From NCBI RefSeq assembly GCF_002115785.1, contig NZ_JFJY01000001.1:558001-622000 (forward strand): a stretch of 64,000 nucleotides of DNA, written 5' to 3'. Positions 1 through 64,000 of the stretch are shown here, piece by piece. Source of the DNA: Thalassospira sp. MCCC 1A03138 (GTDB lineage: Bacteria; Pseudomonadota; Alphaproteobacteria; Rhodospirillales; Thalassospiraceae). The first letter of the stretch is position 1. Each line of letters opens with the position of its first letter. The notes under the pieces were generated by a model, which did not search any database, had not been told where the DNA came from, and saw only the letters and a list, made by a program, of their open reading frames with translations. The translations under genes and the position numbers were made by a program.

Positions 1-294
1 GGCCAGGTCGAAGCCATCCGGGCGGCCGGGGGCGGGACATTCATCACCATGCTTTATGCCGTGATCCCGCAAATCATGCCCCGCCAGATCGGTCTTTCGA
101 TCTATCAGCTTGACAGCAATCTGCGCGCGTCTGCCGTGGTCGGCATTGTTGGCGCGGGCGGGATCGGATCGACCCTGATGAATGCGTTTCGGCGCTATGA
201 CTATGACTTCGCGCTTGCGATCACGCTTTGCATCATCGGCGTCATCCTGATCAGCGAAGCCATAAGCGGCCGGATCCGGAGGAACATATGGTAA
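1..294 (+). CDS. phnE: Phosphonate-type ABC transporter permease, C-terminal part
   Basis: This is the 3' end of a gene that begins before the window; the frame is open from base 1 and stops at TAA 292-294. The visible part holds the EAA-type coupling loop (E-A-I-R-A-A-G-G near the start, then the QIMP segment), the VGIVGAGGIG loop typical of PhnE permeases, and a final membrane helix. In the family, PhnE forms the inner-membrane channel of the PhnCDE importer for phosphonates, and in some variants for phosphite or phosphate esters. It overlaps the next permease gene by a few bases, which suggests a PhnE1-PhnE2 heterodimer. The substrate cannot be read from the sequence. Confidence 0.85.
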   Translation, partial: GQVEAIRAAGGGTFITMLYAVIPQIMPRQIGLSIYQLDSNLRASAVVGIVGAGGIGSTLMNAFRRYDYDFALAITLCIIGVILISEAISGRIRRNIW

Positions 295-1112
295 CGACAA
301 CACAAAACACCGGACCGGACGCCATCGCCGAACGCGAATGGTCACGCTATACCCCCAAACAACGCTGGCTGCGCTTCGCCATGTATGGCGGCGTGGTTCT
401 GGCAACGGTCTGGTCGCTTTCGACGATCAACATCATCTGGCCGTGGCTTTGGGATGCCCCGAAACAGATGGGCGATCTTTTTTCGCGCATGTATCCGCCG
501 TCCCTCAATGATTGGGAAATGATCGCAATCACGTTGCTTGAAACCGTCAATATTGCGACGATTGCAACCTTCTTTGCGGTATTCCTTTCATTGCCGATTG
601 CCCTGATCGCGGCCCAGAACACCACGCCCAACAAGCTGACGCTTTGGATTGGCCGGTTCATTCTGGTGTCGTCGCGGTCGGTCAATACCATCATCTGGGC
701 GCTGCTATTTGTTGCGATTTTCGGCCCCGGCGTGATGGCCGGTATTCTGGCGATTATTTTCCGTTCGATCGGTTTTATCGGCAAATTGCTGGGCGAGGCG
801 ATCGAGGAGATCGACCGGGCCCCGATCGAGGCGCTTGAGTCCGTCGGTGCATCGCGGTTCAAAATCCTGATTTACGGGGTTGTGCCACAGGTCATGCCGA
901 CTTTCTTTGCGGTCTCGATCCTGCGTTGGGACATCAATCTGCGTGAAAGTACGGTTCTGGGTCTGGTTGGGGCTGGCGGGATCGGTATCGTCCTGCAAGG
1001 CGCGATTGACACCTTTGCCTGGCAGACGGTTGCCACCATTCTTCTGGCGATCATCGGTCTTGTGATCGTGGGCGAGGCCCTGGCGGCCTGGCTGCGCAAA
1101 AAGGTGATCTGA
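288..1112 (+). CDS. phnE: Phosphonate-type ABC transporter permease PhnE (second copy)
   Basis: A 274-residue inner-membrane permease. I chose ATG 288 because GGAGG lies just upstream (about 278-283); an upstream in-frame ATG at 228 lies inside the preceding gene. It has about six hydrophobic segments, an EAA loop near residues 180-200 (EALESVGASRFK...VVPQVMP), and the LGLVGAGGIG motif that marks PhnE. It starts inside the end of the preceding permease and ends one base before glpD, so all three genes are very probably one operon. The pairing with glpD hints that the imported compound may feed glycerol-phosphate metabolism, but this is inference. Confidence 0.88.
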   Translation: MVTTTQNTGPDAIAEREWSRYTPKQRWLRFAMYGGVVLATVWSLSTINIIWPWLWDAPKQMGDLFSRMYPPSLNDWEMIAITLLETVNIATIATFFAVFLSLPIALIAAQNTTPNKLTLWIGRFILVSSRSVNTIIWALLFVAIFGPGVMAGILAIIFRSIGFIGKLLGEAIEEIDRAPIEALESVGASRFKILIYGVVPQVMPTFFAVSILRWDINLRESTVLGLVGAGGIGIVLQGAIDTFAWQTVATILLAIIGLVIVGEALAAWLRKKVI

Positions 1113-1113
1113 C

Positions 1114-2628
1114 GTGTCTGAACATTACGACCTTCTGGTCGTAGGCGGCGGCATCAATGGTGCGGGTATTGCCCGTGATGCCGCCGGTCGCGGCCTGTCC
1201 GTCCTTCTGGTCGAACAGCGCGACCTTGCCTCGGCCACATCTTCATCCTCGACCAAACTGATCCATGGTGGCCTGCGGTATCTGGAACATTACGAATTCC
1301 GGCTGGTGCGTGAAGCCTTGCAGGAACGCGAAGTTCTTCTGGCAGCCGCCCCGCATATCATCTGGCCGCTGACCTTTGTTCTGCCGCACCATAAGGGGCT
1401 TCGGCCCAAATGGATGCTGCGTGCCGGGTTGTTCCTGTATGACCATCTGGCAAAGCGTAAACGTTTGCCGGCTTCACGCGCCCTGTCCCTGAACGGTACA
1501 GCCGAAGGCAAACCGCTTCTGGACCAGTTCACCAGCGGCTTTTCCTATTCCGATTGCTGGGTCGATGATGCCAGGCTTGTGGTTTTAAATGCCCTTGATG
1601 CGCAGGCCCGCGGGGCGGTGATCAAAACCCGGACACGATGTGCCGCCCTTGTGCGCGGAACGGACGGCTGGACCGCGACACTGCAATCCGAAAACGGCAA
1701 GGAAACCAGCGTTTTGGCAAAGGCCGTGGTCAATGCCGCAGGTCCGTGGGTGACCGATATGGTCAACCGTGCCGGACTTGGTGACAAGGCGGCAGGGTTA
1801 CGGCTGGTCAAAGGCAGCCATTTCATCGTACCGCGCATTCATCCGCATGATCATTGCTATATCTTCCAGAACGGGGATGGTCGCATTGCCTTTGCCATCC
1901 CCTATCAGCAGGATTACACCCTGATCGGGACGACGGATGTGCCCTATGACGGTGATCCGGCCGAGGTGAAGATCAGCGACGGTGAAATCGATTACCTGCT
2001 TGATCTGGTCAATGGCTATCTGGCGGCACCGTTAACGCGGGCCGATATCGTTTGGGATTATGCCGGTGTCAGGCCGCTTTATGACGACAAGAACAGCAAC
2101 GCATCGGCGGTGACGCGCGATTACGTGTTTGACCTTGATACCGGGGACGGCAATGCCCCCGCGATCCTGTCGATCTATGGCGGGAAGATCACCACCTATC
2201 GCCGGTTGGCCGAACATGCCCTGCAAAAGCTTTGTCCGGTTCTGGGCAATCACGCATCCGACTGGACCGCGACATCGGTTCTGCCGGGCGGGGATATGAG
2301 TGATGGCAATTTCGAACGGTTCCTCGCCAAGGTCAGGACAAAGTTCGGCTGGTTGCCCGAACAGATCGCCCATCGCTGGGCGCGTTGTTATGGCACGCGC
2401 CTGTTTGATATTGCGCCGGATGCCAAGGCTATAGGTGATCTGGGTCCGGAAATTGCCCCAAACCTGTTCGAGGCAGAGCTACGGTTCCTGATGACGCAGG
2501 AATGGGCCCGGTCTGCCGAGGATGTTCTCTGGCGGCGGACCAAGCTTGGCCTTGGCATGGAAGAAAGCGATATCAACGCTGTTCGGGACTGGTTTGCAAG
2601 CAGCGCGGATCAACTTGCCGCACAGTAA
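1114..2628 (+). CDS. glpD: Glycerol-3-phosphate dehydrogenase (FAD, quinone-linked)
   Basis: A 504-residue peripheral membrane flavoenzyme that oxidises sn-glycerol 3-phosphate to dihydroxyacetone phosphate and passes electrons to quinone. The N-terminal Rossmann FAD motif is clear (residues 6-20, LLVVGGGINGAGIARDAAGR), followed by the GlpD signature TSSSSTKLIHGGLRYLE. The downstream fold and length fit the family. It starts with GTG one base after the permease stop, which indicates translational coupling. No glpR or glpK lies in the window, so its regulation is likely shared with the transporter operon upstream. Confidence 0.93.
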   Translation: MSEHYDLLVVGGGINGAGIARDAAGRGLSVLLVEQRDLASATSSSSTKLIHGGLRYLEHYEFRLVREALQEREVLLAAAPHIIWPLTFVLPHHKGLRPKWMLRAGLFLYDHLAKRKRLPASRALSLNGTAEGKPLLDQFTSGFSYSDCWVDDARLVVLNALDAQARGAVIKTRTRCAALVRGTDGWTATLQSENGKETSVLAKAVVNAAGPWVTDMVNRAGLGDKAAGLRLVKGSHFIVPRIHPHDHCYIFQNGDGRIAFAIPYQQDYTLIGTTDVPYDGDPAEVKISDGEIDYLLDLVNGYLAAPLTRADIVWDYAGVRPLYDDKNSNASAVTRDYVFDLDTGDGNAPAILSIYGGKITTYRRLAEHALQKLCPVLGNHASDWTATSVLPGGDMSDGNFERFLAKVRTKFGWLPEQIAHRWARCYGTRLFDIAPDAKAIGDLGPEIAPNLFEAELRFLMTQEWARSAEDVLWRRTKLGLGMEESDINAVRDWFASSADQLAAQ

Positions 2629-2642
2629 GAACCAGCAACCGG

Positions 2643-2945
2643 TTACTTGCGCAGATCATCCCATTTGACGAATTCGTGGGCGATGAAATCTTCCATCATC
2701 GCCCGCCACATCCGTTCGGCCATGTCTTCGTCAAAGCCATCGATGCGGCACTGGGCACGGACCTTGGTAATCACGTCCTCGATCCGGTCTTCGTCACGCA
2801 CGGCATCGCGGGTCGGTTTGATGCGCGCGGCCTGTTCGATATAGTTCAACCGTTCCGCCATCAGCGCCACCAGAAGCCTGTCCACCCGATCCACATTCGC
2901 ACGTACATCGGACATGGTTTCGCAGGGGTTGGCTTTGGTCGTCAT
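2643..2945 (-). CDS. Chorismate mutase, AroQ class
   Basis: A 100-residue all-helical protein with the AroQ layout: R-x-x-V-D-R-V-D in helix 1, K-x-x-R-D near residue 45, and the ERMWRAMMEDFIAHE segment in the last helix. The reaction is chorismate to prephenate, entering phenylalanine and tyrosine synthesis. ATG 2945 is preferred: an upstream in-frame ATG at 3005 lies inside the terminator hairpin that ends gshA. No strong ribosome site is visible at either start. The gene stands alone, so it is a monofunctional mutase rather than a fusion with prephenate dehydratase. Confidence 0.8.
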   Translation of the reverse strand: MTTKANPCETMSDVRANVDRVDRLLVALMAERLNYIEQAARIKPTRDAVRDEDRIEDVITKVRAQCRIDGFDEDMAERMWRAMMEDFIAHEFVKWDDLRK

Positions 2946-2970
2946 CACGGCAGAACTTTCATTATTCACG

Positions 2971-3007
2971 AAAAATGAAAAATGGCGGCGATTATTCACC
3001 GCCATTT
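2971..3007 (-). terminator. Rho-independent terminator of gshA
   Basis: On the minus strand a 9-bp stem AAATGGCGG / CCGCCATTT with a 10-base loop is followed by a T-rich tract (TTTTTCATTTTT). It lies directly after the gshA stop and separates it from the chorismate mutase gene. Confidence 0.8.
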
Positions 3008-3014
3008 CACAATA

Positions 3015-4385
3015 TTAATAAGCGTATTCCTTGAACAGCGGATCAACCGATCCGTTCCATTCGGTTTCATATTTATCAAGGAATTCCTCGGCCAGGGTAC
3101 GGCCGCTTTCGGCGACGTCTTCGAGGCTTTCGAGGAAGTGGCTTTCATCGTCGCCATAGGCATCCATGCGACCACGCGCCTTAAGCCCCTGTTTGGAGAC
3201 GGTCAGAACGTCCTTGGCGAGATCCTGAACGGTGCCGTTTTTGAACTTCGTGGCAAGGGCGGTACGCGGAACATCGTCACGAAGGGCTTCGCGTTCGGCA
3301 TGGCTGAGATCCTTGACCAGATTCCATGCGGCATCGAGTGCCACATCGTCATACAGCAGACCAACCCACAGGGCCGGAAGGGCGCAGATGCGTTTCCACG
3401 GGCCACCGTCCGCGCCGCGCATTTCAAGGAATTTCTTGAGGCGCACTTCGGGGAAGGCGGTCGTCATGTGATCGGACCAGTCATTCATCGTCGGGCGTTC
3501 ACCCGGCAGAACGTCAAGCTTTCCGGCCATGAAATCGCGGAACGATTTGCCTGCGGCATTGATGTATTTGCCATCGCGATAAACGAAATACATCGGCACA
3601 TCGAGCATGTAATCGACATAGCGTTCAAAGCCAAAACCGTCTTCGAACACGAAGGGCAGCATGCCGCAACGGTCCGGGTCGGTATCGGTCCAGACATGGG
3701 ATCGTGAAGACAGATAGCCGCTTGGTTTGCCATCAACGAACGGGGATGCGGCAAAAAGGGCGGTCGCAACCGGCTGAAGTGCCAGCGACGTTCTGAATTT
3801 CTTGATCATGTCGGCTTCGGACGAGAAATCCAGATTGACCTGAATGGTCGAGGTGCGAAGCATCATGTCCAGGCCAAGGTTGCCGACCTTGGGCATATAG
3901 TCGCGCATGATCGCGTAGCGGCCCTTGGGCATCCACGGGATATCCTTGCGTTTCCATTTCGGCTGATGACCGACACCCAGCATTTCGATATCAAGATCAC
4001 CGCAGATTTCGCGGATTTCATGAAGGTGCTGATGCACTTCACCACAGGTCTGGTGAATGTTTTTAAGCGGCGCACCGGACAATTCGATCTGCCCGCCCGG
4101 TTCAAGGGAGACGGAACAATTATCCTTGGTAAGCGCAATCACATTGCCGTTTTCAATGATCGGTTCCCAATCAAAGCGTTCGGCAAGTTGTGTCAGAAGG
4201 GTCTTTACCCCCCGTTCCCCTTCGTAAGGGATCGGGCGAAGATCGTTACGGGTAAAGGCGAATTTTTCGTGTTCTGTGCCGATGGCCCAGTCTTTTTTCG
4301 GTGTACATCCGGACTCGAACCATTCGACAAGCTGACGACGGCTTTCGATGACCGGGCTGTCGCCGGTGGAGGCGCTGACAGTCAT
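3015..4385 (-). CDS. gshA: Glutamate-cysteine ligase (gamma-glutamylcysteine synthetase)
   Basis: 456 residues, matching the plant/alphaproteobacterial-type ligase rather than the enterobacterial type. The reaction joins glutamate and cysteine with ATP, the first step of glutathione synthesis in the cytoplasm. Visible family marks are [10 protein letters not shown] (residues 36-45), [15 protein letters not shown] (near 94-108) and [21 protein letters not shown] 4385 has an AGGGG-rich ribosome site. It lies 11 bases after rsmE and is probably cotranscribed with it; a strong terminator follows. Confidence 0.93.
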
Positions 4386-4396
4386 AAGGGCTTCCC

Positions 4397-5197
4397 CTAA
4401 TCTCTCGTGACCGGAGGTATCGACCAGTCGCCGATGCGATCCTGAAACACGGACAAAGCAGCAATTGCCGCGGTTTCGGCCCGCAAGATTCGCGGACCAA
4501 GGCTTACAGGCGTTGCAAAAGGCTGTTTGCGGATGCGTTCAATTTCGTCGGCGCTAAAGCCGCCTTCGGGTCCAATCACGATTGCATGGTTAACAACATT
4601 GTCGTTGTCGATAGCCGAGCCAGCGCCCTTTGCCAATAGCTGACTTAACACTTCACCAATTGGTGAGCCCGATCCCGTCTCGTCACAGAACAGTAAATGC
4701 CGGTTTTCCGGCCAGTCTGCGAGCCAATCAAGCAATTTTACCGGTGGGGCAATTTCCGGCACGCTGAGGCGTTCGCACTGTTCGGCGGCCTCGATCACCT
4801 GAGCCTGCAGACGGTCAAGGCGCACCTTGTCGGTAATGCCATGCGCCGTCACAATCGGTTGCAAGGTACCAACCCCCATTTCAACCGACTTTTCGATCAG
4901 AAAATCAAGGCGCTGCTTTTTGATTGGCGCAAAAGCCAGGATCGGGCCGCGTTCGACAATCTGGTCACGCAATTGCCGTTCGGCAGTCACCGTGCACTTC
5001 TTTTTGCGAAGGTGGTCGATGGTCGCCAGCCATTCGCCATCAAGACCATTAAATATCTTGATTGGCGTTCCGGGCTTGAGGCGCATCACATGTTCAAGGT
5101 AATGAGACTGTTCAGGTGCGAGTTCGATCTCGCATCCCGGCGTGATAGGATCGGAAACGAATAGGCGTTGCCGGGCGCGGGTGGCGTCATCTGTCAT
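4397..5197 (-). CDS. rsmE: 16S rRNA m3U1498 methyltransferase
   Basis: A 266-residue SPOUT-class enzyme that methylates N3 of U1498 in 16S rRNA using SAM. It has an N-terminal PUA-like part, then the conserved EKSVEMGV segment, [13 protein letters not shown], and the knot-forming C-terminal [13 protein letters not shown] and [14 protein letters not shown] motifs. It is first in a likely rsmE-gshA operon and divergent from ubiA across about 60 bases. An asparagine/aspartate-rich insert near residues 190-200 (IDNDNVVNH) sits before the SAM knot and looks lineage-specific. Confidence 0.93.
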
Positions 5198-5259
5198 ATA
5201 TGTCCCCAGGCCGGTTATTCGGCGAAGTTCAGTTTGTTAAAGAGTTACATAGGCCAATT

Positions 5260-6198
5260 ATGTCACAGGTCAACCAACCGATACAGAACACGAAGAACGA
5301 TATGCCGTCTGATGGCTGGATCGACCGGTTCGCGCCGTTGGCCAGTCGACCTTATCTGAAGCTGGCACGACTTGATCGTCCGATTGGCACGTGGCTTCTG
5401 CTTTTGCCTTGCTGGTGGTCAACCGCCATGGCAAGCAACGGCGCACCCAGCCTGTTGATGATGGTTTATTTTGCCATTGGTGCATTGATCATGCGCGGGG
5501 CCGGTTGCGTCGTCAACGATCTGGCAGATCGCAATTTTGACGGCAAGGTCGAACGCACGGCAACCCGCCCTATCCCCAGCGGCCAGGTCAAAGTCTGGCA
5601 GGCAATCGCGTTTCTGGGTCTTTTGCTTCTGATCGGGCTTGCCGTGCTGGTGCAGTTCCGGATTGAGGCGATCATTGTCGGCATCTGTTCCCTGCCACTT
5701 GTCATCACCTATCCGTTCATGAAGCGCATTACCTATTGGCCGCAGGCGGTTCTGGGGCTGACATTCAACTGGGGGGCGCTTGTCGGCTCGGCTGCGGTCA
5801 CCGGAGCTGTCGCACCGGCAGCGGTTGCAATGTATGTCGCGGGCTTCTTCTGGACGCTTGGTTACGACACCATATATGCCCATCAGGACAAGGATGACGA
5901 CATCAAGATCGGCGTAAAGTCACTGGCGCTTCGGCTTGGCGATGCGACCCCAAGATGGGCCATGGGATTTTATACCGTAACCACCCTTTTGCTGGGTGTT
6001 TCGGGTGTGCTAGCCGGATTGCACTGGATTTATTTCCCGCTTCTGGCGTTGGCGTGCCTGCATCTGGCGTGGCAGGTTGCCACGGTCAAACTTGATGATT
6101 CCGCGAACTGCCTGAAACGGTTTAAATCAAACCGTGATTTCGGTTTGATGGTGCTGGCTGCCATCATCATTGCCAATCTGGTGGGAACCGGGCTTTAG
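5260..6198 (+). CDS. ubiA: 4-hydroxybenzoate polyprenyltransferase
   Basis: A 312-residue integral membrane prenyltransferase of ubiquinone synthesis that attaches the polyprenyl tail to 4-hydroxybenzoate. Both Mg-diphosphate motifs are present: NDLADRNFD (residues 86-94) and DTIYAHQDKDDD (near 205-216). About eight to nine hydrophobic segments follow, ending in LVGTGL. ATG 5260 is chosen because it gives the usual N-terminal length; an earlier in-frame start at 5200 would overlap the divergent promoter region. ubiD lies about 7 kb downstream. Confidence 0.93.
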   Translation: MSQVNQPIQNTKNDMPSDGWIDRFAPLASRPYLKLARLDRPIGTWLLLLPCWWSTAMASNGAPSLLMMVYFAIGALIMRGAGCVVNDLADRNFDGKVERTATRPIPSGQVKVWQAIAFLGLLLLIGLAVLVQFRIEAIIVGICSLPLVITYPFMKRITYWPQAVLGLTFNWGALVGSAAVTGAVAPAAVAMYVAGFFWTLGYDTIYAHQDKDDDIKIGVKSLALRLGDATPRWAMGFYTVTTLLLGVSGVLAGLHWIYFPLLALACLHLAWQVATVKLDDSANCLKRFKSNRDFGLMVLAAIIIANLVGTGL

Positions 6199-6257
6199 TT
6201 TAGACCCGCATACGGGCTGATCCATCCTTCATCTGCACCATTGTCGAAAGACCGCCC

Positions 6258-8102
6258 ATGATCGCACCGCTTGCCCTGATGATTGCCGGACTGATCCTTG
6301 CGGGTGTCGGGGCGCAATGGTTTGCATGGCGGGCCGGCATTCCGGCAATCGTGTTGCTGTCCATCGTCGGGCTGCTGCTGGGGCCGGGAACCGATCTGAT
6401 TGATCCGGTCAATGATTTCGGTACATTGTTGCAGCCGCTTGTTGCCGTCGCGGTCGCGGTGATCCTGTTTGAAGGCGGGCTTGCGCTTGATTTCCGGGAA
6501 CTGACGCACAGCGTCAGCGGTGTGATCCGCCTGACGACGATTGCCCCGCTTGTAGCGTGGTTGCTGGGTGCCGGTGCGGCATATTATCTGGCCGATCTTT
6601 CATGGCCGGTGGCGGCCCTGTTTGGCGGGATCATGATCGTGACCGGCCCGACGGTGATTGCACCGCTGTTGCGCCATGCCCGATTGTCAAAACGCCCGGC
6701 GACGCTTCTGAAATGGGAAGGCATCGTTAATGACCCGATCGGGGCGCTGTTTGCGGTGCTGGCCTACGAAGTCATTGTCGCCAGCCAGCATGGCAACGGG
6801 TTTGGCGCGGCAGTTGGCCATCTGGCACTCAACATTCTGCTGGCGGTTCTGATCGGCCTGGCATTCGGATTGGGGACGGTTCAGATTTTCAAGCGTGGCT
6901 GGATTCCCGAATTTTTGAAAGCCCCGCTTGTTCTGGGCGTGCTTCTGACCTGCTTTGCCGGGGCAAACGAAATCCAGGAAGAAAGCGGGTTGCTGGCCGT
7001 AACCGTGCTGGGCCTGACGATTGGCAATGCGCATTTGCTGGCGATTGATGAGATCCGCCGGTTCAAGGAAACCCTGACGGTCATTCTGGTTTCCAGCGTG
7101 TTCATCATCCTGACCGCGACACTTGAATGGTCGATGATTGCCGAACTGACATGGGGGCATGGGCTTTTTGTTCTGGCCATGCTGTTTGTCGTGCGGCCGG
7201 TTTCGGTGATCGGTTCGCTGGTATTTTCAAAGGTGAGCTGGAAAGAACGACTTCTGGTTGGCTGGATCGCGCCGCGCGGGATTGTGGCGGTCGCGGTTTG
7301 CGGCCTGTTCGGGACAGAACTTGTCGAACTTGGTTATGCCGATGGGGCGCTTTTGATCCCGCTGGCCTTTGCCATGGTGTTTTCGACCGTGGTGCTGCAC
7401 GGCTTTTCGATCCGGCCCATGGCCCGACACCTTGATCTTGCGGTCAAAGGACCGCCCGGTGTTCTGATCGTCGGTGCGCATCGCTGGACGATTGATTTTG
7501 CAAAACGTCTTGTCGAGCTTGATATCCCGGTGGTGGTTGCCGATAGCCGCTGGCACAGCATGCGTCTGGCGCGCGAAGCCGGATTGCAGACCTATTACGG
7601 GGAAGTGCTTTCGGAAGTTTTCGAACATCACCTTGATACTTCCTCGCTTGGCAAGCTGATCGCGACCACGGATAACGATGCCTATAACACGCTGGTCTGT
7701 ACCGATTTCGCGCCGGAATTTGGCCGTCGCGCCGTTTTCCAGACCGGCATGCACGGATCACCTGAAGACCCGAAACGCCATAGCCAGACACTTGGCGGGC
7801 TGCCACTGTTTTCCGAGCCGATGACAACCGACGACATCCGGGAGGATTTCCGGCACGGGGCCGAAATTCGCCAAACCCGTCTGACCGACGAATTCGGCTG
7901 GGACGATTTCATTGAAGTTCAGGGATGCGAACCACCGGTCATTGCCATTGTCCGCGGGGCGCAGCTTCATATGGGGCCTGACATTCCCAAGGCAAAGCCG
8001 CGTGATATCTTGCTGTATCTTGGTCGCAATGCCCAAAACAGTCAGAAGCCCGACGAAAGCCCGGATACGACTTCGCTTGCACCCGGGTCACAAAGCAAGT
8101 AA
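6258..8102 (+). CDS. CPA1-type cation:proton antiporter with TrkA-N-like domain
   Basis: 614 residues. Residues 1-390 form about twelve hydrophobic helices of the Na+/H+ exchanger fold, with the LFEGGLALDF stretch near residue 75 and a VTGPTVIAPLLRH segment near 130. Residues about 400-520 hold a Rossmann-like TrkA-N domain (GVLIVGAHRWTIDFAKRL), which in the family senses NAD(H) or nucleotides. The C-terminal 30 residues are disordered. The likely role is Na+ or K+ export against protons; the ion cannot be assigned. It is followed 37 bases later by a methyltransferase and may be cotranscribed with it. Confidence 0.85.
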   Translation: MIAPLALMIAGLILAGVGAQWFAWRAGIPAIVLLSIVGLLLGPGTDLIDPVNDFGTLLQPLVAVAVAVILFEGGLALDFRELTHSVSGVIRLTTIAPLVAWLLGAGAAYYLADLSWPVAALFGGIMIVTGPTVIAPLLRHARLSKRPATLLKWEGIVNDPIGALFAVLAYEVIVASQHGNGFGAAVGHLALNILLAVLIGLAFGLGTVQIFKRGWIPEFLKAPLVLGVLLTCFAGANEIQEESGLLAVTVLGLTIGNAHLLAIDEIRRFKETLTVILVSSVFIILTATLEWSMIAELTWGHGLFVLAMLFVVRPVSVIGSLVFSKVSWKERLLVGWIAPRGIVAVAVCGLFGTELVELGYADGALLIPLAFAMVFSTVVLHGFSIRPMARHLDLAVKGPPGVLIVGAHRWTIDFAKRLVELDIPVVVADSRWHSMRLAREAGLQTYYGEVLSEVFEHHLDTSSLGKLIATTDNDAYNTLVCTDFAPEFGRRAVFQTGMHGSPEDPKRHSQTLGGLPLFSEPMTTDDIREDFRHGAEIRQTRLTDEFGWDDFIEVQGCEPPVIAIVRGAQLHMGPDIPKAKPRDILLYLGRNAQNSQKPDESPDTTSLAPGSQSK

Positions 8103-8139
8103 GCCCCGGCAATCAAATTCACCCTGATATGGGCCGATC

Positions 8140-8850
8140 ATGACCGATAATGTTTTCGCCGATGCCTTGGCCCCCGAAGTCGACGATCCGCGGTTTGCCG
8201 ATCTGATCGATACCTTTACCGTACCGGCACGGGTGCCATTGGCGCCCGAGATCGAAATGTATCTGGCCACGCATATCACGCCACTTTGGCAGGCGACCGA
8301 GGATATTCTGGGCGTGCTTGATATCCCGCCGCCCTATTGGGCGTTTGCATGGCCGGGCGGACAGGCGATTACGCGATACATCCTTGATCACCCAGAATTG
8401 GTCCGCGGCAAAAAGGTTCTGGATTTTGCGTGCGGTGGCGGCATGCAGGCGATTGCCTGCGTCATGGCCGGGACGGACAGCATTCTGGCAAACGACATTG
8501 ATCCGGTGGCGATTACGGCAACCCGCCTGAATGCCAAGCGCAATGGCGTTGCATTTGAAACCACGACCGAAAACTTTGTCGGCACGCAATCGGCAACCCG
8601 CCGCTGGGATGTGATTTTTGCCGGTGATGTCTGCTATCAGCAGGATATGGCCAATGCGGTATTGCAATGGCTGATGGGCGAGGCACGGCTTGGCACGCGG
8701 GTCATTCTTGCCGATCCGGGCCGGACATATGCCCCGACGCACAATATCGACGAACTTGAAACCTATGACGTGCCGGTTGATGTCGCGGTCGAGGATGTCG
8801 ACACCAAATTCACCCGTATCTGGCAGCTTTTGCCAGACCGAGAGAATTAG
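8140..8850 (+). CDS. Class I SAM methyltransferase, ETFB-lysine methyltransferase-like
   Basis: 236 residues. The SAM-binding motif I is KKVLDFACGGGMQAI (near residues 91-105), with acidic motif II ANDIDPVAITATRLNAKRN and a DVIFAGDVCYQ segment. The N-terminal PPPYWAFAWPGGQAITRYI is the hallmark of the METTL20/nicotinamide N-methyltransferase-like branch, whose bacterial members methylate the beta subunit of electron transfer flavoprotein. That target is inferred from family resemblance. No etfAB genes are in the window. Confidence 0.75.
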   Translation: MTDNVFADALAPEVDDPRFADLIDTFTVPARVPLAPEIEMYLATHITPLWQATEDILGVLDIPPPYWAFAWPGGQAITRYILDHPELVRGKKVLDFACGGGMQAIACVMAGTDSILANDIDPVAITATRLNAKRNGVAFETTTENFVGTQSATRRWDVIFAGDVCYQQDMANAVLQWLMGEARLGTRVILADPGRTYAPTHNIDELETYDVPVDVAVEDVDTKFTRIWQLLPDREN

Positions 8851-8875
8851 GAAAGCCGGTTTCAGGAAATGGTCG

Positions 8876-10573
8876 CTAGCTTGCGATCCGTTTGACGCAA
8901 TCGGTCAGTTCCTGAATGCCGGTGAAGACCGACTGAATGTTTTTCGATATGTCCTTGGTCACCGCGGTCTGTTCTTCGACCGCCGATGCCACCGCATTCA
9001 CATAATCACTGACAGATGATGCCGCACCGGTAATCTGTTCTGTCGAGTCAGTGACCCGCCGGGTAATGTCCTGCATCGCATCGATCTGTTCTGAAATCTG
9101 ATCGGTTGCCTTGGCGGTCTGTGTCGCAAGGCTTTTGACTTCTCCGGCGACGACGGCAAAGCCTTTGCCTGCATCGCCTGCACGCGCAGCTTCGATGGTG
9201 GCATTCAGCGCCAGAAGATTCACCTGTTCGGCAAGGTCACGGATGATCTGAACCACGCCAACCATGGCCTCGGACGTCTGTTCAAGATCGACGCGCACCT
9301 GATCGGCAACCGTGCTTTTTTCGACGATATTGTTCACAGCAACCTGCGAACGCTGCATGCTTTGGCTGATTTCGCTGATCGCGCTTAGCATCTCTTCGGA
9401 TGCGCTCGCCACGGCCTCGGCACTTTCACTTGACCCTTCGGACAGCTCCCGAACCACTTTGCGGGCTTTGACCTGTGGAGTGATATCGTTGGCAAATTTC
9501 ACAACCTTGAACGGTTTTCCATTCAAATCCAGAACCGGGTTGTAGCTGGCCTGTATCCAGACCTCGTTGCCATTCTTGGCGATGCGTTTGTAATCGGACG
9601 CCATATATTGCCCGGCGCGCAGGGTTTCCCAGAATTGCCGGTATTCGTCCGAGGCGGCATAGTCGCGTTCAACAAACATGCTGTGATGTTTGCCCCGGAT
9701 TTCATCAAGCTTATACCCCATGACTGACAGGAAGTTCTGATTGGCATCGAGAATTGTGCCTTCCATGTCAAAGGAAATGACCGCCTGTGCCTTGCTGATG
9801 GCTTCGACCTGCGCTTGGTGATCTGCGGCCAGCATTTTATCCCGTGTGATGTCAGTGGCGTATTTCACGACCTTGAACGGGTGCCCGGCCATATCCATGA
9901 TCGGATTGTAGCTGGCCTGTATCCAGACTTCCCTGCCCCCTTTGCCAAAGCGCTGATACTCGGCCGCCATGTATTGACCGTTGCGCAGCTTTGTCCAGAA
10001 ATCTGCATATTCGGGGGATTTGGCGTAATCGGGGGCAACGAAAATGCTGTGATGTTTGCCCTGCACTTCTGACAGGTCATATCCCATCGCCGACAGGAAA
10101 TTCCGGTTCGCGGTCAGGATTGTGCCATCCATCGCGAATTCGATCACGGCCTGTGATTTTCCAATTGCTTCGATCTGACCGGCATAATCCGCGGCCTGGA
10201 GTTTCTTTTCAGTGACATCGGTTGCCACCTTGAAAACCTTGTAGGGAACACCCCGGTGATTCAGCACCGGGTTATAGGTTGCCTGAATCCAGATTTCCTT
10301 GCCGCCCTTGCCGAACCGCTGGAATTCGGCGGTAAAGAATTTACCGGCGCGAAGTTTTTCCCAGAATTCCTTGTAATCAAGGCCTTGCGCATATTGTTCA
10401 TCCACGAACATGCTGTGATGCTTGCCGCGCACTTCCGAGAGGCTATAGCCCATCAGACTCAGGAAATTCTCGTTGGCGTCCAGTATTTTACCATCAAGCG
10501 TGAATTCGATGGTGCCCTGTGACCGTTTAATCGCCTCGACAATATGGGCGTCGTCAGATCGCGCATTAAACAT
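8876..10573 (-). CDS. Soluble methyl-accepting chemotaxis protein with three PAS domains
   Basis: 565 residues without signal peptide or membrane helix. Three near-identical PAS-PAC units of about 122 residues occupy about 19-374, each with GKHHSxFV, WxxLRxGxxxAxxxR and W-I-Q-A-xYNP motifs. The rest is a methyl-accepting signalling domain with the hairpin tip [18 protein letters not shown], which docks CheA/CheW. This resembles cytoplasmic Aer-like energy or redox sensors, often binding heme or FAD, though no cofactor is provable here. The start ATG has a GGGAG ribosome site. No che genes are nearby. Confidence 0.92.
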
Positions 10574-10889
10574 TCCATTCTCCCAATGAAATGAGCACTA
10601 TTGCGAAACACAACAGCGCTGGCTGCAATAAAGATGCGCCAGTTAATCCCCCCGAAGACCGAACAATTTCCCTGTTTCATGGCCCTTGCCACGCCCGAAA
10701 CACCGGATTTTTTTTGCAACGAATACAACCGGATATTTCATATCCATGAATTTTCGGCCGTCACATTGTCTGCAATCCAGAATTGCTGCGCCGTTCACGA
10801 ACTACATTCAAAACCAATGCAATTACAATTAGTTACAGAACAGTAACACGAGAGCAACATCATAATGGAATACCAATTCCGATATGGTG
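10574..10889. other. Non-coding stretch upstream of the chemoreceptor
   Basis: About 316 bases of relatively AT-rich sequence between the chemoreceptor start and the end of the next minus-strand gene. It should carry the chemoreceptor promoter. I see no clear hairpin with a T-run, no convincing open frame and no repeat. Confidence 0.5.
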
Positions 10890-11645
10890 TCAGTCCGCAG
10901 ATTTTAAATAGCGGCTGACCAGTTTTTTTCGCATTACAATATTATCAGTCAACCAAAGCACGAAATCGGGATGCATCGGATGACCGGCCCGCATCGCGAT
11001 ATGTGCAATCATTTCCCACTGGTTCAGGGACTTGAAACGGCGTTTCGTTGCAGCGATCCCCGCCAGGGCAAAGATATCATTCGCATCAAAGACATACCCG
11101 GCAGTCGACTGATAGCTGCCGATCAAATCAACCGGCACCCCGCAATCAAGATGCAGGTTTTTTCCGTCAATCTGCTGGTACTGGTAATGATCGGGAACGG
11201 ATTCCGTTGCGTGCATATGGGTCAGTTGCGCCGCATTCAGCCACGTCACGGCAACCCGCACACGGGTTCCGGGTGACGGAGCCAAGGTTGCCGGGATCGC
11301 GCCATAGCCGGTCATATGCACCGAATAAACGATATCGTGATGATCCATCCAGCCAACCGTGACCGGAACCGGGTCCAGATGACGCGGGGCGGCAAATTTT
11401 CGCGCCAGTTGAACCGGCGCCCGGTTGGATCCCACAGCCAGAACAGGCACTCGTCCGACGATGGCATCCTTAATACTGTCGCCCGGAAGGGCCATAACCG
11501 CACCATCGACAAACAGGAAGTCGTGATCCGGCGCGGTATAGGGATATAAAAACGCGCGCAGGAGATCCTGCGCGCGTGGGTGTTTTTCAATCTCTTCGCG
11601 CAAGGAACGATCCGTGATCGCCTGCGCATCAGAAACAGAAAACAT
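10890..11645 (-). CDS. Uncharacterised protein, possible gamma-glutamylcyclotransferase-like fold
   Basis: 251 residues from ATG 11645 (an in-frame TTG lies two codons upstream). I do not recognise it firmly. The segment PVLAVGSNRAPVQLARKF near residue 77 resembles the Y-G-S-N phosphate loop of gamma-glutamylcyclotransferase-like proteins, and THMHATESV could supply an acidic catalytic residue. No signal peptide or membrane helix is visible. The C-terminus is basic (RKKLVSRYLKSAD). It sits 29 bases after the DUF4170 gene on the same strand. Confidence 0.6.
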   Translation of the reverse strand: MFSVSDAQAITDRSLREEIEKHPRAQDLLRAFLYPYTAPDHDFLFVDGAVMALPGDSIKDAIVGRVPVLAVGSNRAPVQLARKFAAPRHLDPVPVTVGWMDHHDIVYSVHMTGYGAIPATLAPSPGTRVRVAVTWLNAAQLTHMHATESVPDHYQYQQIDGKNLHLDCGVPVDLIGSYQSTAGYVFDANDIFALAGIAATKRRFKSLNQWEMIAHIAMRAGHPMHPDFVLWLTDNIVMRKKLVSRYLKSAD

Positions 11646-11674
11646 TGTCAATCGGTTCCGGTTTTAAGGCCGGT

Positions 11675-12031
11675 TCAGCCTTCGACGACGCGATAACGGC
11701 AATTGCAGTTATCAACGTGCTGCCAAGCCAGTTTCGACCATGCCTTTTCGGCGTCCTTGAAGGTCGCAAACGGGCCGTGGCGTTCTTCTTCGCCGCCGAC
11801 CGGCTTTTCGAAATCGGTGGTTTCGTATTCGCCACCGACAACCCAGTATTCTTCAAGGCGTTCGATGCGGTAACGCGAATTGGCGTCGTCAACCGACTGC
11901 CAGGCCATCTTGGACCATTCTTTTTCCGCGTCTTCGAAGCTGCCAAACGGACCGACTTTGGTTTCTTCGCCGATCGGCTTGTCAAAACCGGTATCCTGAT
12001 AGGTGCCCCCGATAACCCAGTACTTGGCCAT
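11675..12031 (-). CDS. Tandem DUF4170-like protein
   Basis: 118 residues made of two copies of one unit of about 57 residues. Each starts YWVxGGxYxxTxFxKPxG, has a GPFxxFxDAExxWSKxAWQ centre and ends with VDxxNxRYR. The unit matches the small DUF4170 family of alphaproteobacteria, function unknown. ATG 12031 is chosen for its AAGGA ribosome site six bases upstream; longer starts add a non-conserved tail. The internal duplication is the unusual point, since members are usually a single unit. Confidence 0.8.
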   Translation of the reverse strand: MAKYWVIGGTYQDTGFDKPIGEETKVGPFGSFEDAEKEWSKMAWQSVDDANSRYRIERLEEYWVVGGEYETTDFEKPVGGEEERHGPFATFKDAEKAWSKLAWQHVDNCNCRYRVVEG

Positions 12032-12293
12032 CTGTGCGTCCTTCATGCTTTGGTGAATGTCGACAGGCTGCACAGGGTGGTGCTGCGCAACCCGGTTTCT
12101 TGCCCCTGTATAACCAAATCCGTCTGCGACCGACACCACCAATTTGGTCAATATTGCCATTCAGTCGACGCATAGACGACCAGAAGGCGACAATTTTCCT
12201 TTTTAGTCTGACGGTTCGCTCTGCCGGATCGCCGCCCTGGGCGGCAGATATCCCAAATGATTTGGTGGGCACAAAGAGCAAAAGGAAAACAAA

Positions 12294-12758
12294 ATGAACA
12301 TAACACATATCAAGCGTGCCGGTCTTGCCGGTGTTATTTCGATCACCGCGGCCCTGTCTGCCTGCGGAACACCATCGGCGACCCCGGATATTGATGTTCA
12401 AAGTGACGACATGGAAGAAGCCACCGCGACGGTTGTTGCGTCGGGATACAGCCCGTTAACCGGCACCGCATTGGTCAATACGATCAATGATCAGACCTTT
12501 TCCTATCGTGACGAGGGCAAGGAAACCAATGTGAATGTCACCTATTTCCAGAATGGCATGGCATCAATCACCTGGATTGACGAGGACGGTGATCGCGGCA
12601 TGCGCGAAAAACTCTGGACCATCGAACAGGGGCAATATCTGTGCCTTTGGGGCCAGGATGAGGAAGATGATTGCATGTCGGTCCTGACCAAGGCGGGCCA
12701 GCTGGCAACCATCGATAATGATGGAAACGTCGCCTATTACACCAATCGTTCCTCGTAA
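12294..12758 (+). CDS. Small periplasmic lipoprotein, function unknown
   Basis: 154 residues. The N-terminal signal ends in a lipobox L-S-A-C at residues 20-23, so the mature protein should be lipid-anchored on Cys23. The remainder is acidic (D/E-rich) with the stretch LVNTINDQTFSYRDEG and a single W-G-Q-D-E-E-D-D-C motif. A good AAAGG ribosome site precedes ATG 12294, and a 7-bp inverted repeat (GCCGCCC/GGGCGGC) lies about 55 bases upstream. I do not recognise a family. Confidence 0.75.
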   Translation: MNITHIKRAGLAGVISITAALSACGTPSATPDIDVQSDDMEEATATVVASGYSPLTGTALVNTINDQTFSYRDEGKETNVNVTYFQNGMASITWIDEDGDRGMREKLWTIEQGQYLCLWGQDEEDDCMSVLTKAGQLATIDNDGNVAYYTNRSS

Positions 12759-12926
12759 TTTTCCGGTCTGGCATCCACTCCCTTTCACTTCCGGAAGGGA
12801 GTGGATGCTGGACATCGCGTCTGCACCGTATTAATTCGTGAAACAACAAATTTATTGTTGGCACGGTTTGTTGCCGGTCCGGCTATCGCCGGCTTTGACC
12901 GACCGATTTCACAGATTGCGGTGCCC

Positions 12927-14453
12927 ATGCCCTATCAATCCCTTCGCGACTTCATCGACGCGCTTGAAAAGACAGACCGTCTGGTCCGGGTTAGCGAACC
13001 GGTTTCCCCCTATCTTGAGATGACGGAAATTCAGACGCGGCTTCTGGCCGAAGGTGGCCCGGCGGTCCTGTTTGAAAATGTCATTGGCGAAGATGGCCAG
13101 AAATACGACATGCCGGTTCTGGTGAACCTTTTTGGCACCGTGGACCGCGTGGCGGCCGGCATGAACCGCAAACCCGAAGAATTGCGCGAAGTCGGCGAGA
13201 CGCTGGCGTTTCTCAAACAGCCCGAACCACCCGGAAGCCTCAAGGAAGCATTTTCAATGCTGCCGCTGGCCAAGACCGTAATGGCGATGAAACCGAAAAC
13301 GGTTTCCAAGGCCCCGTGTCAGGAAATCGTCCTTGAGGGCGATGACATTGACCTTTCAAAATTGCCGATCCAGTCATGCTGGCCGGGGGAACCGGCCCCG
13401 TTGATCACGTGGCCGCTGGTTGTGACCCAGGGCCCGACCGCCAATGAAAAGGGCGGTGACAAACGCGATGTGTTCAATCTTGGTATCTATCGCATGCAGG
13501 TTCTGGGCAAGAACAAGGCGATCATGCGCTGGCTGAAACATCGTGGCGGGGCGCAGCATCATGCGCGCTGGAAAAAGGAAAAGCGCGATCCGTTGCCGGC
13601 TGCCATCGTGCTGGGTGCCGATCCGGGTACGATCCTTGCCGCGGTGACCCCGGTTCCCGATACGCTTTCGGAATATCAGTTTGCCGGATTGCTCCGCGGG
13701 GAAAAGGTCGAACTGGTTGATTGCAAAACCGTTCCGCTGAAAGTCCCGGCGACGGCCGAGATCATTCTGGAAGGCTATGTGTCGCTGGATGAATATGCGC
13801 CCGAGGGGCCGTATGGCGACCATACCGGTTATTATAACTCGGTCGAGGAATTCCCGGTATTCACCCTGACCGCGATTACCATGCGCAAAAAGCCGATCTA
13901 TCTGTCGACCTTTACCGGTCGTCCGCCAGATGAGCCATCGGTCCTTGGCGAGGCATTGAACGATGTTTTCGTGCCGCTATTGCAGCAGCAATTCCCCGAA
14001 ATCGTTGATTTCTGGCTGCCGCCCGAAGGATGTTCGTATCGCATCGCGGTCGTATCGATGAAGAAGGCCTATCCGGGGCATGCCAAGCGCGTGATGATGG
14101 GTGTGTGGTCGTTCCTGCGGCAGTTCATGTATACGAAATTCGTCATTGTCGTGGATGACGATATTGATGTGCGCGACTGGAAAGACGTGATGTGGGCGAT
14201 TTCAACCCGCATGGACCCGGTGCGCGACATCACCACCGTGACCGAAACACCGATCGATTATCTTGATTTCGCATCACCCGAAAGCGGCCTTGGCGGCAAG
14301 CTTGGCCTTGACGCGACCAACAAGCTGCCCCCCGAAACCCACCGGGAATGGGGCGAAAAGATTTTCATGGAAGACGAGATCATTGATCGGGTTGATGCCA
14401 AATGGGACCGGTATGGATTGCCGGGATCGGGCAAGAAAATCTGGCGGGATTAA
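12927..14453 (+). CDS. ubiD: UbiD-type 4-hydroxy-3-polyprenylbenzoate decarboxylase
   Basis: 508 residues from ATG 12927; an earlier frame start at 12801 adds a non-conserved tail. Family marks are [17 protein letters not shown] (near residue 150), NLGIYRMQV, the [12 protein letters not shown] segment that carries catalytic acidic residues, and [20 protein letters not shown]. UbiD uses prenylated FMN made by UbiX to remove CO2 in ubiquinone synthesis; no ubiX is in the window. A strong terminator follows at once. Confidence 0.93.
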
Positions 14454-14456
14454 TTC

Positions 14457-14492
14457 AAAAGGCGGATCACAAAATGATCCGCCTTTTGTTTT
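14457..14492. terminator. Bidirectional terminator between ubiD and an exported protein gene
   Basis: A perfect 13-bp stem AAAAGGCGGATCA / TGATCCGCCTTTT with a 5-base loop, then GTTTTT on the plus strand. The A-run on the other side lets it serve the converging minus-strand gene partly, though that gene's stop overlaps it. Confidence 0.85.
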
Positions 14493-15041
14493 TCAGTTCC
14501 GGAAGAACAGCCAATGCTGTCCGTCATCAGACGGTTTGTCCGACCAGAAAAACTGTGGCGCGTCGCACATGAAGTCGTCGATCCGGACGGCAACATTGCA
14601 AAGATCGCCATCGCCCATGACATCACGCATGTATTCGGGATCGTTGACCTGCCAGCTCATGACCGGCGGGGCGGTTTTATCGTCGATGCAAAGGGCATAT
14701 TGTTCGGACTGGGCGAACGGGATCTGCTTTAATTCGGAATGCGCCTGCCCCTTGTGATTGGTCACCATCAGGACATCGAAAAAAGGTCCTTCGGGATTGT
14801 CACGATCCACCCAGCCGACGATCTGGTCATTGATATCGTCGCAGGTGAAATCCCCCACCAGAACCTGATGGCGGTTCTGGGCTGCATATTGCCCGGCCTG
14901 AATGCGCATTTCGCGGTAAAGATCATTGGCGGTGACTGGTGCCGCCACAGTATCATTTGGTGTCGCAGTTTCCTGGGCATTAGCCTGCAACATCGGCAAG
15001 GACATTCCCAGAAGCAGTGTTGCCACAAACAGGTTTCGCAC
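14493..15041 (-). CDS. Exported protein of unknown function
   Basis: 182 residues from GTG 15041 with a GGGAAA ribosome site. A signal peptide (MRNLFVATLLLGMSLPM) ends near A-N-A-Q at residues 20-23. The mature protein has three or four cysteines (TCDD, LCID, LCNV, MCDA), which could form disulphides in the periplasm, and aromatic-rich ends (QHWLFFRN). I do not recognise a family. It is monocistronic, converging on ubiD. Confidence 0.7.
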   Translation of the reverse strand: MRNLFVATLLLGMSLPMLQANAQETATPNDTVAAPVTANDLYREMRIQAGQYAAQNRHQVLVGDFTCDDINDQIVGWVDRDNPEGPFFDVLMVTNHKGQAHSELKQIPFAQSEQYALCIDDKTAPPVMSWQVNDPEYMRDVMGDGDLCNVAVRIDDFMCDAPQFFWSDKPSDDGQHWLFFRN

Positions 15042-15304
15042 GTGTATTTCCCGTCATTTCTTGCAGGTTTCCGGTTTTTCCCGGTTCGGTTTTCCGGTCA
15101 TAATAGCAACTTGCGAAGAAAAAATGGCCAAAGATCAATTCCGGCCAAACAAACGCCTTGGACACAGGGCATAGGCGAAGCAGACCGTCACCGGCGATGA
15201 TATAGGCGACAGTTTCAGGTCCCTATCCTTTTCTTGCCCTTTGCGAAAAGCGATCAGCCTGCCTATAACCATAGGAAACCACATTCCGATCAAAGGGAGC
15301 TTCC

Positions 15305-16654
15305 ATGCCCAAAACCGACATGACACTCGATCGCATCACCGACCTGCTGGCACGTGCAAAAAAGGCGGGTGCCGACGATGCGGATGCCGTTTATGTCGAA
15401 GGCACGTCACTTTCGGTATCGCAGCGACTGGGCAAGATGGAGAAGCTTGAACGATCCGAAGGTGCCGATCTTGGCCTGCGTGTTCTGATCGGCAAGCAGC
15501 AGGCAGTTGTGTCGTCATCCGACACCAGCGAAAGCGCGTTGAACGAACTGGTCGAGCGCGCCGTCGCCATGGCGAAAAACGCCCCCGAGGACCCGTTCTG
15601 TGGCATTGCCGACCCATCTGAACTGGCCGAAACATTTGACCTCGAGGCGCTTGAGCTTTGCGAGCCGGGTGAAGTCAGCCAGGAAAAGCTGATTGCATGG
15701 GCCACCGCCTGTGAAGAAGCCGCAAGGTCGGTTGAAGGCATCACCAATTCCGAGGGCGCAGATGCTGGCTGGGGCACCCATCAGATCACGCTTGCCGCGA
15801 CCAACGGCTTTGCCAATTCCTATGCCGGTAGCGGCAGCCACATTTCCGTATCGGTCCTTGCCGGAACCGGCACCGGCATGGAACGCGATTATGACTATGA
15901 CAGTGCGGTCTTTTCGACCGATCTGCGCGATCCGGTCGATATCGGCCTGAAGGCGGCGGAAAAGACCCTGAAACGGTTGAACCCGCGCAAGGTCAAAAGC
16001 ACGCAGGTGCCGGTGATTTACGATCCGCGCGTTTCCGCATCCCTCGTCGGGCATCTGGCCGGTGCAATCAACGGATCGGGCATTGCGCGCGGTACCAGCT
16101 TCCTTCTGGATGCCATGGGCAAAGAGATCTTTGCACCGGGGATCAACATCATTGATAACCCGCATCGCAAACGTGGCCTGCGGTCCAAACCGTTTGACGC
16201 CGAAGGTGTCGCCAACGAAAAACGTCATCTGATTGAAAATGGCGTTCTGAAAACCTGGATCATGGATTTGCGATCGGCCCGCCAGCTTGGCCTGAAATCG
16301 ACAGGCAACGCATCGCGCGGGGCCGGAAGCCTGCCGGGCCCATCCACCACCAACCTTTACATGGAACCGGGCACCATATCGCCCGCCGACATGATCAAGG
16401 ATATAAAGCAGGGCCTTTATATCACCGAAATGATCGGCAGCAGTGTCAACGGTGTGACCGGCGATTATTCGCGCGGAGCATCCGGTTTCTGGATTGAAAA
16501 TGGCGAGCTGGCCTATCCGGTGTCCGAAATCACGGTTGCCGGAAATCTTAAGGACATGTTCAAAACGGCCGTTCCGGCCAATGACCTGACCTTCAAATAC
16601 GGCACGAATGCCCCGACGATCCGGATTGATGGCATGACGCTGGCCGGGCAATAA
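15305..16654 (+). CDS. pmbA: TldD/PmbA family metallopeptidase-like protein PmbA
   Basis: 449 residues, start ATG 15305 with AAGGGAG upstream. Family marks: the N-terminal VYVEG...SVSQRLGKMEKLERSE, the RGASSFLLDAMGKEIF-like segment (here RGTSFLLDAMGKEIFAPG) and the C-terminal MIGSSVNGVTGDYSRGASGFWIENG. PmbA forms a heterodimer with TldD that processes peptides such as microcin precursors and helps degrade antitoxin CcdA. The HExxxH zinc site belongs to TldD, which is not in the window. Confidence 0.93.
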   Translation: MPKTDMTLDRITDLLARAKKAGADDADAVYVEGTSLSVSQRLGKMEKLERSEGADLGLRVLIGKQQAVVSSSDTSESALNELVERAVAMAKNAPEDPFCGIADPSELAETFDLEALELCEPGEVSQEKLIAWATACEEAARSVEGITNSEGADAGWGTHQITLAATNGFANSYAGSGSHISVSVLAGTGTGMERDYDYDSAVFSTDLRDPVDIGLKAAEKTLKRLNPRKVKSTQVPVIYDPRVSASLVGHLAGAINGSGIARGTSFLLDAMGKEIFAPGINIIDNPHRKRGLRSKPFDAEGVANEKRHLIENGVLKTWIMDLRSARQLGLKSTGNASRGAGSLPGPSTTNLYMEPGTISPADMIKDIKQGLYITEMIGSSVNGVTGDYSRGASGFWIENGELAYPVSEITVAGNLKDMFKTAVPANDLTFKYGTNAPTIRIDGMTLAGQ

Positions 16655-16661
16655 GCCCAAA

Positions 16662-17624
16662 TTACCCAGATGTGATTTGTAACAGGGGTGCGTTTTGCGC
16701 ATCCCTATTTTCATTTTGGCGGCCATTGCATTGGTCGGCATAGGCGTGAGGCACCATAACCCGCACCGGATAAGGCGACAGGCTGATTTCACACGGCAGC
16801 TTGCCGGCACTTTCGCCGTCAATCTGCAAGGGTGCGGGGCCGCAATGGCTGGTGATGGTCAGACGTTCGGTCTGCACGACCGACACGTCGGTTTGCGCAT
16901 GCAGCCGGTTCAGGGTCAAAGCAATCCCGTAGCGTGCCAGCGCCATAAAGCCGCTTCCGGGCATCAGCACAACATCAAGGCTGTTATCGGTCAGTTTGGC
17001 ATCGGGGGAAATAACAAACGCCCCGCCATAATGTTTGGCATGGGTCGCAACCACACCGGCAACGCGATATTGTTCGCGCCCGATATTAACTTCGAAATCG
17101 CGGTGATGCGGAAAGATGATATTGCGCAAACCTTCGATCACATAGGCACCCTTGCCGATCAGTCTTTTAAGTTTTAGCGACACATTTGCGACCGTATCGG
17201 CATCCGCCCCCATGCCGACCATCAAAAAGAATGCCCGGCCATTAACCAGACCGGGCCGCACCCAAACCTGGGCCGGATTGTTGATATAATCGGCAATCGC
17301 CTGTGCGCGGATTTCAAGACCGACCTCGACCGCCAGAACGTTTGCAGTTCCCAGCGGAATTATGCCAAGCGGCGGGACTTCGTGGCCTTCGATTTGCGCA
17401 TCAAGCAGGCCGTTGAGGGCCTCGTTCAGTGATCCATCGCCACCGGCAACAAACAGCCGTTGATGGGCACGAACCTTGCGCGCCAGTTCGCGGGCATGAC
17501 CGGGATGGGTTGTCTGTAACAATTCAACCTTTACACCGGCTTTTTGCAAAATGCTTGAAAGGAAACGTTGTTTATTCCCGCCAGCGCGCGGATTGAAGAT
17601 AACAGTCACCCCGGAATGGGTCAT
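16662..17624 (-). CDS. Diacylglycerol/lipid kinase family protein (YegS/DagK_cat type)
   Basis: 320 residues. The nucleotide-binding motif VAGGDGSLNEALNGLL (near residues 56-71) and the GTANVLA motif (near 90) define the DAGK catalytic family. The likely reaction is ATP-dependent phosphorylation of diacylglycerol or a related lipid at the membrane. The gene is divergent from a PlcP/LpxH-like phosphoesterase and faces an intergenic Pho-box-like site. On the minus strand that site is followed after 13 bases by TATAAA, a good -10. A role in recycling diacylglycerol made under phosphate stress is plausible inference. Confidence 0.87.
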   Translation of the reverse strand: MTHSGVTVIFNPRAGGNKQRFLSSILQKAGVKVELLQTTHPGHARELARKVRAHQRLFVAGGDGSLNEALNGLLDAQIEGHEVPPLGIIPLGTANVLAVEVGLEIRAQAIADYINNPAQVWVRPGLVNGRAFFLMVGMGADADTVANVSLKLKRLIGKGAYVIEGLRNIIFPHHRDFEVNIGREQYRVAGVVATHAKHYGGAFVISPDAKLTDNSLDVVLMPGSGFMALARYGIALTLNRLHAQTDVSVVQTERLTITSHCGPAPLQIDGESAGKLPCEISLSPYPVRVMVPHAYADQCNGRQNENRDAQNAPLLQITSG

Positions 17625-17690
17625 TGCGAAAAACTTCCGTAATAAAAATGAAACATTACTTTCGCGTTCTCTTTATAGAAAATGAAACAT

Positions 17691-17708
17691 GTAACAGTAT
17701 ATTGACAG
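17691..17708 (-). promoter_or_regulatory. Pho-box-like PhoB binding site
   Basis: On the minus strand CTGTCAA-TATA-CTGTTAC, a direct repeat of 7-mers with a 4-base spacer, close to the PhoB consensus CTGTCAT-N4-CTGTCAT (6/7 and 5/7). A -10 like TATAAA lies 13 bases further on (17677 to 17672), pointing at the lipid kinase gene. The AT-rich region is shared with the divergent phosphoesterase-glycosyltransferase pair. Consensus is known; the match is by eye. Confidence 0.55.
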
Positions 17709-17841
17709 AACCGATAAATTTATATGAACGGGTTATATATTCGCGCGATTTGTTTTAAACCATTACTGGTTGGGGACACTATTCGGCATGTAAAACCGTC
17801 GAATTCCAGCCATCCTTTTGGCAGGATACGGAGGAGCGGCA

Positions 17842-18759
17842 ATGACAGCGATGACGCTGCAACCGCATTACCGCACGGTCTGGATTTCGGACGTCCATCT
17901 TGGAACGCGTGGATGTCAGGCAGATCTTCTTTTGGATTTCCTCAATGAAGTGACGGCAGATACCTATTATCTGGTCGGAGATATCATTGACGGCTGGCGG
18001 CTCAAGAAAAGCTGGTACTGGCCCGAAAGCCACCACGCCGTTATCACGACAATCATGGAAAAGGCCAAGAACGGGGCAAAGGTCATTTTTGTCCCCGGCA
18101 ACCATGATGAATTCGCCCGTGAGTTTGTCGATATGACCTTTGGACATGTCGAAGTCAAGATGAACGACATTCACGAGACGGCGGATGGCAGAAAGCTTCT
18201 GATCATTCACGGCGACGAGTTTGACGGTGTGGTCAAATATGCCAAGTGGCTCGCCTATCTGGGTGACACGGCCTACAACCTCGCGATTGTCCTGAACCGT
18301 TATTATAACGGCATTCGTCGCAAACTGGGTTACGGATACTGGTCACTGTCGGCCTATCTGAAGAACCGGGTCAAGAACGCCGTTCAGTTCGTCTGCAATT
18401 TTGAAAATGCTGTCGCCCACGAAGCTGCCAAGCGCAAGGTGGACGGTGTTGTATGCGGCCATATCCATCATGCCGAAAAACGCATGATTGGCGATGTCCT
18501 TTACTGCAATGACGGCGACTGGGTTGAAAGCTGCACGGCCCTTACCGAAGACCAGAACGGCAAACTTGAACTGCTGTACTGGGCTGAAATGCGCCAGATG
18601 GCGATGACACATTCCCAACCCGGCCGCGATGCTGCCAGTGCCCCATCCCTTGGATTGGGCAAACTGATGTCGCTGTTTCGGGTTGTCGGGGACAATAACC
18701 GTGCTGCCAATGCCAGTTCCAAAAAGAACAGCGGCACGCCAATTGGAAAGACCGCATGA
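17842..18759 (+). CDS. Calcineurin-like phosphoesterase, PlcP / LpxH-like
   Basis: 305 residues; ATG 17842 chosen for GGAGGAG upstream. The metallophosphoesterase motifs are complete: WISDVHLGT, GDIIDGW, GNHDEF, IIHGDEFDG and GHIHHAE. Proteins of this type are often labelled UDP-2,3-diacylglucosamine hydrolase, but in alphaproteobacteria this branch includes PlcP, the phospholipase C that releases diacylglycerol from membrane phospholipids in phosphate starvation. The coupled glycosyltransferase (ATGA overlap) and the Pho-box-like site upstream favour PlcP. LpxH in lipid A synthesis remains possible, since lpx genes follow. Confidence 0.82.
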   Translation: MTAMTLQPHYRTVWISDVHLGTRGCQADLLLDFLNEVTADTYYLVGDIIDGWRLKKSWYWPESHHAVITTIMEKAKNGAKVIFVPGNHDEFAREFVDMTFGHVEVKMNDIHETADGRKLLIIHGDEFDGVVKYAKWLAYLGDTAYNLAIVLNRYYNGIRRKLGYGYWSLSAYLKNRVKNAVQFVCNFENAVAHEAAKRKVDGVVCGHIHHAEKRMIGDVLYCNDGDWVESCTALTEDQNGKLELLYWAEMRQMAMTHSQPGRDAASAPSLGLGKLMSLFRVVGDNNRAANASSKKNSGTPIGKTA

Positions 18760-19844
18760 GAATTTTGATCGTATCCGATGCCTGGTATCCCCAGGTAAAT
18801 GGTGTGGTGCGCACCCTTGAAACCGTGCGCAGCGAACTGGGCGAGATGGGACATGATGTGCATATCATCTCGCCTGATCAATTCCGGACGATCCCCTGCC
18901 CGACCTATCCTGAAATCCGGTTGGCGCTGTTTGCCAAACGCAAACTGGCCCGGATGATTGATGCCCTGCAACCGGTTGCGATCCATATCGCGACCGAGGG
19001 CCCATTGGGTCAGGCGGCACGTGCTTATTGCCTGAAACGCGAACTGCCGTTTTCGTCAGCCTATCACACCCGGTTCCCGGAATATCTGCATGCGCGGACA
19101 CGGCTGCCGCTTTCGATTTCCTATCGCGGTATGAGGCGGTTCCATAACAAATCACAATCGGTCATGGTGGCCACGGAATCGCTTCGCGAAGAGCTGGCTG
19201 ATCGCGGCTTTAACAGGCTGAATATCTGGTCGCGGGGTGTTGACCTTAACCTGTTCAAACCACGACCCGATGCAAGTTTCGGGGATTTCCCAAAACCGCA
19301 CTGGCTGTTTGTTGGCCGGGTGGCGGTTGAAAAGAATATCGGCCATTTCCTTGACCTTGACCTGCCGGGGACAAAATTTGTTGTCGGCGACGGGCCGCAA
19401 CTGGCGGAACTCAAATCAAAATACCCGAATGCACAGTTTCTCGGGAAAAAGGTTGGCGAAGAACTGGCTGTCTGTTTCGCATCGGCAGACGTTTTTGTCT
19501 TCCCAAGCAAAACCGACACTTTCGGCCTTGTCATCCTTGAGGCGATGGCGTCCGGAACACCGGTTGCGGTTTTCCCGGTTCAGGGACCAGCCGACATCGT
19601 GCGCGGGACCAAGGCAGGTGCCATTGATGCAGACCTTCGCAAGGCGGCGATGGCGGCCCTTGAACTTGACGGCAAGGATGCGCGCGCACTCGCAGAACAA
19701 TATAGCTGGCGCAATTCCGCCAGTCAGTTCCTGCACAATCTGGCACCGTTTTCGGGCGGTTTTGACGGGGCGGCAGCCAAACGTCTGGCCGTTGAAGACA
19801 TAACCGAAGCAAAAGAACCGGCGATTGTCATGCCGGCGCAATAA
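18756..19844 (+). CDS. GT-B glycosyltransferase, possible glycolipid synthase (Agt-like)
   Basis: 362 residues, overlapping the phosphoesterase by four bases (ATGA). The N-terminal half starts MRILIVSDAWYPQVNGVVRTLETV, typical of MgtA/GDP-mannose-dependent transferases. The C-terminal half has LFVGRVAVEKN and the donor-site segment PSKTDTFGLVILEAMASGTP of the GT4 family. In the PlcP-Agt lipid-remodelling pathway such an enzyme adds a sugar to diacylglycerol to form non-phosphorus glycolipids. The coupling with a PlcP-like gene supports that role; donor and acceptor are not provable here. Confidence 0.85.
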   Translation: MRILIVSDAWYPQVNGVVRTLETVRSELGEMGHDVHIISPDQFRTIPCPTYPEIRLALFAKRKLARMIDALQPVAIHIATEGPLGQAARAYCLKRELPFSSAYHTRFPEYLHARTRLPLSISYRGMRRFHNKSQSVMVATESLREELADRGFNRLNIWSRGVDLNLFKPRPDASFGDFPKPHWLFVGRVAVEKNIGHFLDLDLPGTKFVVGDGPQLAELKSKYPNAQFLGKKVGEELAVCFASADVFVFPSKTDTFGLVILEAMASGTPVAVFPVQGPADIVRGTKAGAIDADLRKAAMAALELDGKDARALAEQYSWRNSASQFLHNLAPFSGGFDGAAAKRLAVEDITEAKEPAIVMPAQ

Positions 19845-19858
19845 CCGGCAGCCGTTTA

Positions 19859-20692
19859 TTATCTGGCAAGCCGGGAGCCGTCCTGCGGGGTTTCTCTCCC
19901 TCGCAGGCTTCGGCGCAGAATGCCATATGCCAGCATCGCATTGATCGCATCCGTCCCAAGCCACCGACGGAACGGTTTAAGCGCGATATAAACCGGCCGG
20001 ATAACCGCCACGATACGGGACAGTGGTTTCATCTGTGGCGCGGTCATGCCGCTGTTGCTCAGATAAGCCTGCCATCCGGAATGCAGAAGATCGGGACGAC
20101 GTTTAAAACCGCGCTGTATGGAAAACACAAACAGCAGAATGTCGCGCGCCTGTGCGTCGGGCAATGGCATACGTTTATTGGGGTCTTCTTCGAAATCAAT
20201 AAAACCGATTTTGCCATCATCCCGAATGGTCATGTTGCGCAAAAGAGGGGCGCCATGCGCAAAACCATTGGCATGCAAATCCGCCAACGCAGTTCCGGCC
20301 ATGGCAATCAGTTCAGCAACACGTGCTTCATCCCCAGCCTTGACCGCATCGCTGATTACGGTTTGCAAGATCGCCCCGTTATCGCCAATAGCGATCCAAT
20401 TATCGGCGACTTCGAGAAGATCTGGCACCAGAACGTCTGCACGGTTCAGGGCATGAAGGATTTCAGCCTCGCTTGCCAGACCGGCCTTGCCGCCTGGCGA
20501 CACCGTCGGGCGCAACATCGGTATCCGCGTCAGGGTTGCGACAAAACGCTGCAGGCGGTGCCAGCCCTTTTGCTTTGGCCGGACAGCCTGTTTGATCCAG
20601 ATACGCCGTCCTTTCCACCGCAATGGAAAAACCCGTGCGCCAACACCTTGGGCAATCGTCTGTTCCACGATATCGTGGAGTTGCTCTGTCAT
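19859..20692 (-). CDS. Protein-kinase-fold phosphotransferase, LPS-kinase-like
   Basis: 277 residues. The C-lobe shows LHANGFAHGAPLLRNMTI (catalytic-loop equivalent) and KIGFIDFEEDP (DFG equivalent), near residues 155-190, and the N-lobe has IWIKQAVRPKQKG. This matches the lipopolysaccharide core (Kdo/heptose) kinase-like group rather than Ser/Thr kinases. Its place beside msbA, waaA and lpxK fits a role in core modification. It is opposite in strand to that cluster. No ribosome site is visible before ATG 20692, so its start is uncertain. Confidence 0.7.
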   Translation of the reverse strand: MTEQLHDIVEQTIAQGVGARVFPLRWKGRRIWIKQAVRPKQKGWHRLQRFVATLTRIPMLRPTVSPGGKAGLASEAEILHALNRADVLVPDLLEVADNWIAIGDNGAILQTVISDAVKAGDEARVAELIAMAGTALADLHANGFAHGAPLLRNMTIRDDGKIGFIDFEEDPNKRMPLPDAQARDILLFVFSIQRGFKRRPDLLHSGWQAYLSNSGMTAPQMKPLSRIVAVIRPVYIALKPFRRWLGTDAINAMLAYGILRRSLRGRETPQDGSRLAR

Positions 20693-20904
20693 TTTTTTAT
20701 CTTATATGTCGTTTTTCGTGGCCTGCATTCCTGCAAGCCCTGTCAGTATCAGTTAAGTTAAGTTACGTTGCTGCGGCTTGCCGCACCTGCCCGGGCATGC
20801 TAGCAACAGCCCGGAAATATCAAGATATCCATGATGCCTCATCCATATAGATAGTGTCGGACTGACACAATCGGAAATGGCGTCGCACGACCGGGAAGAA
20901 TTCA

Positions 20905-22686
20905 TTGCCAAAGCATTCGTTAGATCACACGACGGAACATTGGAACACATGGCCAATGATCAGACGCATCGTTCAGGATGCGGTTGCCCCTTATTTCGGC
21001 AAGATTGTCCTGGCTCTGGTTTGCATGGCCCTTATGGCTGCCGCGACTGGTGGTTATGCCTATCTGATGGATCCGGTGATTAACGAGGTCTTTGTCAAAA
21101 AGAACCCGGCAATGCTGGTCCCTGTTGGTGTTGCGGTTCTAGGCGCCTTTGCGCTGAAAGGCTTTGCCAACTATGGGCAGTCGGTTTTGATGAGCTATGT
21201 CGGTGGTCGCATCCTTGCCGATATTCAGAACAAGCTTTACGAACATGTCATCCGGCTTGATATCGGGTTCTTCCACAATACCAATACCGGCAAACTGATC
21301 ACGCGTTTCACCAGCGATATCACCGCGATGCGGGCCGCCGTTTCCGTATCGCTGACCGGTTTTGGCAAGGACTTTCTGACCGCCATCGTGCTGATTGGCG
21401 TCATGTTCTATCAGGACTGGCAGCTTGCCATCATTGCGTTCACGGTATTTCCCGCCGCCATCCTGCCGATTGCCCGCCTAGGCAAGCGCATGCGCAAAGT
21501 TTCCGCCAACACCCAGCAGCAGATCGGTGAATTTGCAACCCTCCTTGAACAAACCTTCCAAGGTGTCCGCCATGTCAAAGCCTATGGCATGGAACCCTAT
21601 GAATGTTCGCGGATGGAAAAGCTTGTTGAAACCGTCTTTGATCTGAGCTTCAAGGCCCAGAAAGTCAGCGCACGTTCGTCCCCTATCATGGAAACACTCG
21701 GCGGTGCTGCGATCACGACCATCATTATTTACGGCGGTAGCCGCGTCATTGATGGGGCAAGCGATCCGGGCAGTTTCTTTTCTTTCATCACCGCCCTGTT
21801 GCTGGCCTACGAGCCGGTCAAGCGCCTTGCCAATATCAATATCAACCTGCAGGCTGGCCTTGCCGCATCGCAGCGCGTATTTACCGTTCTTGATATCGAA
21901 CCGGAAATTCGCGATGCCGACGATGCCAAAACGCTTGAGGTCAAGGGGGGCGCCATCCAGTTCAAGGATGTTGCGTTTTCCTACAATGATGAAACGACCG
22001 CATTGCGCGACATCAGCCTTGATATCGAAGCCGGACAGACGATTGCCCTTGTCGGGCCATCGGGTGCCGGTAAATCGACCATCCTGAACCTGATCCCGCG
22101 GTTTTATGACATCAATGCCGGTGCGATCACGATTGATGGTCAGGATATCCGCGATGTAACGCTGGAAAGCCTGCGATCAGCGACTGCACTGGTCAGTCAG
22201 GAAATCACGCTGTTTGACGATACGGTTCGATCCAACATCGCCTATGGTCGATTTGGCGCAAGCGATGCCGAAATCGAAGAAGCCGCACGTCATGCAGCAG
22301 CCCATGATTTCATCCTGCAACTTGAAAACGGTTATGACACCATTGTCGGCGAACATGGTGTGAAGCTCTCGGGCGGGCAGCGCCAGCGGATCGCGATTGC
22401 ACGTGCGATGTTGAAAAACGCCCCGATCCTGCTTCTGGACGAGGCGACATCGGCCCTGGATACGGAATCCGAACGCCACATTCAGGGGGCCCTGACCGAA
22501 TTGATGAAAGGACGGACCACTCTTGTCATCGCGCACCGCCTTTCGACGATTGTCGATGCCGACAAAATTTGCGTCATTCAGAACGGGCATGTTACCGAAC
22601 AGGGACGCCATGAAGAATTGCTTGCACTTGGAGGGGCTTACGCCAATCTCTATAATCTGCAATTCTCGGAAGAGAGCGATAACTAG
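20905..22686 (+). CDS. msbA: Lipid A / LPS exporter ABC ATPase-permease
   Basis: 593 residues from TTG 20905 (GGGAAG nearby) or 576 from ATG 20956 within it; the longer form aligns better with the usual MsbA N-terminus before W-P-x-x-R-R-I. About six membrane helices fill residues 20-320. The ATPase has Walker A GPSGAGKST, signature LSGGQRQR and Walker B ILLLDEATSALD. MsbA flips core-lipid A across the inner membrane. It opens a same-strand cluster msbA-DUF374-waaA-lpxK-lpxL with overlapping or near-adjacent genes. Confidence 0.92.
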   Translation: MPKHSLDHTTEHWNTWPMIRRIVQDAVAPYFGKIVLALVCMALMAAATGGYAYLMDPVINEVFVKKNPAMLVPVGVAVLGAFALKGFANYGQSVLMSYVGGRILADIQNKLYEHVIRLDIGFFHNTNTGKLITRFTSDITAMRAAVSVSLTGFGKDFLTAIVLIGVMFYQDWQLAIIAFTVFPAAILPIARLGKRMRKVSANTQQQIGEFATLLEQTFQGVRHVKAYGMEPYECSRMEKLVETVFDLSFKAQKVSARSSPIMETLGGAAITTIIIYGGSRVIDGASDPGSFFSFITALLLAYEPVKRLANININLQAGLAASQRVFTVLDIEPEIRDADDAKTLEVKGGAIQFKDVAFSYNDETTALRDISLDIEAGQTIALVGPSGAGKSTILNLIPRFYDINAGAITIDGQDIRDVTLESLRSATALVSQEITLFDDTVRSNIAYGRFGASDAEIEEAARHAAAHDFILQLENGYDTIVGEHGVKLSGGQRQRIAIARAMLKNAPILLLDEATSALDTESERHIQGALTELMKGRTTLVIAHRLSTIVDADKICVIQNGHVTEQGRHEELLALGGAYANLYNLQFSEESDN

Positions 22687-22712
22687 GCCGACAGAAATCG
22701 GGATAAACTGGC

Positions 22713-23489
22713 GTGCAGTTTCATAAACGGATCATAAAAAGCGATCAGGCGCGCAGCACTTTGTGCTGGCTTGCGGCAACCTATATCCGGTTCATTCGTC
22801 TTACCGGTCGCTGGCACACGGAAGGTGGCGATCATCCTGCGCATTTCCTGACCGAAGGAAAACCCTTTATCGTGGCTTTCTGGCATCAGCGGTTGCTGAT
22901 GATGCCATATACATGGCGTTCGGTTGCGGGGAACCGACCGTTTAACATGCTGATTTCATCGCATCGCGACGGTGAAATCATTTCCCGTACAATCGGCCAT
23001 TTCGGAATTGCGACAATTGCCGGGTCAACCGGGCAAGGCAAGGGCGGCGCGGCAGCGTTGCGGCGTATTCTCAAGGCCCTCAAGTCCGGCGAAGTCGTCG
23101 GCATGACCCCGGATGGACCACGCGGACCACGCATGCGGATTTCAGATGGCATTGTGCAGGCGGCAAAGCTTGCAGGCGTTCCGATTTTCCCGCTGACCTA
23201 TTCTGCCTCAAGACGCCGCGTTTTTGGCAGCTGGGACCGGTTTGTTTTGCCGCTTCCATTTTCAAAAGGTGTCTTTAGCTGGGGCGATCCCATCCATATC
23301 CCGCGCGATCTGGATGACGACGGATTGGAAGCAAAGCGGCTGGAGCTTGAAGCAGCTTTGACCAAGCTGACACAGGAAAGCGATGCCAAGCTTGGCCTTG
23401 ACGTGATTGAACCTGCCGGACCGGATGAACTTCCCAAACAGAAGCGGTCGGCCGTGGTGGCGGCGGCAGAACAGGAAACCTCTAAATGA
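22713..23489 (+). CDS. DUF374 lysophospholipid acyltransferase-like protein
   Basis: 258 residues from GTG 22713. It has VAFWHQRLLMMPY, ISSHRDGEIISRTIGHFGI and the diagnostic MTPDGPRGPRM segment, which define DUF374, a family related to glycerolipid acyltransferases and usually coded next to waaA. An N-terminal hydrophobic segment suggests membrane association. The C-terminal 40 residues are low-complexity and poorly conserved. It overlaps waaA by four bases. A role in lipid A or Kdo-lipid modification is inferred from context. Confidence 0.88.
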   Translation: MQFHKRIIKSDQARSTLCWLAATYIRFIRLTGRWHTEGGDHPAHFLTEGKPFIVAFWHQRLLMMPYTWRSVAGNRPFNMLISSHRDGEIISRTIGHFGIATIAGSTGQGKGGAAALRRILKALKSGEVVGMTPDGPRGPRMRISDGIVQAAKLAGVPIFPLTYSASRRRVFGSWDRFVLPLPFSKGVFSWGDPIHIPRDLDDDGLEAKRLELEAALTKLTQESDAKLGLDVIEPAGPDELPKQKRSAVVAAAEQETSK

Positions 23490-24772
23490 GCCTGTTTTAC
23501 GCCTATCGCGTTGCGACACGGCTTTTGGGTCCAGTACTTGGTCTTTATCTGCAACGGCGCAAAAAACGCGGCAAGGAAGATGCAGGAAGGATCGGCGAAC
23601 GGTTCGGTCATGCCAGCGCATTGCGCCCGAAGGGAAAGCTGGTCTGGATACACGGGGCCAGCGTTGGCGAATCCCTTTCCGCCCTGCCGGTGATTGATGC
23701 CCTTCGTGCGCGTTTTCCCGATGTGTCGATACTTGTCACCACCGGCACCGTCACATCTGCGGCAATGATGTATAAACGCCTTCCGGAAGGTGTGATCCAT
23801 CAGTTTATTCCGATTGACCGACAGGTCTGCGTTGCGCGTTTCCTGCACCACTGGAAACCTGATGTTGCACTTTGGCTTGAAAGCGATTTCTGGCCCAACA
23901 TTCTGACAAAGGCCAAAAAGGCGGGAACCAAACTGGCACTTCTGAACGGTCGTATCTCGGCTCGAAGTTTTAAAAGCTATTCCCGGTTCCCTTCCTTCAT
24001 TACACCGGTGATTTCGGCCTTTGACCTGATCCTCAGTCAGGGGACAGAGGAAACCGAGCGTTTCATCGCATTGGGGGGAACCGATGTTCGTGCGGTCGGG
24101 AACCTGAAATTCGCAGCCCCCGCCCTGCCGGTTGATAGCGACACGTTGTCCGAACTCAGGATACAGATTGGCAATCGTGCCGTATGGCTTGCCGCAAGTA
24201 CGTTTGACGGCGAAGAAGCCGCATGCGCGCAGGTTCATAAAAGCCTTGCCAGCAAACATGAAAACCTTCTGACGGTGATCGTTCCCCGCCATTCTGACCG
24301 GGCCAACGATATCGAAACCGACCTGATCGCAAAGGGCCTTCGCGTGGCACGCCGAAGCCTTGGCCATGTGATTACCGATCAGGTTGATGTTTATCTTGGC
24401 GATACCATGGGCGAGATGGGGCTTTATTACCGGCTTGCACCGGTATGCCTGATCGGCAAGACCCTTTGCGCATCGGGTGGGCAAAACCCGCTGGAACCAG
24501 CAAGGCTTGGCTGTGCGATCCTGCATGGCCCGGATATGAGCAACTTTAACGAAATCAGCCGCGAACTTCTCGCCGCCAGGGCATGCCGTCCGGTTGCCGA
24601 TATCGATGATCTGGCCCGTCAGGTTGATACCCTTCTGACATATCCGGAAAAGGCCCGGACACTGGCAAATGCTGCGCTGGAATATGCCAATTCCAAGGCC
24701 GAGGTGCTTGATCGGACGATGGATGCAATCGCGCCGCTTTTAATCAGCGAGGCCGCCAATGCGCGCCCCTGA
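23486..24772 (+). CDS. waaA: 3-deoxy-D-manno-octulosonate (Kdo) transferase
   Basis: 428 residues, start overlapping the previous gene (ATGA) with AGGAAA upstream. The N-terminal RIGERFG and IHGASVGESLSALPVI carry the catalytic glutamate region of the family; the C-terminal half has GDTMGEMGLYYRLAPVCLIG and GGQNPLEPARLGC. The enzyme transfers Kdo from CMP-Kdo to lipid IVA at the inner membrane. It overlaps lpxK by 14 bases. Confidence 0.95.
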   Translation: MSLFYAYRVATRLLGPVLGLYLQRRKKRGKEDAGRIGERFGHASALRPKGKLVWIHGASVGESLSALPVIDALRARFPDVSILVTTGTVTSAAMMYKRLPEGVIHQFIPIDRQVCVARFLHHWKPDVALWLESDFWPNILTKAKKAGTKLALLNGRISARSFKSYSRFPSFITPVISAFDLILSQGTEETERFIALGGTDVRAVGNLKFAAPALPVDSDTLSELRIQIGNRAVWLAASTFDGEEAACAQVHKSLASKHENLLTVIVPRHSDRANDIETDLIAKGLRVARRSLGHVITDQVDVYLGDTMGEMGLYYRLAPVCLIGKTLCASGGQNPLEPARLGCAILHGPDMSNFNEISRELLAARACRPVADIDDLARQVDTLLTYPEKARTLANAALEYANSKAEVLDRTMDAIAPLLISEAANARP

Positions 24773-25730
24773 TTTCTGGCAAGCGGATGGTTTCTGGGCC
24801 AAGGCATTATCGCCCCTGTCGCTGCTATGGCGGGCGGGTGCGGGCATTCGCACCATGAAAACAACCATGCGTCATCCCGGATGCAAGGTTTTCTGCGTTG
24901 GCAATTTTACCATCGGCGGTGCTGGAAAAACCCCGACGGCAATCGCACTTTACCATACGCTGCACGATATGGGCATCAACGCCCATTTTCTGAGCCGTGG
25001 CTATGGCGGGCGTGAAATCGGCCCGCACCGCGTTGATCCGGCGACCGATACGGCCTCCGATGTCGGTGATGAGCCGCTGCTTTTGGCACATACCGCCACA
25101 ACGTGGGTTTCGCGTGACCGGGGCATGGGGGCCGAAACCGCCCGTAATGCCGGGGCCGATGCGATTATCATGGATGACGGACTGCAAAACCCGTCCGTGA
25201 TCAAGGATTGCAGCTTTGCCGTTGTCGATAGTGGTTTCGGCATTGGAAATGGTCGCGTGATTCCGGCTGGGCCGATGCGCGAAACACTTGAACAGGGCTT
25301 GGCAAAAGTCCACGCCATTATCCTGATTGGCGATGGCAATCCGCCATTTCTGGCAAATCTTCCTGCTTCTGTCCCGGTTCTGAGGGCCCGAGTTGTGCCT
25401 TGCAACGGTGTCGAGTTTGACGGTCGCAGGGTCCTTGCATTTGCGGGCATTGCCCGCCCGGCGAAGTTTCATGATAGTCTGCGCGCCGTGGGGGCCGATA
25501 TTGTCGCGACAATCGACTTTGCCGATCATCACCCGTTCCGTGCATCTGAATTGGCAGAACTGCGTCAGAAAGCAGCAGCACTGAATGCGGATCTGGTGAC
25601 GACGGAAAAAGACCTGATGCGCTTGCCTGCCGAGCAGCGGGACGGCATAAGCGCACTTGCTATCCGGCTGGCATTCGACGCCCCGCACCAGCTTGAGAAA
25701 ATCATTAAAGCGGTATTGTCTGATGGCTGA
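24759..25730 (+). CDS. lpxK: Tetraacyldisaccharide 4'-kinase
   Basis: 323 residues. The Walker A-like loop is GNFTIGGAGKTPTAIAL (near residues 47-63), preceded by PDFW at the N-terminus, and the family segments LSRGYGG, IIMDDGLQNP and TTEKDLMRLP are present. LpxK phosphorylates the 4' position of the lipid A disaccharide. The gene overlaps both neighbours (14 bases and 8 bases), so waaA, lpxK and lpxL are translationally linked. Confidence 0.95.
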   Translation: MRAPDFWQADGFWAKALSPLSLLWRAGAGIRTMKTTMRHPGCKVFCVGNFTIGGAGKTPTAIALYHTLHDMGINAHFLSRGYGGREIGPHRVDPATDTASDVGDEPLLLAHTATTWVSRDRGMGAETARNAGADAIIMDDGLQNPSVIKDCSFAVVDSGFGIGNGRVIPAGPMRETLEQGLAKVHAIILIGDGNPPFLANLPASVPVLRARVVPCNGVEFDGRRVLAFAGIARPAKFHDSLRAVGADIVATIDFADHHPFRASELAELRQKAAALNADLVTTEKDLMRLPAEQRDGISALAIRLAFDAPHQLEKIIKAVLSDG

Positions 25731-26622
25731 ACGCAGCACCTTTTACAAAGCACGCCAGAAATATGTTTCCCATCCGTTGCAGGGCCTCGCAGCGCATCTA
25801 GTCTATTGGATTTTTGCCGCGATGCCGATCGATATGGCGTCGAATGCTGGTGGGGCACTCTTGCGTAAATTCGGCCCGAAACTGGGCCAGACAAAGAAGG
25901 CCCGAAATAACCTGACCCGCGCATTTCCGGAAAAATCCCGCGAAGAAATCGATGCCATCATTTGCGACATGTGGGAAAATCTGGGACGTAATGCGGCTGA
26001 AATTCCGCACCTTCACAAATTGCGCCCGGGCGGTCCAAGGATCGAGGTTGTCGGTCTGGAAAACGGACTGGCATCCAAAAATGATGACAAGCCCGGTGTG
26101 TTCTTTACCGGCCATATCGGCAACTGGGAAATCGGCATGACGCTGGCAACCGCGATGGATATGGACATGATGTGTGTCTATCGTGCGCCGGATAATCCAT
26201 GGGTTGACCAGTTATTCATCCGCGCCCGAAAGACATTCCGTGGCCAACTGGTAAAAAAGGGTGCCCAGGGTGCCCGCCAGATAACCCGATACATGAAAGA
26301 AGGCGGCCATGTCGCCATGCTGGTCGATCAGAAGATGAATGACGGGATCGCTGTACCGTTCTTTGGGCGCGATGCGATGACCGCACCGGCGCTGGCACAG
26401 TTTGCCCTGAAATACGACTGCCCGGTAGTTCCCGTAAGGGTCGAGCGGCTTAACGGGGCCTATTTCCGGATGACGTTTTACCCGGCACTGGAAATTGTCC
26501 CGACCGAAGATCGCCACGCAGATATCCTGCACATCATGACCGAAGTTAACGCGATGCTGGAAAGCTGGATTCGTGAACGGCCGGCACAATGGCTTTGGCT
26601 TCACAAACGCTGGCCGAACTAA
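25723..26622 (+). CDS. lpxL: Lipid A biosynthesis (Kdo)2 lauroyl/myristoyl acyltransferase
   Basis: 299 residues from ATG 25723, inside the last codons of lpxK; an upstream in-frame start would only read lpxK sequence. It has one N-terminal membrane segment (LVYWIFAAMPIDM), the H-x4-E catalytic motif HIGNWE near residue 130, and the C-terminal PAQWLWLHKRWPN typical of LpxL/HtrB. It adds a secondary acyl chain to Kdo2-lipid A. It is the last gene of the lipid A cluster. Confidence 0.9.
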   Translation: MAERSTFYKARQKYVSHPLQGLAAHLVYWIFAAMPIDMASNAGGALLRKFGPKLGQTKKARNNLTRAFPEKSREEIDAIICDMWENLGRNAAEIPHLHKLRPGGPRIEVVGLENGLASKNDDKPGVFFTGHIGNWEIGMTLATAMDMDMMCVYRAPDNPWVDQLFIRARKTFRGQLVKKGAQGARQITRYMKEGGHVAMLVDQKMNDGIAVPFFGRDAMTAPALAQFALKYDCPVVPVRVERLNGAYFRMTFYPALEIVPTEDRHADILHIMTEVNAMLESWIRERPAQWLWLHKRWPN

Positions 26623-26712
26623 GCGGCAATTATCACGCTGGCATTAACCTAATTGGAACGACCTTGCACCAGACTGGTGGGCACCTCACCACCATCTCCG
26701 GGGAGTTTCTTT

Positions 26713-27318
26713 TTGCTGCGTTTCGTCGTCCCGCTTTTCCTGATCCTTATTGCATCGATGTTTGCGGTCTGGCCGTCCTTTGCGCTTGAAGGCGACACCG
26801 GCAAGATCGAAAGCAGTTCAAAAAATGTGCGCATACGGATTGCCGAGCTTGATCAGCAGTTGCGCACACATCTGCAAGAAGCGGTCGAAAAATTCGGTGA
26901 TCGCCAGATCGAATGCGGTGCCAGCGGCGAAAAGAAATCACTGTCAGATTGCATTGCCGAAGACGACGATAACCTGACGCAAGCCAAACTATCGATTGCA
27001 CGCGCCAAAGATCGCGACGCGGAAGAAAGCCCGCTTGATGAACTGGCTGCAACCGAAGAACGTTTTGCCATGTTCATCGAACGTCTCAATAAAACCAACG
27101 ACCTTCTGTCCCGTGCCGGGGCAAAGATGTATCGAACGAGTTTCGATATCACACCGGAAATGGATCAGCTTCGCCGACAGGTTATCGCCTATGTCGAACG
27201 CAAACAGGAATATGATCTGCGTCTCAATCAGGCGATGTTGATCGCTGGTGTAACGCTTGTCCTGATCGCTATTTTCGCGATGATCTTTTTCGCCACACGC
27301 CGCATTCGGGGAAATTAG
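26713..27318 (+). CDS. Exported coiled-coil protein with C-terminal membrane anchor, unknown
   Basis: 201 residues from TTG 26713, chosen because GGGGAG (26700-26705) lies seven bases upstream and a clean signal peptide (MLRFVVPLFLILIASMFAVW...FA) follows. Residues 30-165 are charged and helical with heptad-like spacing, probably coiled coil, with two cysteines (ECG, DCI). The end has a transmembrane helix (LIAGVTLVLIAIFAMIFF) and a basic tail. The topology suggests a periplasmic rod anchored at its C-terminus. No family recognised. Confidence 0.72.
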   Translation: MLRFVVPLFLILIASMFAVWPSFALEGDTGKIESSSKNVRIRIAELDQQLRTHLQEAVEKFGDRQIECGASGEKKSLSDCIAEDDDNLTQAKLSIARAKDRDAEESPLDELAATEERFAMFIERLNKTNDLLSRAGAKMYRTSFDITPEMDQLRRQVIAYVERKQEYDLRLNQAMLIAGVTLVLIAIFAMIFFATRRIRGN

Positions 27319-27412
27319 GATCAGCATCCTTTGTTGCAGGACAAATTGCATTGATAATGCGATCAATCCCCTTTACCGAGTGGCGTAAGAGCTATCGCCC
27401 GAGGAAACCATA

Positions 27413-27898
27413 ATGACACAGGCCTACTGGCAGGACATTCTGGTCGCATTGCGCCAGATCATCCGCGCAACCGATCTTCATTCCAAACGAATGATGAAAG
27501 CCTGTGGCCTGACCATCCCGCAGGTGATGGTCCTGCGCGCGATCGACGAATTGCAGAACGTCACAGTGCGTCGCATTTCCAATCATGTGTCCCTTAGCCA
27601 GGCAACGGTCACAACAATCCTGAACCGCCTTGAACAGCGCGGGCTGGCAGAACGCCGCCGCAGCACCACGGACAAGCGCGTTGTCAATACGGTTCTGACG
27701 GAGGCAGGTCAGAACGTCCTGAAAGCAGCCCCCACCATGCTGCACGAAGAATTCATATCGCAGTTCGAAGCCCTGCCCGATTGGGAAAAAACGCAGCTTT
27801 TGTCATCCATGCAGCGGGTCGCGACAATGATGAATGCGGAAAAGATTGATGCGGCTCCGTTGCTTGACGTCCGCCCTGCGGACGAAATTCCGCGTTAA
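27413..27898 (+). CDS. MarR-family transcriptional regulator
   Basis: 161 residues. The winged helix runs from about residue 28 to 100: GLTIPQVMVLRAI, RRISNHVSLSQATVTTILNRLEQRGLAERRR and the wing STTDKRVVNTVLT. ATG 27413 has GAGGAA upstream. An imperfect inverted repeat with half sites TTGCATT and AATGCGA at 27346-27362 could be its own operator. It converges on the ggt gene with 16 bases between. The ligand is unknown. Confidence 0.9.
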   Translation: MTQAYWQDILVALRQIIRATDLHSKRMMKACGLTIPQVMVLRAIDELQNVTVRRISNHVSLSQATVTTILNRLEQRGLAERRRSTTDKRVVNTVLTEAGQNVLKAAPTMLHEEFISQFEALPDWEKTQLLSSMQRVATMMNAEKIDAAPLLDVRPADEIPR

Positions 27899-27914
27899 GC
27901 TGGTTCAAGCCGGA

Positions 27915-29462
27915 TTACAGATCGGTAATCACAATTTGATGGCCATTGCGTCTGGCATCCCCCACCGCATTGAATTTTGTGCCATCACCACTGACCTTGG
28001 CGGCGTGAACACCGCCAAAGAACATATCCTCCGCATCCCAGCGCTGCTGTTCTTCCATGCTAAGACCATCCAGAAGCGAACCGTCAAATCCCGGTTCGAC
28101 CGACAAAAGACTGTCTTCGACATGAAGTCGCGGTGCCGCCACCGCCCCATGCAGGGTCATGTCATAGGCATCGATATTCAGCATCACCTGCAACATGGTC
28201 GAACGAATGCGGTTTGACCCGCCAGATCCAAGTGCAATCGCATCACCATTCGCCGCCAGATACAGGGCCGGGGTCATCATCGATGTCATGCGCACACCGC
28301 ACGGCCAGTGATGGAACCCATCGGGTGACAGATCAGCTTCGCCCAGCATGTTGTTAAGCATGATCCCGGTGCCCGGCACCATCCGCCCGGAGCAGGACCC
28401 GTTCGAAATTGTCGCGGCGGCAAGATTGCCATCGCCATCAACCACGGAAATATGGGTCGTGCCATCCTGGCTAAGCGGGCGTTCGCCGATCATCGACCGG
28501 TAGGATTCGCAGAATTCGTCGGCAAGGATCGCTGGGCTTGCGCCATATTCGCTACGTGCCAGCCCCGTGGCATGAAGAATGCGCGAAATCGCTTCCAGAT
28601 GGCGGGCAGAGCCAAATGCCCCGAGTTCTATTTCGCGCGCAAGCTTAAGCCCGAACCCGACCAGAACCCCGCCCGATGCAGGCGGCGGGTTTAAAACAAA
28701 CCGTCCGTTGCGTCCGGCAATCAATAGCGGATCACGGACCAGAACCCGGTATGCCGCCAAATCAGCGCCCGTAAGATAGCCACCATATTCCCGGCATTCG
28801 GTCACTAGCGCATGACCAAGATCACCGTGATAAAAACCGTCCGAACCGGTTCGCAACAAATATTCGATGCTGTCGGCCATATCTGCCTGACAAAGAATGG
28901 AACCCTCGTCGGGCAATTCAAATCGGTCTTCATCCTGATGTTTCAGCGCACCGAAAACCGCCCGGCTGTCTTTGGAAAAGGCCAGAAGCGGGGTTACGAT
29001 CCCCATGACGTATCGCTGAAACGCATCCAGCCTGACCCCGTCGCGAGCCGACGTAATTGCCGGTTCGGCCAGCATCGCCATCGGCAATGATCCAAGATCG
29101 TCATGCAGCTTGAAGATACCGGCAACCACGCCCGGCGTTGCAACCGAACCGTATCCACCGTGAAATTCCTGGGTAACGCCACCGGCAAATGTCGCAAACC
29201 GGCTTTCAAATTCAAGCTCTTCGCGCGGGCGTTTGGCAAGCGGGGTTTCGACAAAGAAATCATAAAGCCTTGGCGGTTTACCCGCCGGACGGGTCATGAC
29301 AAACCCGCCCCCGCCAAGCGACGCCAGAACCGGCTCCGCCACGCATGCCGTCCACATCGCGGCGGTCACCGCGTCAAAGGCATTGCCGCCAGCCTCAAGC
29401 ACATCGGCAGCCGCGCGTGCTGTGACATCATGTCCTGCGGCGACGGCTCCGTGCTTTTTCAT
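27915..29462 (-). CDS. ggt: Gamma-glutamyltransferase family protein
   Basis: 515 residues of the Ntn-hydrolase GGT family. The nucleophile threonine is in TTHISVVD (near residue 335), where autocleavage normally separates the two subunits, and the N-terminal GGNAFDAVTAAMW and SLGGGGFVMT motifs fit. The family hydrolyses or transfers gamma-glutamyl groups, as from glutathione. Unlike E. coli GGT, no signal peptide is seen: the protein starts MKKHGAVAAGHD, so it may be cytoplasmic or a GGT-like amidase. gshA lies 24 kb away and is probably not linked. Confidence 0.88.
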   Translation of the reverse strand: MKKHGAVAAGHDVTARAAADVLEAGGNAFDAVTAAMWTACVAEPVLASLGGGGFVMTRPAGKPPRLYDFFVETPLAKRPREELEFESRFATFAGGVTQEFHGGYGSVATPGVVAGIFKLHDDLGSLPMAMLAEPAITSARDGVRLDAFQRYVMGIVTPLLAFSKDSRAVFGALKHQDEDRFELPDEGSILCQADMADSIEYLLRTGSDGFYHGDLGHALVTECREYGGYLTGADLAAYRVLVRDPLLIAGRNGRFVLNPPPASGGVLVGFGLKLAREIELGAFGSARHLEAISRILHATGLARSEYGASPAILADEFCESYRSMIGERPLSQDGTTHISVVDGDGNLAAATISNGSCSGRMVPGTGIMLNNMLGEADLSPDGFHHWPCGVRMTSMMTPALYLAANGDAIALGSGGSNRIRSTMLQVMLNIDAYDMTLHGAVAAPRLHVEDSLLSVEPGFDGSLLDGLSMEEQQRWDAEDMFFGGVHAAKVSGDGTKFNAVGDARRNGHQIVITDL

Positions 29463-29491
29463 GGCAGACGTTCCCTATTGTTTATCCATCG

Positions 29492-30352
29492 TCAATTGCT
29501 GGCCTTTGCCTTTGCGGCCTTTTGTGCATCTTCCATCGGCGGCACAAGCAGGGCCGCGTCGACACGCGCATCCCCGACATTGATCCGCCAGTCCAGATGC
29601 GGCCCGGTTGCCCGGCCACTTGCCCCGACCTTGGCAATTGGATCACCCTGACGAACCACATCACCAACTTTCACATCGATTTCCGACAGATGCAAAAACG
29701 CCGAAACCATGCCAAGCCCGTGATCAATAAACAGGGTCGCCCCGGAAAAATACATATCGGGATGCGCCAGCGTCACAATCCCGTCAGCCGGTGCGACAAC
29801 CTGTGTTCCGGTCGGAACGGCAATGTCTATCCCCCAATGCGGGGCACGCGGTTCGCCATTCAAAATGCGTTGTGATCCATAAACGCCGCTGATCGGCCCC
29901 AAAACCGGCCAGATAAAGCCGTTCTTGTAAAATTCCCGGGTAAATCTTTCGACACGTGCTTCACGGGCCTGACGCGAATCATCCTTGATCCGATCCATGA
30001 CTTTCGGATCCGGTGTCACCATTTTTGGTGGCAGACCATCAATCCGCTGAATATCAAATTCGCGATCACCGATGTCATAGGCGTATTCTTCGACAGCCCC
30101 ATCTGCATCGCGCAAAGTCAGCTTGGCCGGTCCTTCATAGTCGCGCGGGAAGCCAAGGATAAAGGCCCCGTCCGGACCGATCGTATCAATAGCCTTGCCA
30201 TCCAGAAGGATGCTGCCGCCGGGTTCGGTCTGCCCGAACACGATGCCGCCCTGAACAAACTGGCCCTCATAGGTCGGCTCGGCCGCGATAGCACCGAAAC
30301 ACGATACAATTAAACCGGTTGTTGCCAGAAACGTGGTCATTCCGAAACGCAT
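29492..30352 (-). CDS. M23 (LytM-type) peptidase, exported
   Basis: 286 residues from ATG 30352, overlapping the xseA stop by one base (TGATG). A signal peptide ends near residue 22 (IAAE). The C-terminal M23 domain keeps the zinc ligands: HWGIDIAVP (H and D), FLHLSE and GPHLDWR. These enzymes cut peptide crosslinks of peptidoglycan or activate amidases. The N-terminal part (residues 25-130) has an Ig/beta-like region. It is cotranscribed with xseA. Confidence 0.88.
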   Translation of the reverse strand: MRFGMTTFLATTGLIVSCFGAIAAEPTYEGQFVQGGIVFGQTEPGGSILLDGKAIDTIGPDGAFILGFPRDYEGPAKLTLRDADGAVEEYAYDIGDREFDIQRIDGLPPKMVTPDPKVMDRIKDDSRQAREARVERFTREFYKNGFIWPVLGPISGVYGSQRILNGEPRAPHWGIDIAVPTGTQVVAPADGIVTLAHPDMYFSGATLFIDHGLGMVSAFLHLSEIDVKVGDVVRQGDPIAKVGASGRATGPHLDWRINVGDARVDAALLVPPMEDAQKAAKAKASN

Positions 30353-31995
30353 CACAAAAGGCTCCCTTGCCTGTCATCATCTTTGGGGGCCGGGTCTTTT
30401 TTCCGGGCCGGTTTCGGTTTGGATGCGGATTTCGGCGCGACTGTGGCAACCGGTGCCGCCTCGGGTGCCCCAGAGGAATACGTCCCTGCTGTCACATCGG
30501 CACGTCCATCCTGCATTTCCAGAATGTAACCCTGCCCGGCAATCAGATCCGATGCCCTGCCGATCAAACTTTCGTCCGCACCGCGCACCACAGCAAAGCC
30601 GCGTTTCAGAACATTGCGATAGGAATAACTTTCCAGAAGACGGTCATAGCGCGCCAGTCCTTCGGCTTCGCGATTCAGGATATTTTTAACCGCCGCCTGC
30701 ATCCGACCGGCCAGATCGCCGATCTGTTTGTGATCACGTGCGATATCGCGTTTGGCATTTGCCGGGCGAAGTCCGGCTGCGGCCTGATCAAGACGAGCCT
30801 TTTGCATCTGGATCGCGGATTTGATCGCCCCATCCAGCCGCAGACCAGCATTTTCCAACCGCCCGCGTTTTTCCGAAAGCTGTTCACGCGGGCTAACCAG
30901 CCTTGCCCCGGCTTCGTTCAGACGCGCACGCGCCTGCTGTAAAACACTGCCTGCCGCACGTGGTAGCCGATCGGCCCAGTTATCAAGGGTCTGGCTGCGT
31001 TCTTCAAGCATCCGGCGCGGATCGCCAAGGCCACGCGCAAGGCTTTCAAGGGCGGTGCGTTTTTCCACACCAAGCCGACGGACTGCCTGCGTCAGACGAA
31101 GGCCGTCTTCCTCGACCTGACCAATCAGATCAAGCCGCACGGGAACGGCCTTTTCCGCGGCCCCCGTCGGGGTGGGCGCGCGCAGGTCGGACACAAAATC
31201 AATCAGGGTGGTATCGGTTTCATGACCGACCGCCGAGATCACCGGAATGTCGGATTCCGCCACCGCACGGGCAATGATTTCCTCGTTAAACGCCCAAAGG
31301 TCTTCCAGCGATCCGCCTCCGCGCGCGACGATCAGGACATCGGGGCGCGGAATATTGCCATAGGGCAAAAGATCATTGAAACCGCGCACGGCCTGCGCGA
31401 CCTGCTCGGCGGCACCGGTTCCCTGCACCACCACGGGCCATAACAAAACACGGCGCGGAAACCTCTCACGCAGCCGATGCATGATATCGCGGATAACCGC
31501 CCCGGTCGGGGATGTTACAATCCCGATGACATCAGGCAGGAACGGGATCGGCTTTTTGCGATCCGCATCAAACAGTCCTTCGGCGGCAAGTTTCTTTTTA
31601 CGTTCTTCCAGAAGTTTCAGAAGCGCGCCTTCGCCGGCGACCTCCATCGTTTCGATGACAATCTGGTATTTCGACCGGCCCGGGAATGTCGTCAGCCGCC
31701 CGGTCACAATGACTTCCATGCCGTCTTCGGGTGCAAGGCCAAGCTTGGTTGCCTGCCCGCGCCAGCAAACACCATCCAGCACGGCCTGATCGTCTTTGAG
31801 GGCCAGATACATGTGACCGCTGCTTGCGCGCTTGAAGCCGGAAATTTCGCCGCGCACACGCACAAACGAAAACGCATCCTCGACCGTGCGTTTAAGCGCG
31901 TTGGAAAGATCAGAGACCGAAAATTCCGGCAGATTTCCCGGTTTCGCGGGTTCTTCGGGCATGGGAGCGAACGGGTCGAACAAATCTTGCGTCAT
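30352..31995 (-). CDS. xseA: Exodeoxyribonuclease VII large subunit
   Basis: 547 residues from ATG 31995; a GTG three codons earlier (32004) is possible. The N-terminal OB domain has VRGEISGFKRASSGHMYLALKD, and the catalytic core has LIVARGGGSLEDLWAFNEE and PVISAVGHETD. A long coiled coil covers about 270-450. The last 80 residues form a basic, Ala/Pro/Lys-rich tail (SKPKPARKKDPAPKDD) beyond the usual end. ExoVII degrades single-stranded DNA; the small subunit XseB is not in the window. Confidence 0.94.
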   Translation of the reverse strand: MTQDLFDPFAPMPEEPAKPGNLPEFSVSDLSNALKRTVEDAFSFVRVRGEISGFKRASSGHMYLALKDDQAVLDGVCWRGQATKLGLAPEDGMEVIVTGRLTTFPGRSKYQIVIETMEVAGEGALLKLLEERKKKLAAEGLFDADRKKPIPFLPDVIGIVTSPTGAVIRDIMHRLRERFPRRVLLWPVVVQGTGAAEQVAQAVRGFNDLLPYGNIPRPDVLIVARGGGSLEDLWAFNEEIIARAVAESDIPVISAVGHETDTTLIDFVSDLRAPTPTGAAEKAVPVRLDLIGQVEEDGLRLTQAVRRLGVEKRTALESLARGLGDPRRMLEERSQTLDNWADRLPRAAGSVLQQARARLNEAGARLVSPREQLSEKRGRLENAGLRLDGAIKSAIQMQKARLDQAAAGLRPANAKRDIARDHKQIGDLAGRMQAAVKNILNREAEGLARYDRLLESYSYRNVLKRGFAVVRGADESLIGRASDLIAGQGYILEMQDGRADVTAGTYSSGAPEAAPVATVAPKSASKPKPARKKDPAPKDDDRQGSLL

Positions 31996-32108
31996 CAAGG
32001 GCACTTTATGCTAAAAGCCCGCATAAATTTTCAAGCGGGATGGGGTGCAAGCCTAGTTCATCCCGTCTGGACCATCAAGCAGTCGGACACGTAATCGAGG
32101 TTAAAATC

Positions 32109-33392
32109 ATGAAGGTTCTGGTCGTTGGCGGTGGCGGACGTGAACATGCATTGTGCTGGGCAATTGCCAAGAGCCCGCGGCTGACCAAGCTTTGGTGTGC
32201 GCCGGGCAATGCCGGGATTGCCGATTCAGCAGAATGTGTTGCCATTTCCGATAGCGACATTGACGGCCTTGTGAAATTTGCCACCGACAATGCGGTCGAT
32301 CTGGTTGTTGTCGGCCCCGAAGCCCCGCTGGTCGCGGGCCTTGTCGATGCGCTGGATGCGGTTGGCATCAAATCGTTTGGCTGTTCCAAGGCTGCCGCAC
32401 AGCTTGAAGGCTCTAAGGGTTTCATGAAGGACATGGTCGCAAAGTTTGGCGTGCCATCTGCGGCCTATGGCCGTTTCACCACGCCTGACGAGGCGCGGGC
32501 CTTTGTTGAAAAGCACGGCGCACCGATTGTTGTAAAAACCGACGGCCTTGCCGCGGGCAAGGGTGTCACGATTTGCCAGACAGTTGACGAAGCCCTTGCC
32601 GCGATCGACGAATGCATGGTCGGTGGCAAATTCGGCGATGCCGGTGCGGAGCTGGTGATCGAGGAATTCATGACTGGCGAAGAAGCATCCTTCTTTGCCG
32701 TCTGCGATGGCGAAAATGTCATTCCCCTGATTGCGGCACAGGATCACAAGGCCGTCGGCGAAGGCGATACCGGCCCGAATACCGGTGGCATGGGTGCCTA
32801 TTCCCCCGCCCCGGTCTTTACCAAATCGGTTGAGGACAAGGTCATGGAACAGATCATTGTTCCAACCGTCAAAGGCATGGCTGCCGAAGGCCATCCGTTC
32901 AAAGGTGTCCTGTTTGCCGGTCTGATGATTGACGATGCAGGCAACCCGAAACTGATCGAATACAACATCCGTTTTGGCGACCCGGAATGCCAGGTTCTGA
33001 TGACGCGCCTGAAATCGGATGTGCTTGATATCCTTGATGGGGCAGCGACCGGCAAACTCGATACCGTCAAACCCAAATGGCATGACGAAACCGCAATGGT
33101 CGTTGTCATGGCCGCCAAGGGTTATCCGGGCAGCTACGAAAAAGGCACCGAGATCAGAAATGTTGCCGATGCGGATGCGATGGAGAAGGTCAAGGTCCTT
33201 CACGCCGGAACGAAAATGGATGGTGACAAACTGACCGCGACAGGTGGTCGTGTTCTTGGCGTTACCGCACGTGGCACGTCGGTGACCGAGGCGCAAAAAC
33301 GCGCCTATGAAGCGGTCGATACCATTGACTGGCCGGGCGGTTTTTGCCGCCGTGATATCGGCTGGCGCGCGATTGCCCGCGAACAGAAGTAA
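32109..33392 (+). CDS. purD: Phosphoribosylamine-glycine ligase
   Basis: 427 residues from ATG 32109, with GAGG nine bases upstream; longer reading is not conserved. The ATP-grasp protein begins MKVLVVGGGGREHALCW and has GPNTGGMGAYSPAP and EYNIRFGDPECQVL. The reaction makes glycinamide ribonucleotide in purine synthesis. It is divergent from xseA, a common arrangement in alphaproteobacteria, and ends at a strong terminator shared with btuD. Confidence 0.95.
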   Translation: MKVLVVGGGGREHALCWAIAKSPRLTKLWCAPGNAGIADSAECVAISDSDIDGLVKFATDNAVDLVVVGPEAPLVAGLVDALDAVGIKSFGCSKAAAQLEGSKGFMKDMVAKFGVPSAAYGRFTTPDEARAFVEKHGAPIVVKTDGLAAGKGVTICQTVDEALAAIDECMVGGKFGDAGAELVIEEFMTGEEASFFAVCDGENVIPLIAAQDHKAVGEGDTGPNTGGMGAYSPAPVFTKSVEDKVMEQIIVPTVKGMAAEGHPFKGVLFAGLMIDDAGNPKLIEYNIRFGDPECQVLMTRLKSDVLDILDGAATGKLDTVKPKWHDETAMVVVMAAKGYPGSYEKGTEIRNVADADAMEKVKVLHAGTKMDGDKLTATGGRVLGVTARGTSVTEAQKRAYEAVDTIDWPGGFCRRDIGWRAIAREQK

Positions 33393-33403
33393 GCCTTTGA
33401 ATT

Positions 33404-33437
33404 AAAAAAGACCGGGTCATGCAGCCCGGTCTTTTTT
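33404..33437. terminator. Bidirectional terminator overlapping the end of btuD
   Basis: A perfect 13-bp stem AAAAAAGACCGGG / CCCGGTCTTTTTT with an 8-base loop. It ends purD on the plus strand and, read on the minus strand, the last codons and stop of btuD lie in it. Confidence 0.88.
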
Positions 33438-34199
33438 CATGCCTGCGTGATAGCGCACCGCACATTCACCATTCGGGCCATGTTCTATGGTTGCCTCGAC
33501 ACCGAACACATCGCGCAGATTTTCCGATGTCAGAATGTCGGCAGGGCTGCCAATCCCCACCAGTTCCCCATCGCGCATCATGGCAATCCGGTCGCAATAC
33601 ATCGCGGCATGGTTCAGATCGTGCAGGGCTGCGACCACGGTAACCGGCAATTCGCGCACCAGTTCCAGTAATCCAAGCTGATGGCGGATATCCAGATGGT
33701 TTGTCGGCTCGTCCAGTAATAGGAATTTCGGTTCCTGTGCCAGCGCGCGCGCAATATGAACCCGCTGCTTCTCGCCGCCCGAAAGTGTATGCCAGAACCG
33801 GTCGGCCATATGGGTCATGTCGACATCACCAAGGGCGCGGTTAACAATCGCATCATCCCGCTCAGACCAAGGTGACAGCATGCTGAGATATGGTGTGCGC
33901 CCCAGTGCTACCGCCTCGCGCGCGGTCAGGCGGTCCGTGGTGTCGGCCTGCTGTTCGACAAAGCCGATCTGCCGGGCCAGTTTGCGACGGCCATGCTTTT
34001 TCATGTCCTGCCCTGCCAGCATCGCATGCCCCTGATCAGGTGGACGAATACCGGCCAAAACCGACATCAAACTTGTTTTGCCCGATCCGTTCGGCCCGAT
34101 CAGGCCCAGAAACTCGCCCGGTTCGACGCGCAGGGAGACATTTTTGATGATCTTGCGGAAACCGGCAGACCAGACGATATCGCGCAGTTCCAGGGTCAT
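33417..34199 (-). CDS. btuD: Cobalamin/iron-siderophore-type ABC transporter ATPase
   Basis: 260 residues from ATG 34199, overlapping the permease stop (ATGA). Walker A is GPNGSGKTSL, the signature LSGGEKQRVHIARAL and Walker B FLLLDEPTNHLD. It belongs to the FecE/BtuD/HmuV branch. The upstream cobalamin riboswitch supports a B12-type substrate, so I use btuD, but hemin or a metallophore cannot be excluded. Its last codons (MKKDRAA) fall in the terminator hairpin. Confidence 0.85.
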   Translation of the reverse strand: MTLELRDIVWSAGFRKIIKNVSLRVEPGEFLGLIGPNGSGKTSLMSVLAGIRPPDQGHAMLAGQDMKKHGRRKLARQIGFVEQQADTTDRLTAREAVALGRTPYLSMLSPWSERDDAIVNRALGDVDMTHMADRFWHTLSGGEKQRVHIARALAQEPKFLLLDEPTNHLDIRHQLGLLELVRELPVTVVAALHDLNHAAMYCDRIAMMRDGELVGIGSPADILTSENLRDVFGVEATIEHGPNGECAVRYHAGMKKDRAA

Positions 34200-35248
34200 C
34201 GCAAAATCCTTCCGTGGCACAGGATCAGGGCAAAGGCCGGCGCCCCGACAAGGGCAGTAATCACCCCGATTGGCAAAACCTGCCCCGGAACGATCACGCG
34301 TGAGATGACATCGGCACAGACCAGAAACAGTGCGCCAATCAATGCAGATAACGGCAATACCAGCCCATGGCGCGTGCCGACAAAAAAGCGCGCGGCATGC
34401 GGGATCACCAGTCCAACAAAGCCGATCGAGCCCACGATGCTGACCATCACCGCGGTCATCATTGCCGCCGCAGCAATCAGGATGGCATAAACGCGTCTGA
34501 CCGGAACACCAAGCGATGCCGCAGATTCACGGCCAAACGTAAAGGCATCAAGTGCGCGTGCATGCCAAAGACACACGACAAGCCCGACAATAGCCACAGG
34601 CAAGGCCAGCCACACATCGGGCCAGCGCACGCCGCTAAGATTGCCCAGAAGCCAGAACATGATGCCGCGCGCCTGTTCGGCACTGGCCGACTTGGTGACA
34701 ATGAAGGATGTCAGGGCGTTAAACATCTGCGACCCGGCAATCCCGGCCAGAATGATTGCCCCCGTGCCGCGCCTGGCCTGTAACGCCAGAAGGGTCACAA
34801 AGGCGAATGCCGCCACTGCGCCGATAAATGCACCAAGTGACAGTGAAAGCATCCCGGCCCCAAGACCAAGAATCACGATACTGACCGCTCCGGTCGACGC
34901 CCCGGCTGAAATGCCCAGCAGATAGGGATCGGCAAGGCTGTTGCGCAAAAGCGCCTGCAGGACCGCGCCGGAAACGGCCAAGGCCGCCCCGCAACTTGCG
35001 GCAACGATTGCGCGGCTCAGCCGATAGTTCCAGACAATACCGGCATCAATCGCATCCACCGGATGACCGGCATCCCATAAATGATTGGCAATCGTGTCGA
35101 TCACCGTACCCACCGGGATTGCTGTTTCACCCACCGATGCGGCAACCGCCAGGACCGCAGCCAGCAACATCAGCGCGGCAAATGCCACGCTGATGCGTTT
35201 TAGGAAAACGGGGCTGGAAATGACGTTACCGATCACTGGCCCGATCAC
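34196..35248 (-). CDS. btuC: FecCD-type permease of the B12-type importer
   Basis: 350 residues from GTG 35248, overlapping btuF's stop by four bases (GTGA) with GAGG upstream. About ten membrane helices are visible, with the family motifs NSLADPYLLGISAGAS and FVGLVIPHAARFFVGTRHG. It forms the inner-membrane channel for vitamin B12 or ferric-chelate uptake. It is the middle gene of btuF-btuC-btuD. Confidence 0.87.
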   Translation of the reverse strand: MIGPVIGNVISSPVFLKRISVAFAALMLLAAVLAVAASVGETAIPVGTVIDTIANHLWDAGHPVDAIDAGIVWNYRLSRAIVAASCGAALAVSGAVLQALLRNSLADPYLLGISAGASTGAVSIVILGLGAGMLSLSLGAFIGAVAAFAFVTLLALQARRGTGAIILAGIAGSQMFNALTSFIVTKSASAEQARGIMFWLLGNLSGVRWPDVWLALPVAIVGLVVCLWHARALDAFTFGRESAASLGVPVRRVYAILIAAAAMMTAVMVSIVGSIGFVGLVIPHAARFFVGTRHGLVLPLSALIGALFLVCADVISRVIVPGQVLPIGVITALVGAPAFALILCHGRILR

Positions 35249-36285
35249 TGGGTTGCCTCGAACGCCTCGATTGCCTTGGCCAGGGTTTCTATGCCCTCGA
35301 TTGTCCGCATGGTCGGGTTCATCGACTGGGCATCCATGACGACGATATTTCCGCTTTTGACCGCACTCATCTGACTGGTTACCGGATCGGATTTCAGGAA
35401 CTGCATTTTCAGTTCCCAGTCATCGGCCGGAAAACGGCGACGATCCATTTTGCCAATCGCAATGATATCGGGATTGGTTCGTGCGATGGTTTCCCACCCA
35501 ACCGTCGGCCATTCATCGTCACTGTCGATGACATTGTCGACACCAAGGATCGACATGACATAGGCTGGCGCACCTTTCTGACCGGCGACAAACGGATCAA
35601 CATCGATTTCAGCGCTGGAGAACCAGAACAAGGCCGAAATACCCTTGCCGTTGACAGCGGCGACTTTTTCACGGGCGGCTTTTTCACGGGCTTTGAAATC
35701 GGCAATCAGTTCGGCACCACGTTCCTCGACATCGAAGATTTTCGAAAGGTCATCTATCCCCTGATAGATCTGATCCATCGAAAAGGCATCGATTCGGGTT
35801 CCGTCGCCGCCCGTGGTGTTGTCCTTGCCCAAGCAATCGGCTGGCGCGGTATAGACCGGGATTGAAAGTTCGGCAAACTGGTCAATCGTTCCGACCTTGC
35901 CATTCGGGCCGATATGCCATTGGAACTGGGTTGCCACCATATCGGGTTTCTGGCCGACCACGCTTTCAAAGCTGGGATCGTTGTCTGCCAGACGCGGAAT
36001 GGTGGCGTTGACATCGCGAAACTGTTCATTTACCGGACCAATCCAAACGGCAGTTCCAACCACCCTGTCGGCCAGTCCCAGAAGATAAAGCAGTTCCGTG
36101 CTGCTTTGACCCAGCGATACGACGCGGTTCGGGGCCTGATCAAGGGTCAGAGTCCGACCGCAATTTTCCAATGTAAGCGGATATTCCGTCGCAGATGCGT
36201 ATTGCGCGAAAGAAGCCAGTCCTGCAGTAAACACCCCGACTGCAAGAACCTTTTTGTTAAGTTCGATCACTTTGCGTCCTTTCAT
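35245..36285 (-). CDS. btuF: Substrate-binding protein of the B12-type importer (Peripla_BP_2)
   Basis: 346 residues from ATG 36285, giving a signal peptide (LNKKVLAVGVFTAGLASFA..ASA). ATG 36309 is a possible longer start, and an in-frame TTG at 36375 would add 30 residues. The mature protein has the two-lobe FecB/BtuF-like order: NRVVSLGQSSTELLYLLGL, KPDMVATQFQWH, then WFSSAEIDVDPFV and DDEWPTVGWETIARTNPDII. It contains a CGRTLTL start and an ADCLGKDNTTGGDG loop. A cobalamin riboswitch and a Zur-like site lie upstream. Confidence 0.83.
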   Translation of the reverse strand: MKGRKVIELNKKVLAVGVFTAGLASFAQYASATEYPLTLENCGRTLTLDQAPNRVVSLGQSSTELLYLLGLADRVVGTAVWIGPVNEQFRDVNATIPRLADNDPSFESVVGQKPDMVATQFQWHIGPNGKVGTIDQFAELSIPVYTAPADCLGKDNTTGGDGTRIDAFSMDQIYQGIDDLSKIFDVEERGAELIADFKAREKAAREKVAAVNGKGISALFWFSSAEIDVDPFVAGQKGAPAYVMSILGVDNVIDSDDEWPTVGWETIARTNPDIIAIGKMDRRRFPADDWELKMQFLKSDPVTSQMSAVKSGNIVVMDAQSMNPTMRTIEGIETLAKAIEAFEATQ

Positions 36286-36335
36286 GGATATGCCGATCCG
36301 GGATTTCATTCCCGATCCAGCATACCAAACCAAAA

Positions 36336-36357
36336 ATGTTATGTTATAACATAACAT
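36336..36357. promoter_or_regulatory. Zur-like operator palindrome
   Basis: A perfect 22-bp palindrome, half site ATGTTATGTTA. Its core TATGTTATAACATA matches the zinc-regulator Zur operator type known from alphaproteobacteria (as I recall it). It lies 50 bases before btuF and covers the -10 of a putative local promoter. Confidence 0.6.
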
Positions 36358-36375
36358 CAAAGTTACTATGGTCAA
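36348..36375 (-). promoter_or_regulatory. Putative second promoter of btuFCD, downstream of the riboswitch
   Basis: Minus strand TTGACC (36375-36370), 16-base spacer, TATGTT (36353-36348); 5/6 and 4/6 matches to sigma70. The -10 sits inside the Zur-like palindrome, so binding would block it. A transcript from here would lack the riboswitch. Confidence 0.4.
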
Positions 36376-36507
36376 GGGACTGGCAAAGGTGCTGAAAAAT
36401 GGCGGGAAATGTCAGGGTTCGAAGGCAGGCAAAACACATTGCAACCTGCGCGAGACGGTGACATATACCGACATCCTCCGGGGCACCCCGCCCGGTCCGT
36501 CGTCGTC

Positions 36508-36679
36508 ATGTCAGCAGGTCTCCTGGCTCGCGGGTCGTTGTGTTTTCCGGCCTTCCCAGGAAACATCCCAGTGGCTTTCAGAAGGAAAACACTCACCGCC
36601 TACAGTTGCGGGGGCAGCTTCGGTTAACCGTCCAAGAGGACGGCTTCGAATTCCCTTTATCCTTATCGGATACTGACAT
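36508..36679 (-). ncRNA. Cobalamin riboswitch
   Basis: Read on the minus strand, the conserved parts appear in order: AAGGGAATTC, GCTGCCCCCGCAACTGT, GCCACTGGG, GGGAAGG and the B12 box GAGCCAGGAGACCTGC. The closing stem P1 pairs ATGTCAG near the start (36679-36673) with CTGACAT at the end (36514-36508). It lies 223 bases upstream of btuF and 68 bases after the AraC gene. Adenosyl- or other cobalamin binding should reduce downstream expression. Confidence 0.93.
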
Positions 36680-36747
36680 CAATTGGTGTCACATAGTCAT
36701 AAGGGACCGTCAAGCCAATTGCGAGTAAATCGCAATAATTACAATTT

Positions 36748-37665
36748 TCAATAGGCGTTCGCCGCCGCCGTGCCATCGCCGCCCAGCCGCCCAAGGATTG
36801 CCGAAACATCGCGCATCGGTGGTGCACCGAACATGCGGGCATACTCACGACTGAACTGTGATGCGCTTTCATAGCCGACCTCATAGGCCGCGGTCGCCGC
36901 GTCCTTCATTTCTGTCAGCATCATCTGGCGCGCCATCGTCAGGCGAAGCCGTTTCTGATACTGAAGCGGGCTCATGGAGGTTACCTGCTTGAAATGATGA
37001 TGGAAGGAAGACGGGCTCATATTTGCCTGTGCCGCAAGATCATCGACCCGAAGTGGTGCGGCAAAGTCGTCCTTCATCAGACGGATGATTTTGGAAATGC
37101 GCTGCATGTTGCTGCCACCCATTCCGATTTGTGCAATCCGGGCCCCCTGAAGGCCGCGCAACAGGCGATAATGCACTTCGCGCAGAAGCATCGGCGCCAT
37201 CACAGAAATATCGTCTTTTTCATCACAAAGGCGCAACAGACGCATCACCGCATCCAGCAAGGTATCGCTGGCATCATCGACATGAAGCCCGCAATCGCTT
37301 TCGGATGCCGATCCGATCTGAAGATCGATCTGGGTTACAAGGTCACTTAGCATCTGACCATCAAGTTCAATCGACAGACTGCGATAGGGAAGGGCTGCAC
37401 TGGCATTTGTCACACAGCCAACAATCGGCAGGTCGACCGACGCCACAAGATACTTTCCGGGCGCGTAACTGAAAACCGCCTCGCCCAGAGTGACCTCTTT
37501 GGCACCTGACGCGATAATACAAAGGCATGGCTTATAGATTGTCGGGACTTTCATCGATGGCCCGGTCGCACGATACAGGTGCATCGCACTCACCGGCGTC
37601 TGGGCAACGCCTTCTCCTTCGCAGTATTTGTCAATCAGCACAGACATCTCTTCGAACACAGGCAT
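36748..37665 (-). CDS. AraC-family regulator with AraC_N domain (YqhC-like)
   Basis: 305 residues from ATG 37665, preceded by AAAGGAG. Residues about 20-165 form the cupin-like AraC_N domain (MKVPTIYKPCLCIIASGAKE). The C-terminal two-helix-turn-helix region has PLRVDDLAAQANMSPSSFHHHF and AAYEVGYESASQFSREYARMFG. It is divergent from an SDR gene and probably controls it, as YqhC controls an oxidoreductase. A possible direct role in the downstream btu operon is not indicated. Confidence 0.9.
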   Translation of the reverse strand: MPVFEEMSVLIDKYCEGEGVAQTPVSAMHLYRATGPSMKVPTIYKPCLCIIASGAKEVTLGEAVFSYAPGKYLVASVDLPIVGCVTNASAALPYRSLSIELDGQMLSDLVTQIDLQIGSASESDCGLHVDDASDTLLDAVMRLLRLCDEKDDISVMAPMLLREVHYRLLRGLQGARIAQIGMGGSNMQRISKIIRLMKDDFAAPLRVDDLAAQANMSPSSFHHHFKQVTSMSPLQYQKRLRLTMARQMMLTEMKDAATAAYEVGYESASQFSREYARMFGAPPMRDVSAILGRLGGDGTAAANAY

Positions 37666-37833
37666 CGCCAAACTCCTTTGTTTCTCTAATATGAACTATA
37701 GCGATCCGGACTGTACTGAAAAGCGGTTTTCGTACCGTTCGGAGGAACAGGCAATTGATCAAGAGTTCTGTGTATTCATCAGATTGCTGTTTGCAATCAC
37801 ATTGAGCGCCATCAACCAAACACGGAGGATGTC

Positions 37834-38580
37834 ATGTCGCTTATGTCCAGCAATGTTGAAAACAAGGTCGTCGTTATCACCGGTGCCAGCAGCGGGATTG
37901 GCGAAGCCACGGCAAAGCTTCTGGCTGAAAATGGTGCAAAGGTCGTTCTGGCCGCCCGCCGCACGGCCAAACTACATTCCATCGTCGCCGAGATCGAAGC
38001 CGAAGGCGGCACCGCCACATGCCGCGCGGTTGATGTCACCGATGCCGACGATGTCGAAGCACTGGTCTATTTCGCCAAAAACACCTATGGCCGCATTGAT
38101 GTGATGTTTAACAATGCCGGCGTCATGCCCCTGTCGCCACTTGCCGAACTGAAAATCGACGAGTGGAACAAGATGATCGACGTCAATATCCGTGGCGTGC
38201 TGAATGGTATTGCCGCCACCCTGCCATTGTTCAAGGAACAGGGCGGTGGTCATATCATCAACACTGCATCGATCGGGGCGCATCTGGTATCGCCGACCGC
38301 CGCGGTTTATTGCGCCACCAAATACGCCGTATGGGCCATTTCAGACGGCCTGCGTCAGGAAAGCCGGGATATCCGCGTTACCATGGTTTCGCCAGGTGTT
38401 ACCGAAACCGAACTTGGCAACGATATCACCGATGACAGCGCCAAGGGGTTCCTCGGCGAATTGCGCAAAACCGCCCTTAGTCCGATTTCGATTGCATGGT
38501 CTGTCCTTTATGCAATCGCCCAGCCCGACAGCGTCGATATCAACGAGATCATCGTACGCCCGACGGCATCGGCATATTGA
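37834..38580 (+). CDS. Short-chain dehydrogenase/reductase
   Basis: 248 residues from ATG 37834 with GGAGG upstream. The classical SDR marks are complete: TGASSGIGEA (cofactor loop), NNAG, INTASIG (Ser), Y-C-A-T-K (catalytic Tyr/Lys) and SPGVTETEL. ARR after the second strand suggests preference for NADP. Substrate unknown. It is divergent from an AraC regulator and 24 bases before an Atu4866-type gene, an arrangement that points to inducible detoxification or redox metabolism. Confidence 0.9.
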   Translation: MSLMSSNVENKVVVITGASSGIGEATAKLLAENGAKVVLAARRTAKLHSIVAEIEAEGGTATCRAVDVTDADDVEALVYFAKNTYGRIDVMFNNAGVMPLSPLAELKIDEWNKMIDVNIRGVLNGIAATLPLFKEQGGGHIINTASIGAHLVSPTAAVYCATKYAVWAISDGLRQESRDIRVTMVSPGVTETELGNDITDDSAKGFLGELRKTALSPISIAWSVLYAIAQPDSVDINEIIVRPTASAY

Positions 38581-38604
38581 TCCGTACCGCCCAAAGAGGC
38601 CCGC

Positions 38605-38952
38605 ATGGCACGTCATATGTTTGCGTCTTCTATCACCAGTCTTCTGATGCTGTTTTCCAGCACCGCCACCGCACAGGAGGATACCGTCATGTCCACAACC
38701 ACATCGAACGACCCGCATCCCTATGTCGGAATGTGGGTCACGGCAGACGGTAACATCCGTCAGGAATTGCTGGCCAATGGGCGTTATGACGAGGCGCGCG
38801 GCAATCGTCAGTCCGCCTATCAGGGACGTTACGAAATTTCAGGCAATCACATCGATTACTGGGATGATACCGGCTTCACCGCAGATGGCTATTTCGAAGA
38901 TGGCGTTCTGTATCACGCCGGAATGGTGATGTATCGCCAGCCGCTGCAATAG
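38605..38952 (+). CDS. Exported Atu4866-domain protein
   Basis: 115 residues. An N-terminal signal-like segment (ASSITSLLMLFSSTATA) is followed by one compact beta-rich domain: YVGMWVTADGNIRQELL, GRYDEARGNRQSAYQGRYEI and DDTGFTADGYF. This matches the Atu4866 family found beside AraC and SDR genes. An internal ATG at 38690 would give a protein without the signal. Function unknown. A terminator follows at 39006-39040. Confidence 0.85.
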   Translation: MARHMFASSITSLLMLFSSTATAQEDTVMSTTTSNDPHPYVGMWVTADGNIRQELLANGRYDEARGNRQSAYQGRYEISGNHIDYWDDTGFTADGYFEDGVLYHAGMVMYRQPLQ

Positions 38953-39005
38953 ATATTCTGATTTCAGAGCCCCACTGCACCGGTTAACCCCGATGCAGAC
39001 CCCGC

Positions 39006-39040
39006 AAGGAACGGTATCCGATGGATGCCGTTCCTTTTTC
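39006..39040 (+). terminator. Terminator after the SDR-Atu4866 unit
   Basis: Stem AAGGAACGG(TATCC) / (GGATG)CCGTTCCTT with a short loop, then TTTTTC. It sits 54 bases after the Atu4866 stop, before the converging cyclase gene. Confidence 0.8.
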
Positions 39041-39063
39041 ATGAGTGAAATCTTTAACGATGA

Positions 39064-40497
39064 TCAGCTTGCCGTCGCGGGCACATTGCCGGTCGGGACA
39101 TTCAATTCGCCAGCGGCTGCAAAGGTGAACAGATCAATCGGTTCGGAAAGCCCGCGCACGTCCATTTGCCCGATCTTGCGAAAATCTTCTGCTGCCAGGT
39201 ACTGTGCCGTCGTTGCAGAAATCAGAACGTCGGTTCCCAGTTCCTTGTTCATCACTTCCAGTCGGGCTGCCATATTTACCGTATCGCCATGCACGGTATA
39301 GTTCTGTCGTCCACCCCCGCCGACACTTCCCGCAATCACCGTCCCGGTGCAAATCCCTATACGTGTACGCACATGAATCCCCGCGAAATCCCGACTTTGC
39401 ACAAGTTCGGAAATCTCGCGTGCGGCGCGCACCGCACATCTGGCATGATCGGGGTCCTCGGCCGGGACATTGAACGTCGCCAGAACCGCATCGCCCTGAA
39501 ACTGGGTGATCACACCATGATGGCGGGTGATGATCTGTGACACCGCATCGAAATAGGTATTGAGAACCTCGACAATTCCTTTTGGACCGATGGTTTCGGT
39601 CAGCTTGGTGAAATCGGCCAGATCGGCAAAGAGGATGGTTGCCTCCCGCTCGACCGGAGCCAGTGACCCGCGTTTGGAAATCAGCACCTCGGCCACGGCG
39701 GGTGGCACATATTGTCCGAAAATGTCGGAAATGGCGCTGCGTTCCTGCTCGGCCTTGATCTGGCGGCGGACCGTATGGCGCGCCCGCCACATGACCAGAC
39801 CAATCAGAATGGCAACAATAACCAGCGCCAGGGCTTCCTGTACGCGGCTCCAGGCGCCGATAAAATCGGGGCTAAAGAAATAGGTCACAAAGGTCTGGGT
39901 ATCGGGCGATGTGCCAATATCCTGCCAGTCATAGGTTTGCGTCATATCGCGGATGGCATAAAGGAACGCACCAAGCCATCCGGCAGCACCGCAAATACCG
40001 GCCCATAAAACAAGCCCCGGTGAAAAGCTGAATGCGGCAACCCCCAGAATGATGAAATAAAACGGGAAGATCGGTGTACGGAAAATCACCGCCTGGGGCA
40101 GATCGACATTGTCAAAAACCGGCTGCGTCGCAATCAGAAGCGACAGGAACCCGATATCAAACGCGATGAACAGATACTTGATCCAGTTCCGATCATAGGA
40201 TGATCCGATAATCCGGTAATGGATAATGCCAAACCCGGCAAAGACACCGAGCGCAATCAGATATTCAATGGCACGTAACGGGTCGCCTGACCGCGACGCC
40301 ACAAGCCAGACGCCCATCAGGATCAGCGCGACCAGACGCCCCTTGATCGCCAGTCGCAGGCCTTTCTGTTCCGCCTCGTGGAAAATGGCTTTCTGCTCGG
40401 GCTTTCCCATAACGGTTTGCTGCATGAACATGTCTTTCTGCGATGGCGACCCCGCCATTTTAATGATTGCAAGATTATTTAGGCAGACATCGAACAT
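39064..40497 (-). CDS. Membrane class III adenylate/guanylate cyclase
   Basis: 477 residues. About six hydrophobic segments lie between residues 48 and 240, then the catalytic domain from about 270. Metal-binding aspartates are in FADLADFTKL and FQGDAVLATF, and the transition-state segment is GRQNYTVHGDTVNMAARL. It should make cyclic nucleotide at the inner membrane; cAMP is more likely than cGMP but unproven. ATG 40497 is used, but starts at codon 14 or 24 are possible because the first 40 residues look non-conserved. Confidence 0.88.
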   Translation of the reverse strand: MFDVCLNNLAIIKMAGSPSQKDMFMQQTVMGKPEQKAIFHEAEQKGLRLAIKGRLVALILMGVWLVASRSGDPLRAIEYLIALGVFAGFGIIHYRIIGSSYDRNWIKYLFIAFDIGFLSLLIATQPVFDNVDLPQAVIFRTPIFPFYFIILGVAAFSFSPGLVLWAGICGAAGWLGAFLYAIRDMTQTYDWQDIGTSPDTQTFVTYFFSPDFIGAWSRVQEALALVIVAILIGLVMWRARHTVRRQIKAEQERSAISDIFGQYVPPAVAEVLISKRGSLAPVEREATILFADLADFTKLTETIGPKGIVEVLNTYFDAVSQIITRHHGVITQFQGDAVLATFNVPAEDPDHARCAVRAAREISELVQSRDFAGIHVRTRIGICTGTVIAGSVGGGGRQNYTVHGDTVNMAARLEVMNKELGTDVLISATTAQYLAAEDFRKIGQMDVRGLSEPIDLFTFAAAGELNVPTGNVPATAS

Positions 40498-40611
40498 ACC
40501 GCCATGCGAAAAACGCAGATATTACGATCTTGAATTCGCCATGTTTTATCCCGATTACGTCCACACTGTCCGGTATAGTTCCGGACATCTTAAATTAACG
40601 GGACCTGATTG

Positions 40612-42213
40612 ATGACGACTTCTGTGGAACGCAGACGATTTCTGAAATCCATGGCCGCTGCCGGGCTGATCCTGCCGGGTATGTCGCTGGTCAATGGCGC
40701 ATCGGCGGCCAACGAAAAACTTGATCTTGGCGAACCGCAAAGCTTCAGCTTTGACGCCCTGATCAAACGCGCCGAAGCCATGTCAAAATCGCCTTACGAG
40801 CCGCCTGTCGCCCCCGATCCCGAAATTGTCGGCAAGATCGATTACGACATTCATGGCAAGCTGCATTACAAGCGCGAATTTTCGCCATACGCCGATGGTT
40901 CGGGCACCTATCCGCTGACATTCTTCCATCTGGGTATGTATTTCGCCAAACCGGTGCATATGTATCTGGTGGATGGCGGCAAATCACGTGAAGTCGTCTA
41001 TACGCCCGATTATTTCGACATGCCCGAAGACAGTATCGCGCGCAAACTTTCGGAAAACAGCGGCTTTGCCGGTTTTCGTCTGCATGAAAATGTCGAACGT
41101 GATGACTGGAAGACCCAGGACTGGGCCGCGTTTCTTGGCGCGTCCTATTTCCGCGCGATTGGCGATGAAGGTCAATATGGTCTGTCCGCGCGCGGTATTG
41201 TCGTCAATACGGCAACGTCCCAGCCCGAAGAATTCCCCGATTTCCGGGAATTTTATATCGAACCGGCGAAATCGGCCAATGCCCCGGTCACGGTCTATGC
41301 CCTGCTGGATGGTCCCAGCATCACGGGTGCCTATCGGTTCTATCTGACGCGCGGCGAAGGTGTGACGATGGATGTCGAAAAACACCTGTTCCTGCGCAAG
41401 GATATCGAACGCCTTGGTATCGCCCCGCTGACCAGCATGTTCTGGTATTCCGAACAGAACAAATCGTTCCGCTTTGACTGGCGTCCCGAAGTCCATGATA
41501 GCGACGGACTGGAACTTTGGACCGGGAATGGCGAACGCATCTGGCGTCAGCTGAACAACCCGGAAATCATCCGTACATCGGCATTTGGCGATAAAAACCC
41601 GCGCGGGTTTGGGCTTATGCAGCGCGACCGCGAAGTCAGCCATTATCTTGACGGTGTGCGTTATCACCGCCGCCCCAGCCTGTGGGTCGAACCGCTTGGC
41701 GCGTGGGAAGACGGTGCCGTGCAGCTTGTCGAAATCCCGACCGATGACGAAATTCACGACAATATCGGTGCTTTCTGGGTGCCGAATGCCCCGGCCAAGG
41801 CAGGCAATAGCTATCAGTTCCGCTATCGCCTGTATTGGCAGGCCCATAACCCGTTCCCGATGGACAAGCTTGCCCATGTCACCGCCACCCGTATGGGGCG
41901 CGGCGGCAATCCCGGCACGGTCCGCCCGAAGGATGAACTGAAATTCTCGGTCGAGTTCGAGGGGGAAATCCTTGGAACCCTTGCCTATGGCGAGTTCCCG
42001 GAAGTCATTGTTTCAACCTCGCGCGGGGAAATTGTCCGCACCAAGATCGAGCCGATCATGGATACCCGCATTTGGCGTGCGGCGTTTGACCTTAAAGTCG
42101 ACGGCAACGAGCCGGTTGATTTGCGGATGTATCTGAAACGCGGTGATGCCCCGCTTAGCGAAACCTGGATGTTCCAGCATTTACCGGGACTTCGCGGGCA
42201 GACACGCGAATAA
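40612..42213 (+). CDS. Periplasmic glucan biosynthesis protein, OpgG/OpgD family
   Basis: 533 residues from ATG 40612 (a TTG one codon earlier). The signal is Tat-like: VERRRFLKSMAAAGL, cut near GASA-ANE, which is like OpgD. The mature part begins SFSFDALIKRAEAMSKSPYEPP and has FHLGMYFAKPVHMYLVDGG and FREFYIEPA, all OpgG/OpgD marks. The family completes or transports osmoregulated periplasmic glucans. The gene stands alone, without an opgH glucosyltransferase nearby, and ends at a strong terminator. Confidence 0.9.
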   Translation: MTTSVERRRFLKSMAAAGLILPGMSLVNGASAANEKLDLGEPQSFSFDALIKRAEAMSKSPYEPPVAPDPEIVGKIDYDIHGKLHYKREFSPYADGSGTYPLTFFHLGMYFAKPVHMYLVDGGKSREVVYTPDYFDMPEDSIARKLSENSGFAGFRLHENVERDDWKTQDWAAFLGASYFRAIGDEGQYGLSARGIVVNTATSQPEEFPDFREFYIEPAKSANAPVTVYALLDGPSITGAYRFYLTRGEGVTMDVEKHLFLRKDIERLGIAPLTSMFWYSEQNKSFRFDWRPEVHDSDGLELWTGNGERIWRQLNNPEIIRTSAFGDKNPRGFGLMQRDREVSHYLDGVRYHRRPSLWVEPLGAWEDGAVQLVEIPTDDEIHDNIGAFWVPNAPAKAGNSYQFRYRLYWQAHNPFPMDKLAHVTATRMGRGGNPGTVRPKDELKFSVEFEGEILGTLAYGEFPEVIVSTSRGEIVRTKIEPIMDTRIWRAAFDLKVDGNEPVDLRMYLKRGDAPLSETWMFQHLPGLRGQTRE

Positions 42214-42221
42214 AAACAAAG

Positions 42222-42246
42222 GCCCGTCATTTTGGCGGGCTTTTTT
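42222..42246 (+). terminator. Terminator after the OpgG/D gene
   Basis: Stem GCCCGTC / GGCGGGC with a 5-base loop followed by six T. The compositional change to AT-rich DNA begins right after it. Confidence 0.85.
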
Positions 42247-42306
42247 ATCAAATCCATGAGAGAGATTAGATCAAAAATTTAATCTCGAAATATTAGGTAA
42301 ATATAA

Positions 42307-42343
42307 ATTTCAAATTTGAAATATTTATATACAATGATACAAT
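42307..42343 (+). promoter_or_regulatory. Putative promoter and palindromic operator of the PIN gene
   Basis: A perfect 16-bp palindrome (ATTTCAAATTTGAAAT, 42307-42322) overlaps a -35 TTGAAA (42316-42321); after 16 bases comes -10 TACAAT (42338-42343). A further inverted repeat GAGATTA/TAATCTC lies at 42262-42286. This layout fits a repressed gene. Confidence 0.5.
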
Positions 42344-42374
42344 AGGGAGAATATCTTCATAATTGAGTAAAAAC

Positions 42375-42842
42375 ATGGAAAAAATAAATAAGTACCTGTT
42401 GGACACCAATTTTTTCAATCACGTTTTGGATGATCTTACGAATTTAGACCATTTTACAAATCACAAATTATTCGTGACTCATATTCAACTTGATGAAATC
42501 AAACAAACTTCTTGCGTTGATAGACGAGAACAGTTGCTTTCACGGTTCCAGACTATTGATGCAGAATCCATTCCCACAAACGCGGCAGTTTGGGGCGTCT
42601 CAAACTGGAATGAAGCAAAATGGGGCGATGCCAACGGGCTCTATGAAAAGTTGCTATCCAGGATACAAAACCTTGATAAGGCCTCAGGTAAAAAGAAAAG
42701 ACCTGAAAACCAAAGTAGAGATGCCCTGATAGCTGCCACTGCTATCAGTGAAAACTTCGTGCTCATTACAAATGATCACAACCTAACTATAGCAGCTGAA
42801 GAGTTTCATTGTACGGTCATTGACCCTAAAAATATTGAGTAA
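42375..42842 (+). CDS. PIN-domain protein, orphan toxin-like, AT-rich
   Basis: 155 residues from ATG 42375 (a TTG at 42363 is possible). Acidic residues of the PIN nuclease site are visible: YLLDTNFFNHVLDD at the start, D-A-L-I-A-A-T-A in the middle and LITNDHNLT near the end. PIN proteins are Mg-dependent ribonucleases, often VapC toxins. No antitoxin gene of normal size lies beside it. Codon use and base composition are far more AT-rich than its neighbours, indicating recent acquisition. The extended middle part differs from compact VapC proteins. Confidence 0.78.
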   Translation: MEKINKYLLDTNFFNHVLDDLTNLDHFTNHKLFVTHIQLDEIKQTSCVDRREQLLSRFQTIDAESIPTNAAVWGVSNWNEAKWGDANGLYEKLLSRIQNLDKASGKKKRPENQSRDALIAATAISENFVLITNDHNLTIAAEEFHCTVIDPKNIE

Positions 42843-42855
42843 AAAGTAAAACCAC

Positions 42856-43308
42856 TCACCTCAGAGATCCGAAGAAATCCTTCAAAAGCTTACCCGCCTC
42901 GACCTCGCCGATCCCGCCGTAAACTTCCGGGCGGTGATGGCAGCTTGTGCTTTCGAACACCCGCGGGCCGTGATCAATGCCACCGCTTTTAGGGTCATAG
43001 GCCCCGAAATATACCCGCCGCAGACGGGCAAACGAAATGGCGGCAGCACACATCGGGCAGGGTTCCAGCGTGACATACAGATCACAATTGGGCAGGCGCG
43101 GTTCGCCCTTTGCGCCGGCAGCTGCACGGATCACAAGGATTTCGGCATGAGCTGTCGGATCATTGAGTTCCTCGGTCAGGTTGCCGGCACGCGCCAGCAC
43201 CTCGCCACTGTCGGCATCGACCAGAACAGCACCAACCGGCACCTCGCCGCGCCTTGCGGCGGCGCGCGCCTCATCTAGCGCCATATCCATAAAGCTGTCT
43301 GCGCTCAT
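42856..43308 (-). CDS. tadA: tRNA-specific adenosine deaminase (A34 to I34)
   Basis: 150 residues from ATG 43308. The zinc and catalytic motifs are HAE (D-P-T-A-H-A-E-I) and PCPMC in VTLEPCPMCAAAI; substrate-related residues are in GAYDPKSGGIDHGP. It converts the wobble adenosine of tRNA-Arg to inosine. It converges on the PIN gene and is divergent from an amidotransferase gene. Confidence 0.94.
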   Translation of the reverse strand: MSADSFMDMALDEARAAARRGEVPVGAVLVDADSGEVLARAGNLTEELNDPTAHAEILVIRAAAGAKGEPRLPNCDLYVTLEPCPMCAAAISFARLRRVYFGAYDPKSGGIDHGPRVFESTSCHHRPEVYGGIGEVEAGKLLKDFFGSLR

Positions 43309-43571
43309 GATCTGTTTTCCATCCCGGAAAAGCAATTGCCCCAACAGGCACATTGCGGGTTTGATTTGTTTTGTTTTTTATCGGGCGTTAAGCATATGAG
43401 ATTGCAATCTGTGCAAGGATCGGTCAAGCGGTGATAAGATCATGGCCGATTGCACATATGCGTGAATTGCCGTTGCCCTTCTAACGCACCGGGGTTAGTT
43501 TCCGGCCAAATTCATGGCATCGTACATATGCAAAGCAACCATCAGCCACCACCAACGGGATTTGACAGAAC

Positions 43572-44294
43572 ATGAGTGCCAGAAAACCGATCATCGGCAT
43601 TACCCTTGATTCCGAGGAACCCGGTGGCTATTCCAAATTTCCGTGGTATGCGCTGCGTGAAAACTATGCCGGTGCGGTCACGGCGGCGGGCGGCATTCCC
43701 ATGCCCCTGCCCCACGAGGTTGAACTGGTTCCCGATCTGCTGGATCTGATTGACGGGCTTGTGGTCACCGGTGGCGCATTTGATGTCGATCCCAGCTTGT
43801 TTGGTGCCGAAGAACGCCATGACACGGTGATCACCAAAGACCGCCGCACCAAGTTTGAATGGGCGATGGCCGAAGGTGCGCTGAAACGCAATATGCCGGT
43901 TCTGGGTATTTGCGGCGGGCAGCAATTGTTGAACGTGATCCTTGGCGGATCGTTGATCCAGCATATTCCCGACAGTGTTGAAAACTGCCTGCCGCATGAA
44001 CAACCCAACCCGCGCAACGAGCCGGGGCATGATGTGACCGTCGAAACCGGCACCCTGCTTTCGCGCATTGTCGGCGATGTCAAAAGCCTGTCGGTCAATT
44101 CCGCCCATCATCAGGCCGTGGATAAGGTCGGCCCGGATGTGATCATCAATTCCGTCGCCCCGGATGGTGTGATCGAGGGGATTGAACATCCGGGATATCG
44201 TTATTGTCTTGGGGTGCAATGGCATCCTGAATTTCATATCAGTTCGGGCGATGCGAAAATCTTCGACGCCCTGATTTCCGAGGCCCGCAAATGA
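43572..44294 (+). CDS. Class I glutamine amidotransferase-like (peptidase C26, PuuD-like)
   Basis: 240 residues. The nucleophile Cys is in LGICGGQQLLN and the His-Glu pair in GVQWHPEFH, with VTGGAFDVDPSLF as oxyanion-loop context. This is the gamma-glutamyl-GABA hydrolase branch that frees amines such as GABA or hydrolyses gamma-glutamyl compounds. No putrescine genes are nearby. It overlaps the next gene (ATGA). Confidence 0.88.
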   Translation: MSARKPIIGITLDSEEPGGYSKFPWYALRENYAGAVTAAGGIPMPLPHEVELVPDLLDLIDGLVVTGGAFDVDPSLFGAEERHDTVITKDRRTKFEWAMAEGALKRNMPVLGICGGQQLLNVILGGSLIQHIPDSVENCLPHEQPNPRNEPGHDVTVETGTLLSRIVGDVKSLSVNSAHHQAVDKVGPDVIINSVAPDGVIEGIEHPGYRYCLGVQWHPEFHISSGDAKIFDALISEARK

Positions 44295-45598
44295 GCGACC
44301 AGACCCCGAACCCGACCGAAGATACCGAAGAAAGCAAACCCGAACGCATTGCCAAACGCATAGCGCGTTCCGGTGTTTGTTCGCGTCGTGATGCCGAACG
44401 CATGATCGAGGAAGGTCTGGTGAAGCTGAATGGCAAGGTGCTTGACAGCCCAGCCGTGACCGTCACCGACGAAGACGAAATTTACGTCAATGGCAAACCG
44501 TTGCCGCAAAAGGAAAAGCCGCGCCTGTGGCGTCTGTTTAAAAAACGCGGGCTGGTTACCAGCCACCGTGACGAACAGGGACGTGATACGGTTTTCGAAC
44601 ATCTGCCAAGCTATATGCCGCGCGTGATTTCGGTCGGGCGGCTTGATCTGAATTCCGAAGGTCTTTTGCTGCTGACCAATGATGGCGAGCTTGCCCGTTA
44701 TCTTGAACTGCCTGCCACCGGCTGGGCACGCCGGTATCGGGTGCGCGTCCATGGCCGGATTGACGAGGCGAAACTCAAACAGCTTGAAGACGGTGTCACG
44801 GTTGACGGCATCAATTACGGTTCGATTCAGGCCGAGGTTGACGTTCAGAAAGACAGCAATGCCTGGATGACGGTGACCCTTCGCGAAGGCAAAAACCGTG
44901 AAATCCGCCGTGTGATGGAACACCTTGGCTGGCCAGTAACGCGTTTGATGCGTGTATCATATGGCCCGTTCCAGTTGGGTAACCTGGCCCCCGGCGATTG
45001 CGAAGAAATCACCGGCAAGGTGATGAAAGAACAGCTGGCCGCGTTCTTCAAGGGTGATTACAGCAAGGTTTCCGAAAAGAAATCGGTCGCACGCGGCGGC
45101 ACCGGCCGCCCCAAGGCACCGCGCACCGTGTTTGGCAAACCAGCCGCGCCGCGCCGTCGCCAGCAGGGCAGCAACCCGAACGCCGTCACCGATGACGCCC
45201 GGACTGAGAACAGCTTTGAAAACCGGACACGTCCGGGCAATCGCGCCAGACCGGCCGTCGCACGCGGAGAGGTATCGCGTGGTGGTCCTGCGCGTGAAAA
45301 CCGCGAAGATCGTAACGACCGCGGTACTCGGGACGACCGGGATAATCGCTTTGATGATCGCGACAACACAAACCGCCCAGCCAACAAAGGCCGCGGGCGT
45401 TATGCGCCCGGTGGCAAAGCCGGTGGTGAACGCAATAGCGACGGTGGGAAATCGTTTGGTAGCGGTCGCGGCAAGCCATCTGGCAATACCGGCGGCAATC
45501 ATCGCGGCAGCATTGCCGATGGAAAACCCGGCAATCGCCCGGCGGGACGCAGCGGATCGAAACCGGCGGGCAATCGTCCGCGCGGCAAAAAGGGTTAA
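44291..45598 (+). CDS. Large-subunit rRNA pseudouridine synthase, RluB-type, with long disordered tail
   Basis: 435 residues. Residues about 14-62 form an S4 RNA-binding domain (RIAKRIARSGVCSRRDAERM). The pseudouridine synthase core spans about 75-245, with catalytic Asp in VGRLDLNSEGLLLL and EGKNREIRRVMEHLGW. The remaining about 185 residues are low complexity, rich in Arg, Gly, Asn and Asp (NREDRNDRGTRDDRDNR). RluB/RluE act on 23S rRNA; the tail probably binds RNA. rsmD follows seven bases later. Confidence 0.92.
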   Translation: MSDQTPNPTEDTEESKPERIAKRIARSGVCSRRDAERMIEEGLVKLNGKVLDSPAVTVTDEDEIYVNGKPLPQKEKPRLWRLFKKRGLVTSHRDEQGRDTVFEHLPSYMPRVISVGRLDLNSEGLLLLTNDGELARYLELPATGWARRYRVRVHGRIDEAKLKQLEDGVTVDGINYGSIQAEVDVQKDSNAWMTVTLREGKNREIRRVMEHLGWPVTRLMRVSYGPFQLGNLAPGDCEEITGKVMKEQLAAFFKGDYSKVSEKKSVARGGTGRPKAPRTVFGKPAAPRRRQQGSNPNAVTDDARTENSFENRTRPGNRARPAVARGEVSRGGPARENREDRNDRGTRDDRDNRFDDRDNTNRPANKGRGRYAPGGKAGGERNSDGGKSFGSGRGKPSGNTGGNHRGSIADGKPGNRPAGRSGSKPAGNRPRGKKG

Positions 45599-45604
45599 GG
45601 CAGA

Positions 45605-46180
45605 ATGCGGATTGTTGGCGGAAGTCTTCGCGGGCGGCTTTTGACCGCACCCACCGGGCGCGATACACGCCCGACACTGGATCGCGTTCGCGAGGCCCTG
45701 TTTAACATCCTGACACATGCATCGCGCTGGTACGAGGACGACCAGAACCCGCTTTATGACGGTCTGGTTCTTGATGCCTATGCCGGTTCCGGGGCGCTGG
45801 GACTTGAAGCCATTTCACGTGGCGCGCAAAAGGCGGTTTTCTTTGACCTTGATCGCGGTGCGCTTGCCGCCGTCGAACAGAATATTGCCGATTTGAAACT
45901 GGGTGATAAAACCCGCGTTCAGCGCGCCGACGCAACCAAGCCACCGCGCGCACCAGAACCCGCCAGTATGGTGTTCCTTGATCCGCCCTATCATAAGGAA
46001 TTGCTGGGACCGAGCATTACGGGACTGGCAAATGCCGGTTGGATCAATGATGAAACGCTGATCATTGCCGAACGCGATCCGCGCGAACCGGCACCGGAAG
46101 TCGACGGCCTTGAAACCCTTGATAGCCGCAAATATGGTCGCTGCCAGATCGATATCTATCGCCTTGGCGCTGCGTCCTGA
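45605..46180 (+). CDS. rsmD: 16S rRNA m2G966 methyltransferase
   Basis: 191 residues. It starts MRIVGGSLRGRLL and has the SAM motif LDAYAGSGALGLEAISRGA and the N6/N2-methyltransferase DPPY motif (VFLDPPYHKEL). It methylates G966 of 16S rRNA. It sits directly after the RluB-type gene as in many alphaproteobacteria, so the two form an rRNA-modification pair. Confidence 0.95.
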   Translation: MRIVGGSLRGRLLTAPTGRDTRPTLDRVREALFNILTHASRWYEDDQNPLYDGLVLDAYAGSGALGLEAISRGAQKAVFFDLDRGALAAVEQNIADLKLGDKTRVQRADATKPPRAPEPASMVFLDPPYHKELLGPSITGLANAGWINDETLIIAERDPREPAPEVDGLETLDSRKYGRCQIDIYRLGAAS

Positions 46181-46246
46181 ACCTTTATTGATTTCCCGGC
46201 TGTGTTATGGTGGGCTGCCTTTCGAAAAGTCAGGCGATGTTGAGCG

Positions 46247-46822
46247 ATGAAGTTACTGCCCCCGACAGCACCCGATCCTGAATTTGGTCGCCGCCTGCGC
46301 CAATGGCGCCGCGAAAGCGAGATAAAACAGGCACGCCTTGCCGATATTGTCGGTGTCACACAGGCAACCGTCTCACGCTGGGAAAAGGGGTTGCAAAACC
46401 CGGCCCCGCTTCAGATCGACCTTTTGCATCAGATGATGACGCGCAACCGCAATTTCCGATTGGATCAGGCGATCAAACGACTGGTCATTCATTCGCGACA
46501 ACGCGTCCACCTGATCGAAGATCGCAGCCATCGTTTGCTGTGCGCATCGGGACCGCGCGAAAAGGAATGGCAACGGGATTCCGGTGATCTTCTTGGCACA
46601 TCCCTTTGGCGTTTTGCCACGCCGGAAATCGCACAGGCCGAAAAACGCCTGCATGGCATGGGCTGGCACGAAGATCAGGCTGATCATCTGAGTTTCGAAA
46701 CATCCGGGCGCGACGGCCCGCCGATGCCGATTGTCGATAAATTCATCCTGTGGGAACGTTTTTTCCTGTCCGATGGTACCGCCGTTCGCCTGACCACCGG
46801 TTTTGACCACCCACCTGCATAA
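46247..46822 (+). CDS. XRE-type helix-turn-helix regulator with unknown C-terminal domain
   Basis: 191 residues. The helix-turn-helix is at about 13-65: RRLRQWRRESEIKQARLADIVGVTQATVSRWEKG, shown here as the part KQARLADIVGVTQATVSRWE. The C-terminal about 110 residues include VHLIEDRSHRLLCASGP and end FFLSDGTAVRLTTGFDH, reminiscent of a PAS-like sensory fold. The ligand is unknown. It may regulate the MFS transporter that follows. Confidence 0.85.
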   Translation: MKLLPPTAPDPEFGRRLRQWRRESEIKQARLADIVGVTQATVSRWEKGLQNPAPLQIDLLHQMMTRNRNFRLDQAIKRLVIHSRQRVHLIEDRSHRLLCASGPREKEWQRDSGDLLGTSLWRFATPEIAQAEKRLHGMGWHEDQADHLSFETSGRDGPPMPIVDKFILWERFFLSDGTAVRLTTGFDHPPA

Positions 46823-46935
46823 CCGTTTCGCGCATATTTCATACGTGGATCGTTGCAACGGGTTTCCGGTAAAAGGAACCCGCTATTTTGGTTCGCCCCG
46901 ACCAAATCGTTTATTGAATTGACGGATTGCCCCTC

Positions 46936-48105
46936 ATGCCACCGATTTTTGCCATTTGTGTTCTTTATGGCCTTGGACTGACAGCCTCGATGCAGGTTGG
47001 TCTGGTGGGGCCGATTGCACCCGATCTTCGTGCCGGTTTTGATCTTAGCCAGGCGCAGTTCGGTCTTGTCGCATCGCTGATCACGGCGGCAGGGGCCCTG
47101 TTTGCGATTCCCGCAGGCGTTTGGGCCGCACAGGCCGGATTGCGCCGTTCGCTGTTTCTGGGCGGCATCATGATGATCATCGGGGCTACAATCTTTGCAA
47201 CAGCATCAAACACCGGAATGCTTTATGTCGGGCGCCTTGTCACCAGTATCGGATATCTTCTGATTGTGGTGGGTGCGCCAAGCTGGATGGCCAATCTGGG
47301 CAATCCGAAAACTGTCGCCATGGCCATGAGCATCTGGGGCACCTTTATCCCGGTCGGCATTGCCATGGGGAACTGGACCAGTGCCGCAATTGTCGCATGG
47401 CTTGACTGGCGCATGGCGGTTGTTGCCTGCACCGTCCCGATCGCGATCCTTTTGCCCGCCCTGATGTTGCTGACCAAACCGCGCGAGCAAAGTTTCAACC
47501 GGTCCCTGACATCGGGTATTTCCGGCGTCCTGAAATCCCGCCCGGCGATGCAGGTTGCACTGACATTCGCGGCCTTTGCCGGGGCAACGTCCGCTGCCCT
47601 TGCGTTCATGCCCGCCATGATGGCCGATAATCTTTCAATCAGCATTCCTGTGGCTGCCGCCATCATCGGCACCACCGCGATTGCCGGAAACATTATCGGA
47701 AGCGTCGGCGCCGGGATGATTTTGGGCCGCGATATCCCGGGCCGCCGGATCCTTGCCATCGGCCTTCCGGTGATGGCAGCCGCCATCTTCGCCCTGTTTG
47801 TCAGTCAGAACATCGTGATCAGCGTCTTGGCATTAATCCTGTTCAATATCGGGCAGGGATCGGTTGCCGGTACATGTTTTGCCCTTTTGCCGCGCATTGC
47901 CGGTCGCGATCTTTCGATGCCCGCCCTTCAGGGGATGCTGGCCCAGTTTGCCGAGATTTTCGTTGTGATTGTTCCACCGGTCGCCGGTGCGATGATCGAC
48001 TGGGCAAGCTGGAAGGGGGCGGCATTTCTGCTGGCCGGATTTTACCTTGCGGGATTTGTCATTTCGCTTCGATACCGCCCGGTCCGCATCGTAACCGCGG
48101 ATTAG
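46936..48105 (+). CDS. Major facilitator superfamily transporter
   Basis: 389 residues from ATG 46936. About twelve membrane helices are visible, with a GVWAAQAGLRRSLFLGG loop between helices 2 and 3 that resembles the MFS motif A. The central loop contains KPREQSFNRSLTSG. It is the CynX/arabinose-efflux-like type by shape only, and the substrate is unknown. No ribosome site is evident. The XRE gene upstream is a possible regulator. Confidence 0.85.
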   Translation: MPPIFAICVLYGLGLTASMQVGLVGPIAPDLRAGFDLSQAQFGLVASLITAAGALFAIPAGVWAAQAGLRRSLFLGGIMMIIGATIFATASNTGMLYVGRLVTSIGYLLIVVGAPSWMANLGNPKTVAMAMSIWGTFIPVGIAMGNWTSAAIVAWLDWRMAVVACTVPIAILLPALMLLTKPREQSFNRSLTSGISGVLKSRPAMQVALTFAAFAGATSAALAFMPAMMADNLSISIPVAAAIIGTTAIAGNIIGSVGAGMILGRDIPGRRILAIGLPVMAAAIFALFVSQNIVISVLALILFNIGQGSVAGTCFALLPRIAGRDLSMPALQGMLAQFAEIFVVIVPPVAGAMIDWASWKGAAFLLAGFYLAGFVISLRYRPVRIVTAD

Positions 48106-48208
48106 ACCGACTATACAATGCGCTGTCTTGACCTATCCCGCAAAGCAGGCGACCCTCGTTGCCAGACAAAAGCAGAGGGCAAATAACGCCCGGCACAAGG
48201 GAAACGGA

Positions 48209-49660
48209 ATGACCTGGATTAAAGCCACCTTTATCGGCATGATATTGCTTGGCATTCTGGTGATTTCCGCGTTCTTCATCTGGCTGGCACCGGTCGGCGC
48301 GGGCTATACGGCCAAAATCATGTGTTCGGCCATTTTTGTGAATGGCCTGCCGTCGAACCGGGCACATGAAGAAGATGTTCTGGCCGATAACAATCCTGCT
48401 CTGTCGCTGATTACCGCCAATGTCGATTTGCGCCATCAGACGGTCAGCGCGCATGCATTCGGTTTTCGCAAACGGATTGCTGTTTATCGGCCCAATCTGG
48501 GCTGCACACTTTCCGATGATCCGGCACGCATAGAACAGCTTCGCACGACAAGCCCGTTAATTCGCCCGATCCCGGCCCAGCCGCTTCGAACGGCATCCGT
48601 CCCCGGCAATATCGACCGGCGCGCCTTTAGCACCATTCTTGCAGACGCCATGGACGAACCCGGCACCAATGCCTCGCGGCGCAGCCGGGCTATTGTTGTT
48701 TTGCACCGGGGCAAGGTCATTGCCGAACGTTATGCGCCGGGCATCACCGCCAGCACCCCCCTGCCCGGTTGGTCAATGACCAAAAGCGTCTTCAATGCCC
48801 TGCTTGGCCGCATGCAGCAGGAACATATGATCCCCGGCGTTGACGGACCGGTTCTGATCAATGAATGGCAATCAAAGCTGAACGATCCGCGCGCGGTTAT
48901 TACCTATGACCAGTTGTTGCATATGAGCAGCGGACTGGCATTTGATGAAAGCTACTGGAACCCGTTATCCGATGTGGTTCAGATGCTGTTTGTCGAACCG
49001 GCAGCCGCCGGATTTTCTGTTGCCCGCCCGCTTGAACACAGTCCGGGCACCGTCTTTGCCTATAATTCCGGGGCGACAAACATTCTTTCGGCTGCCATGC
49101 GCAATATCAGTGGCTCGTCCCAAAGCTATCAGCATATCCCGTTTGATTTGCTGTTCCGGCCGCTTGGCATTGGCAATGCTGTGATCGAAACGGATCAGGA
49201 CGGTTATTTCATCGGATCGAGCTTCATGCATGCCACCGCGCGGGATTGGGCCAAGATTGGCCAATTGTTCCTGCAGGATGGCGTCTGGAACGATGAACGC
49301 CTGCTGCCCGCGGGTTGGGTCGATTATTCCATCACCCCAGCCCCCGCCGCACCCAACGGCATCTATGGCGCCCATTGGTGGCTTGAACTGCCCGGGTCTC
49401 GCGACGATGATGGAAACCTGATTGACGATGGGCCGCCTGTTCCGGATGACGCGTTCTTTGCCCTTGGTCATGACGGACAATCGATCAGCATCATTCCATC
49501 AAAGGAACTGGTGATCGTGCGTCTGGGACTGACGCGCGTCAGAGATGCCTTTGATCTGCGTCGCTTTGTCGGATCGATTGCGGCCCTGTTTCCCGATATT
49601 GTCGCCCGCAACGGGGATACGACCGTAGAAGTCGAAAGTGCCCGTCAGGTCGCGGAATAA
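48209..49660 (+). CDS. Beta-lactamase-fold serine hydrolase, membrane-anchored
   Basis: 483 residues from ATG 48209 with AGGGA upstream. One N-terminal transmembrane helix (residues 5-28) leaves the rest in the periplasm. The class C catalytic SxxK is S-M-T-K at residues 189-192, with a YxN-like FAYNSGAT and GHDGQSISII toward the end. The family covers beta-lactamases, DD-peptidases and esterases; the long N-terminal region before SxxK differs from AmpC, so esterase or peptidase is more likely than antibiotic resistance. Confidence 0.87.
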   Translation: MTWIKATFIGMILLGILVISAFFIWLAPVGAGYTAKIMCSAIFVNGLPSNRAHEEDVLADNNPALSLITANVDLRHQTVSAHAFGFRKRIAVYRPNLGCTLSDDPARIEQLRTTSPLIRPIPAQPLRTASVPGNIDRRAFSTILADAMDEPGTNASRRSRAIVVLHRGKVIAERYAPGITASTPLPGWSMTKSVFNALLGRMQQEHMIPGVDGPVLINEWQSKLNDPRAVITYDQLLHMSSGLAFDESYWNPLSDVVQMLFVEPAAAGFSVARPLEHSPGTVFAYNSGATNILSAAMRNISGSSQSYQHIPFDLLFRPLGIGNAVIETDQDGYFIGSSFMHATARDWAKIGQLFLQDGVWNDERLLPAGWVDYSITPAPAAPNGIYGAHWWLELPGSRDDDGNLIDDGPPVPDDAFFALGHDGQSISIIPSKELVIVRLGLTRVRDAFDLRRFVGSIAALFPDIVARNGDTTVEVESARQVAE

Positions 49661-49677
49661 TGCATCCAAGTTTTGGA

Positions 49678-50907
49678 TCAGGCGACCGTCCCAGCGAAAC
49701 CCAAAACACCCATCACTGCCCCGCCGGCACCCCCTGCCAGAACAAGCGCCCAGACCGGTATTACGCGCCATTGCAAAACGACAAACGCAAGCGCCACAAT
49801 AACCACGTCCTTTACGTCATGGATGGTTCCGGTCCAGATCGGGTCATATAAAACCGACGCCAGCAAACCAACAACCGCCGCATTGATCCCGGCCAGTCCG
49901 GCGCGCATTTTGGGCATATGCCGCACGCGATCCCAGAACGGCAACAATCCGATCACCAGAAGAAACGCGGGCAGGAAAATCGCGATCAGGGCCACAGAAG
50001 CGCCCCAAATTCCCCCGGCACCATTTTGCAACACAGCCCCCAGATAGGCCGCAAACGTAAAGATCGGCCCCGGCACGGCTTGAGTTGCGCCGTAACCGGC
50101 AAGAAACACATCCAGATCAACCCATCCGGGGGCAACCACGGCTTCCTGCAACAGCGGCAGCACCACATGCCCGCCGCCGAAAACCAATGCGCCGCTGCGA
50201 TAAAACCCGTCAAACACCGCAAGCCAGGGCGATGGGACAATATTGGCCAATAAAGGCAACCCGATCAGCAACAGACCAAACAGGCCCAAGGCACATATGG
50301 CCCCCTTCGGCGATAGGCCTGCGCCAAGGCTTCCCTCAACCTTTCCGGGATCACGTCGCAAGAAGACAAAACCGGCAAAGGCCCCGCCGATAATCACAAT
50401 TGCCTGCATGCCAACACTGTTGATCGCGATCATTAATGCCGCCGCAATTAGCGCCAGTATGGCGCGCGGGACATCGGGGCATGAGCTGCGTGCCATCCCG
50501 ACAAGCGCATGCGCCACCACACCAACCGCAACCAGCTTAAGCCCCCAGATCACCGGCCCGGTCGCCGCCAGATCAGCTGCCGAAAGACCAAGCCCGAGTG
50601 CGGCCAGAACGATTGCCGATGGCATGGTAAAACCGAGCCATGCGGCAAAGGCCCCCGCCAGCCCCCCCAGCGACATGCCAATCCCCATGCCGACCTGCGA
50701 ACTGGCCGGACCGGGTGCGAATTGGCAAAGCGCAACCAGATCGCCGTAGGTTGCATCCGAAAGCCACCTGCGGCGCAGAACGAATTCTTCGCGGAAATAG
50801 CTGATATGGGCGACCGGCCCGCCAAAACTGGTTAACCCCAGACGCAGAAAAATCAGGAAAATCTGCCAAGGGCGTAAATCGGGCTTGGCCAGGTTTTGGT
50901 CGGTCAT
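49678..50907 (-). CDS. chrA: Chromate transporter, two-domain ChrA
   Basis: 409 residues, ATG 50907 with GGGGAAA upstream. Two homologous halves are visible, each with the GGP/P-x-x-Q-type motif: FGGPVAHISYFREEFV with FAPGPASSQVG, and FGGGHVVLPLL with GYGATQAVPGPIFTFAAYLG. About ten membrane helices. ChrA-family proteins export chromate (CHR superfamily), although many marine copies have unproven substrates. No chrB regulator is in view. Confidence 0.92.
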   Translation of the reverse strand: MTDQNLAKPDLRPWQIFLIFLRLGLTSFGGPVAHISYFREEFVLRRRWLSDATYGDLVALCQFAPGPASSQVGMGIGMSLGGLAGAFAAWLGFTMPSAIVLAALGLGLSAADLAATGPVIWGLKLVAVGVVAHALVGMARSSCPDVPRAILALIAAALMIAINSVGMQAIVIIGGAFAGFVFLRRDPGKVEGSLGAGLSPKGAICALGLFGLLLIGLPLLANIVPSPWLAVFDGFYRSGALVFGGGHVVLPLLQEAVVAPGWVDLDVFLAGYGATQAVPGPIFTFAAYLGAVLQNGAGGIWGASVALIAIFLPAFLLVIGLLPFWDRVRHMPKMRAGLAGINAAVVGLLASVLYDPIWTGTIHDVKDVVIVALAFVVLQWRVIPVWALVLAGGAGGAVMGVLGFAGTVA

Positions 50908-51152
50908 GCTTTCCCCGTGCTCAGATCAATGCGTTCCCGATGGAACCAAGCGCGAAGGATAATGGATGCAATGGCATGACCAAAGCCCAAAGCAACCGGT
51001 TTTGCCAACGTCATCAAACCATCACAAAACGCCCGACTAAGATATTGAGAAATATAACATTATCCCCACGCCGAGCTTTAACTGGGAACTTTTTCCGGGT
51101 TTTCTGGAAGAAAGTTCTTGATTTGTTCTTTTATTTGTGACATAAAGATAAA

Positions 51153-51218
51153 GTCAACAGGACAAATGGGTCCGGAGACAAAACCCGCAAAGCGTGATTC
51201 GCTTTTGCGGGTTTTTTG
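51153..51218 (+). ncRNA. Candidate short RNA with intrinsic terminator
   Basis: A -35 TTGATT (51118-51123), 17-base spacer and -10 CATAAA (51141-51146) precede a roughly 65-base region ending in a strong hairpin, AACCCGCAAAGCG / CGCTTTTGCGGGTT, with TTTTTT (to 51217). No coding frame fits in it. It may be a small RNA or simply an orphan terminator. Confidence 0.35.
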
Positions 51219-51823
51219 CGTTTCGGGCGGCAAAAACAGGAATGGGATGATGACGGGACAGCGATCTGATCGGCTGAAAGGACGGCGGCGGCATCGCCAA
51301 AGGAGCATCACTGGCGCATGGAAAAGTCATTACGGCGGTGGTGCGTCCGGGCCGTGAGGCTGCGGGAAATTTACGAAAACTGTTGTTTATCATGACGGGA
51401 GAAATGTGCCCTTGGGGCAAGAGTGTGTGTTCGGGGCAGCGAGAGCCGGGGCCAAGTTGGTCCGGTCCGGTTCAGTCCGGAGCCAGTCCGGTCGGTGAAG
51501 CGTGACAATGCCGAGAATCAGCGGGCCCGAATTGCGTCCGCATTGGATCGGCACGGGGTCGGAAGGCGGGTGCCGGGTTGGCTGGCAGGATCGGTTGTCA
51601 GCGGGCCGATGGTGCGTTCGGAGTTGTCGAAGGGCCCGTGATCGATGGCGGGATTTGTGTGGCTGCCATGCGGCAACGCTGTGGCCCTTGGGGCGAGGTG
51701 CGTTTTGGGGCCAACCGAAAGCGACCGCTATTGGTTCGGGGCAGCTTGGTCCGTCCGGTTGGTGGCGTTTGGCGATGCCGGGGCAGCGAGGTTGGTTGGG
51801 TTGGCCGGACGGTTGGTTTAATC

Positions 51824-51850
51824 GTCATTCGGGGCGCAGAGCCGGAATCC
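51824..51850 (+). repeat. Possible interspersed-repeat remnant
   Basis: GTCATTCGGGGCGCAGAGCC followed by GGAATCC resembles the widespread dispersed element that begins GTCATTC and ends GGAATCC(A) with a palindromic GC centre, found in many proteobacterial intergenic regions. Only one copy is seen in the window. Confidence 0.35.
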
Positions 51851-51956
51851 ACATCCCATCGAAACGGAATGGCGATCTGGTTGGGAGGGCTGTGTCAGCG
51901 GTCTGAAACGCCCGCCGCCGTGAGGCAACGGGCGTTCTCGTGAATGTCAGGAGGAC

Positions 51957-53426
51957 CTAGCGGAAGGCAGGCTCGTCAAGGGAACGCAGTTTGCGCGAAT
52001 GCAGCTGGTTGACCTCGTTTCGCAGGGTATCGATGGTATCGAGACCAACCTGGAGGTGTTGACCGATACGCTGGCGATAGAAGTTGTTGGCCATGCCCGG
52101 CAGTTTCAGTTCGCCGTGAACCGGTTTATCGGAAACACACAGCAATGTGCCGTAAGGCACACGGAAACGGAAACCGTTGGCGGCAATTGTGGCACTTTCC
52201 ATATCCACCGCAATCGCCCGCGACTGGTTCAGGCGGACAAACAATTCGCTGTAACGCAGTTCCCAGTTCCGGTTATCCGTGGTCGCCACGGTCCCGGTCC
52301 GCATGCGGGCCTTCATTTCGCGCCCTTTAAGACCGGTAATCTTGGCCACCGAATTGGCAAGGGCGACCTGCACCTCTGCAATCGGCGGCACCGGAATCCA
52401 GAGCGGCAAATCGGAGTCGAGCACATGGTCGTCGCGCACATAACCATGGGCCAGAACATAATCGCCAAGAAGCTGGCTGCGCCGAAGACCGGCACAGTGG
52501 CCGAGCATCAACCAGCAATGCGGGCGCAGAACGGCAATATGGTCGGTTGCGGTTTTGGCATTTGACGGACCAACGCCGATATTGACCAACGTCACCCCAA
52601 GCCCGTCTTCACGGATCAGGTGATAGGACGGCATCTGCGGCAATTGTGCGACCGGTTCACCACTTTCAACCCAGCCCTTTGGCGCGTTTTTGCGAACATG
52701 GACTTTCGGTCCCGGTTCGACAAAGGCAACATAGGGGCTTTGGGGGTCTTCAAGCTGGAGCTTGGCGAATTCGATGAATTCGTCGACATAGCGCTGATAG
52801 TTGGTGAACAGCACGAATTTCTGGAAATGTTCCGGCAATGTCGCGGTGTAATGCCGCAAACGCGCCAGCGAGTAGTCAACACGTTCGCCGGAAAACAGCG
52901 ACAAGGGCTTTGGCCCCTCGGTAATGCCGTAATGCACACCATTGGCAATATCATCATCGGTGCGCGCCAGATCGGGCATATCGAAGATCATCTGAAGCTG
53001 GCGGATGTCGGTCGGGCCGATATTGTCGGTTGCGGTTTCGACAAGAAACGGCAATGGGATCGGACGATCCGACACACCGACAACGACCGGCACATCGTGG
53101 TTTTTCAGCAGAAGTTCGATCTGTTCACGGTAATATTGTTCGAACAGGTCCGGGCGCGTCAGCGTCGTGCCATAAATGCCAGGGTCACGCGGCGCACCGT
53201 AGGACAGGGTGCTTTCGACATGCAATTTCTCGGGCGGCACCTCGATCCCGAGATACGGGTAATAGGCGCGCACAGGCGTGGATTGCTCGCCGTTTCCAAA
53301 CCGGATAAATGCGTCGCGAACGGACTCTGCACCCGTCGTATAAATTTCCTTGATACGGGCAATTGCCTTGTCGGCGTCAGTAAATTCAAACAGATCGCGG
53401 ACCGATCCGTGGACGTCGGATACCAT
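51957..53426 (-). CDS. amn: AMP nucleosidase
   Basis: 489 residues from ATG 53426, with AAGGAG nine bases upstream; an earlier in-frame start at 53513 adds a non-conserved tail. Length matches E. coli Amn (484). Family marks include PYLGIEVPPEKLHVEST, SVLRPHCWLMLGHCAGLR-like (here HCWLMLGHCAGLRRSQLLGD) and VDMESATIAANGFRFRVPYG. It hydrolyses AMP to adenine and ribose 5-phosphate. In E. coli it is phosphate-responsive; here the upstream region holds a promoter, a palindrome and a terminator instead of an obvious Pho box. Confidence 0.93.
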   Translation of the reverse strand: MVSDVHGSVRDLFEFTDADKAIARIKEIYTTGAESVRDAFIRFGNGEQSTPVRAYYPYLGIEVPPEKLHVESTLSYGAPRDPGIYGTTLTRPDLFEQYYREQIELLLKNHDVPVVVGVSDRPIPLPFLVETATDNIGPTDIRQLQMIFDMPDLARTDDDIANGVHYGITEGPKPLSLFSGERVDYSLARLRHYTATLPEHFQKFVLFTNYQRYVDEFIEFAKLQLEDPQSPYVAFVEPGPKVHVRKNAPKGWVESGEPVAQLPQMPSYHLIREDGLGVTLVNIGVGPSNAKTATDHIAVLRPHCWLMLGHCAGLRRSQLLGDYVLAHGYVRDDHVLDSDLPLWIPVPPIAEVQVALANSVAKITGLKGREMKARMRTGTVATTDNRNWELRYSELFVRLNQSRAIAVDMESATIAANGFRFRVPYGTLLCVSDKPVHGELKLPGMANNFYRQRIGQHLQVGLDTIDTLRNEVNQLHSRKLRSLDEPAFR

Positions 53427-53744
53427 AACAAGTTGCTCCTTTTTCTTATTGTTGTATTGAGCGGGAGATTTATCACCGCTAGCCTTGCCTCTGGCAACCC
53501 CCAATTCATGCATGGCCGAACATCAAAACGGCGGATCCGTTACGCAAAGTTGGGATACCGATTGTGTCGGAGGCGCATAAAGCCGGGCCACACGGAAACA
53601 TGCCAAACATATATGTCGGGATTATTTTCAAAAAATCCAAATGACAGTTTTGATGCGTGGCTCATAACCATGACGCGAAATTCATCTCCGCACGGGGATG
53701 AAAATCATCGATTCGCGGCCTTATCGCTGGCAAGGCAGCATCAA

Positions 53745-53830
53745 AACAAAAAAAGGGCCGAAACCAAGAGGTTCCGGCCGATTTCGGAGAAGGGCCTTAG
53801 ACGTTGAGGGAAAAGACGATCAACTCCGAT
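53745..53830 (-). ncRNA. Candidate small RNA or attenuator upstream of amn
   Basis: On the minus strand, -35 TTGACT (53865-53860), 17-base spacer and -10 GATAAA (53842-53837) predict a start near 53830. About 50 bases later comes a strong terminator: GGCCGGAACC-TCTT-GGTTTCGGCC and C-T7 (53779-53747). The product is about 85 bases with pyrimidine-rich single-stranded parts (CCCTTCTCC). It could be an independent RNA or an early stop in the amn leader. Confidence 0.5.
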
Positions 53831-53842
53831 GCATACTTTATC

Positions 53843-53855
53843 TGACCATTGGTCA
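53843..53855. promoter_or_regulatory. Palindromic operator TGACCA-T-TGGTCA
   Basis: A 6-1-6 perfect inverted repeat that lies wholly in the spacer between the -35 and -10 of the minus-strand promoter above. The position fits a repressor; TetR-type proteins bind such sites, but no TetR gene is in the window. Confidence 0.45.
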
Positions 53856-53902
53856 ACAAAGTCAATAAATTTTCGCTTCAATGCACTATTGCATTTAACG
53901 CA

Positions 53903-54145
53903 TCACTCATGCAGGAGACCGGCACCTGAAGCCAGAGACTTCAATTTTCTAAGACGACGGTAACGCAGGAAATCAACTGTCTTTCCGTCACTTAAATGAT
54001 CTTTTTCGAAATCACGGACAATTCCTGCTGCGCGCGGATCCGATTGGACAAGATTTTCGATATCGCCCTTGTCTTCATCGTCAATGGATCCGTGCACGTA
54101 ACTTACGATGTCGTCCTTGCCGTAAACAGCAAGTACATTGGTCAT
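53903..54145 (-). CDS. Small anti-sigma-like protein, soluble
   Basis: 80 residues. Its start overlaps the sigma factor stop by one base (TAATG), so the pair is coupled. Residues 10-45 (DIVSYVHGSIDDEDKGDIE...SDPRAAGI) resemble the N-terminal helical part of anti-sigma factors. There is no zinc H-x3-C-x2-C motif and no membrane helix. It is not NepR-like. The basic C-terminus (RYRRLRKLKSL) is distinct. Binding to the adjacent sigma factor is inferred. Confidence 0.72.
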   Translation of the reverse strand: MTNVLAVYGKDDIVSYVHGSIDDEDKGDIENLVQSDPRAAGIVRDFEKDHLSDGKTVDFLRYRRLRKLKSLASGAGLLHE

Positions 54146-54672
54146 TAGGCTGCCTCCCCCACGAACCGCGATGCGTGTTCCCGGGCTTCGATACGGCCGA
54201 CGGAAGAACGCAGCTTCCGGCGTGCACGACCTACACGGGATTTGACCGTGCCAATCTCGACATTCATCTGGTCGGCGGCGTCCTGATAGGAAACTTCATC
54301 AACAGCCGTCAAAAGGATCGCCTGACGTTCCTGTTCAGGAAGTTCACCAAGGACACGATCGGCATCACGCAGCTGTAAACGGGCCATCTGGTTGCTGCCA
54401 TGTCCATACACATCACCAAGGTCATCCCAATCGACATGATGTCCGCGGGTTTTCTCGCGACGCTTGCCAGAAATGAATGTGTTGAAAAGGATCCGGTGCA
54501 ACCAGGCTTTAAGGCTGGTGCCTTCTTCGAACTGATCTTTCTTGCTGATGGCTTTCAGCAAGGTGTCCTGCACGAGATCCTGTGCACGGTCCATGCTATT
54601 GGTCAGCCGATAAGCATGGCGACGCAGAGCGGGAACGTGATCTTCAATTTCGTTCATAACTTGATCAGACAT
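54145..54672 (-). CDS. ECF RNA polymerase sigma factor, EcfG-like
   Basis: 175 residues from ATG 54672 with GGAGG six bases upstream; longer starts read AT-rich leader. Region 2 shows HAYRLTNSMDRAQDLVQDTL and SLKAWLHRILFNTFISGKR; region 4 shows ELPEQERQAILLTAVDEVSYQDAADQM and EIGTVKSRVGRARRKL. The W-L-x-x-I-L-x-N-T-F pattern is like EcfG, the general-stress sigma factor of alphaproteobacteria. phyR and nepR are not in the window, so it may be an EcfG paralogue. Confidence 0.88.
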   Translation of the reverse strand: MSDQVMNEIEDHVPALRRHAYRLTNSMDRAQDLVQDTLLKAISKKDQFEEGTSLKAWLHRILFNTFISGKRREKTRGHHVDWDDLGDVYGHGSNQMARLQLRDADRVLGELPEQERQAILLTAVDEVSYQDAADQMNVEIGTVKSRVGRARRKLRSSVGRIEAREHASRFVGEAA

Positions 54673-55017
54673 CACAACCTCCGTTTTTTGGATGTCCCCA
54701 CCGTAACAAAAGAAAATATTATTTAAAGTAAAATCGTATGGTTCACTTAGGCAATACAATGAACATGCTTCACAACATTAACCACAACAACAAACATAAC
54801 AAACACAACCACATTAATATGATCACTTTACGGACATAACATTTAATCATTACTTTACATTACTTGCCTAGGTTGCGTTGGCTGGTTCGGTTCAGGAAGG
54901 TAGTTGTAATATGTAGAAAACGGAGGTAACGTAAGTTACTCCAAAATTTCTGAACACGTTGCGTATCAATGGTTTCAGACGCACCCTAGAACGTCTGAAC
55001 TTAATGAGGGCCCACGA
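54673..55017. other. Regulatory region between the sigma factor and the RHH gene
   Basis: 345 bases, AT-rich. The sigma-side leader is low-complexity: minus strand rich in G and T with repeated TTGTTGTGG-like words at about 54770-54825. The RHH side has inverted repeats GTAAC-gtaa-GTTAC (54926-54939) and TTCAGACG...CGTCTGAA (54974-54999). No GGAAC-N16-CGTT site is seen in it. Confidence 0.5.
54974..54999 (+). promoter_or_regulatory. Inverted repeat just before the RHH gene's ribosome site
   Basis: Arms TTCAGACG and CGTCTGAA with a 10-base gap; GAGGG follows at 55005-55010 and GTG at 55018. It can form an RNA hairpin or be an operator for the RHH protein itself. Confidence 0.45.
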
Positions 55018-55227
55018 GTGCCAACCTCGAAACGAACTGAAAAGCTTCAAATTATGCTCGACGACGATGAGCTGAAGTTCATCGATGACTGGCGATTTGA
55101 GCATCGTATGCCAACCCGGGCAGCAGCCATTCGTGAACTGATTCGCCGCGGCTTGGTCTCCGAGGATGTGGAAGATCCGGAAACCGAAGGGAAAACCACC
55201 ACCGATTTCCGGATTGAAGCGGAATAA
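55018..55227 (+). CDS. Ribbon-helix-helix DNA-binding protein
   Basis: 69 residues from GTG 55018 with GAGGG upstream. The RHH core is KLQIMLDDDELKFIDDW (strand and helix A) and PTRAAAIRELIRRGL (helix B). The C-terminal 20 residues are acidic. Such proteins bind DNA as dimers to short palindromes; inverted repeats stand upstream. It may be an orphan regulator or antitoxin-type protein. A strong terminator follows. Confidence 0.85.
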   Translation: MPTSKRTEKLQIMLDDDELKFIDDWRFEHRMPTRAAAIRELIRRGLVSEDVEDPETEGKTTTDFRIEAE

Positions 55228-55257
55228 TCCGAAGAGATTTTTTTCAATATCTCTGAA

Positions 55258-55292
55258 AAAAGCCCGGCAAATAGCCGGGCTTTGTTATTTTT
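55258..55292. terminator. Bidirectional terminator (RHH gene / YqaA-type gene)
   Basis: Stem AAAGCCCGGC / GCCGGGCTTT with a 5-base loop, flanked by an A-run on the left and T-rich DNA on the right, so it can work on both strands between converging genes. Confidence 0.85.
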
Positions 55293-55316
55293 ATCTCGAT
55301 TTTGCGTGTTTTCGGA

Positions 55317-55922
55317 TTAAACCGAATCACCTTTTTCGGGCTTTTCAAGCCTGTCAGGTTTCTTGCCCTCGAAAAGACGGGCGATCCCGACACCGAAACC
55401 AAGAACCAGCAACCACAAACCATAGTAGCGCAAGGCACGCGATATCCCGATGGCAACAAGAAACAGCCAGAAAGGATATGTCGTCGCCCCGGCGGCCAGA
55501 GCGGCAAGCTGCATGGGTATCGGCGCGATACTGATTGCAAAGACAACCCAAAATCCGCCTTCTTCGAATTGCTGTTCGACCTTTTGGAATTCCTGCTGCC
55601 CGCCGGCTGTTTCAATGATCGGCTGGATAAGCTCGCCCGACAGGCCGTAGGCAATCAAATACAGGAAAACCGCGCCGGCAACGCTGCCAAGCAATGTAAC
55701 GGTCGCAACAATCACCCCCCGTCTGCGCGATGCCGCCATGATTGGCGCAATCAGGATTTCAATCGGAATGGGAATAATAGTGGTTTCAAGAAATGACGCC
55801 ACCGCAATGCCGCCAAGTCCTTTACGACCGGCGGCCAGTTTTTCCAGACGCTGCTGCCAGACGCGCCACGATCCGACAAGACCTTTATTGTTTTTGTTTT
55901 GGCTTTTGTCTTCTTTTTCCAT
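55317..55922 (-). CDS. YqaA-family (DedA/VTT-like) membrane protein
   Basis: 201 residues. After a charged N-terminus come about four to five hydrophobic segments, with the family segment VASFLETTIIPIPIEILIAP and a later APIPMQLAALAAGATT. The group is related to DedA flippase-like proteins that affect membrane lipid distribution and envelope stress; the exact role is unknown. The C-terminus is lysine-rich. ATG 55922 has AGAGG upstream. It lies between stress-related loci. Confidence 0.83.
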   Translation of the reverse strand: MEKEDKSQNKNNKGLVGSWRVWQQRLEKLAAGRKGLGGIAVASFLETTIIPIPIEILIAPIMAASRRRGVIVATVTLLGSVAGAVFLYLIAYGLSGELIQPIIETAGGQQEFQKVEQQFEEGGFWVVFAISIAPIPMQLAALAAGATTYPFWLFLVAIGISRALRYYGLWLLVLGFGVGIARLFEGKKPDRLEKPEKGDSV

Positions 55923-55956
55923 AGATGCCTCTGACTGAACATCGTCAAACGTAAAA

Positions 55957-55987
55957 CGGCCCGCCCTTCACGTTAAAGGGCGGGCCG
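55957..55987 (-). terminator. Terminator of the acidic exported protein gene
   Basis: Perfect 12-bp stem CGGCCCGCCCTT / AAGGGCGGGCCG with a 7-base loop; on the minus strand TTTT follows. Confidence 0.85.
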
Positions 55988-56031
55988 CGGACACCCGGAA
56001 CACCACATCACCGAGTCAAGGTTGTGATGTC

Positions 56032-56499
56032 TTATTCGGTGGCATGATCATCCGAGAGCGCCTTCTCAGCATTGTTGAGAGCCTCAAGGGTTTTGGCCTT
56101 CATGGTTTCCCAGGTATCAGCCGATGCATCCTTGGTTTCTTCATACGCCTCGTTCAGATTTTCACTGGCGCCGTCCCAAGCTTCTGCAAGTTCATCCACA
56201 GCGTCTTTGCTTTCGTCGCTGACATTTGCGGATACTTCATCGTATTTCTCGCCAAGCTGATTGGATTTTTCTTCAACCCAGGCAAGAAATTCGTTCTTTT
56301 CTTCATAGGTGAAATCTTTGGCATCTTCATAGCCGGCCTCGGCCTTGTCAGCCATTTTGTTGGCGTCCGATTTCATCGCGTCATCGGTTGCCATCGTGCC
56401 TGTCTGATCCGAGCTTTTCGACGCATCTGCATAAGCCGGTGCAGTCACGGCAACAGACATCATAATAGTACCAGCCATAAGAACAGTTTTATTAAGCAT
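56032..56499 (-). CDS. Acidic exported helical protein, stress-regulated by promoter
   Basis: 155 residues from ATG 56499, with AGGAGG upstream. A signal peptide (LNKTVLMAGTIMMSVAVTA..YA) is followed by an acidic, alanine-rich, helical mature part with repeats of E-x-x-D-x-A patterns (EAYEETKDASADTWE). No cysteine. It recalls small periplasmic stress proteins but I recognise no family. An EcfG-type promoter lies 59 bases upstream, divergent from that of dps. Confidence 0.78.
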   Translation of the reverse strand: MLNKTVLMAGTIMMSVAVTAPAYADASKSSDQTGTMATDDAMKSDANKMADKAEAGYEDAKDFTYEEKNEFLAWVEEKSNQLGEKYDEVSANVSDESKDAVDELAEAWDGASENLNEAYEETKDASADTWETMKAKTLEALNNAEKALSDDHATE

Positions 56500-56557
56500 C
56501 ACAACCTCCTGGTTATTAAACAACAGCGCTTTTTCTTTCGCACTGCTTGTCCATTCA

Positions 56558-56582
56558 AACGGGTGATCCAAAAGAATGTTCC
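56558..56582 (-). promoter_or_regulatory. EcfG-type promoter for the acidic exported protein
   Basis: Minus strand GGAAC (56582-56578), 16-base spacer, CGTT (56561-56558), a perfect match to the general-stress promoter of alphaproteobacteria. The gene starts at 56499. Confidence 0.75.
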
Positions 56583-56604
56583 AATTATTCCGATTTTATT
56601 TTCT

Positions 56605-56629
56605 GGAACCTTTGCTTTCGGGTGACGTT
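56605..56629 (+). promoter_or_regulatory. EcfG-type promoter for dps
   Basis: GGAAC (56605-56609), 16-base spacer, CGTT (56626-56629), perfect match. The dps ATG is at 56721. The two stress promoters diverge with their -35 elements 22 bases apart. Confidence 0.78.
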
Positions 56630-56720
56630 TTTGGGGCATGCGTTCGGGATATGCCCGGCCGCCAATAACGGGGTCGGGGTCAGAGCGACAGAACGTTATA
56701 AAGAAATACAGGAGTTAAAA

Positions 56721-57224
56721 ATGGCACACAGCAGTATGCAGAGCGTTGCGAAAGAATTTCCGGTCAAAACCGGCGTCGACCGCAAAGACCGTCGCGAACT
56801 GGCCAAGATGCTGACCAAGATCATTGGCTCGTCGCACGTACTGTATGCCAAAATTCGCGGCGTTCACTGGAACGTTGTCGGTCCGGCCTTCTATTCGCTC
56901 CATAAGATGACCGAGGAGCAGTATGAAGACCTGAACGAAGCGATTGACGATATGGCAGAACGCATTCGTGCAATCGGCTTCCAGGCCCCCACAGGCCTTG
57001 CGGAAATGATGGAACATTCCGTGGTCAAGGATCAGACCAAACTTCTTCCGGCCAACGATATGGTCAAGGAACTGGTCGAAGACCACGATAGCGTATCGCG
57101 CCTGTTGCGTGATGGCGTGGCAGAAGCCGAAGCAGCAGAGGACGTCAAGACCGCCGACCTTCTGACAGAACGCATTGGCGTTCACGAAGAAGCGGCATGG
57201 ATGCTTCGCGCAACCATTTCCTAA
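56721..57224 (+). CDS. dps: Dps-family ferritin-like DNA-protection protein
   Basis: 167 residues from ATG 56721 with AGGAG upstream. The Dps ferroxidase signature is clear: HVLYAKIRGVHWNVVGP (His) and EEQYEDLNEAIDDMAERIRAIG (Asp/Glu). Dps forms 12-mers that store iron and shield DNA in stationary phase and oxidative stress. The EcfG-type promoter upstream fits that role. A perfect 16-bp terminator stem follows. Confidence 0.95.
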   Translation: MAHSSMQSVAKEFPVKTGVDRKDRRELAKMLTKIIGSSHVLYAKIRGVHWNVVGPAFYSLHKMTEEQYEDLNEAIDDMAERIRAIGFQAPTGLAEMMEHSVVKDQTKLLPANDMVKELVEDHDSVSRLLRDGVAEAEAAEDVKTADLLTERIGVHEEAAWMLRATIS

Positions 57225-57231
57225 AACATTT

Positions 57232-57268
57232 ACACAAAACCGGCGCCAGATTGGCGCCGGTTTTGTGT
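57232..57268 (+). terminator. Terminator of dps
   Basis: Perfect 16-bp stem ACACAAAACCGGCGCC / GGCGCCGGTTTTGTGT with a 5-base loop; the T-rich right arm serves as the release tract. Confidence 0.85.
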
Positions 57269-57338
57269 CTCAATCTTGCCGTTCTGTTTGGTCATTGTAA
57301 CAGTCAGCAAGTCCCGCACCCGTTTTGGAGGCATCAAG

Positions 57339-58697
57339 GTGAAATCGACCGAGTTGACAGGCAAGGTTTGCATCCTTCTGACACGCCACAAGGTGCCCGA
57401 CGCATGGCGGGACAATGGTGCAGAACCATTGCGGGCCATTTTCGAGGATGCCGGCTATAGGGCCGAGCTGGAACTGTGTGACGATCCCGTTGCCATGAAT
57501 GACTTCATCAATGCATCCTGCGAACGGGGCGATATTGTCGTGATCGGCGGCGGTGATGGCACGATCAATGCGGTTATCGATACCGTAATCAAGGCCGGCG
57601 TGGTGATGATCCCCCTGCCGCTTGGTACGGCAAACGATTTTGCCCGCAGCCTGTATATCCCCGATGACATCCTTCATGCCGCGCGCGCGGCAATCAATGG
57701 CCAGATTGCCATGCTTGATATCGGGCGGGTCAATGGCAAAAGCTTTGTGAATGCGGCCAGTATCGGCGTTCCTGCCGATGCCAGAAAACGCATTGATCCG
57801 GATCTGAAACGCTGGACCGGGGCGATCAGCTATGCCGTGGCGAACTGGCAAAGCTGGAATGACATGAAGCCGCTGGAACTGAGTGTGACCTGTGGCGACA
57901 ATCCGGCAAGAAATCTGAAACTGCGCCAGCTGACGGTTACCAATGGCCAGTATTTTGGTGGCGGTTTACGCCCGCGCGAAAACAAACGCCTTGATGACGG
58001 CAAACTTCACATGTTTGCCATTCAGGCCAATGTCGACACATTATCGGGTATGGATATTGCGGCTGAATTGCTGTTTGGCTCGGTCGATGACAGCTCGTAT
58101 GCGATCAGTCAGGAATGCGACGACATCCGCCTTGAGGGTGGCGAAGGTGAACCCATTCTGGCCGACGGTGAAATCATAAGCCAGTTGCCTGCGCACTTCA
58201 CCCTGGAGGCCAAGGTTCTTCCGGTTTTTGCCCCCAACGCCTTTCACGGCGAGACGGACCGCACGGCATCATTCCATGATCAGGAAATCGTCAACGACGT
58301 TGCGCTTGACGCGCTTGACCTTTCGCTGCGGTTATCGGCCATCTACCCCATGGCGACAGACAACAAGATGAAGGCGATCTGCCACGATACCGCCAATCGC
58401 CTGCGTGATATCAATCGCCGTCTTGAACTGGCCCTGCGGCCCTATGGCCTGCCGACATCGTCCCCCGATCCGGATTTGCACAGTCTGGAACAGTTACGTG
58501 ACCGGGCGATGTCATGGATGCTGACCGATGCCGATATGCGCCTTGCAAGGGGTTTGAAAAACCAGTCCGTAGAACTCGGAAAGACACTCGATCTATGTGC
58601 TCTTGACGATATTCCGGGCGACATATCCGCGCCCCTTAAGGATATGAAGGAGCTTATCGGTGATTTGCAGCAAAGGCTCGATGAATTCCAGGCATAG
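57339..58697 (+). CDS. Lipid kinase (DAGK_cat) with extra C-terminal helical domain
   Basis: 452 residues from GTG 57339, with GGAGG seven bases upstream. The kinase domain shows VIGGGDGTINAVIDTV and PLPLGTANDFARSL, and a YegS-like second half. It ends near residue 315, after AHFTLEAKVLPVF. A further about 130 residues, helical and acidic (LDALDLSLRLSAIYPM...LQQRLDEFQA), are not part of usual YegS-like kinases. It is downstream of dps past a terminator, so it has its own promoter. Substrate unknown. Confidence 0.88.
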   Translation: MKSTELTGKVCILLTRHKVPDAWRDNGAEPLRAIFEDAGYRAELELCDDPVAMNDFINASCERGDIVVIGGGDGTINAVIDTVIKAGVVMIPLPLGTANDFARSLYIPDDILHAARAAINGQIAMLDIGRVNGKSFVNAASIGVPADARKRIDPDLKRWTGAISYAVANWQSWNDMKPLELSVTCGDNPARNLKLRQLTVTNGQYFGGGLRPRENKRLDDGKLHMFAIQANVDTLSGMDIAAELLFGSVDDSSYAISQECDDIRLEGGEGEPILADGEIISQLPAHFTLEAKVLPVFAPNAFHGETDRTASFHDQEIVNDVALDALDLSLRLSAIYPMATDNKMKAICHDTANRLRDINRRLELALRPYGLPTSSPDPDLHSLEQLRDRAMSWMLTDADMRLARGLKNQSVELGKTLDLCALDDIPGDISAPLKDMKELIGDLQQRLDEFQA

Positions 58698-58727
58698 AAA
58701 AAGGCGGGATTTTCCCCGCCTTTTTTA
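58698..58727. terminator. Bidirectional terminator (lipid kinase / ftsY)
   Basis: Stem AAAAAGGCGGG / CCCGCCTTTTTT with a short loop between converging genes; A-run left, T-run right. Confidence 0.87.
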
Positions 58728-58743
58728 TTTGATGTCTGTCGGC

Positions 58744-59679
58744 TCAGTCTTCGAGGCCGGCCAGACTGCGGGCAAATGATTTTGCCTCAAACGGCCGAAG
58801 GTCTTCGGCACTTTCACCAACACCGATCGCGTGAACCGGTTTGGCAAATTTCTCGGCCAGTGCGACAACAACGCCGCCCTTTGCCGTGCCATCCAGCTTG
58901 GTCACGATCAGGCCGGTAACACTGGTTGCCTCGGAAAAGACTTCGACCTGGGAATGGGCATTCTGACCGGTGGTGGCATCAAGCACCAGCAACGTATCAT
59001 GCGGGGCGGTTTCATCGCGTTTGTGGATCACCCGGACGATTTTCTTAAGTTCGTCCATCAGATGCGCCTTGTTCTGTAAACGCCCGGCCGTATCGATCAG
59101 CAAAAGGTCATAACCTTCGCGCTTGGCCTGATCAATCGCATCAAAGGCAAGCCCGGCGGCATCCGCCCCGGTATCACGCGCAATCACCGGACACCCGGTC
59201 CGTTCGCCCCAGACTTTAAGCTGTTCAACCGCAGCAGCACGGAATGTATCGCCCGCCGCCATCATGACCTTAAGCCCCTGATCGCGATAGGTTTTGGCAA
59301 GTTTTCCGATTGTGGTCGTTTTGCCCGATCCATTAACGCCAACCACAAGGATCACATGGGGCTTTTTGGTCGTATCAATCACCAGCGGCTTTGCCACGGG
59401 TTCAAGGATTTTGGCGACTTCGGTGGCGATGAATTCCTGAATCTCGGCGGGATCGACTTCCTTGTCGAAACGGGTCCGCGACAGCTCCGCACCCAGTTTT
59501 GCCGCCGTGGTGACACCAAGATCGGATGTGATCAGCAGATCTTCGAATTCTTCAAGCGCATCATCATCCAGACGGCGCTTGGTGAAGATATCTGCAATCC
59601 CGGTGGTCAGTTTCGAGGAGGAGCGTTTCAACCCGTCTTTCAGTCGGGCAAACCAGCTTTTTTTCCCCTCTTCACTCAT
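58744..59679 (-). CDS. ftsY: Signal recognition particle receptor FtsY
   Basis: 311 residues. It has a short charged N-terminus (KKSWFARLKDGLKRSS), the NG domain with GTPase motifs GVNGSGKTTTIGKL, DTAGRLQNKAHLMDEL and TKLDGTAKGG, and a C-terminal GVGESAEDLRPF typical of FtsY. It docks ribosome-SRP complexes to the inner membrane. It overlaps mtaB by four bases, a usual alphaproteobacterial neighbour. Confidence 0.96.
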   Translation of the reverse strand: MSEEGKKSWFARLKDGLKRSSSKLTTGIADIFTKRRLDDDALEEFEDLLITSDLGVTTAAKLGAELSRTRFDKEVDPAEIQEFIATEVAKILEPVAKPLVIDTTKKPHVILVVGVNGSGKTTTIGKLAKTYRDQGLKVMMAAGDTFRAAAVEQLKVWGERTGCPVIARDTGADAAGLAFDAIDQAKREGYDLLLIDTAGRLQNKAHLMDELKKIVRVIHKRDETAPHDTLLVLDATTGQNAHSQVEVFSEATSVTGLIVTKLDGTAKGGVVVALAEKFAKPVHAIGVGESAEDLRPFEAKSFARSLAGLED

Positions 59680-60923
59680 CCCGCAAGCTCCGCTTTCAGT
59701 TTTCCGTCTTCAACGCCAATGACTTTGGCCTTTGCAATTGTGCCCGGTTCTATCACGCGATCTAGCGTAACGGGAGCAAAATGCTCCGTATGTCCGGTAT
59801 TTTCCTTTTCCACCAACACATTCTCGGTCAGGCCGATGCGTGATTTCAGGAAATTGTTCAACTGGATTTCACCCGCATCACGAAGCGCGCCTGCGCGTTC
59901 CTTGCGGATATCCTTGGGCACCTGTGGCATGCGGGCCGCCGGTGTTCCCGGACGGGCGGAATAGGGGAACACATGCAGGTAAATCAACCCGCATTCATCG
60001 ACAAGACGCAGGGTATTTTCCGCCATTTCATCGGTTTCGGTCGGGAAACCGGCAATGATATCCGCCCCGAAAGTCACATCGGCGCGAAGTGCACGGACCT
60101 TGTCACAGAAATCGATGACATCCTGACGCAGATGGCGACGTTTCATGCGTTTGAGCACCATGTCGTCACCTGCCTGAAGGCTGATATGCATATGCGGCAT
60201 CAGGCGTGGTTCGGTTTCGATCAGGCGGAAGATATCATCATCGACCTCGACCGGGTCAATCGATGAAATCCGCAGGCGCGGCAGTTCGGGCACCTGCGCC
60301 AGAAGACGGCGCGCCATCTGCCCCAATGTCGGCTTGCCCGGCAGATCATGACCATAGGAGGTGATATCCACCCCGGTCAGAACCACTTCGCCGTAACCGT
60401 TGGCGACCAGTTCGCGGACCTGTGTCACAATCTCGCCCATGGGGACGCTGCGCGAATTGCCGCGACCAAACGGGATGATGCAGAATGTGCAGCGATGATC
60501 ACAGCCGTTCTGGACCTGCACAAAGGCGCGTGCGCGGCCTTCGAAGCCGGAAACCAGATGGCTTGCGGTTTCCTCGACCGACATGATGTCATTGACGACA
60601 ACACGTTCATGTTCGGGCATCAGGAAGGTTTCTGCCTTCATCTTGGCATCGTTGCCAAAGATACGGTCGATCTCGGTCATTTTGGCAAATTTGTCGGGAT
60701 TGACCTGAACAGCACAACCGGTCACGAAAATCTTGGCATTGGGGTTTTCACGACGCAGGCGACGAATGCTTTGGCGGGCCTGACGTTCTGCCTCGGTCGT
60801 GACAGCGCATGTATTGATAATGATCGCATCATCAAGACCGGCATTTTTGGCATGGTCGCGCATCACCTCGGATTCATAGGTGTTCAGGCGACAACCAAAT
60901 GTAACGACGCGCGGCTCTGTCAT
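59676..60923 (-). CDS. mtaB: tRNA t6A37 methylthiotransferase
   Basis: 415 residues from ATG 60923, with AAGGG upstream. The N-terminal MTTase domain has the three cluster cysteines (FGCRLN, NTCAV, VTGCAV). The radical SAM motif is NGCDHRCTFCIIPFGRG, and a TRAM-type domain ends the protein. The product makes ms2t6A at position 37 of tRNAs reading ANN codons. Overlap with ftsY implies one operon. Confidence 0.95.
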   Translation of the reverse strand: MTEPRVVTFGCRLNTYESEVMRDHAKNAGLDDAIIINTCAVTTEAERQARQSIRRLRRENPNAKIFVTGCAVQVNPDKFAKMTEIDRIFGNDAKMKAETFLMPEHERVVVNDIMSVEETASHLVSGFEGRARAFVQVQNGCDHRCTFCIIPFGRGNSRSVPMGEIVTQVRELVANGYGEVVLTGVDITSYGHDLPGKPTLGQMARRLLAQVPELPRLRISSIDPVEVDDDIFRLIETEPRLMPHMHISLQAGDDMVLKRMKRRHLRQDVIDFCDKVRALRADVTFGADIIAGFPTETDEMAENTLRLVDECGLIYLHVFPYSARPGTPAARMPQVPKDIRKERAGALRDAGEIQLNNFLKSRIGLTENVLVEKENTGHTEHFAPVTLDRVIEPGTIAKAKVIGVEDGKLKAELAG

Positions 60924-61116
60924 GCTCGCCCTTTTAATGATCCATTCCGGTTTGGAAAACACTTCCGTCGGCGCCAGCCAATGATTTGCCTGCTGCCAGT
61001 ACGGAAATTCCGGCAAGCTCAATCGCCTTGCCGGGCGCTGGTTACATACGCTTTTAGCAGTTTTAATGCAAGTCTGGCCGGTTCATGGCACACATGCATC
61101 AGGCACGGACGGAATT

Positions 61117-62142
61117 CTATTCGGCGGCGAAATTGCGATTGCGGCCATCCCTCTTGGCCCGATAGAGCGCACTGTCCGCGCGATCAACGACCTTGGCGGC
61201 CCCTTCGCCCTTAACATATTCGGCCACACCGACCGAAACGGTCATGTGACCGAATGACGTTCCGCTTGATTTGGCGCGCACCTCGCGGGCGGCAATCCGC
61301 TTGCTCATATCATCGGCCAGCAGCATTGCGTCCTTGAGCGGCGTTTGCGGTAGCAGAATGGCGAACTCGTCGCCGCCATAACGCGCGACCAGATCCCGAC
61401 CCTTGGTATTGGCTTTGATCATGGACGCGATCAGAACAAGGATTTCATCGCCGATCCGATGACCATATTTGTCGTTCACCGCTTTGAACTGATCAAGATC
61501 GACCATCATCACGCAAAATGGCTCGTCAATGTTCCCGCCATCAAACTCGACGCAGCAACTGGCGAGGACTTCCTCGAAATGCATCCGGTTGGAAACACGG
61601 GTCAGACCATCGGTGTAGGATCGTTCGCGGGTTTCATGCAGTTCGCGCTGCAGATGGGCGATTGTCTTCAGGTACTCGCCAAGCTGTTCATGCAGGCTTT
61701 CGACAGTCGTTTGCATCCGCCCGGTATGCAGGACCACATTGTGAATGACTTCTTCAGCCTTTTCACCGCTTTTAAGGGATGTTTCCGCCTTACCCAGCAC
61801 ATCACTGTAAACGCGAAGCTCGTCGCGGGTGCTGGAAAGGCAGGCATCGCTATTTTCGACAACATCGGAAAAATCTTCCATGCCGCGCTGAAGAAAATCA
61901 GCCGCCTGCCGGTCAAAGATATAGCGATAGTAAAGTTGCAGCAGCGCTTCTTCGCCAATCGCCTCGCCGGTCGCTTTGACAGCATCAATCACACGGAGGA
62001 TTTCCGGGTTTTCTTCGGCGTAATAAACGAACCAGACATGGTAAAGTTCGGGTGTCGGACGCAGCCCGTGATCGCGCAAAGCATCCAGCGTTGCCTTGGC
62101 GTAATCCCAGTGTTTTGAGACATAATGATCCGTCTCTGTCAC
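61117..62142 (-). CDS. GGDEF diguanylate cyclase
   Basis: 341 residues from GTG 62142. The N-terminal about 160 residues are helical and charged with no membrane segment, ending in a coiled coil (LHEQLGEYLKTIAHLQRELHE). The catalytic domain starts DGLTRVSNRMHFEE and has the active site YGGDEFAILLP. The product is c-di-GMP. The inhibitory I-site position reads K-G-R-D instead of R-x-x-D, so product inhibition may be weak. Monocistronic. Confidence 0.93.
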   Translation of the reverse strand: MTETDHYVSKHWDYAKATLDALRDHGLRPTPELYHVWFVYYAEENPEILRVIDAVKATGEAIGEEALLQLYYRYIFDRQAADFLQRGMEDFSDVVENSDACLSSTRDELRVYSDVLGKAETSLKSGEKAEEVIHNVVLHTGRMQTTVESLHEQLGEYLKTIAHLQRELHETRERSYTDGLTRVSNRMHFEEVLASCCVEFDGGNIDEPFCVMMVDLDQFKAVNDKYGHRIGDEILVLIASMIKANTKGRDLVARYGGDEFAILLPQTPLKDAMLLADDMSKRIAAREVRAKSSGTSFGHMTVSVGVAEYVKGEGAAKVVDRADSALYRAKRDGRNRNFAAE

Positions 62143-62294
62143 AACGGGTACTCCACCTTTTCAATTATCCATTAATTTCAGAGACCTAAGCCCGCAGAGG
62201 CCTTTGTTCGCACGGAACTTAGCCTAATCCGCGGGTTTCAGCCACGCATTCATAATGGTAATCAATCGGTGATCTACACCCGAAAGGACTTAAA

Positions 62295-63224
62295 TCAGCT
62301 GCTCCGGATCATAGTACCGGCACCACGTTCGGTGAAGAGCTCAAGCAATACCGCATGCGGTGCACGACCATCGACGATTACCGCGGCCTCCACCCCATTG
62401 CGGACTGCATCCATGCAGGTTTCCGTTTTCGGGATCATACCGCCCTGGATCGTGCCATCGGCAATCATTGCATTGATGCTGTCGATATCCGCGTCACGCA
62501 CCAGTTGCTTGTCGGCATCAAGGATACCTTTGACATCAGTCAGCATATAAAGGCGACGGGCACCGACAGCCTGTGCAATGGCACCGGCAGCCGTATCAGC
62601 ATTGATATTGTATGTCTGACCGTCTTCACCAACCCCTATCGGTGCAATTACCGGAATAATGTCGGTATTGATGAAGCAATCAAGAACATGCGGGTTGACC
62701 TCGACCGGTTCGCCGACAAAGCCCAGATCAAGGACCTTCTCGATATTGCTTTCGGGATCGCGTTTGGTGCGTTGCAGTTTGCGCGCCTTGATCAGATGGG
62801 CATCCTTGCCACACAGGCCGACACTGACACCCCCGGCGCGGTTGATGTTCGAAACGATTTCCTTGTTGATCTTGCCGGCCAGAACCATTTCGACAACGTC
62901 GATTGTCTGCTGATCGGTCACGCGAAGGCCATCAACAAATTCCGACTGGATGTTAAGTTCCTTGAGCATCTGGCCGATCTGCGGACCGCCGCCATGAACC
63001 ACAATCGGGTTCATGCCGACCTGCTTTAACAGGACCATATCCTGGGCAAACAGGCGTGCCAGTTCCGGATCACCCATGGCATGCCCGCCATATTTGACCA
63101 CGATCGTCTGACCGTTATAGCGTCGCATGTAGGGAAGAGCCTCGGACAGGACCTTGGCGCGTGCCAATGTCCGGTAAGCGTTGGATTCCGAGCTTTCTTC
63201 TTCAGAACGGACTTCTTCGTTCAT
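62295..63224 (-). CDS. argB: Acetylglutamate kinase
   Basis: 309 residues, ATG 63224 with GGGGAG upstream. Family motifs: [28 protein letters not shown] and [15 protein letters not shown]. It phosphorylates N-acetylglutamate in arginine synthesis. It lies 37 bases after engB on the same strand, the common alphaproteobacterial order. The acidic N-terminus ([11 protein letters not shown]) is extra. Confidence 0.95.
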
Positions 63225-63261
63225 GTCTTCTCCCCAATGTTATACGAGCGCTATCGGGTGA

Positions 63262-63924
63262 TTATAGCAGCGTTGCGATTTCTGCGCGAAGCGCTTCAAG
63301 GCCGGTGCCCTTTTCGCTTGATGTCGCAAAAAGCTGCGACAGGGCGGCAGGGTGTTTTTTCACCGCTTCGACCACTTCGCGAATGCGTTTTTCCATCTGG
63401 CCTTTTTTAAGCTTGTCGGCCTTGGTCAGAACGATCTGATAAGACACGGCGGCCTCATCAAGCATCTTCATCATTTCAAGATCGGCTTTCATGAAGCCGT
63501 GCCGGGAATCGATCAAAACAAACACACGCCGCAACGTTACCCGCCCGCGCAGATATTGCTTGATCACATTCTGCCATGTATCGACGATATCCTTGGGAGC
63601 CTTGGCAAATCCATAGCCCGGCAGATCGACGATATTAAGCGCCCCATCCAGATCGAAATAGTTCAGCTGCTGGGTCCGGCCCGGCGTGTTCGATGTCCGG
63701 GCCATATCCTTGCGACCGGTTATGGCATTAAAAAGGCTGGACTTCCCGACATTGGACCGGCCTGCAAGGCAGATTTCGATCTTGTCTTCGGGCGGCAACT
63801 GTTCAAGTTGCGCCACCCCCAACATGAAAGTAACCGGGCGGGAAAACAGTTTCCGCCCGGCTTCGATCTGAGCCGATTCAAATTTCGGGATTGCAGTTGC
63901 CGATGGCAATTTTTCTTCGGTCAT
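63262..63924 (-). CDS. engB: Ribosome-biogenesis GTPase EngB (YihA/YsxC)
   Basis: 220 residues. GTPase motifs: G1 AGRSNVGKSSL, G2 NTPGRTQ, G3 VDLPGYG and G4 LTKADKL. It assists 50S subunit assembly and is often essential. ATG 63924 has AAGGA upstream. It precedes argB and probably follows yidC. Confidence 0.95.
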   Translation of the reverse strand: MTEEKLPSATAIPKFESAQIEAGRKLFSRPVTFMLGVAQLEQLPPEDKIEICLAGRSNVGKSSLFNAITGRKDMARTSNTPGRTQQLNYFDLDGALNIVDLPGYGFAKAPKDIVDTWQNVIKQYLRGRVTLRRVFVLIDSRHGFMKADLEMMKMLDEAAVSYQIVLTKADKLKKGQMEKRIREVVEAVKKHPAALSQLFATSSEKGTGLEALRAEIATLL

Positions 63925-63979
63925 TGTCGTTCCTTGAGCCCCGCGGGGCGTAACACGCCCCTGCGGGAAGGATGGGGGA

Positions 63980-64000
63980 TCAAACCCCCATCTTGTACAT
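63980..64000 (-). CDS. Probable end of the next upstream gene (yidC by context)
   Basis: On the minus strand the last bases read M-Y-K-M-G-V then TGA (63982-63980). Ending near M-G/R-x-G-V is seen in YidC insertases, and yidC-engB-argB is a common order. Only six codons are visible, so this rests on gene order. A GC-rich inverted repeat (GGGGCG/CGCCCC) lies between it and engB. Confidence 0.3.
   Translation of the reverse strand: MYKMGV

Follow-up and report, generated by a model that had tools for sequence, protein, structure and literature searches.

A probable CbtJKL-type cobalt importer of Thalassospira with stacked cobalamin-riboswitch and predicted Zur controls

The closest described relative of the importer analysed here is CbtJKL, a Co(II) importer encoded on pSymB of S. 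meliloti under an AdoCbl riboswitch. It is defined by its cobalt requirement and was once mistaken for a B12 importer (PMC7689651; this and the other papers cited by accession were covered in part). Zur control of cbtJKL is not mentioned in the covered parts of the literature, which did not include the original cbtJKL paper. Zur regulons of alphaproteobacteria have been described for several species – znuA, znuCB-zur and c06450 in S. fredii, znuGHI and znuKLM in Caulobacter, znu and azt in Paracoccus, and znu, tro, zinT and yciC in A. tumefaciens. The covered parts of PMC7029138, PMC4176598, PMC5387054, PMC6103462, PMC8000910, PMC12183173 and PMC2770081 name no riboswitch-linked importer as a Zur target. 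In one of them, predicted iron, cobalamin or heme ABC transporters were modestly induced, by 1.5- to 4-fold, for which crosstalk with Fur was suggested (PMC5387054). The zinc starvation (Zur) and cobalt/B12 (riboswitch) regulons are kept separate in the literature found, but at the locus described here they appear to be joined.

The locus lies in a window of 64,000 nt from the marine bacterium Thalassospira sp. MCCC 1A03138 (NZ_JFJY01000001.1); all coordinates are window positions. Three genes on the minus strand form an ABC importer operon – substrate-binding protein, permease and ATPase – behind a cobalamin riboswitch and a 22-bp palindrome (Table 1). AAAGGA precedes the start codon of the substrate-binding protein, and in the genus alignment the aligned start is retained in the relatives that bear the palindrome. 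A short ORF 3' of the aptamer was also spotted by eye.

Table 1. Features of the importer operon and its leader, in window coordinates.
Feature	Position	Strand	Basis
TTGACG, presumptive -35 of riboswitch promoter P1, just 5' of aptamer	36708..36713	-	Read in sequence
Cobalamin riboswitch aptamer, RF00174	36496..36692	-	Rfam cmscan 101.7 bits (gathering 31.5)
Structured RNA (predicted expression platform), aptamer to P2	36376..36495	-	RNAalifold
-35 of putative promoter P2, TTGACC	36370..36375	-	Consensus scan and conservation
-10 of putative promoter P2, TATGTT, within palindrome	36348..36353	-	Consensus scan
22-bp palindrome, predicted Zur operator	36336..36357		Exact match, genome context, conservation
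Substrate-binding protein, CbtJ-like	35245..36270	-	PF01497, 123 bits; GTG start at 36270
FecCD-type permease, CbtK-like	34196..35248	-	PF01032, 287.8 bits
ATPase, CbtL-like	33417..34199	-	PF00005, 130.3 bits
Terminator-like hairpin and T run at ATPase stop codon	33404..33437	-	Direct reading of sequence, no tool score

A sequence-only reading of this DNA had named the genes btuF, btuC and btuD and called their product a B12-type importer, and neither is supported. Scores were far below the NCBIfam cut-offs for BtuF (34.1, cut-off 234), BtuD (128, cut-off 281), two BtuC models (218.5 and 201.8, cut-offs 461 and 334) and the corrinoid ABC ATPase (238, cut-off 537). The operon has in common with BtuFCD its fold class and control by a cobalamin riboswitch, but none of the TonB receptors detected in the genome is near it. 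The best NCBIfam matches of the substrate-binding protein and the ATPase are the siderophore-type EitA (NF052484; 323.3, cut-off 640) and EitC (NF052485; 304.9, cut-off 485), yet these too are far under the curated cut-offs.

The operon is closer to an importer on pSymB of S. meliloti 1021, which is also behind a cobalamin riboswitch and has the homologous genes in the same order. Identity is 57% for the substrate-binding protein, 77% over 304 aa for the permease and 62% over 260 aa for the ATPase. The S. meliloti 1021 record gives no gene names at this importer. It is probably cbtJKL itself, judging from the replicon, the riboswitch, the BtuF-like substrate-binding protein and a comparison with the pSymB-type replicon of RRI128, where the 3.6-kb locus of the sole other PF01497 protein lacks a riboswitch box. 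By this analogy the Thalassospira operon would encode a metal importer, most likely for cobalt, and the label 'B12 importer' is probably wrong; an earlier remark that uptake might be of a cobalt type or of a metal chelate came closer. A fold search of the substrate-binding protein gave only its general class, with uncharacterised proteins and heme, siderophore and B12 binders as the nearest solved structures. Chelates are the usual ligands of substrate-binding proteins with this fold.

The aptamer is complete (model positions 1-189 of RF00174) and scores above the gathering threshold, which confirms and slightly lengthens the full riboswitch that had been claimed at 36508-36679 on the minus strand. 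All 27 genus orthologs retain the conserved 3' box of the aptamer, and all have TTGAC at the position of P1. A consensus promoter scan found no promoter at that position; P1 is taken here as a putative active promoter upstream of the riboswitch. The RNA between the aptamer and P2 is predicted to be structured – RNAalifold gave -22.8 for 20 distinct genus sequences with their 3' ends cut at the -35, against -9.1 ± 3.2 (lowest -17.4) in 200 column shuffles, and an earlier fold with looser ends gave the same picture. A GGAC..GUCC helix of this platform stops just before the -35 of P2, and an alternative long pairing in the leader is also predicted by folding. The consensus scan found no canonical intrinsic terminator after the aptamer, and a classical terminator there was dropped from consideration. 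The genome has four cobalamin riboswitches, and a cob gene cluster was seen by eye behind another one of them.

The palindrome, ATGTTATGTTATAACATAACAT, is exact over its 22 bp, as had been claimed. At up to three mismatches it was matched in none of 100 dinucleotide shuffles of the window, while its 14-bp core, at three mismatches, was present in 39 of 100 and is not significant in a window. Five places in the genome match the palindrome at up to two mismatches, the operon's own included, but this count says little alone because a reversed-pattern control gave nearly as many (4 forward and 4 reverse matches, against 5 and 5). The four other places precede genes for ZigA (610 bits, cut-off 600), ZnuA (above its cut-off), zur-znuC/hisI and a DUF4198 protein, which we take to be of the COG5266 family of S. 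fredii c06450. At up to one mismatch there were 90 places in 29 genomes of the genus, against 9 for the reversed pattern; of 18 of these that were read across six relatives, 15 were at zinc genes. The operator type and the companion genes at the motif's places (ZigA, ZnuA, zur-znu, AztD, ZinT, DUF4198) are shared with the alphaproteobacterial Zur regulons listed above.

The genome also encodes a candidate Zur, a Pfam FUR protein whose gene precedes znuCB. Zur is its best NCBIfam match, but with 128.6 bits against a cut-off of 167 the assignment depends largely on gene order. The other two Fur-family genes have Fur (105.1, cut-off 146) and IrrA (201.7, cut-off 150) as their best matches. A Fur or Irr operator in place of a Zur operator was rejected, because the other places of the motif are mostly at zinc genes. 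Judged from sequence and from the genes that follow its other places in the genome, the identification of the palindrome as a Zur operator is close to certain, and supports the earlier view that its core fits the alphaproteobacterial Zur operator.

P2, TTGACC-N16-TATGTT (36375-36348), has 9 of 12 consensus matches and a TG before the -10. It is the sole sigma-70-like site detected in 36250-36800, but as the shuffled mean is 0.6, the consensus match is weak alone. Fixed spacing is the stronger evidence. The -35 element is exactly 12 nt before the 22-mer in all 22 palindrome-bearing orthologs (TTGAC in 21, TTGAT in L014). Looked for in related genomes, where its absence would have counted against the reading, the palindrome was found in 22 of the 27 genus orthologs, and the riboswitch in all 27. 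In the other five (L022, L025, L026, L030 and L031) the -35 element of P2 is missing together with the palindrome. The promoter scan and the spacing support the claim that the palindrome covers the -10 of this putative promoter. P2 follows the conserved platform fold, and since the operator is on a promoter-like site 3' of the riboswitch, the riboswitch-free transcripts that had also been claimed are a likely outcome. P2 would be active, and repressed by Zur.

Outside Thalassospira, Zur-like boxes occur at 27 of 72 importers, 23 of them upstream of the riboswitch and 4 between the riboswitch and the gene. The four leader boxes belong to one Agrobacterium-type clade (L087, L089, L098, L100), and in these the 35 nt ahead of the box contain no TTGAC. 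Boxes of at least 17/20 are found upstream of 33 of 80 importers (47 are without one), against controls of 9 in 1234 other 900-nt windows from the same loci and 1 in 800 dinucleotide shuffles. The motif's remaining rhizobial places are mostly at zinc genes. A divergent upstream gene as the reason for the 23 upstream boxes was rejected: among the 14 loci classified by eye, the neighbour is co-directional in 11 (L078, L083, L085, L106, L107, L111, L129, L132, L140, L143, L147) and divergent or ambiguous in three (L076, L077, L115). The S. meliloti importer, with the same three-gene order and riboswitch leader, has a weaker box (17/20) upstream of the riboswitch, whereas in Thalassospira operator and promoter are between riboswitch and gene. 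The ortholog of S. fredii CCBAU45436 has the riboswitch but no box. A. tumefaciens B6 carries the box (L087); a review's table of Zur targets in A. tumefaciens, based on qRT-PCR of chosen genes, has no such importer in the part covered (PMC6103462).

The computed evidence – riboswitch, operator identity, conservation, homology to the riboswitch-linked pSymB importer, and recurrence in other orders – makes it fairly probable that this is an operon for a CbtJKL-type cobalt importer under stacked B12-riboswitch and Zur controls. Transcription from P1 would be switched off by B12 through the riboswitch and the folded expression platform. With enough zinc, Zn-Zur would cover P2; when zinc is short, Zur would leave, and P2 would give a short riboswitch-free mRNA starting near 36341, with a leader of about 70 nt. 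The importer would then be made despite plentiful B12, an OR logic in which P2 bypasses the riboswitch. The purpose would most likely be to let in cobalt, and perhaps zinc as well, so that zinc proteins can be metalated when zinc runs out. The zinc input could reflect cobalt replacing zinc, shared cobalt and zinc transport, or Zur sensing cobalt. Cobalt uptake is likewise tied to zinc shortage in Staphylococcus aureus, whose Opp1/Cnt system was reportedly described by Remy in 2013 as importing nickel and cobalt in zinc-depleted cells; to our knowledge it is of a different transporter class and has no B12 riboswitch.

Growth of S. fredii znuA mutants was restored by 2-20 µM CoCl2 on M9 plates without added zinc, wild type was slowed by 20 µM CoCl2, and the nodulation defect of a zinc-uptake mutant was not rescued by cobalt (PMC7029138). 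A box upstream of the riboswitch, where most rhizobial boxes lie, leaves the B12 veto in place, so a purpose of cobalt instead of zinc fits less well there. A family search found no MetE match in the Thalassospira genome, and a zinc-saving switch from MetE to MetH was rejected for it on that ground.

The importer might carry zinc itself, or a chelate able to hold zinc or cobalt; Zur would then exert ordinary zinc-uptake control, and the riboswitch would serve the cobalt function of a carrier for both metals. This agrees with the genes beside the motif's other places, mostly for zinc uptake and handling, with a fold class that binds chelates and with the siderophore-type best matches, but CbtJKL is defined by its cobalt requirement (PMC7689651), and the recurring importer neighbours that could be named are pseudoazurin and a methyltransferase, not metallophore synthesis genes; we regard this as possible but doubtful. 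The zinc genes beside the motif in Thalassospira count against a different role for Zur, in which the Co(II)-loaded protein would repress a cobalt importer as protein feedback beside the B12 riboswitch. Excess Co(II) did repress S. fredii znuA and c06450 in a Zur-dependent manner, but the authors ascribe this to mismetalation when cobalt is inhibitory, and the repression by zinc was stronger (PMC7029138). Such a brake seems unlikely, even if a review states that no protein that senses cobalt and controls its importer has been identified (PMC7689651).

A true vitamin B12 importer, with BtuFCD function and a need for ready-made B12 that rises in zinc shortage, would suit the riboswitch, the distant similarity of the substrate-binding protein to the Vibrio cholerae B12-binding protein 5ysc (E 5.6e-7), and the lack of a MetE match, from which methionine synthesis probably needs B12. 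This is nevertheless improbable: there is the cob cluster behind another riboswitch, none of the four cobalamin riboswitches adjoins any of the eight TonB receptors detected in the genome (nor is any of these beside a Zur place), and the described system most closely related to it imports cobalt (PMC7689651). Finally, Zur might only road-block read-through from P1, with P2 no real promoter – an AND logic in which the importer needs both low B12 and low zinc. The operator is within the P1 transcript, and the Agrobacterium-type clade has a leader box without a preceding TTGAC, but the -35 of Thalassospira is held at its exact distance wherever the box is present and lost where the box is lost, and road-blocking alone is correspondingly improbable here.

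With the bypass by P2 as the preferred reading, a wider one can be offered tentatively, at rather less than even confidence: that alphaproteobacteria use cobalt as an emergency zinc substitute via Zur, and that the zinc input has repeatedly been re-plugged around the B12 riboswitch. A downstream promoter would bypass the veto in Thalassospira, a leader operator may road-block in the Agrobacterium-type clade, and an upstream box would keep the veto in many rhizobia, S. meliloti included. The box positions do suggest that related bacteria combine zinc and B12 controls in different arrangements. If true, these would be natural OR and AND forms of one two-signal gate, and natural variants – bypass, block and series – of pairing a protein operator with a riboswitch. 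Zinc shortage would be predicted to alter cobalt uptake, and cobalt-for-zinc replacement, relevant to the sea and to root nodules, would have a genetic basis. If Zur also answers Co(II) in the cell, a cobalt importer would here be under a protein sensor, a case of which PMC7689651 says none has been identified. In a class-wide survey, 33 of 289 genomes had any match, 7 of those with E ≤ 1e-130.

On the minus strand, the window carries a cobalamin riboswitch, a 22-bp palindrome and genes for a substrate-binding protein (SBP), a FecCD permease and an ATPase, in that order. Riboswitch and palindrome had both been recognized in the sequence-only reading, and both were recovered here, the palindrome as a perfect one covering the -10 of a predicted promoter. 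Between 36250 and 36800 a promoter scan found a sole sigma-70-like site, TTGACC-N16-TATGTT, whose -10 falls within the palindrome. Such a scan is expected to give 0.6 matches by chance, so the claim for this promoter (P2) must rest on conservation. The gene immediately upstream of the riboswitch, in the same orientation, encodes an AraC-type regulator (PF06719 and HTH_18; 36748–37671, minus).

Features of the importer locus, in window coordinates
Feature	Position	Strand	Remark
Cobalamin riboswitch RF00174	36496–36692	minus	Rfam 101.7 bits
Perfect palindrome, 22 bp	36336–36357		downstream of riboswitch, before genes
Substrate-binding protein gene	GTG 36270 to 35245	minus	
FecCD permease gene	35248–34196	minus	
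ATPase gene	34199–33417	minus	

The importer SBP has a match in 28 of the 29 Thalassospira genomes compared. 27 are close orthologs (66–100% identity; 98% in the nearest named relative, Thalassospira lucentensis), and genome G025 has distant matches only. In a strand-aware comparison, all 27 orthologs have the riboswitch 3' box. The palindrome, for which a look at related genomes had been proposed as a check, was kept in 22 of the 27 (0–2 mismatches of 22), always between riboswitch and gene. Exactly 12 nt before it, all 22 have TTGAC (21) or TTGAT (1, L014). The other five (loci L022, L025, L026, L030 and L031) have neither palindrome nor TTGAC element there, and their riboswitch is about 60–100 nt closer to the gene. 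Because the two elements occur and are missing together, operator and promoter act as a single unit, present or absent.

The leader from aptamer to -35 is structured: across 20 distinct sequences the RNAalifold energy was −22.8, whereas 200 column shuffles, which do not keep dinucleotides, averaged −9.1 ± 3.2 with a lowest value of −17.4. The GGAC..GUCC helix of the leader ends just before the -35, and a scan of the leader found no canonical intrinsic terminator. The location of P2 after this predicted expression platform suggests a transcript without the riboswitch.

The palindrome core, TATGTTATAACATA, occurs at five places in the source genome (4.56 Mb, 33 contigs) at up to 2 mismatches, the window included. 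The reversed pattern gave 4 forward matches, a control that leaves the count alone indecisive, so gene context decides the identity of the operator. The other four places lie before a ZigA GTPase gene (NCBIfam 610 bits, cut-off 600), before a ZnuA gene (NCBIfam, over cut-off), between zur-znuC and hisI, and before a DUF4198 gene, a context that favors the predicted Zur-type operator of the earlier reading. We equate DUF4198 with the COG5266 family, which includes S. fredii c06450. A passage of PMC7029138 reports a gel shift in which Zur bound the c06450 box.

Across the 29 genus genomes, the core at up to 1 mismatch had 90 places and the reversed pattern 9. Eighteen places were read – all 15 in the five genomes with a boxless importer, which thus have Zur boxes elsewhere, and 3 of the 6 in genome G008 – with L053, L059, L060, L063 and L067 named by eye. 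Zinc genes were found at 15: six COG0523 GTPases (NCBIfam scores of 597–614 for the three tested; ZigA cut-off 600), five ZnuA, one zur-znu, and two AztA-like ATPases and one AztD-like protein, these last below cut-off. The remaining three are one PhoX, one SBP_bac_5 and one without assignment (L052). Genome G011 is alone among the 29 in having neither an importer SBP match nor a core at up to 1 mismatch.

The PhoX box (L050, ca. 3054, genome G001) is upstream of an alkaline phosphatase gene (PF05787, 543 bits). PhoX is not known to require zinc; it is possibly a zinc-saving isozyme under Zur. The box upstream of the SBP_bac_5 (peptide/nickel type) binding protein (L065, ca. 2990, G008) resembles the pden1341 case described in PMC5387054.

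The importer itself had been read as B12-type (btuF-btuC-btuD), an assignment that the comparisons do not bear out. NCBIfam gave no equivalog for its proteins, with the BtuF, BtuC and BtuD models far under cut-off; the best models, all under cut-off, were EitA/EitC for SBP and ATPase and a putative F420-0 permease for the permease. A Foldseek search based on an AlphaFold2 structure (mean pLDDT 77.6) placed uncharacterised periplasmic proteins at the top, followed mostly by binders of heme and siderophores, with a BtuF at rank 30; this indicates the fold class only. Within the stretch 50000–75000 of S. meliloti 1021 pSymB, all three proteins have matches at 66659–69527 (SBP 57%, permease 77%, ATPase 62% identity), preceded by a riboswitch box. 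In strain RRI128, the riboswitch of the same pSymB-type importer scored 116 bits (Rfam), and that replicon encodes just one other PF01497 protein, whose 3.6-kb locus lacks a riboswitch box. Passages of PMC7689651 describe CbtJKL as a pSymB-encoded ABC importer for Co(II) under AdoCbl riboswitch control, initially held to import B12 owing to the likeness of CbtJ to BtuF, whose loss makes growth dependent on 1–10 uM CoCl2; excerpts of PMC12239276 and PMC4207669 agree on cobalt role and pSymB location. Because of these riboswitch-linked homologs and that description, the window operon most likely encodes a cobalt importer of the CbtJKL type.

Of the other three cobalamin riboswitches of the source genome, one precedes a CbtA-type cobalt transporter gene (Pfam); the other two stand before what were identified by eye as a cob biosynthesis cluster and mutA-mutB. 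Since the cob cluster is among the targets, the organism probably makes B12 itself; MetE had no match in the genome. The mutA-mutB riboswitch (L012 1501–1667; L045 ca. 4630–4796) is weak but above threshold, at 39.6 bits (gathering 31.5). Riboswitches of this kind usually shut genes off when B12 is present, which makes these genes, for a B12-dependent enzyme, an unusual target.

Among the best 80 of 559 confirmed importer stretches (8 Thalassospira, 72 outside), the riboswitch 3' box was found by regular expression in 79, and Rfam confirmed the riboswitch in all 6 loci submitted. A generic Zur box (at least 17 of 20 positions, within 900 nt upstream) was present at 33 of these 80 and at 27 of the 72. 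Among the controls, such a box occurred in 9 of the 1234 other 900-nt windows from these loci, in 1 of 800 dinucleotide shuffles and in 3 of 1600 two-mer shuffles. Across seven rhizobial genomes, 17 places carried the pattern at up to 2 mismatches (reversed control, 3 forward and 2 reverse): 5 at the importer, 8 at zinc-type genes, 3 ambiguous (L174, L175, L178) and 1 left unread. The zinc-type genes encode ZinT (1, below NCBIfam cut-off), AztD (3, one over), AztC (1, over), ZigA (2, one over) and COG0523 (1). In L125 and L140 the importer box has diverged beyond this pattern. A four-genome search, sharing two genomes with the seven, gave 6 places: 4 belong to importers, another separates a COG0523 gene from a zinc-type ABC, and the last is at a znuA recognized by eye. 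In S. meliloti 1021 a 17/20 box precedes the riboswitch, and RRI128 has boxes of 17/20 and 16/20; no Zur-like box was found at the S. fredii CCBAU45436 importer.

On a quick tree of 99 importers (27 genus genomes and the 72 outside loci), the box lies between riboswitch and gene in 26 (22 Thalassospira and 4 of an Agrobacterium-type clade, distant from each other in the tree), upstream of the riboswitch in 23, and is missing in 50. These three states require at least 15 changes (shuffled mean 41.4), and presence or absence at least 13, 9 of them forced by well-supported branches. The upstream box is flanked by TTGAC and TACACT in L106 and L111 and stands just before TTGACGG in L083 and its kin; in the Agrobacterium-type clade the box is within the leader, and the 35 nt preceding the box lack TTGAC. 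Judging from these layouts, B12 control can be bypassed in Thalassospira, where the box is downstream of the riboswitch, whereas in most box-bearing rhizobia, with the box upstream, a Zur-dependent transcript would still include the riboswitch.

On the favored reading, zinc shortage in Thalassospira would free P2, and transcription from P2 would allow the importer to be made without the B12 veto. We infer a zinc motive for this control of a cobalt importer. Cobalt can replace zinc in S. fredii, as micromolar CoCl2 restored growth of znuA mutants on M9 plates, according to passages of PMC7029138 that also report slower wild-type growth at 20 uM CoCl2 and no restoration of nodulation by cobalt. 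The rhizobial upstream layout fits such a substitution worse than the Thalassospira layout does, and counts against it. The carrier may instead import zinc too, or Zur may act as a cobalt brake on the importer; Zur did respond to cobalt in the same S. fredii study. A full-text literature search found no description of a cobalamin-riboswitch importer under Zur in the text covered, which does not prove absence.

In the Ochrobactrum/Brucella group (L114, L124, L126, L128, L130, L133, L137), the riboswitch is preceded, at about -440 to -505, by another palindrome, of the type CGTAA(T/C)A-N-T(A/G)TTACG; its score is under the Zur threshold, and it may represent a Zur box that has diverged. Zur-like boxes matching 18–20 of 20 positions also lie off the leader, in other 900-nt windows of L112 (at -2601 and +5499), L131 and L138 (both at -2601), where the importer leaders themselves have no box. 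Many rhizobial importer operons seem to continue into pseudoazurin and/or SAM methyltransferase genes: these are found 3' of the ATPase in L078, L106, L111, L139, L147 and L215, and the corresponding ORF clusters occur in 37 and 28 of the 80 importer loci, respectively, with TIGR02375 over cut-off for the pseudoazurin of L106.
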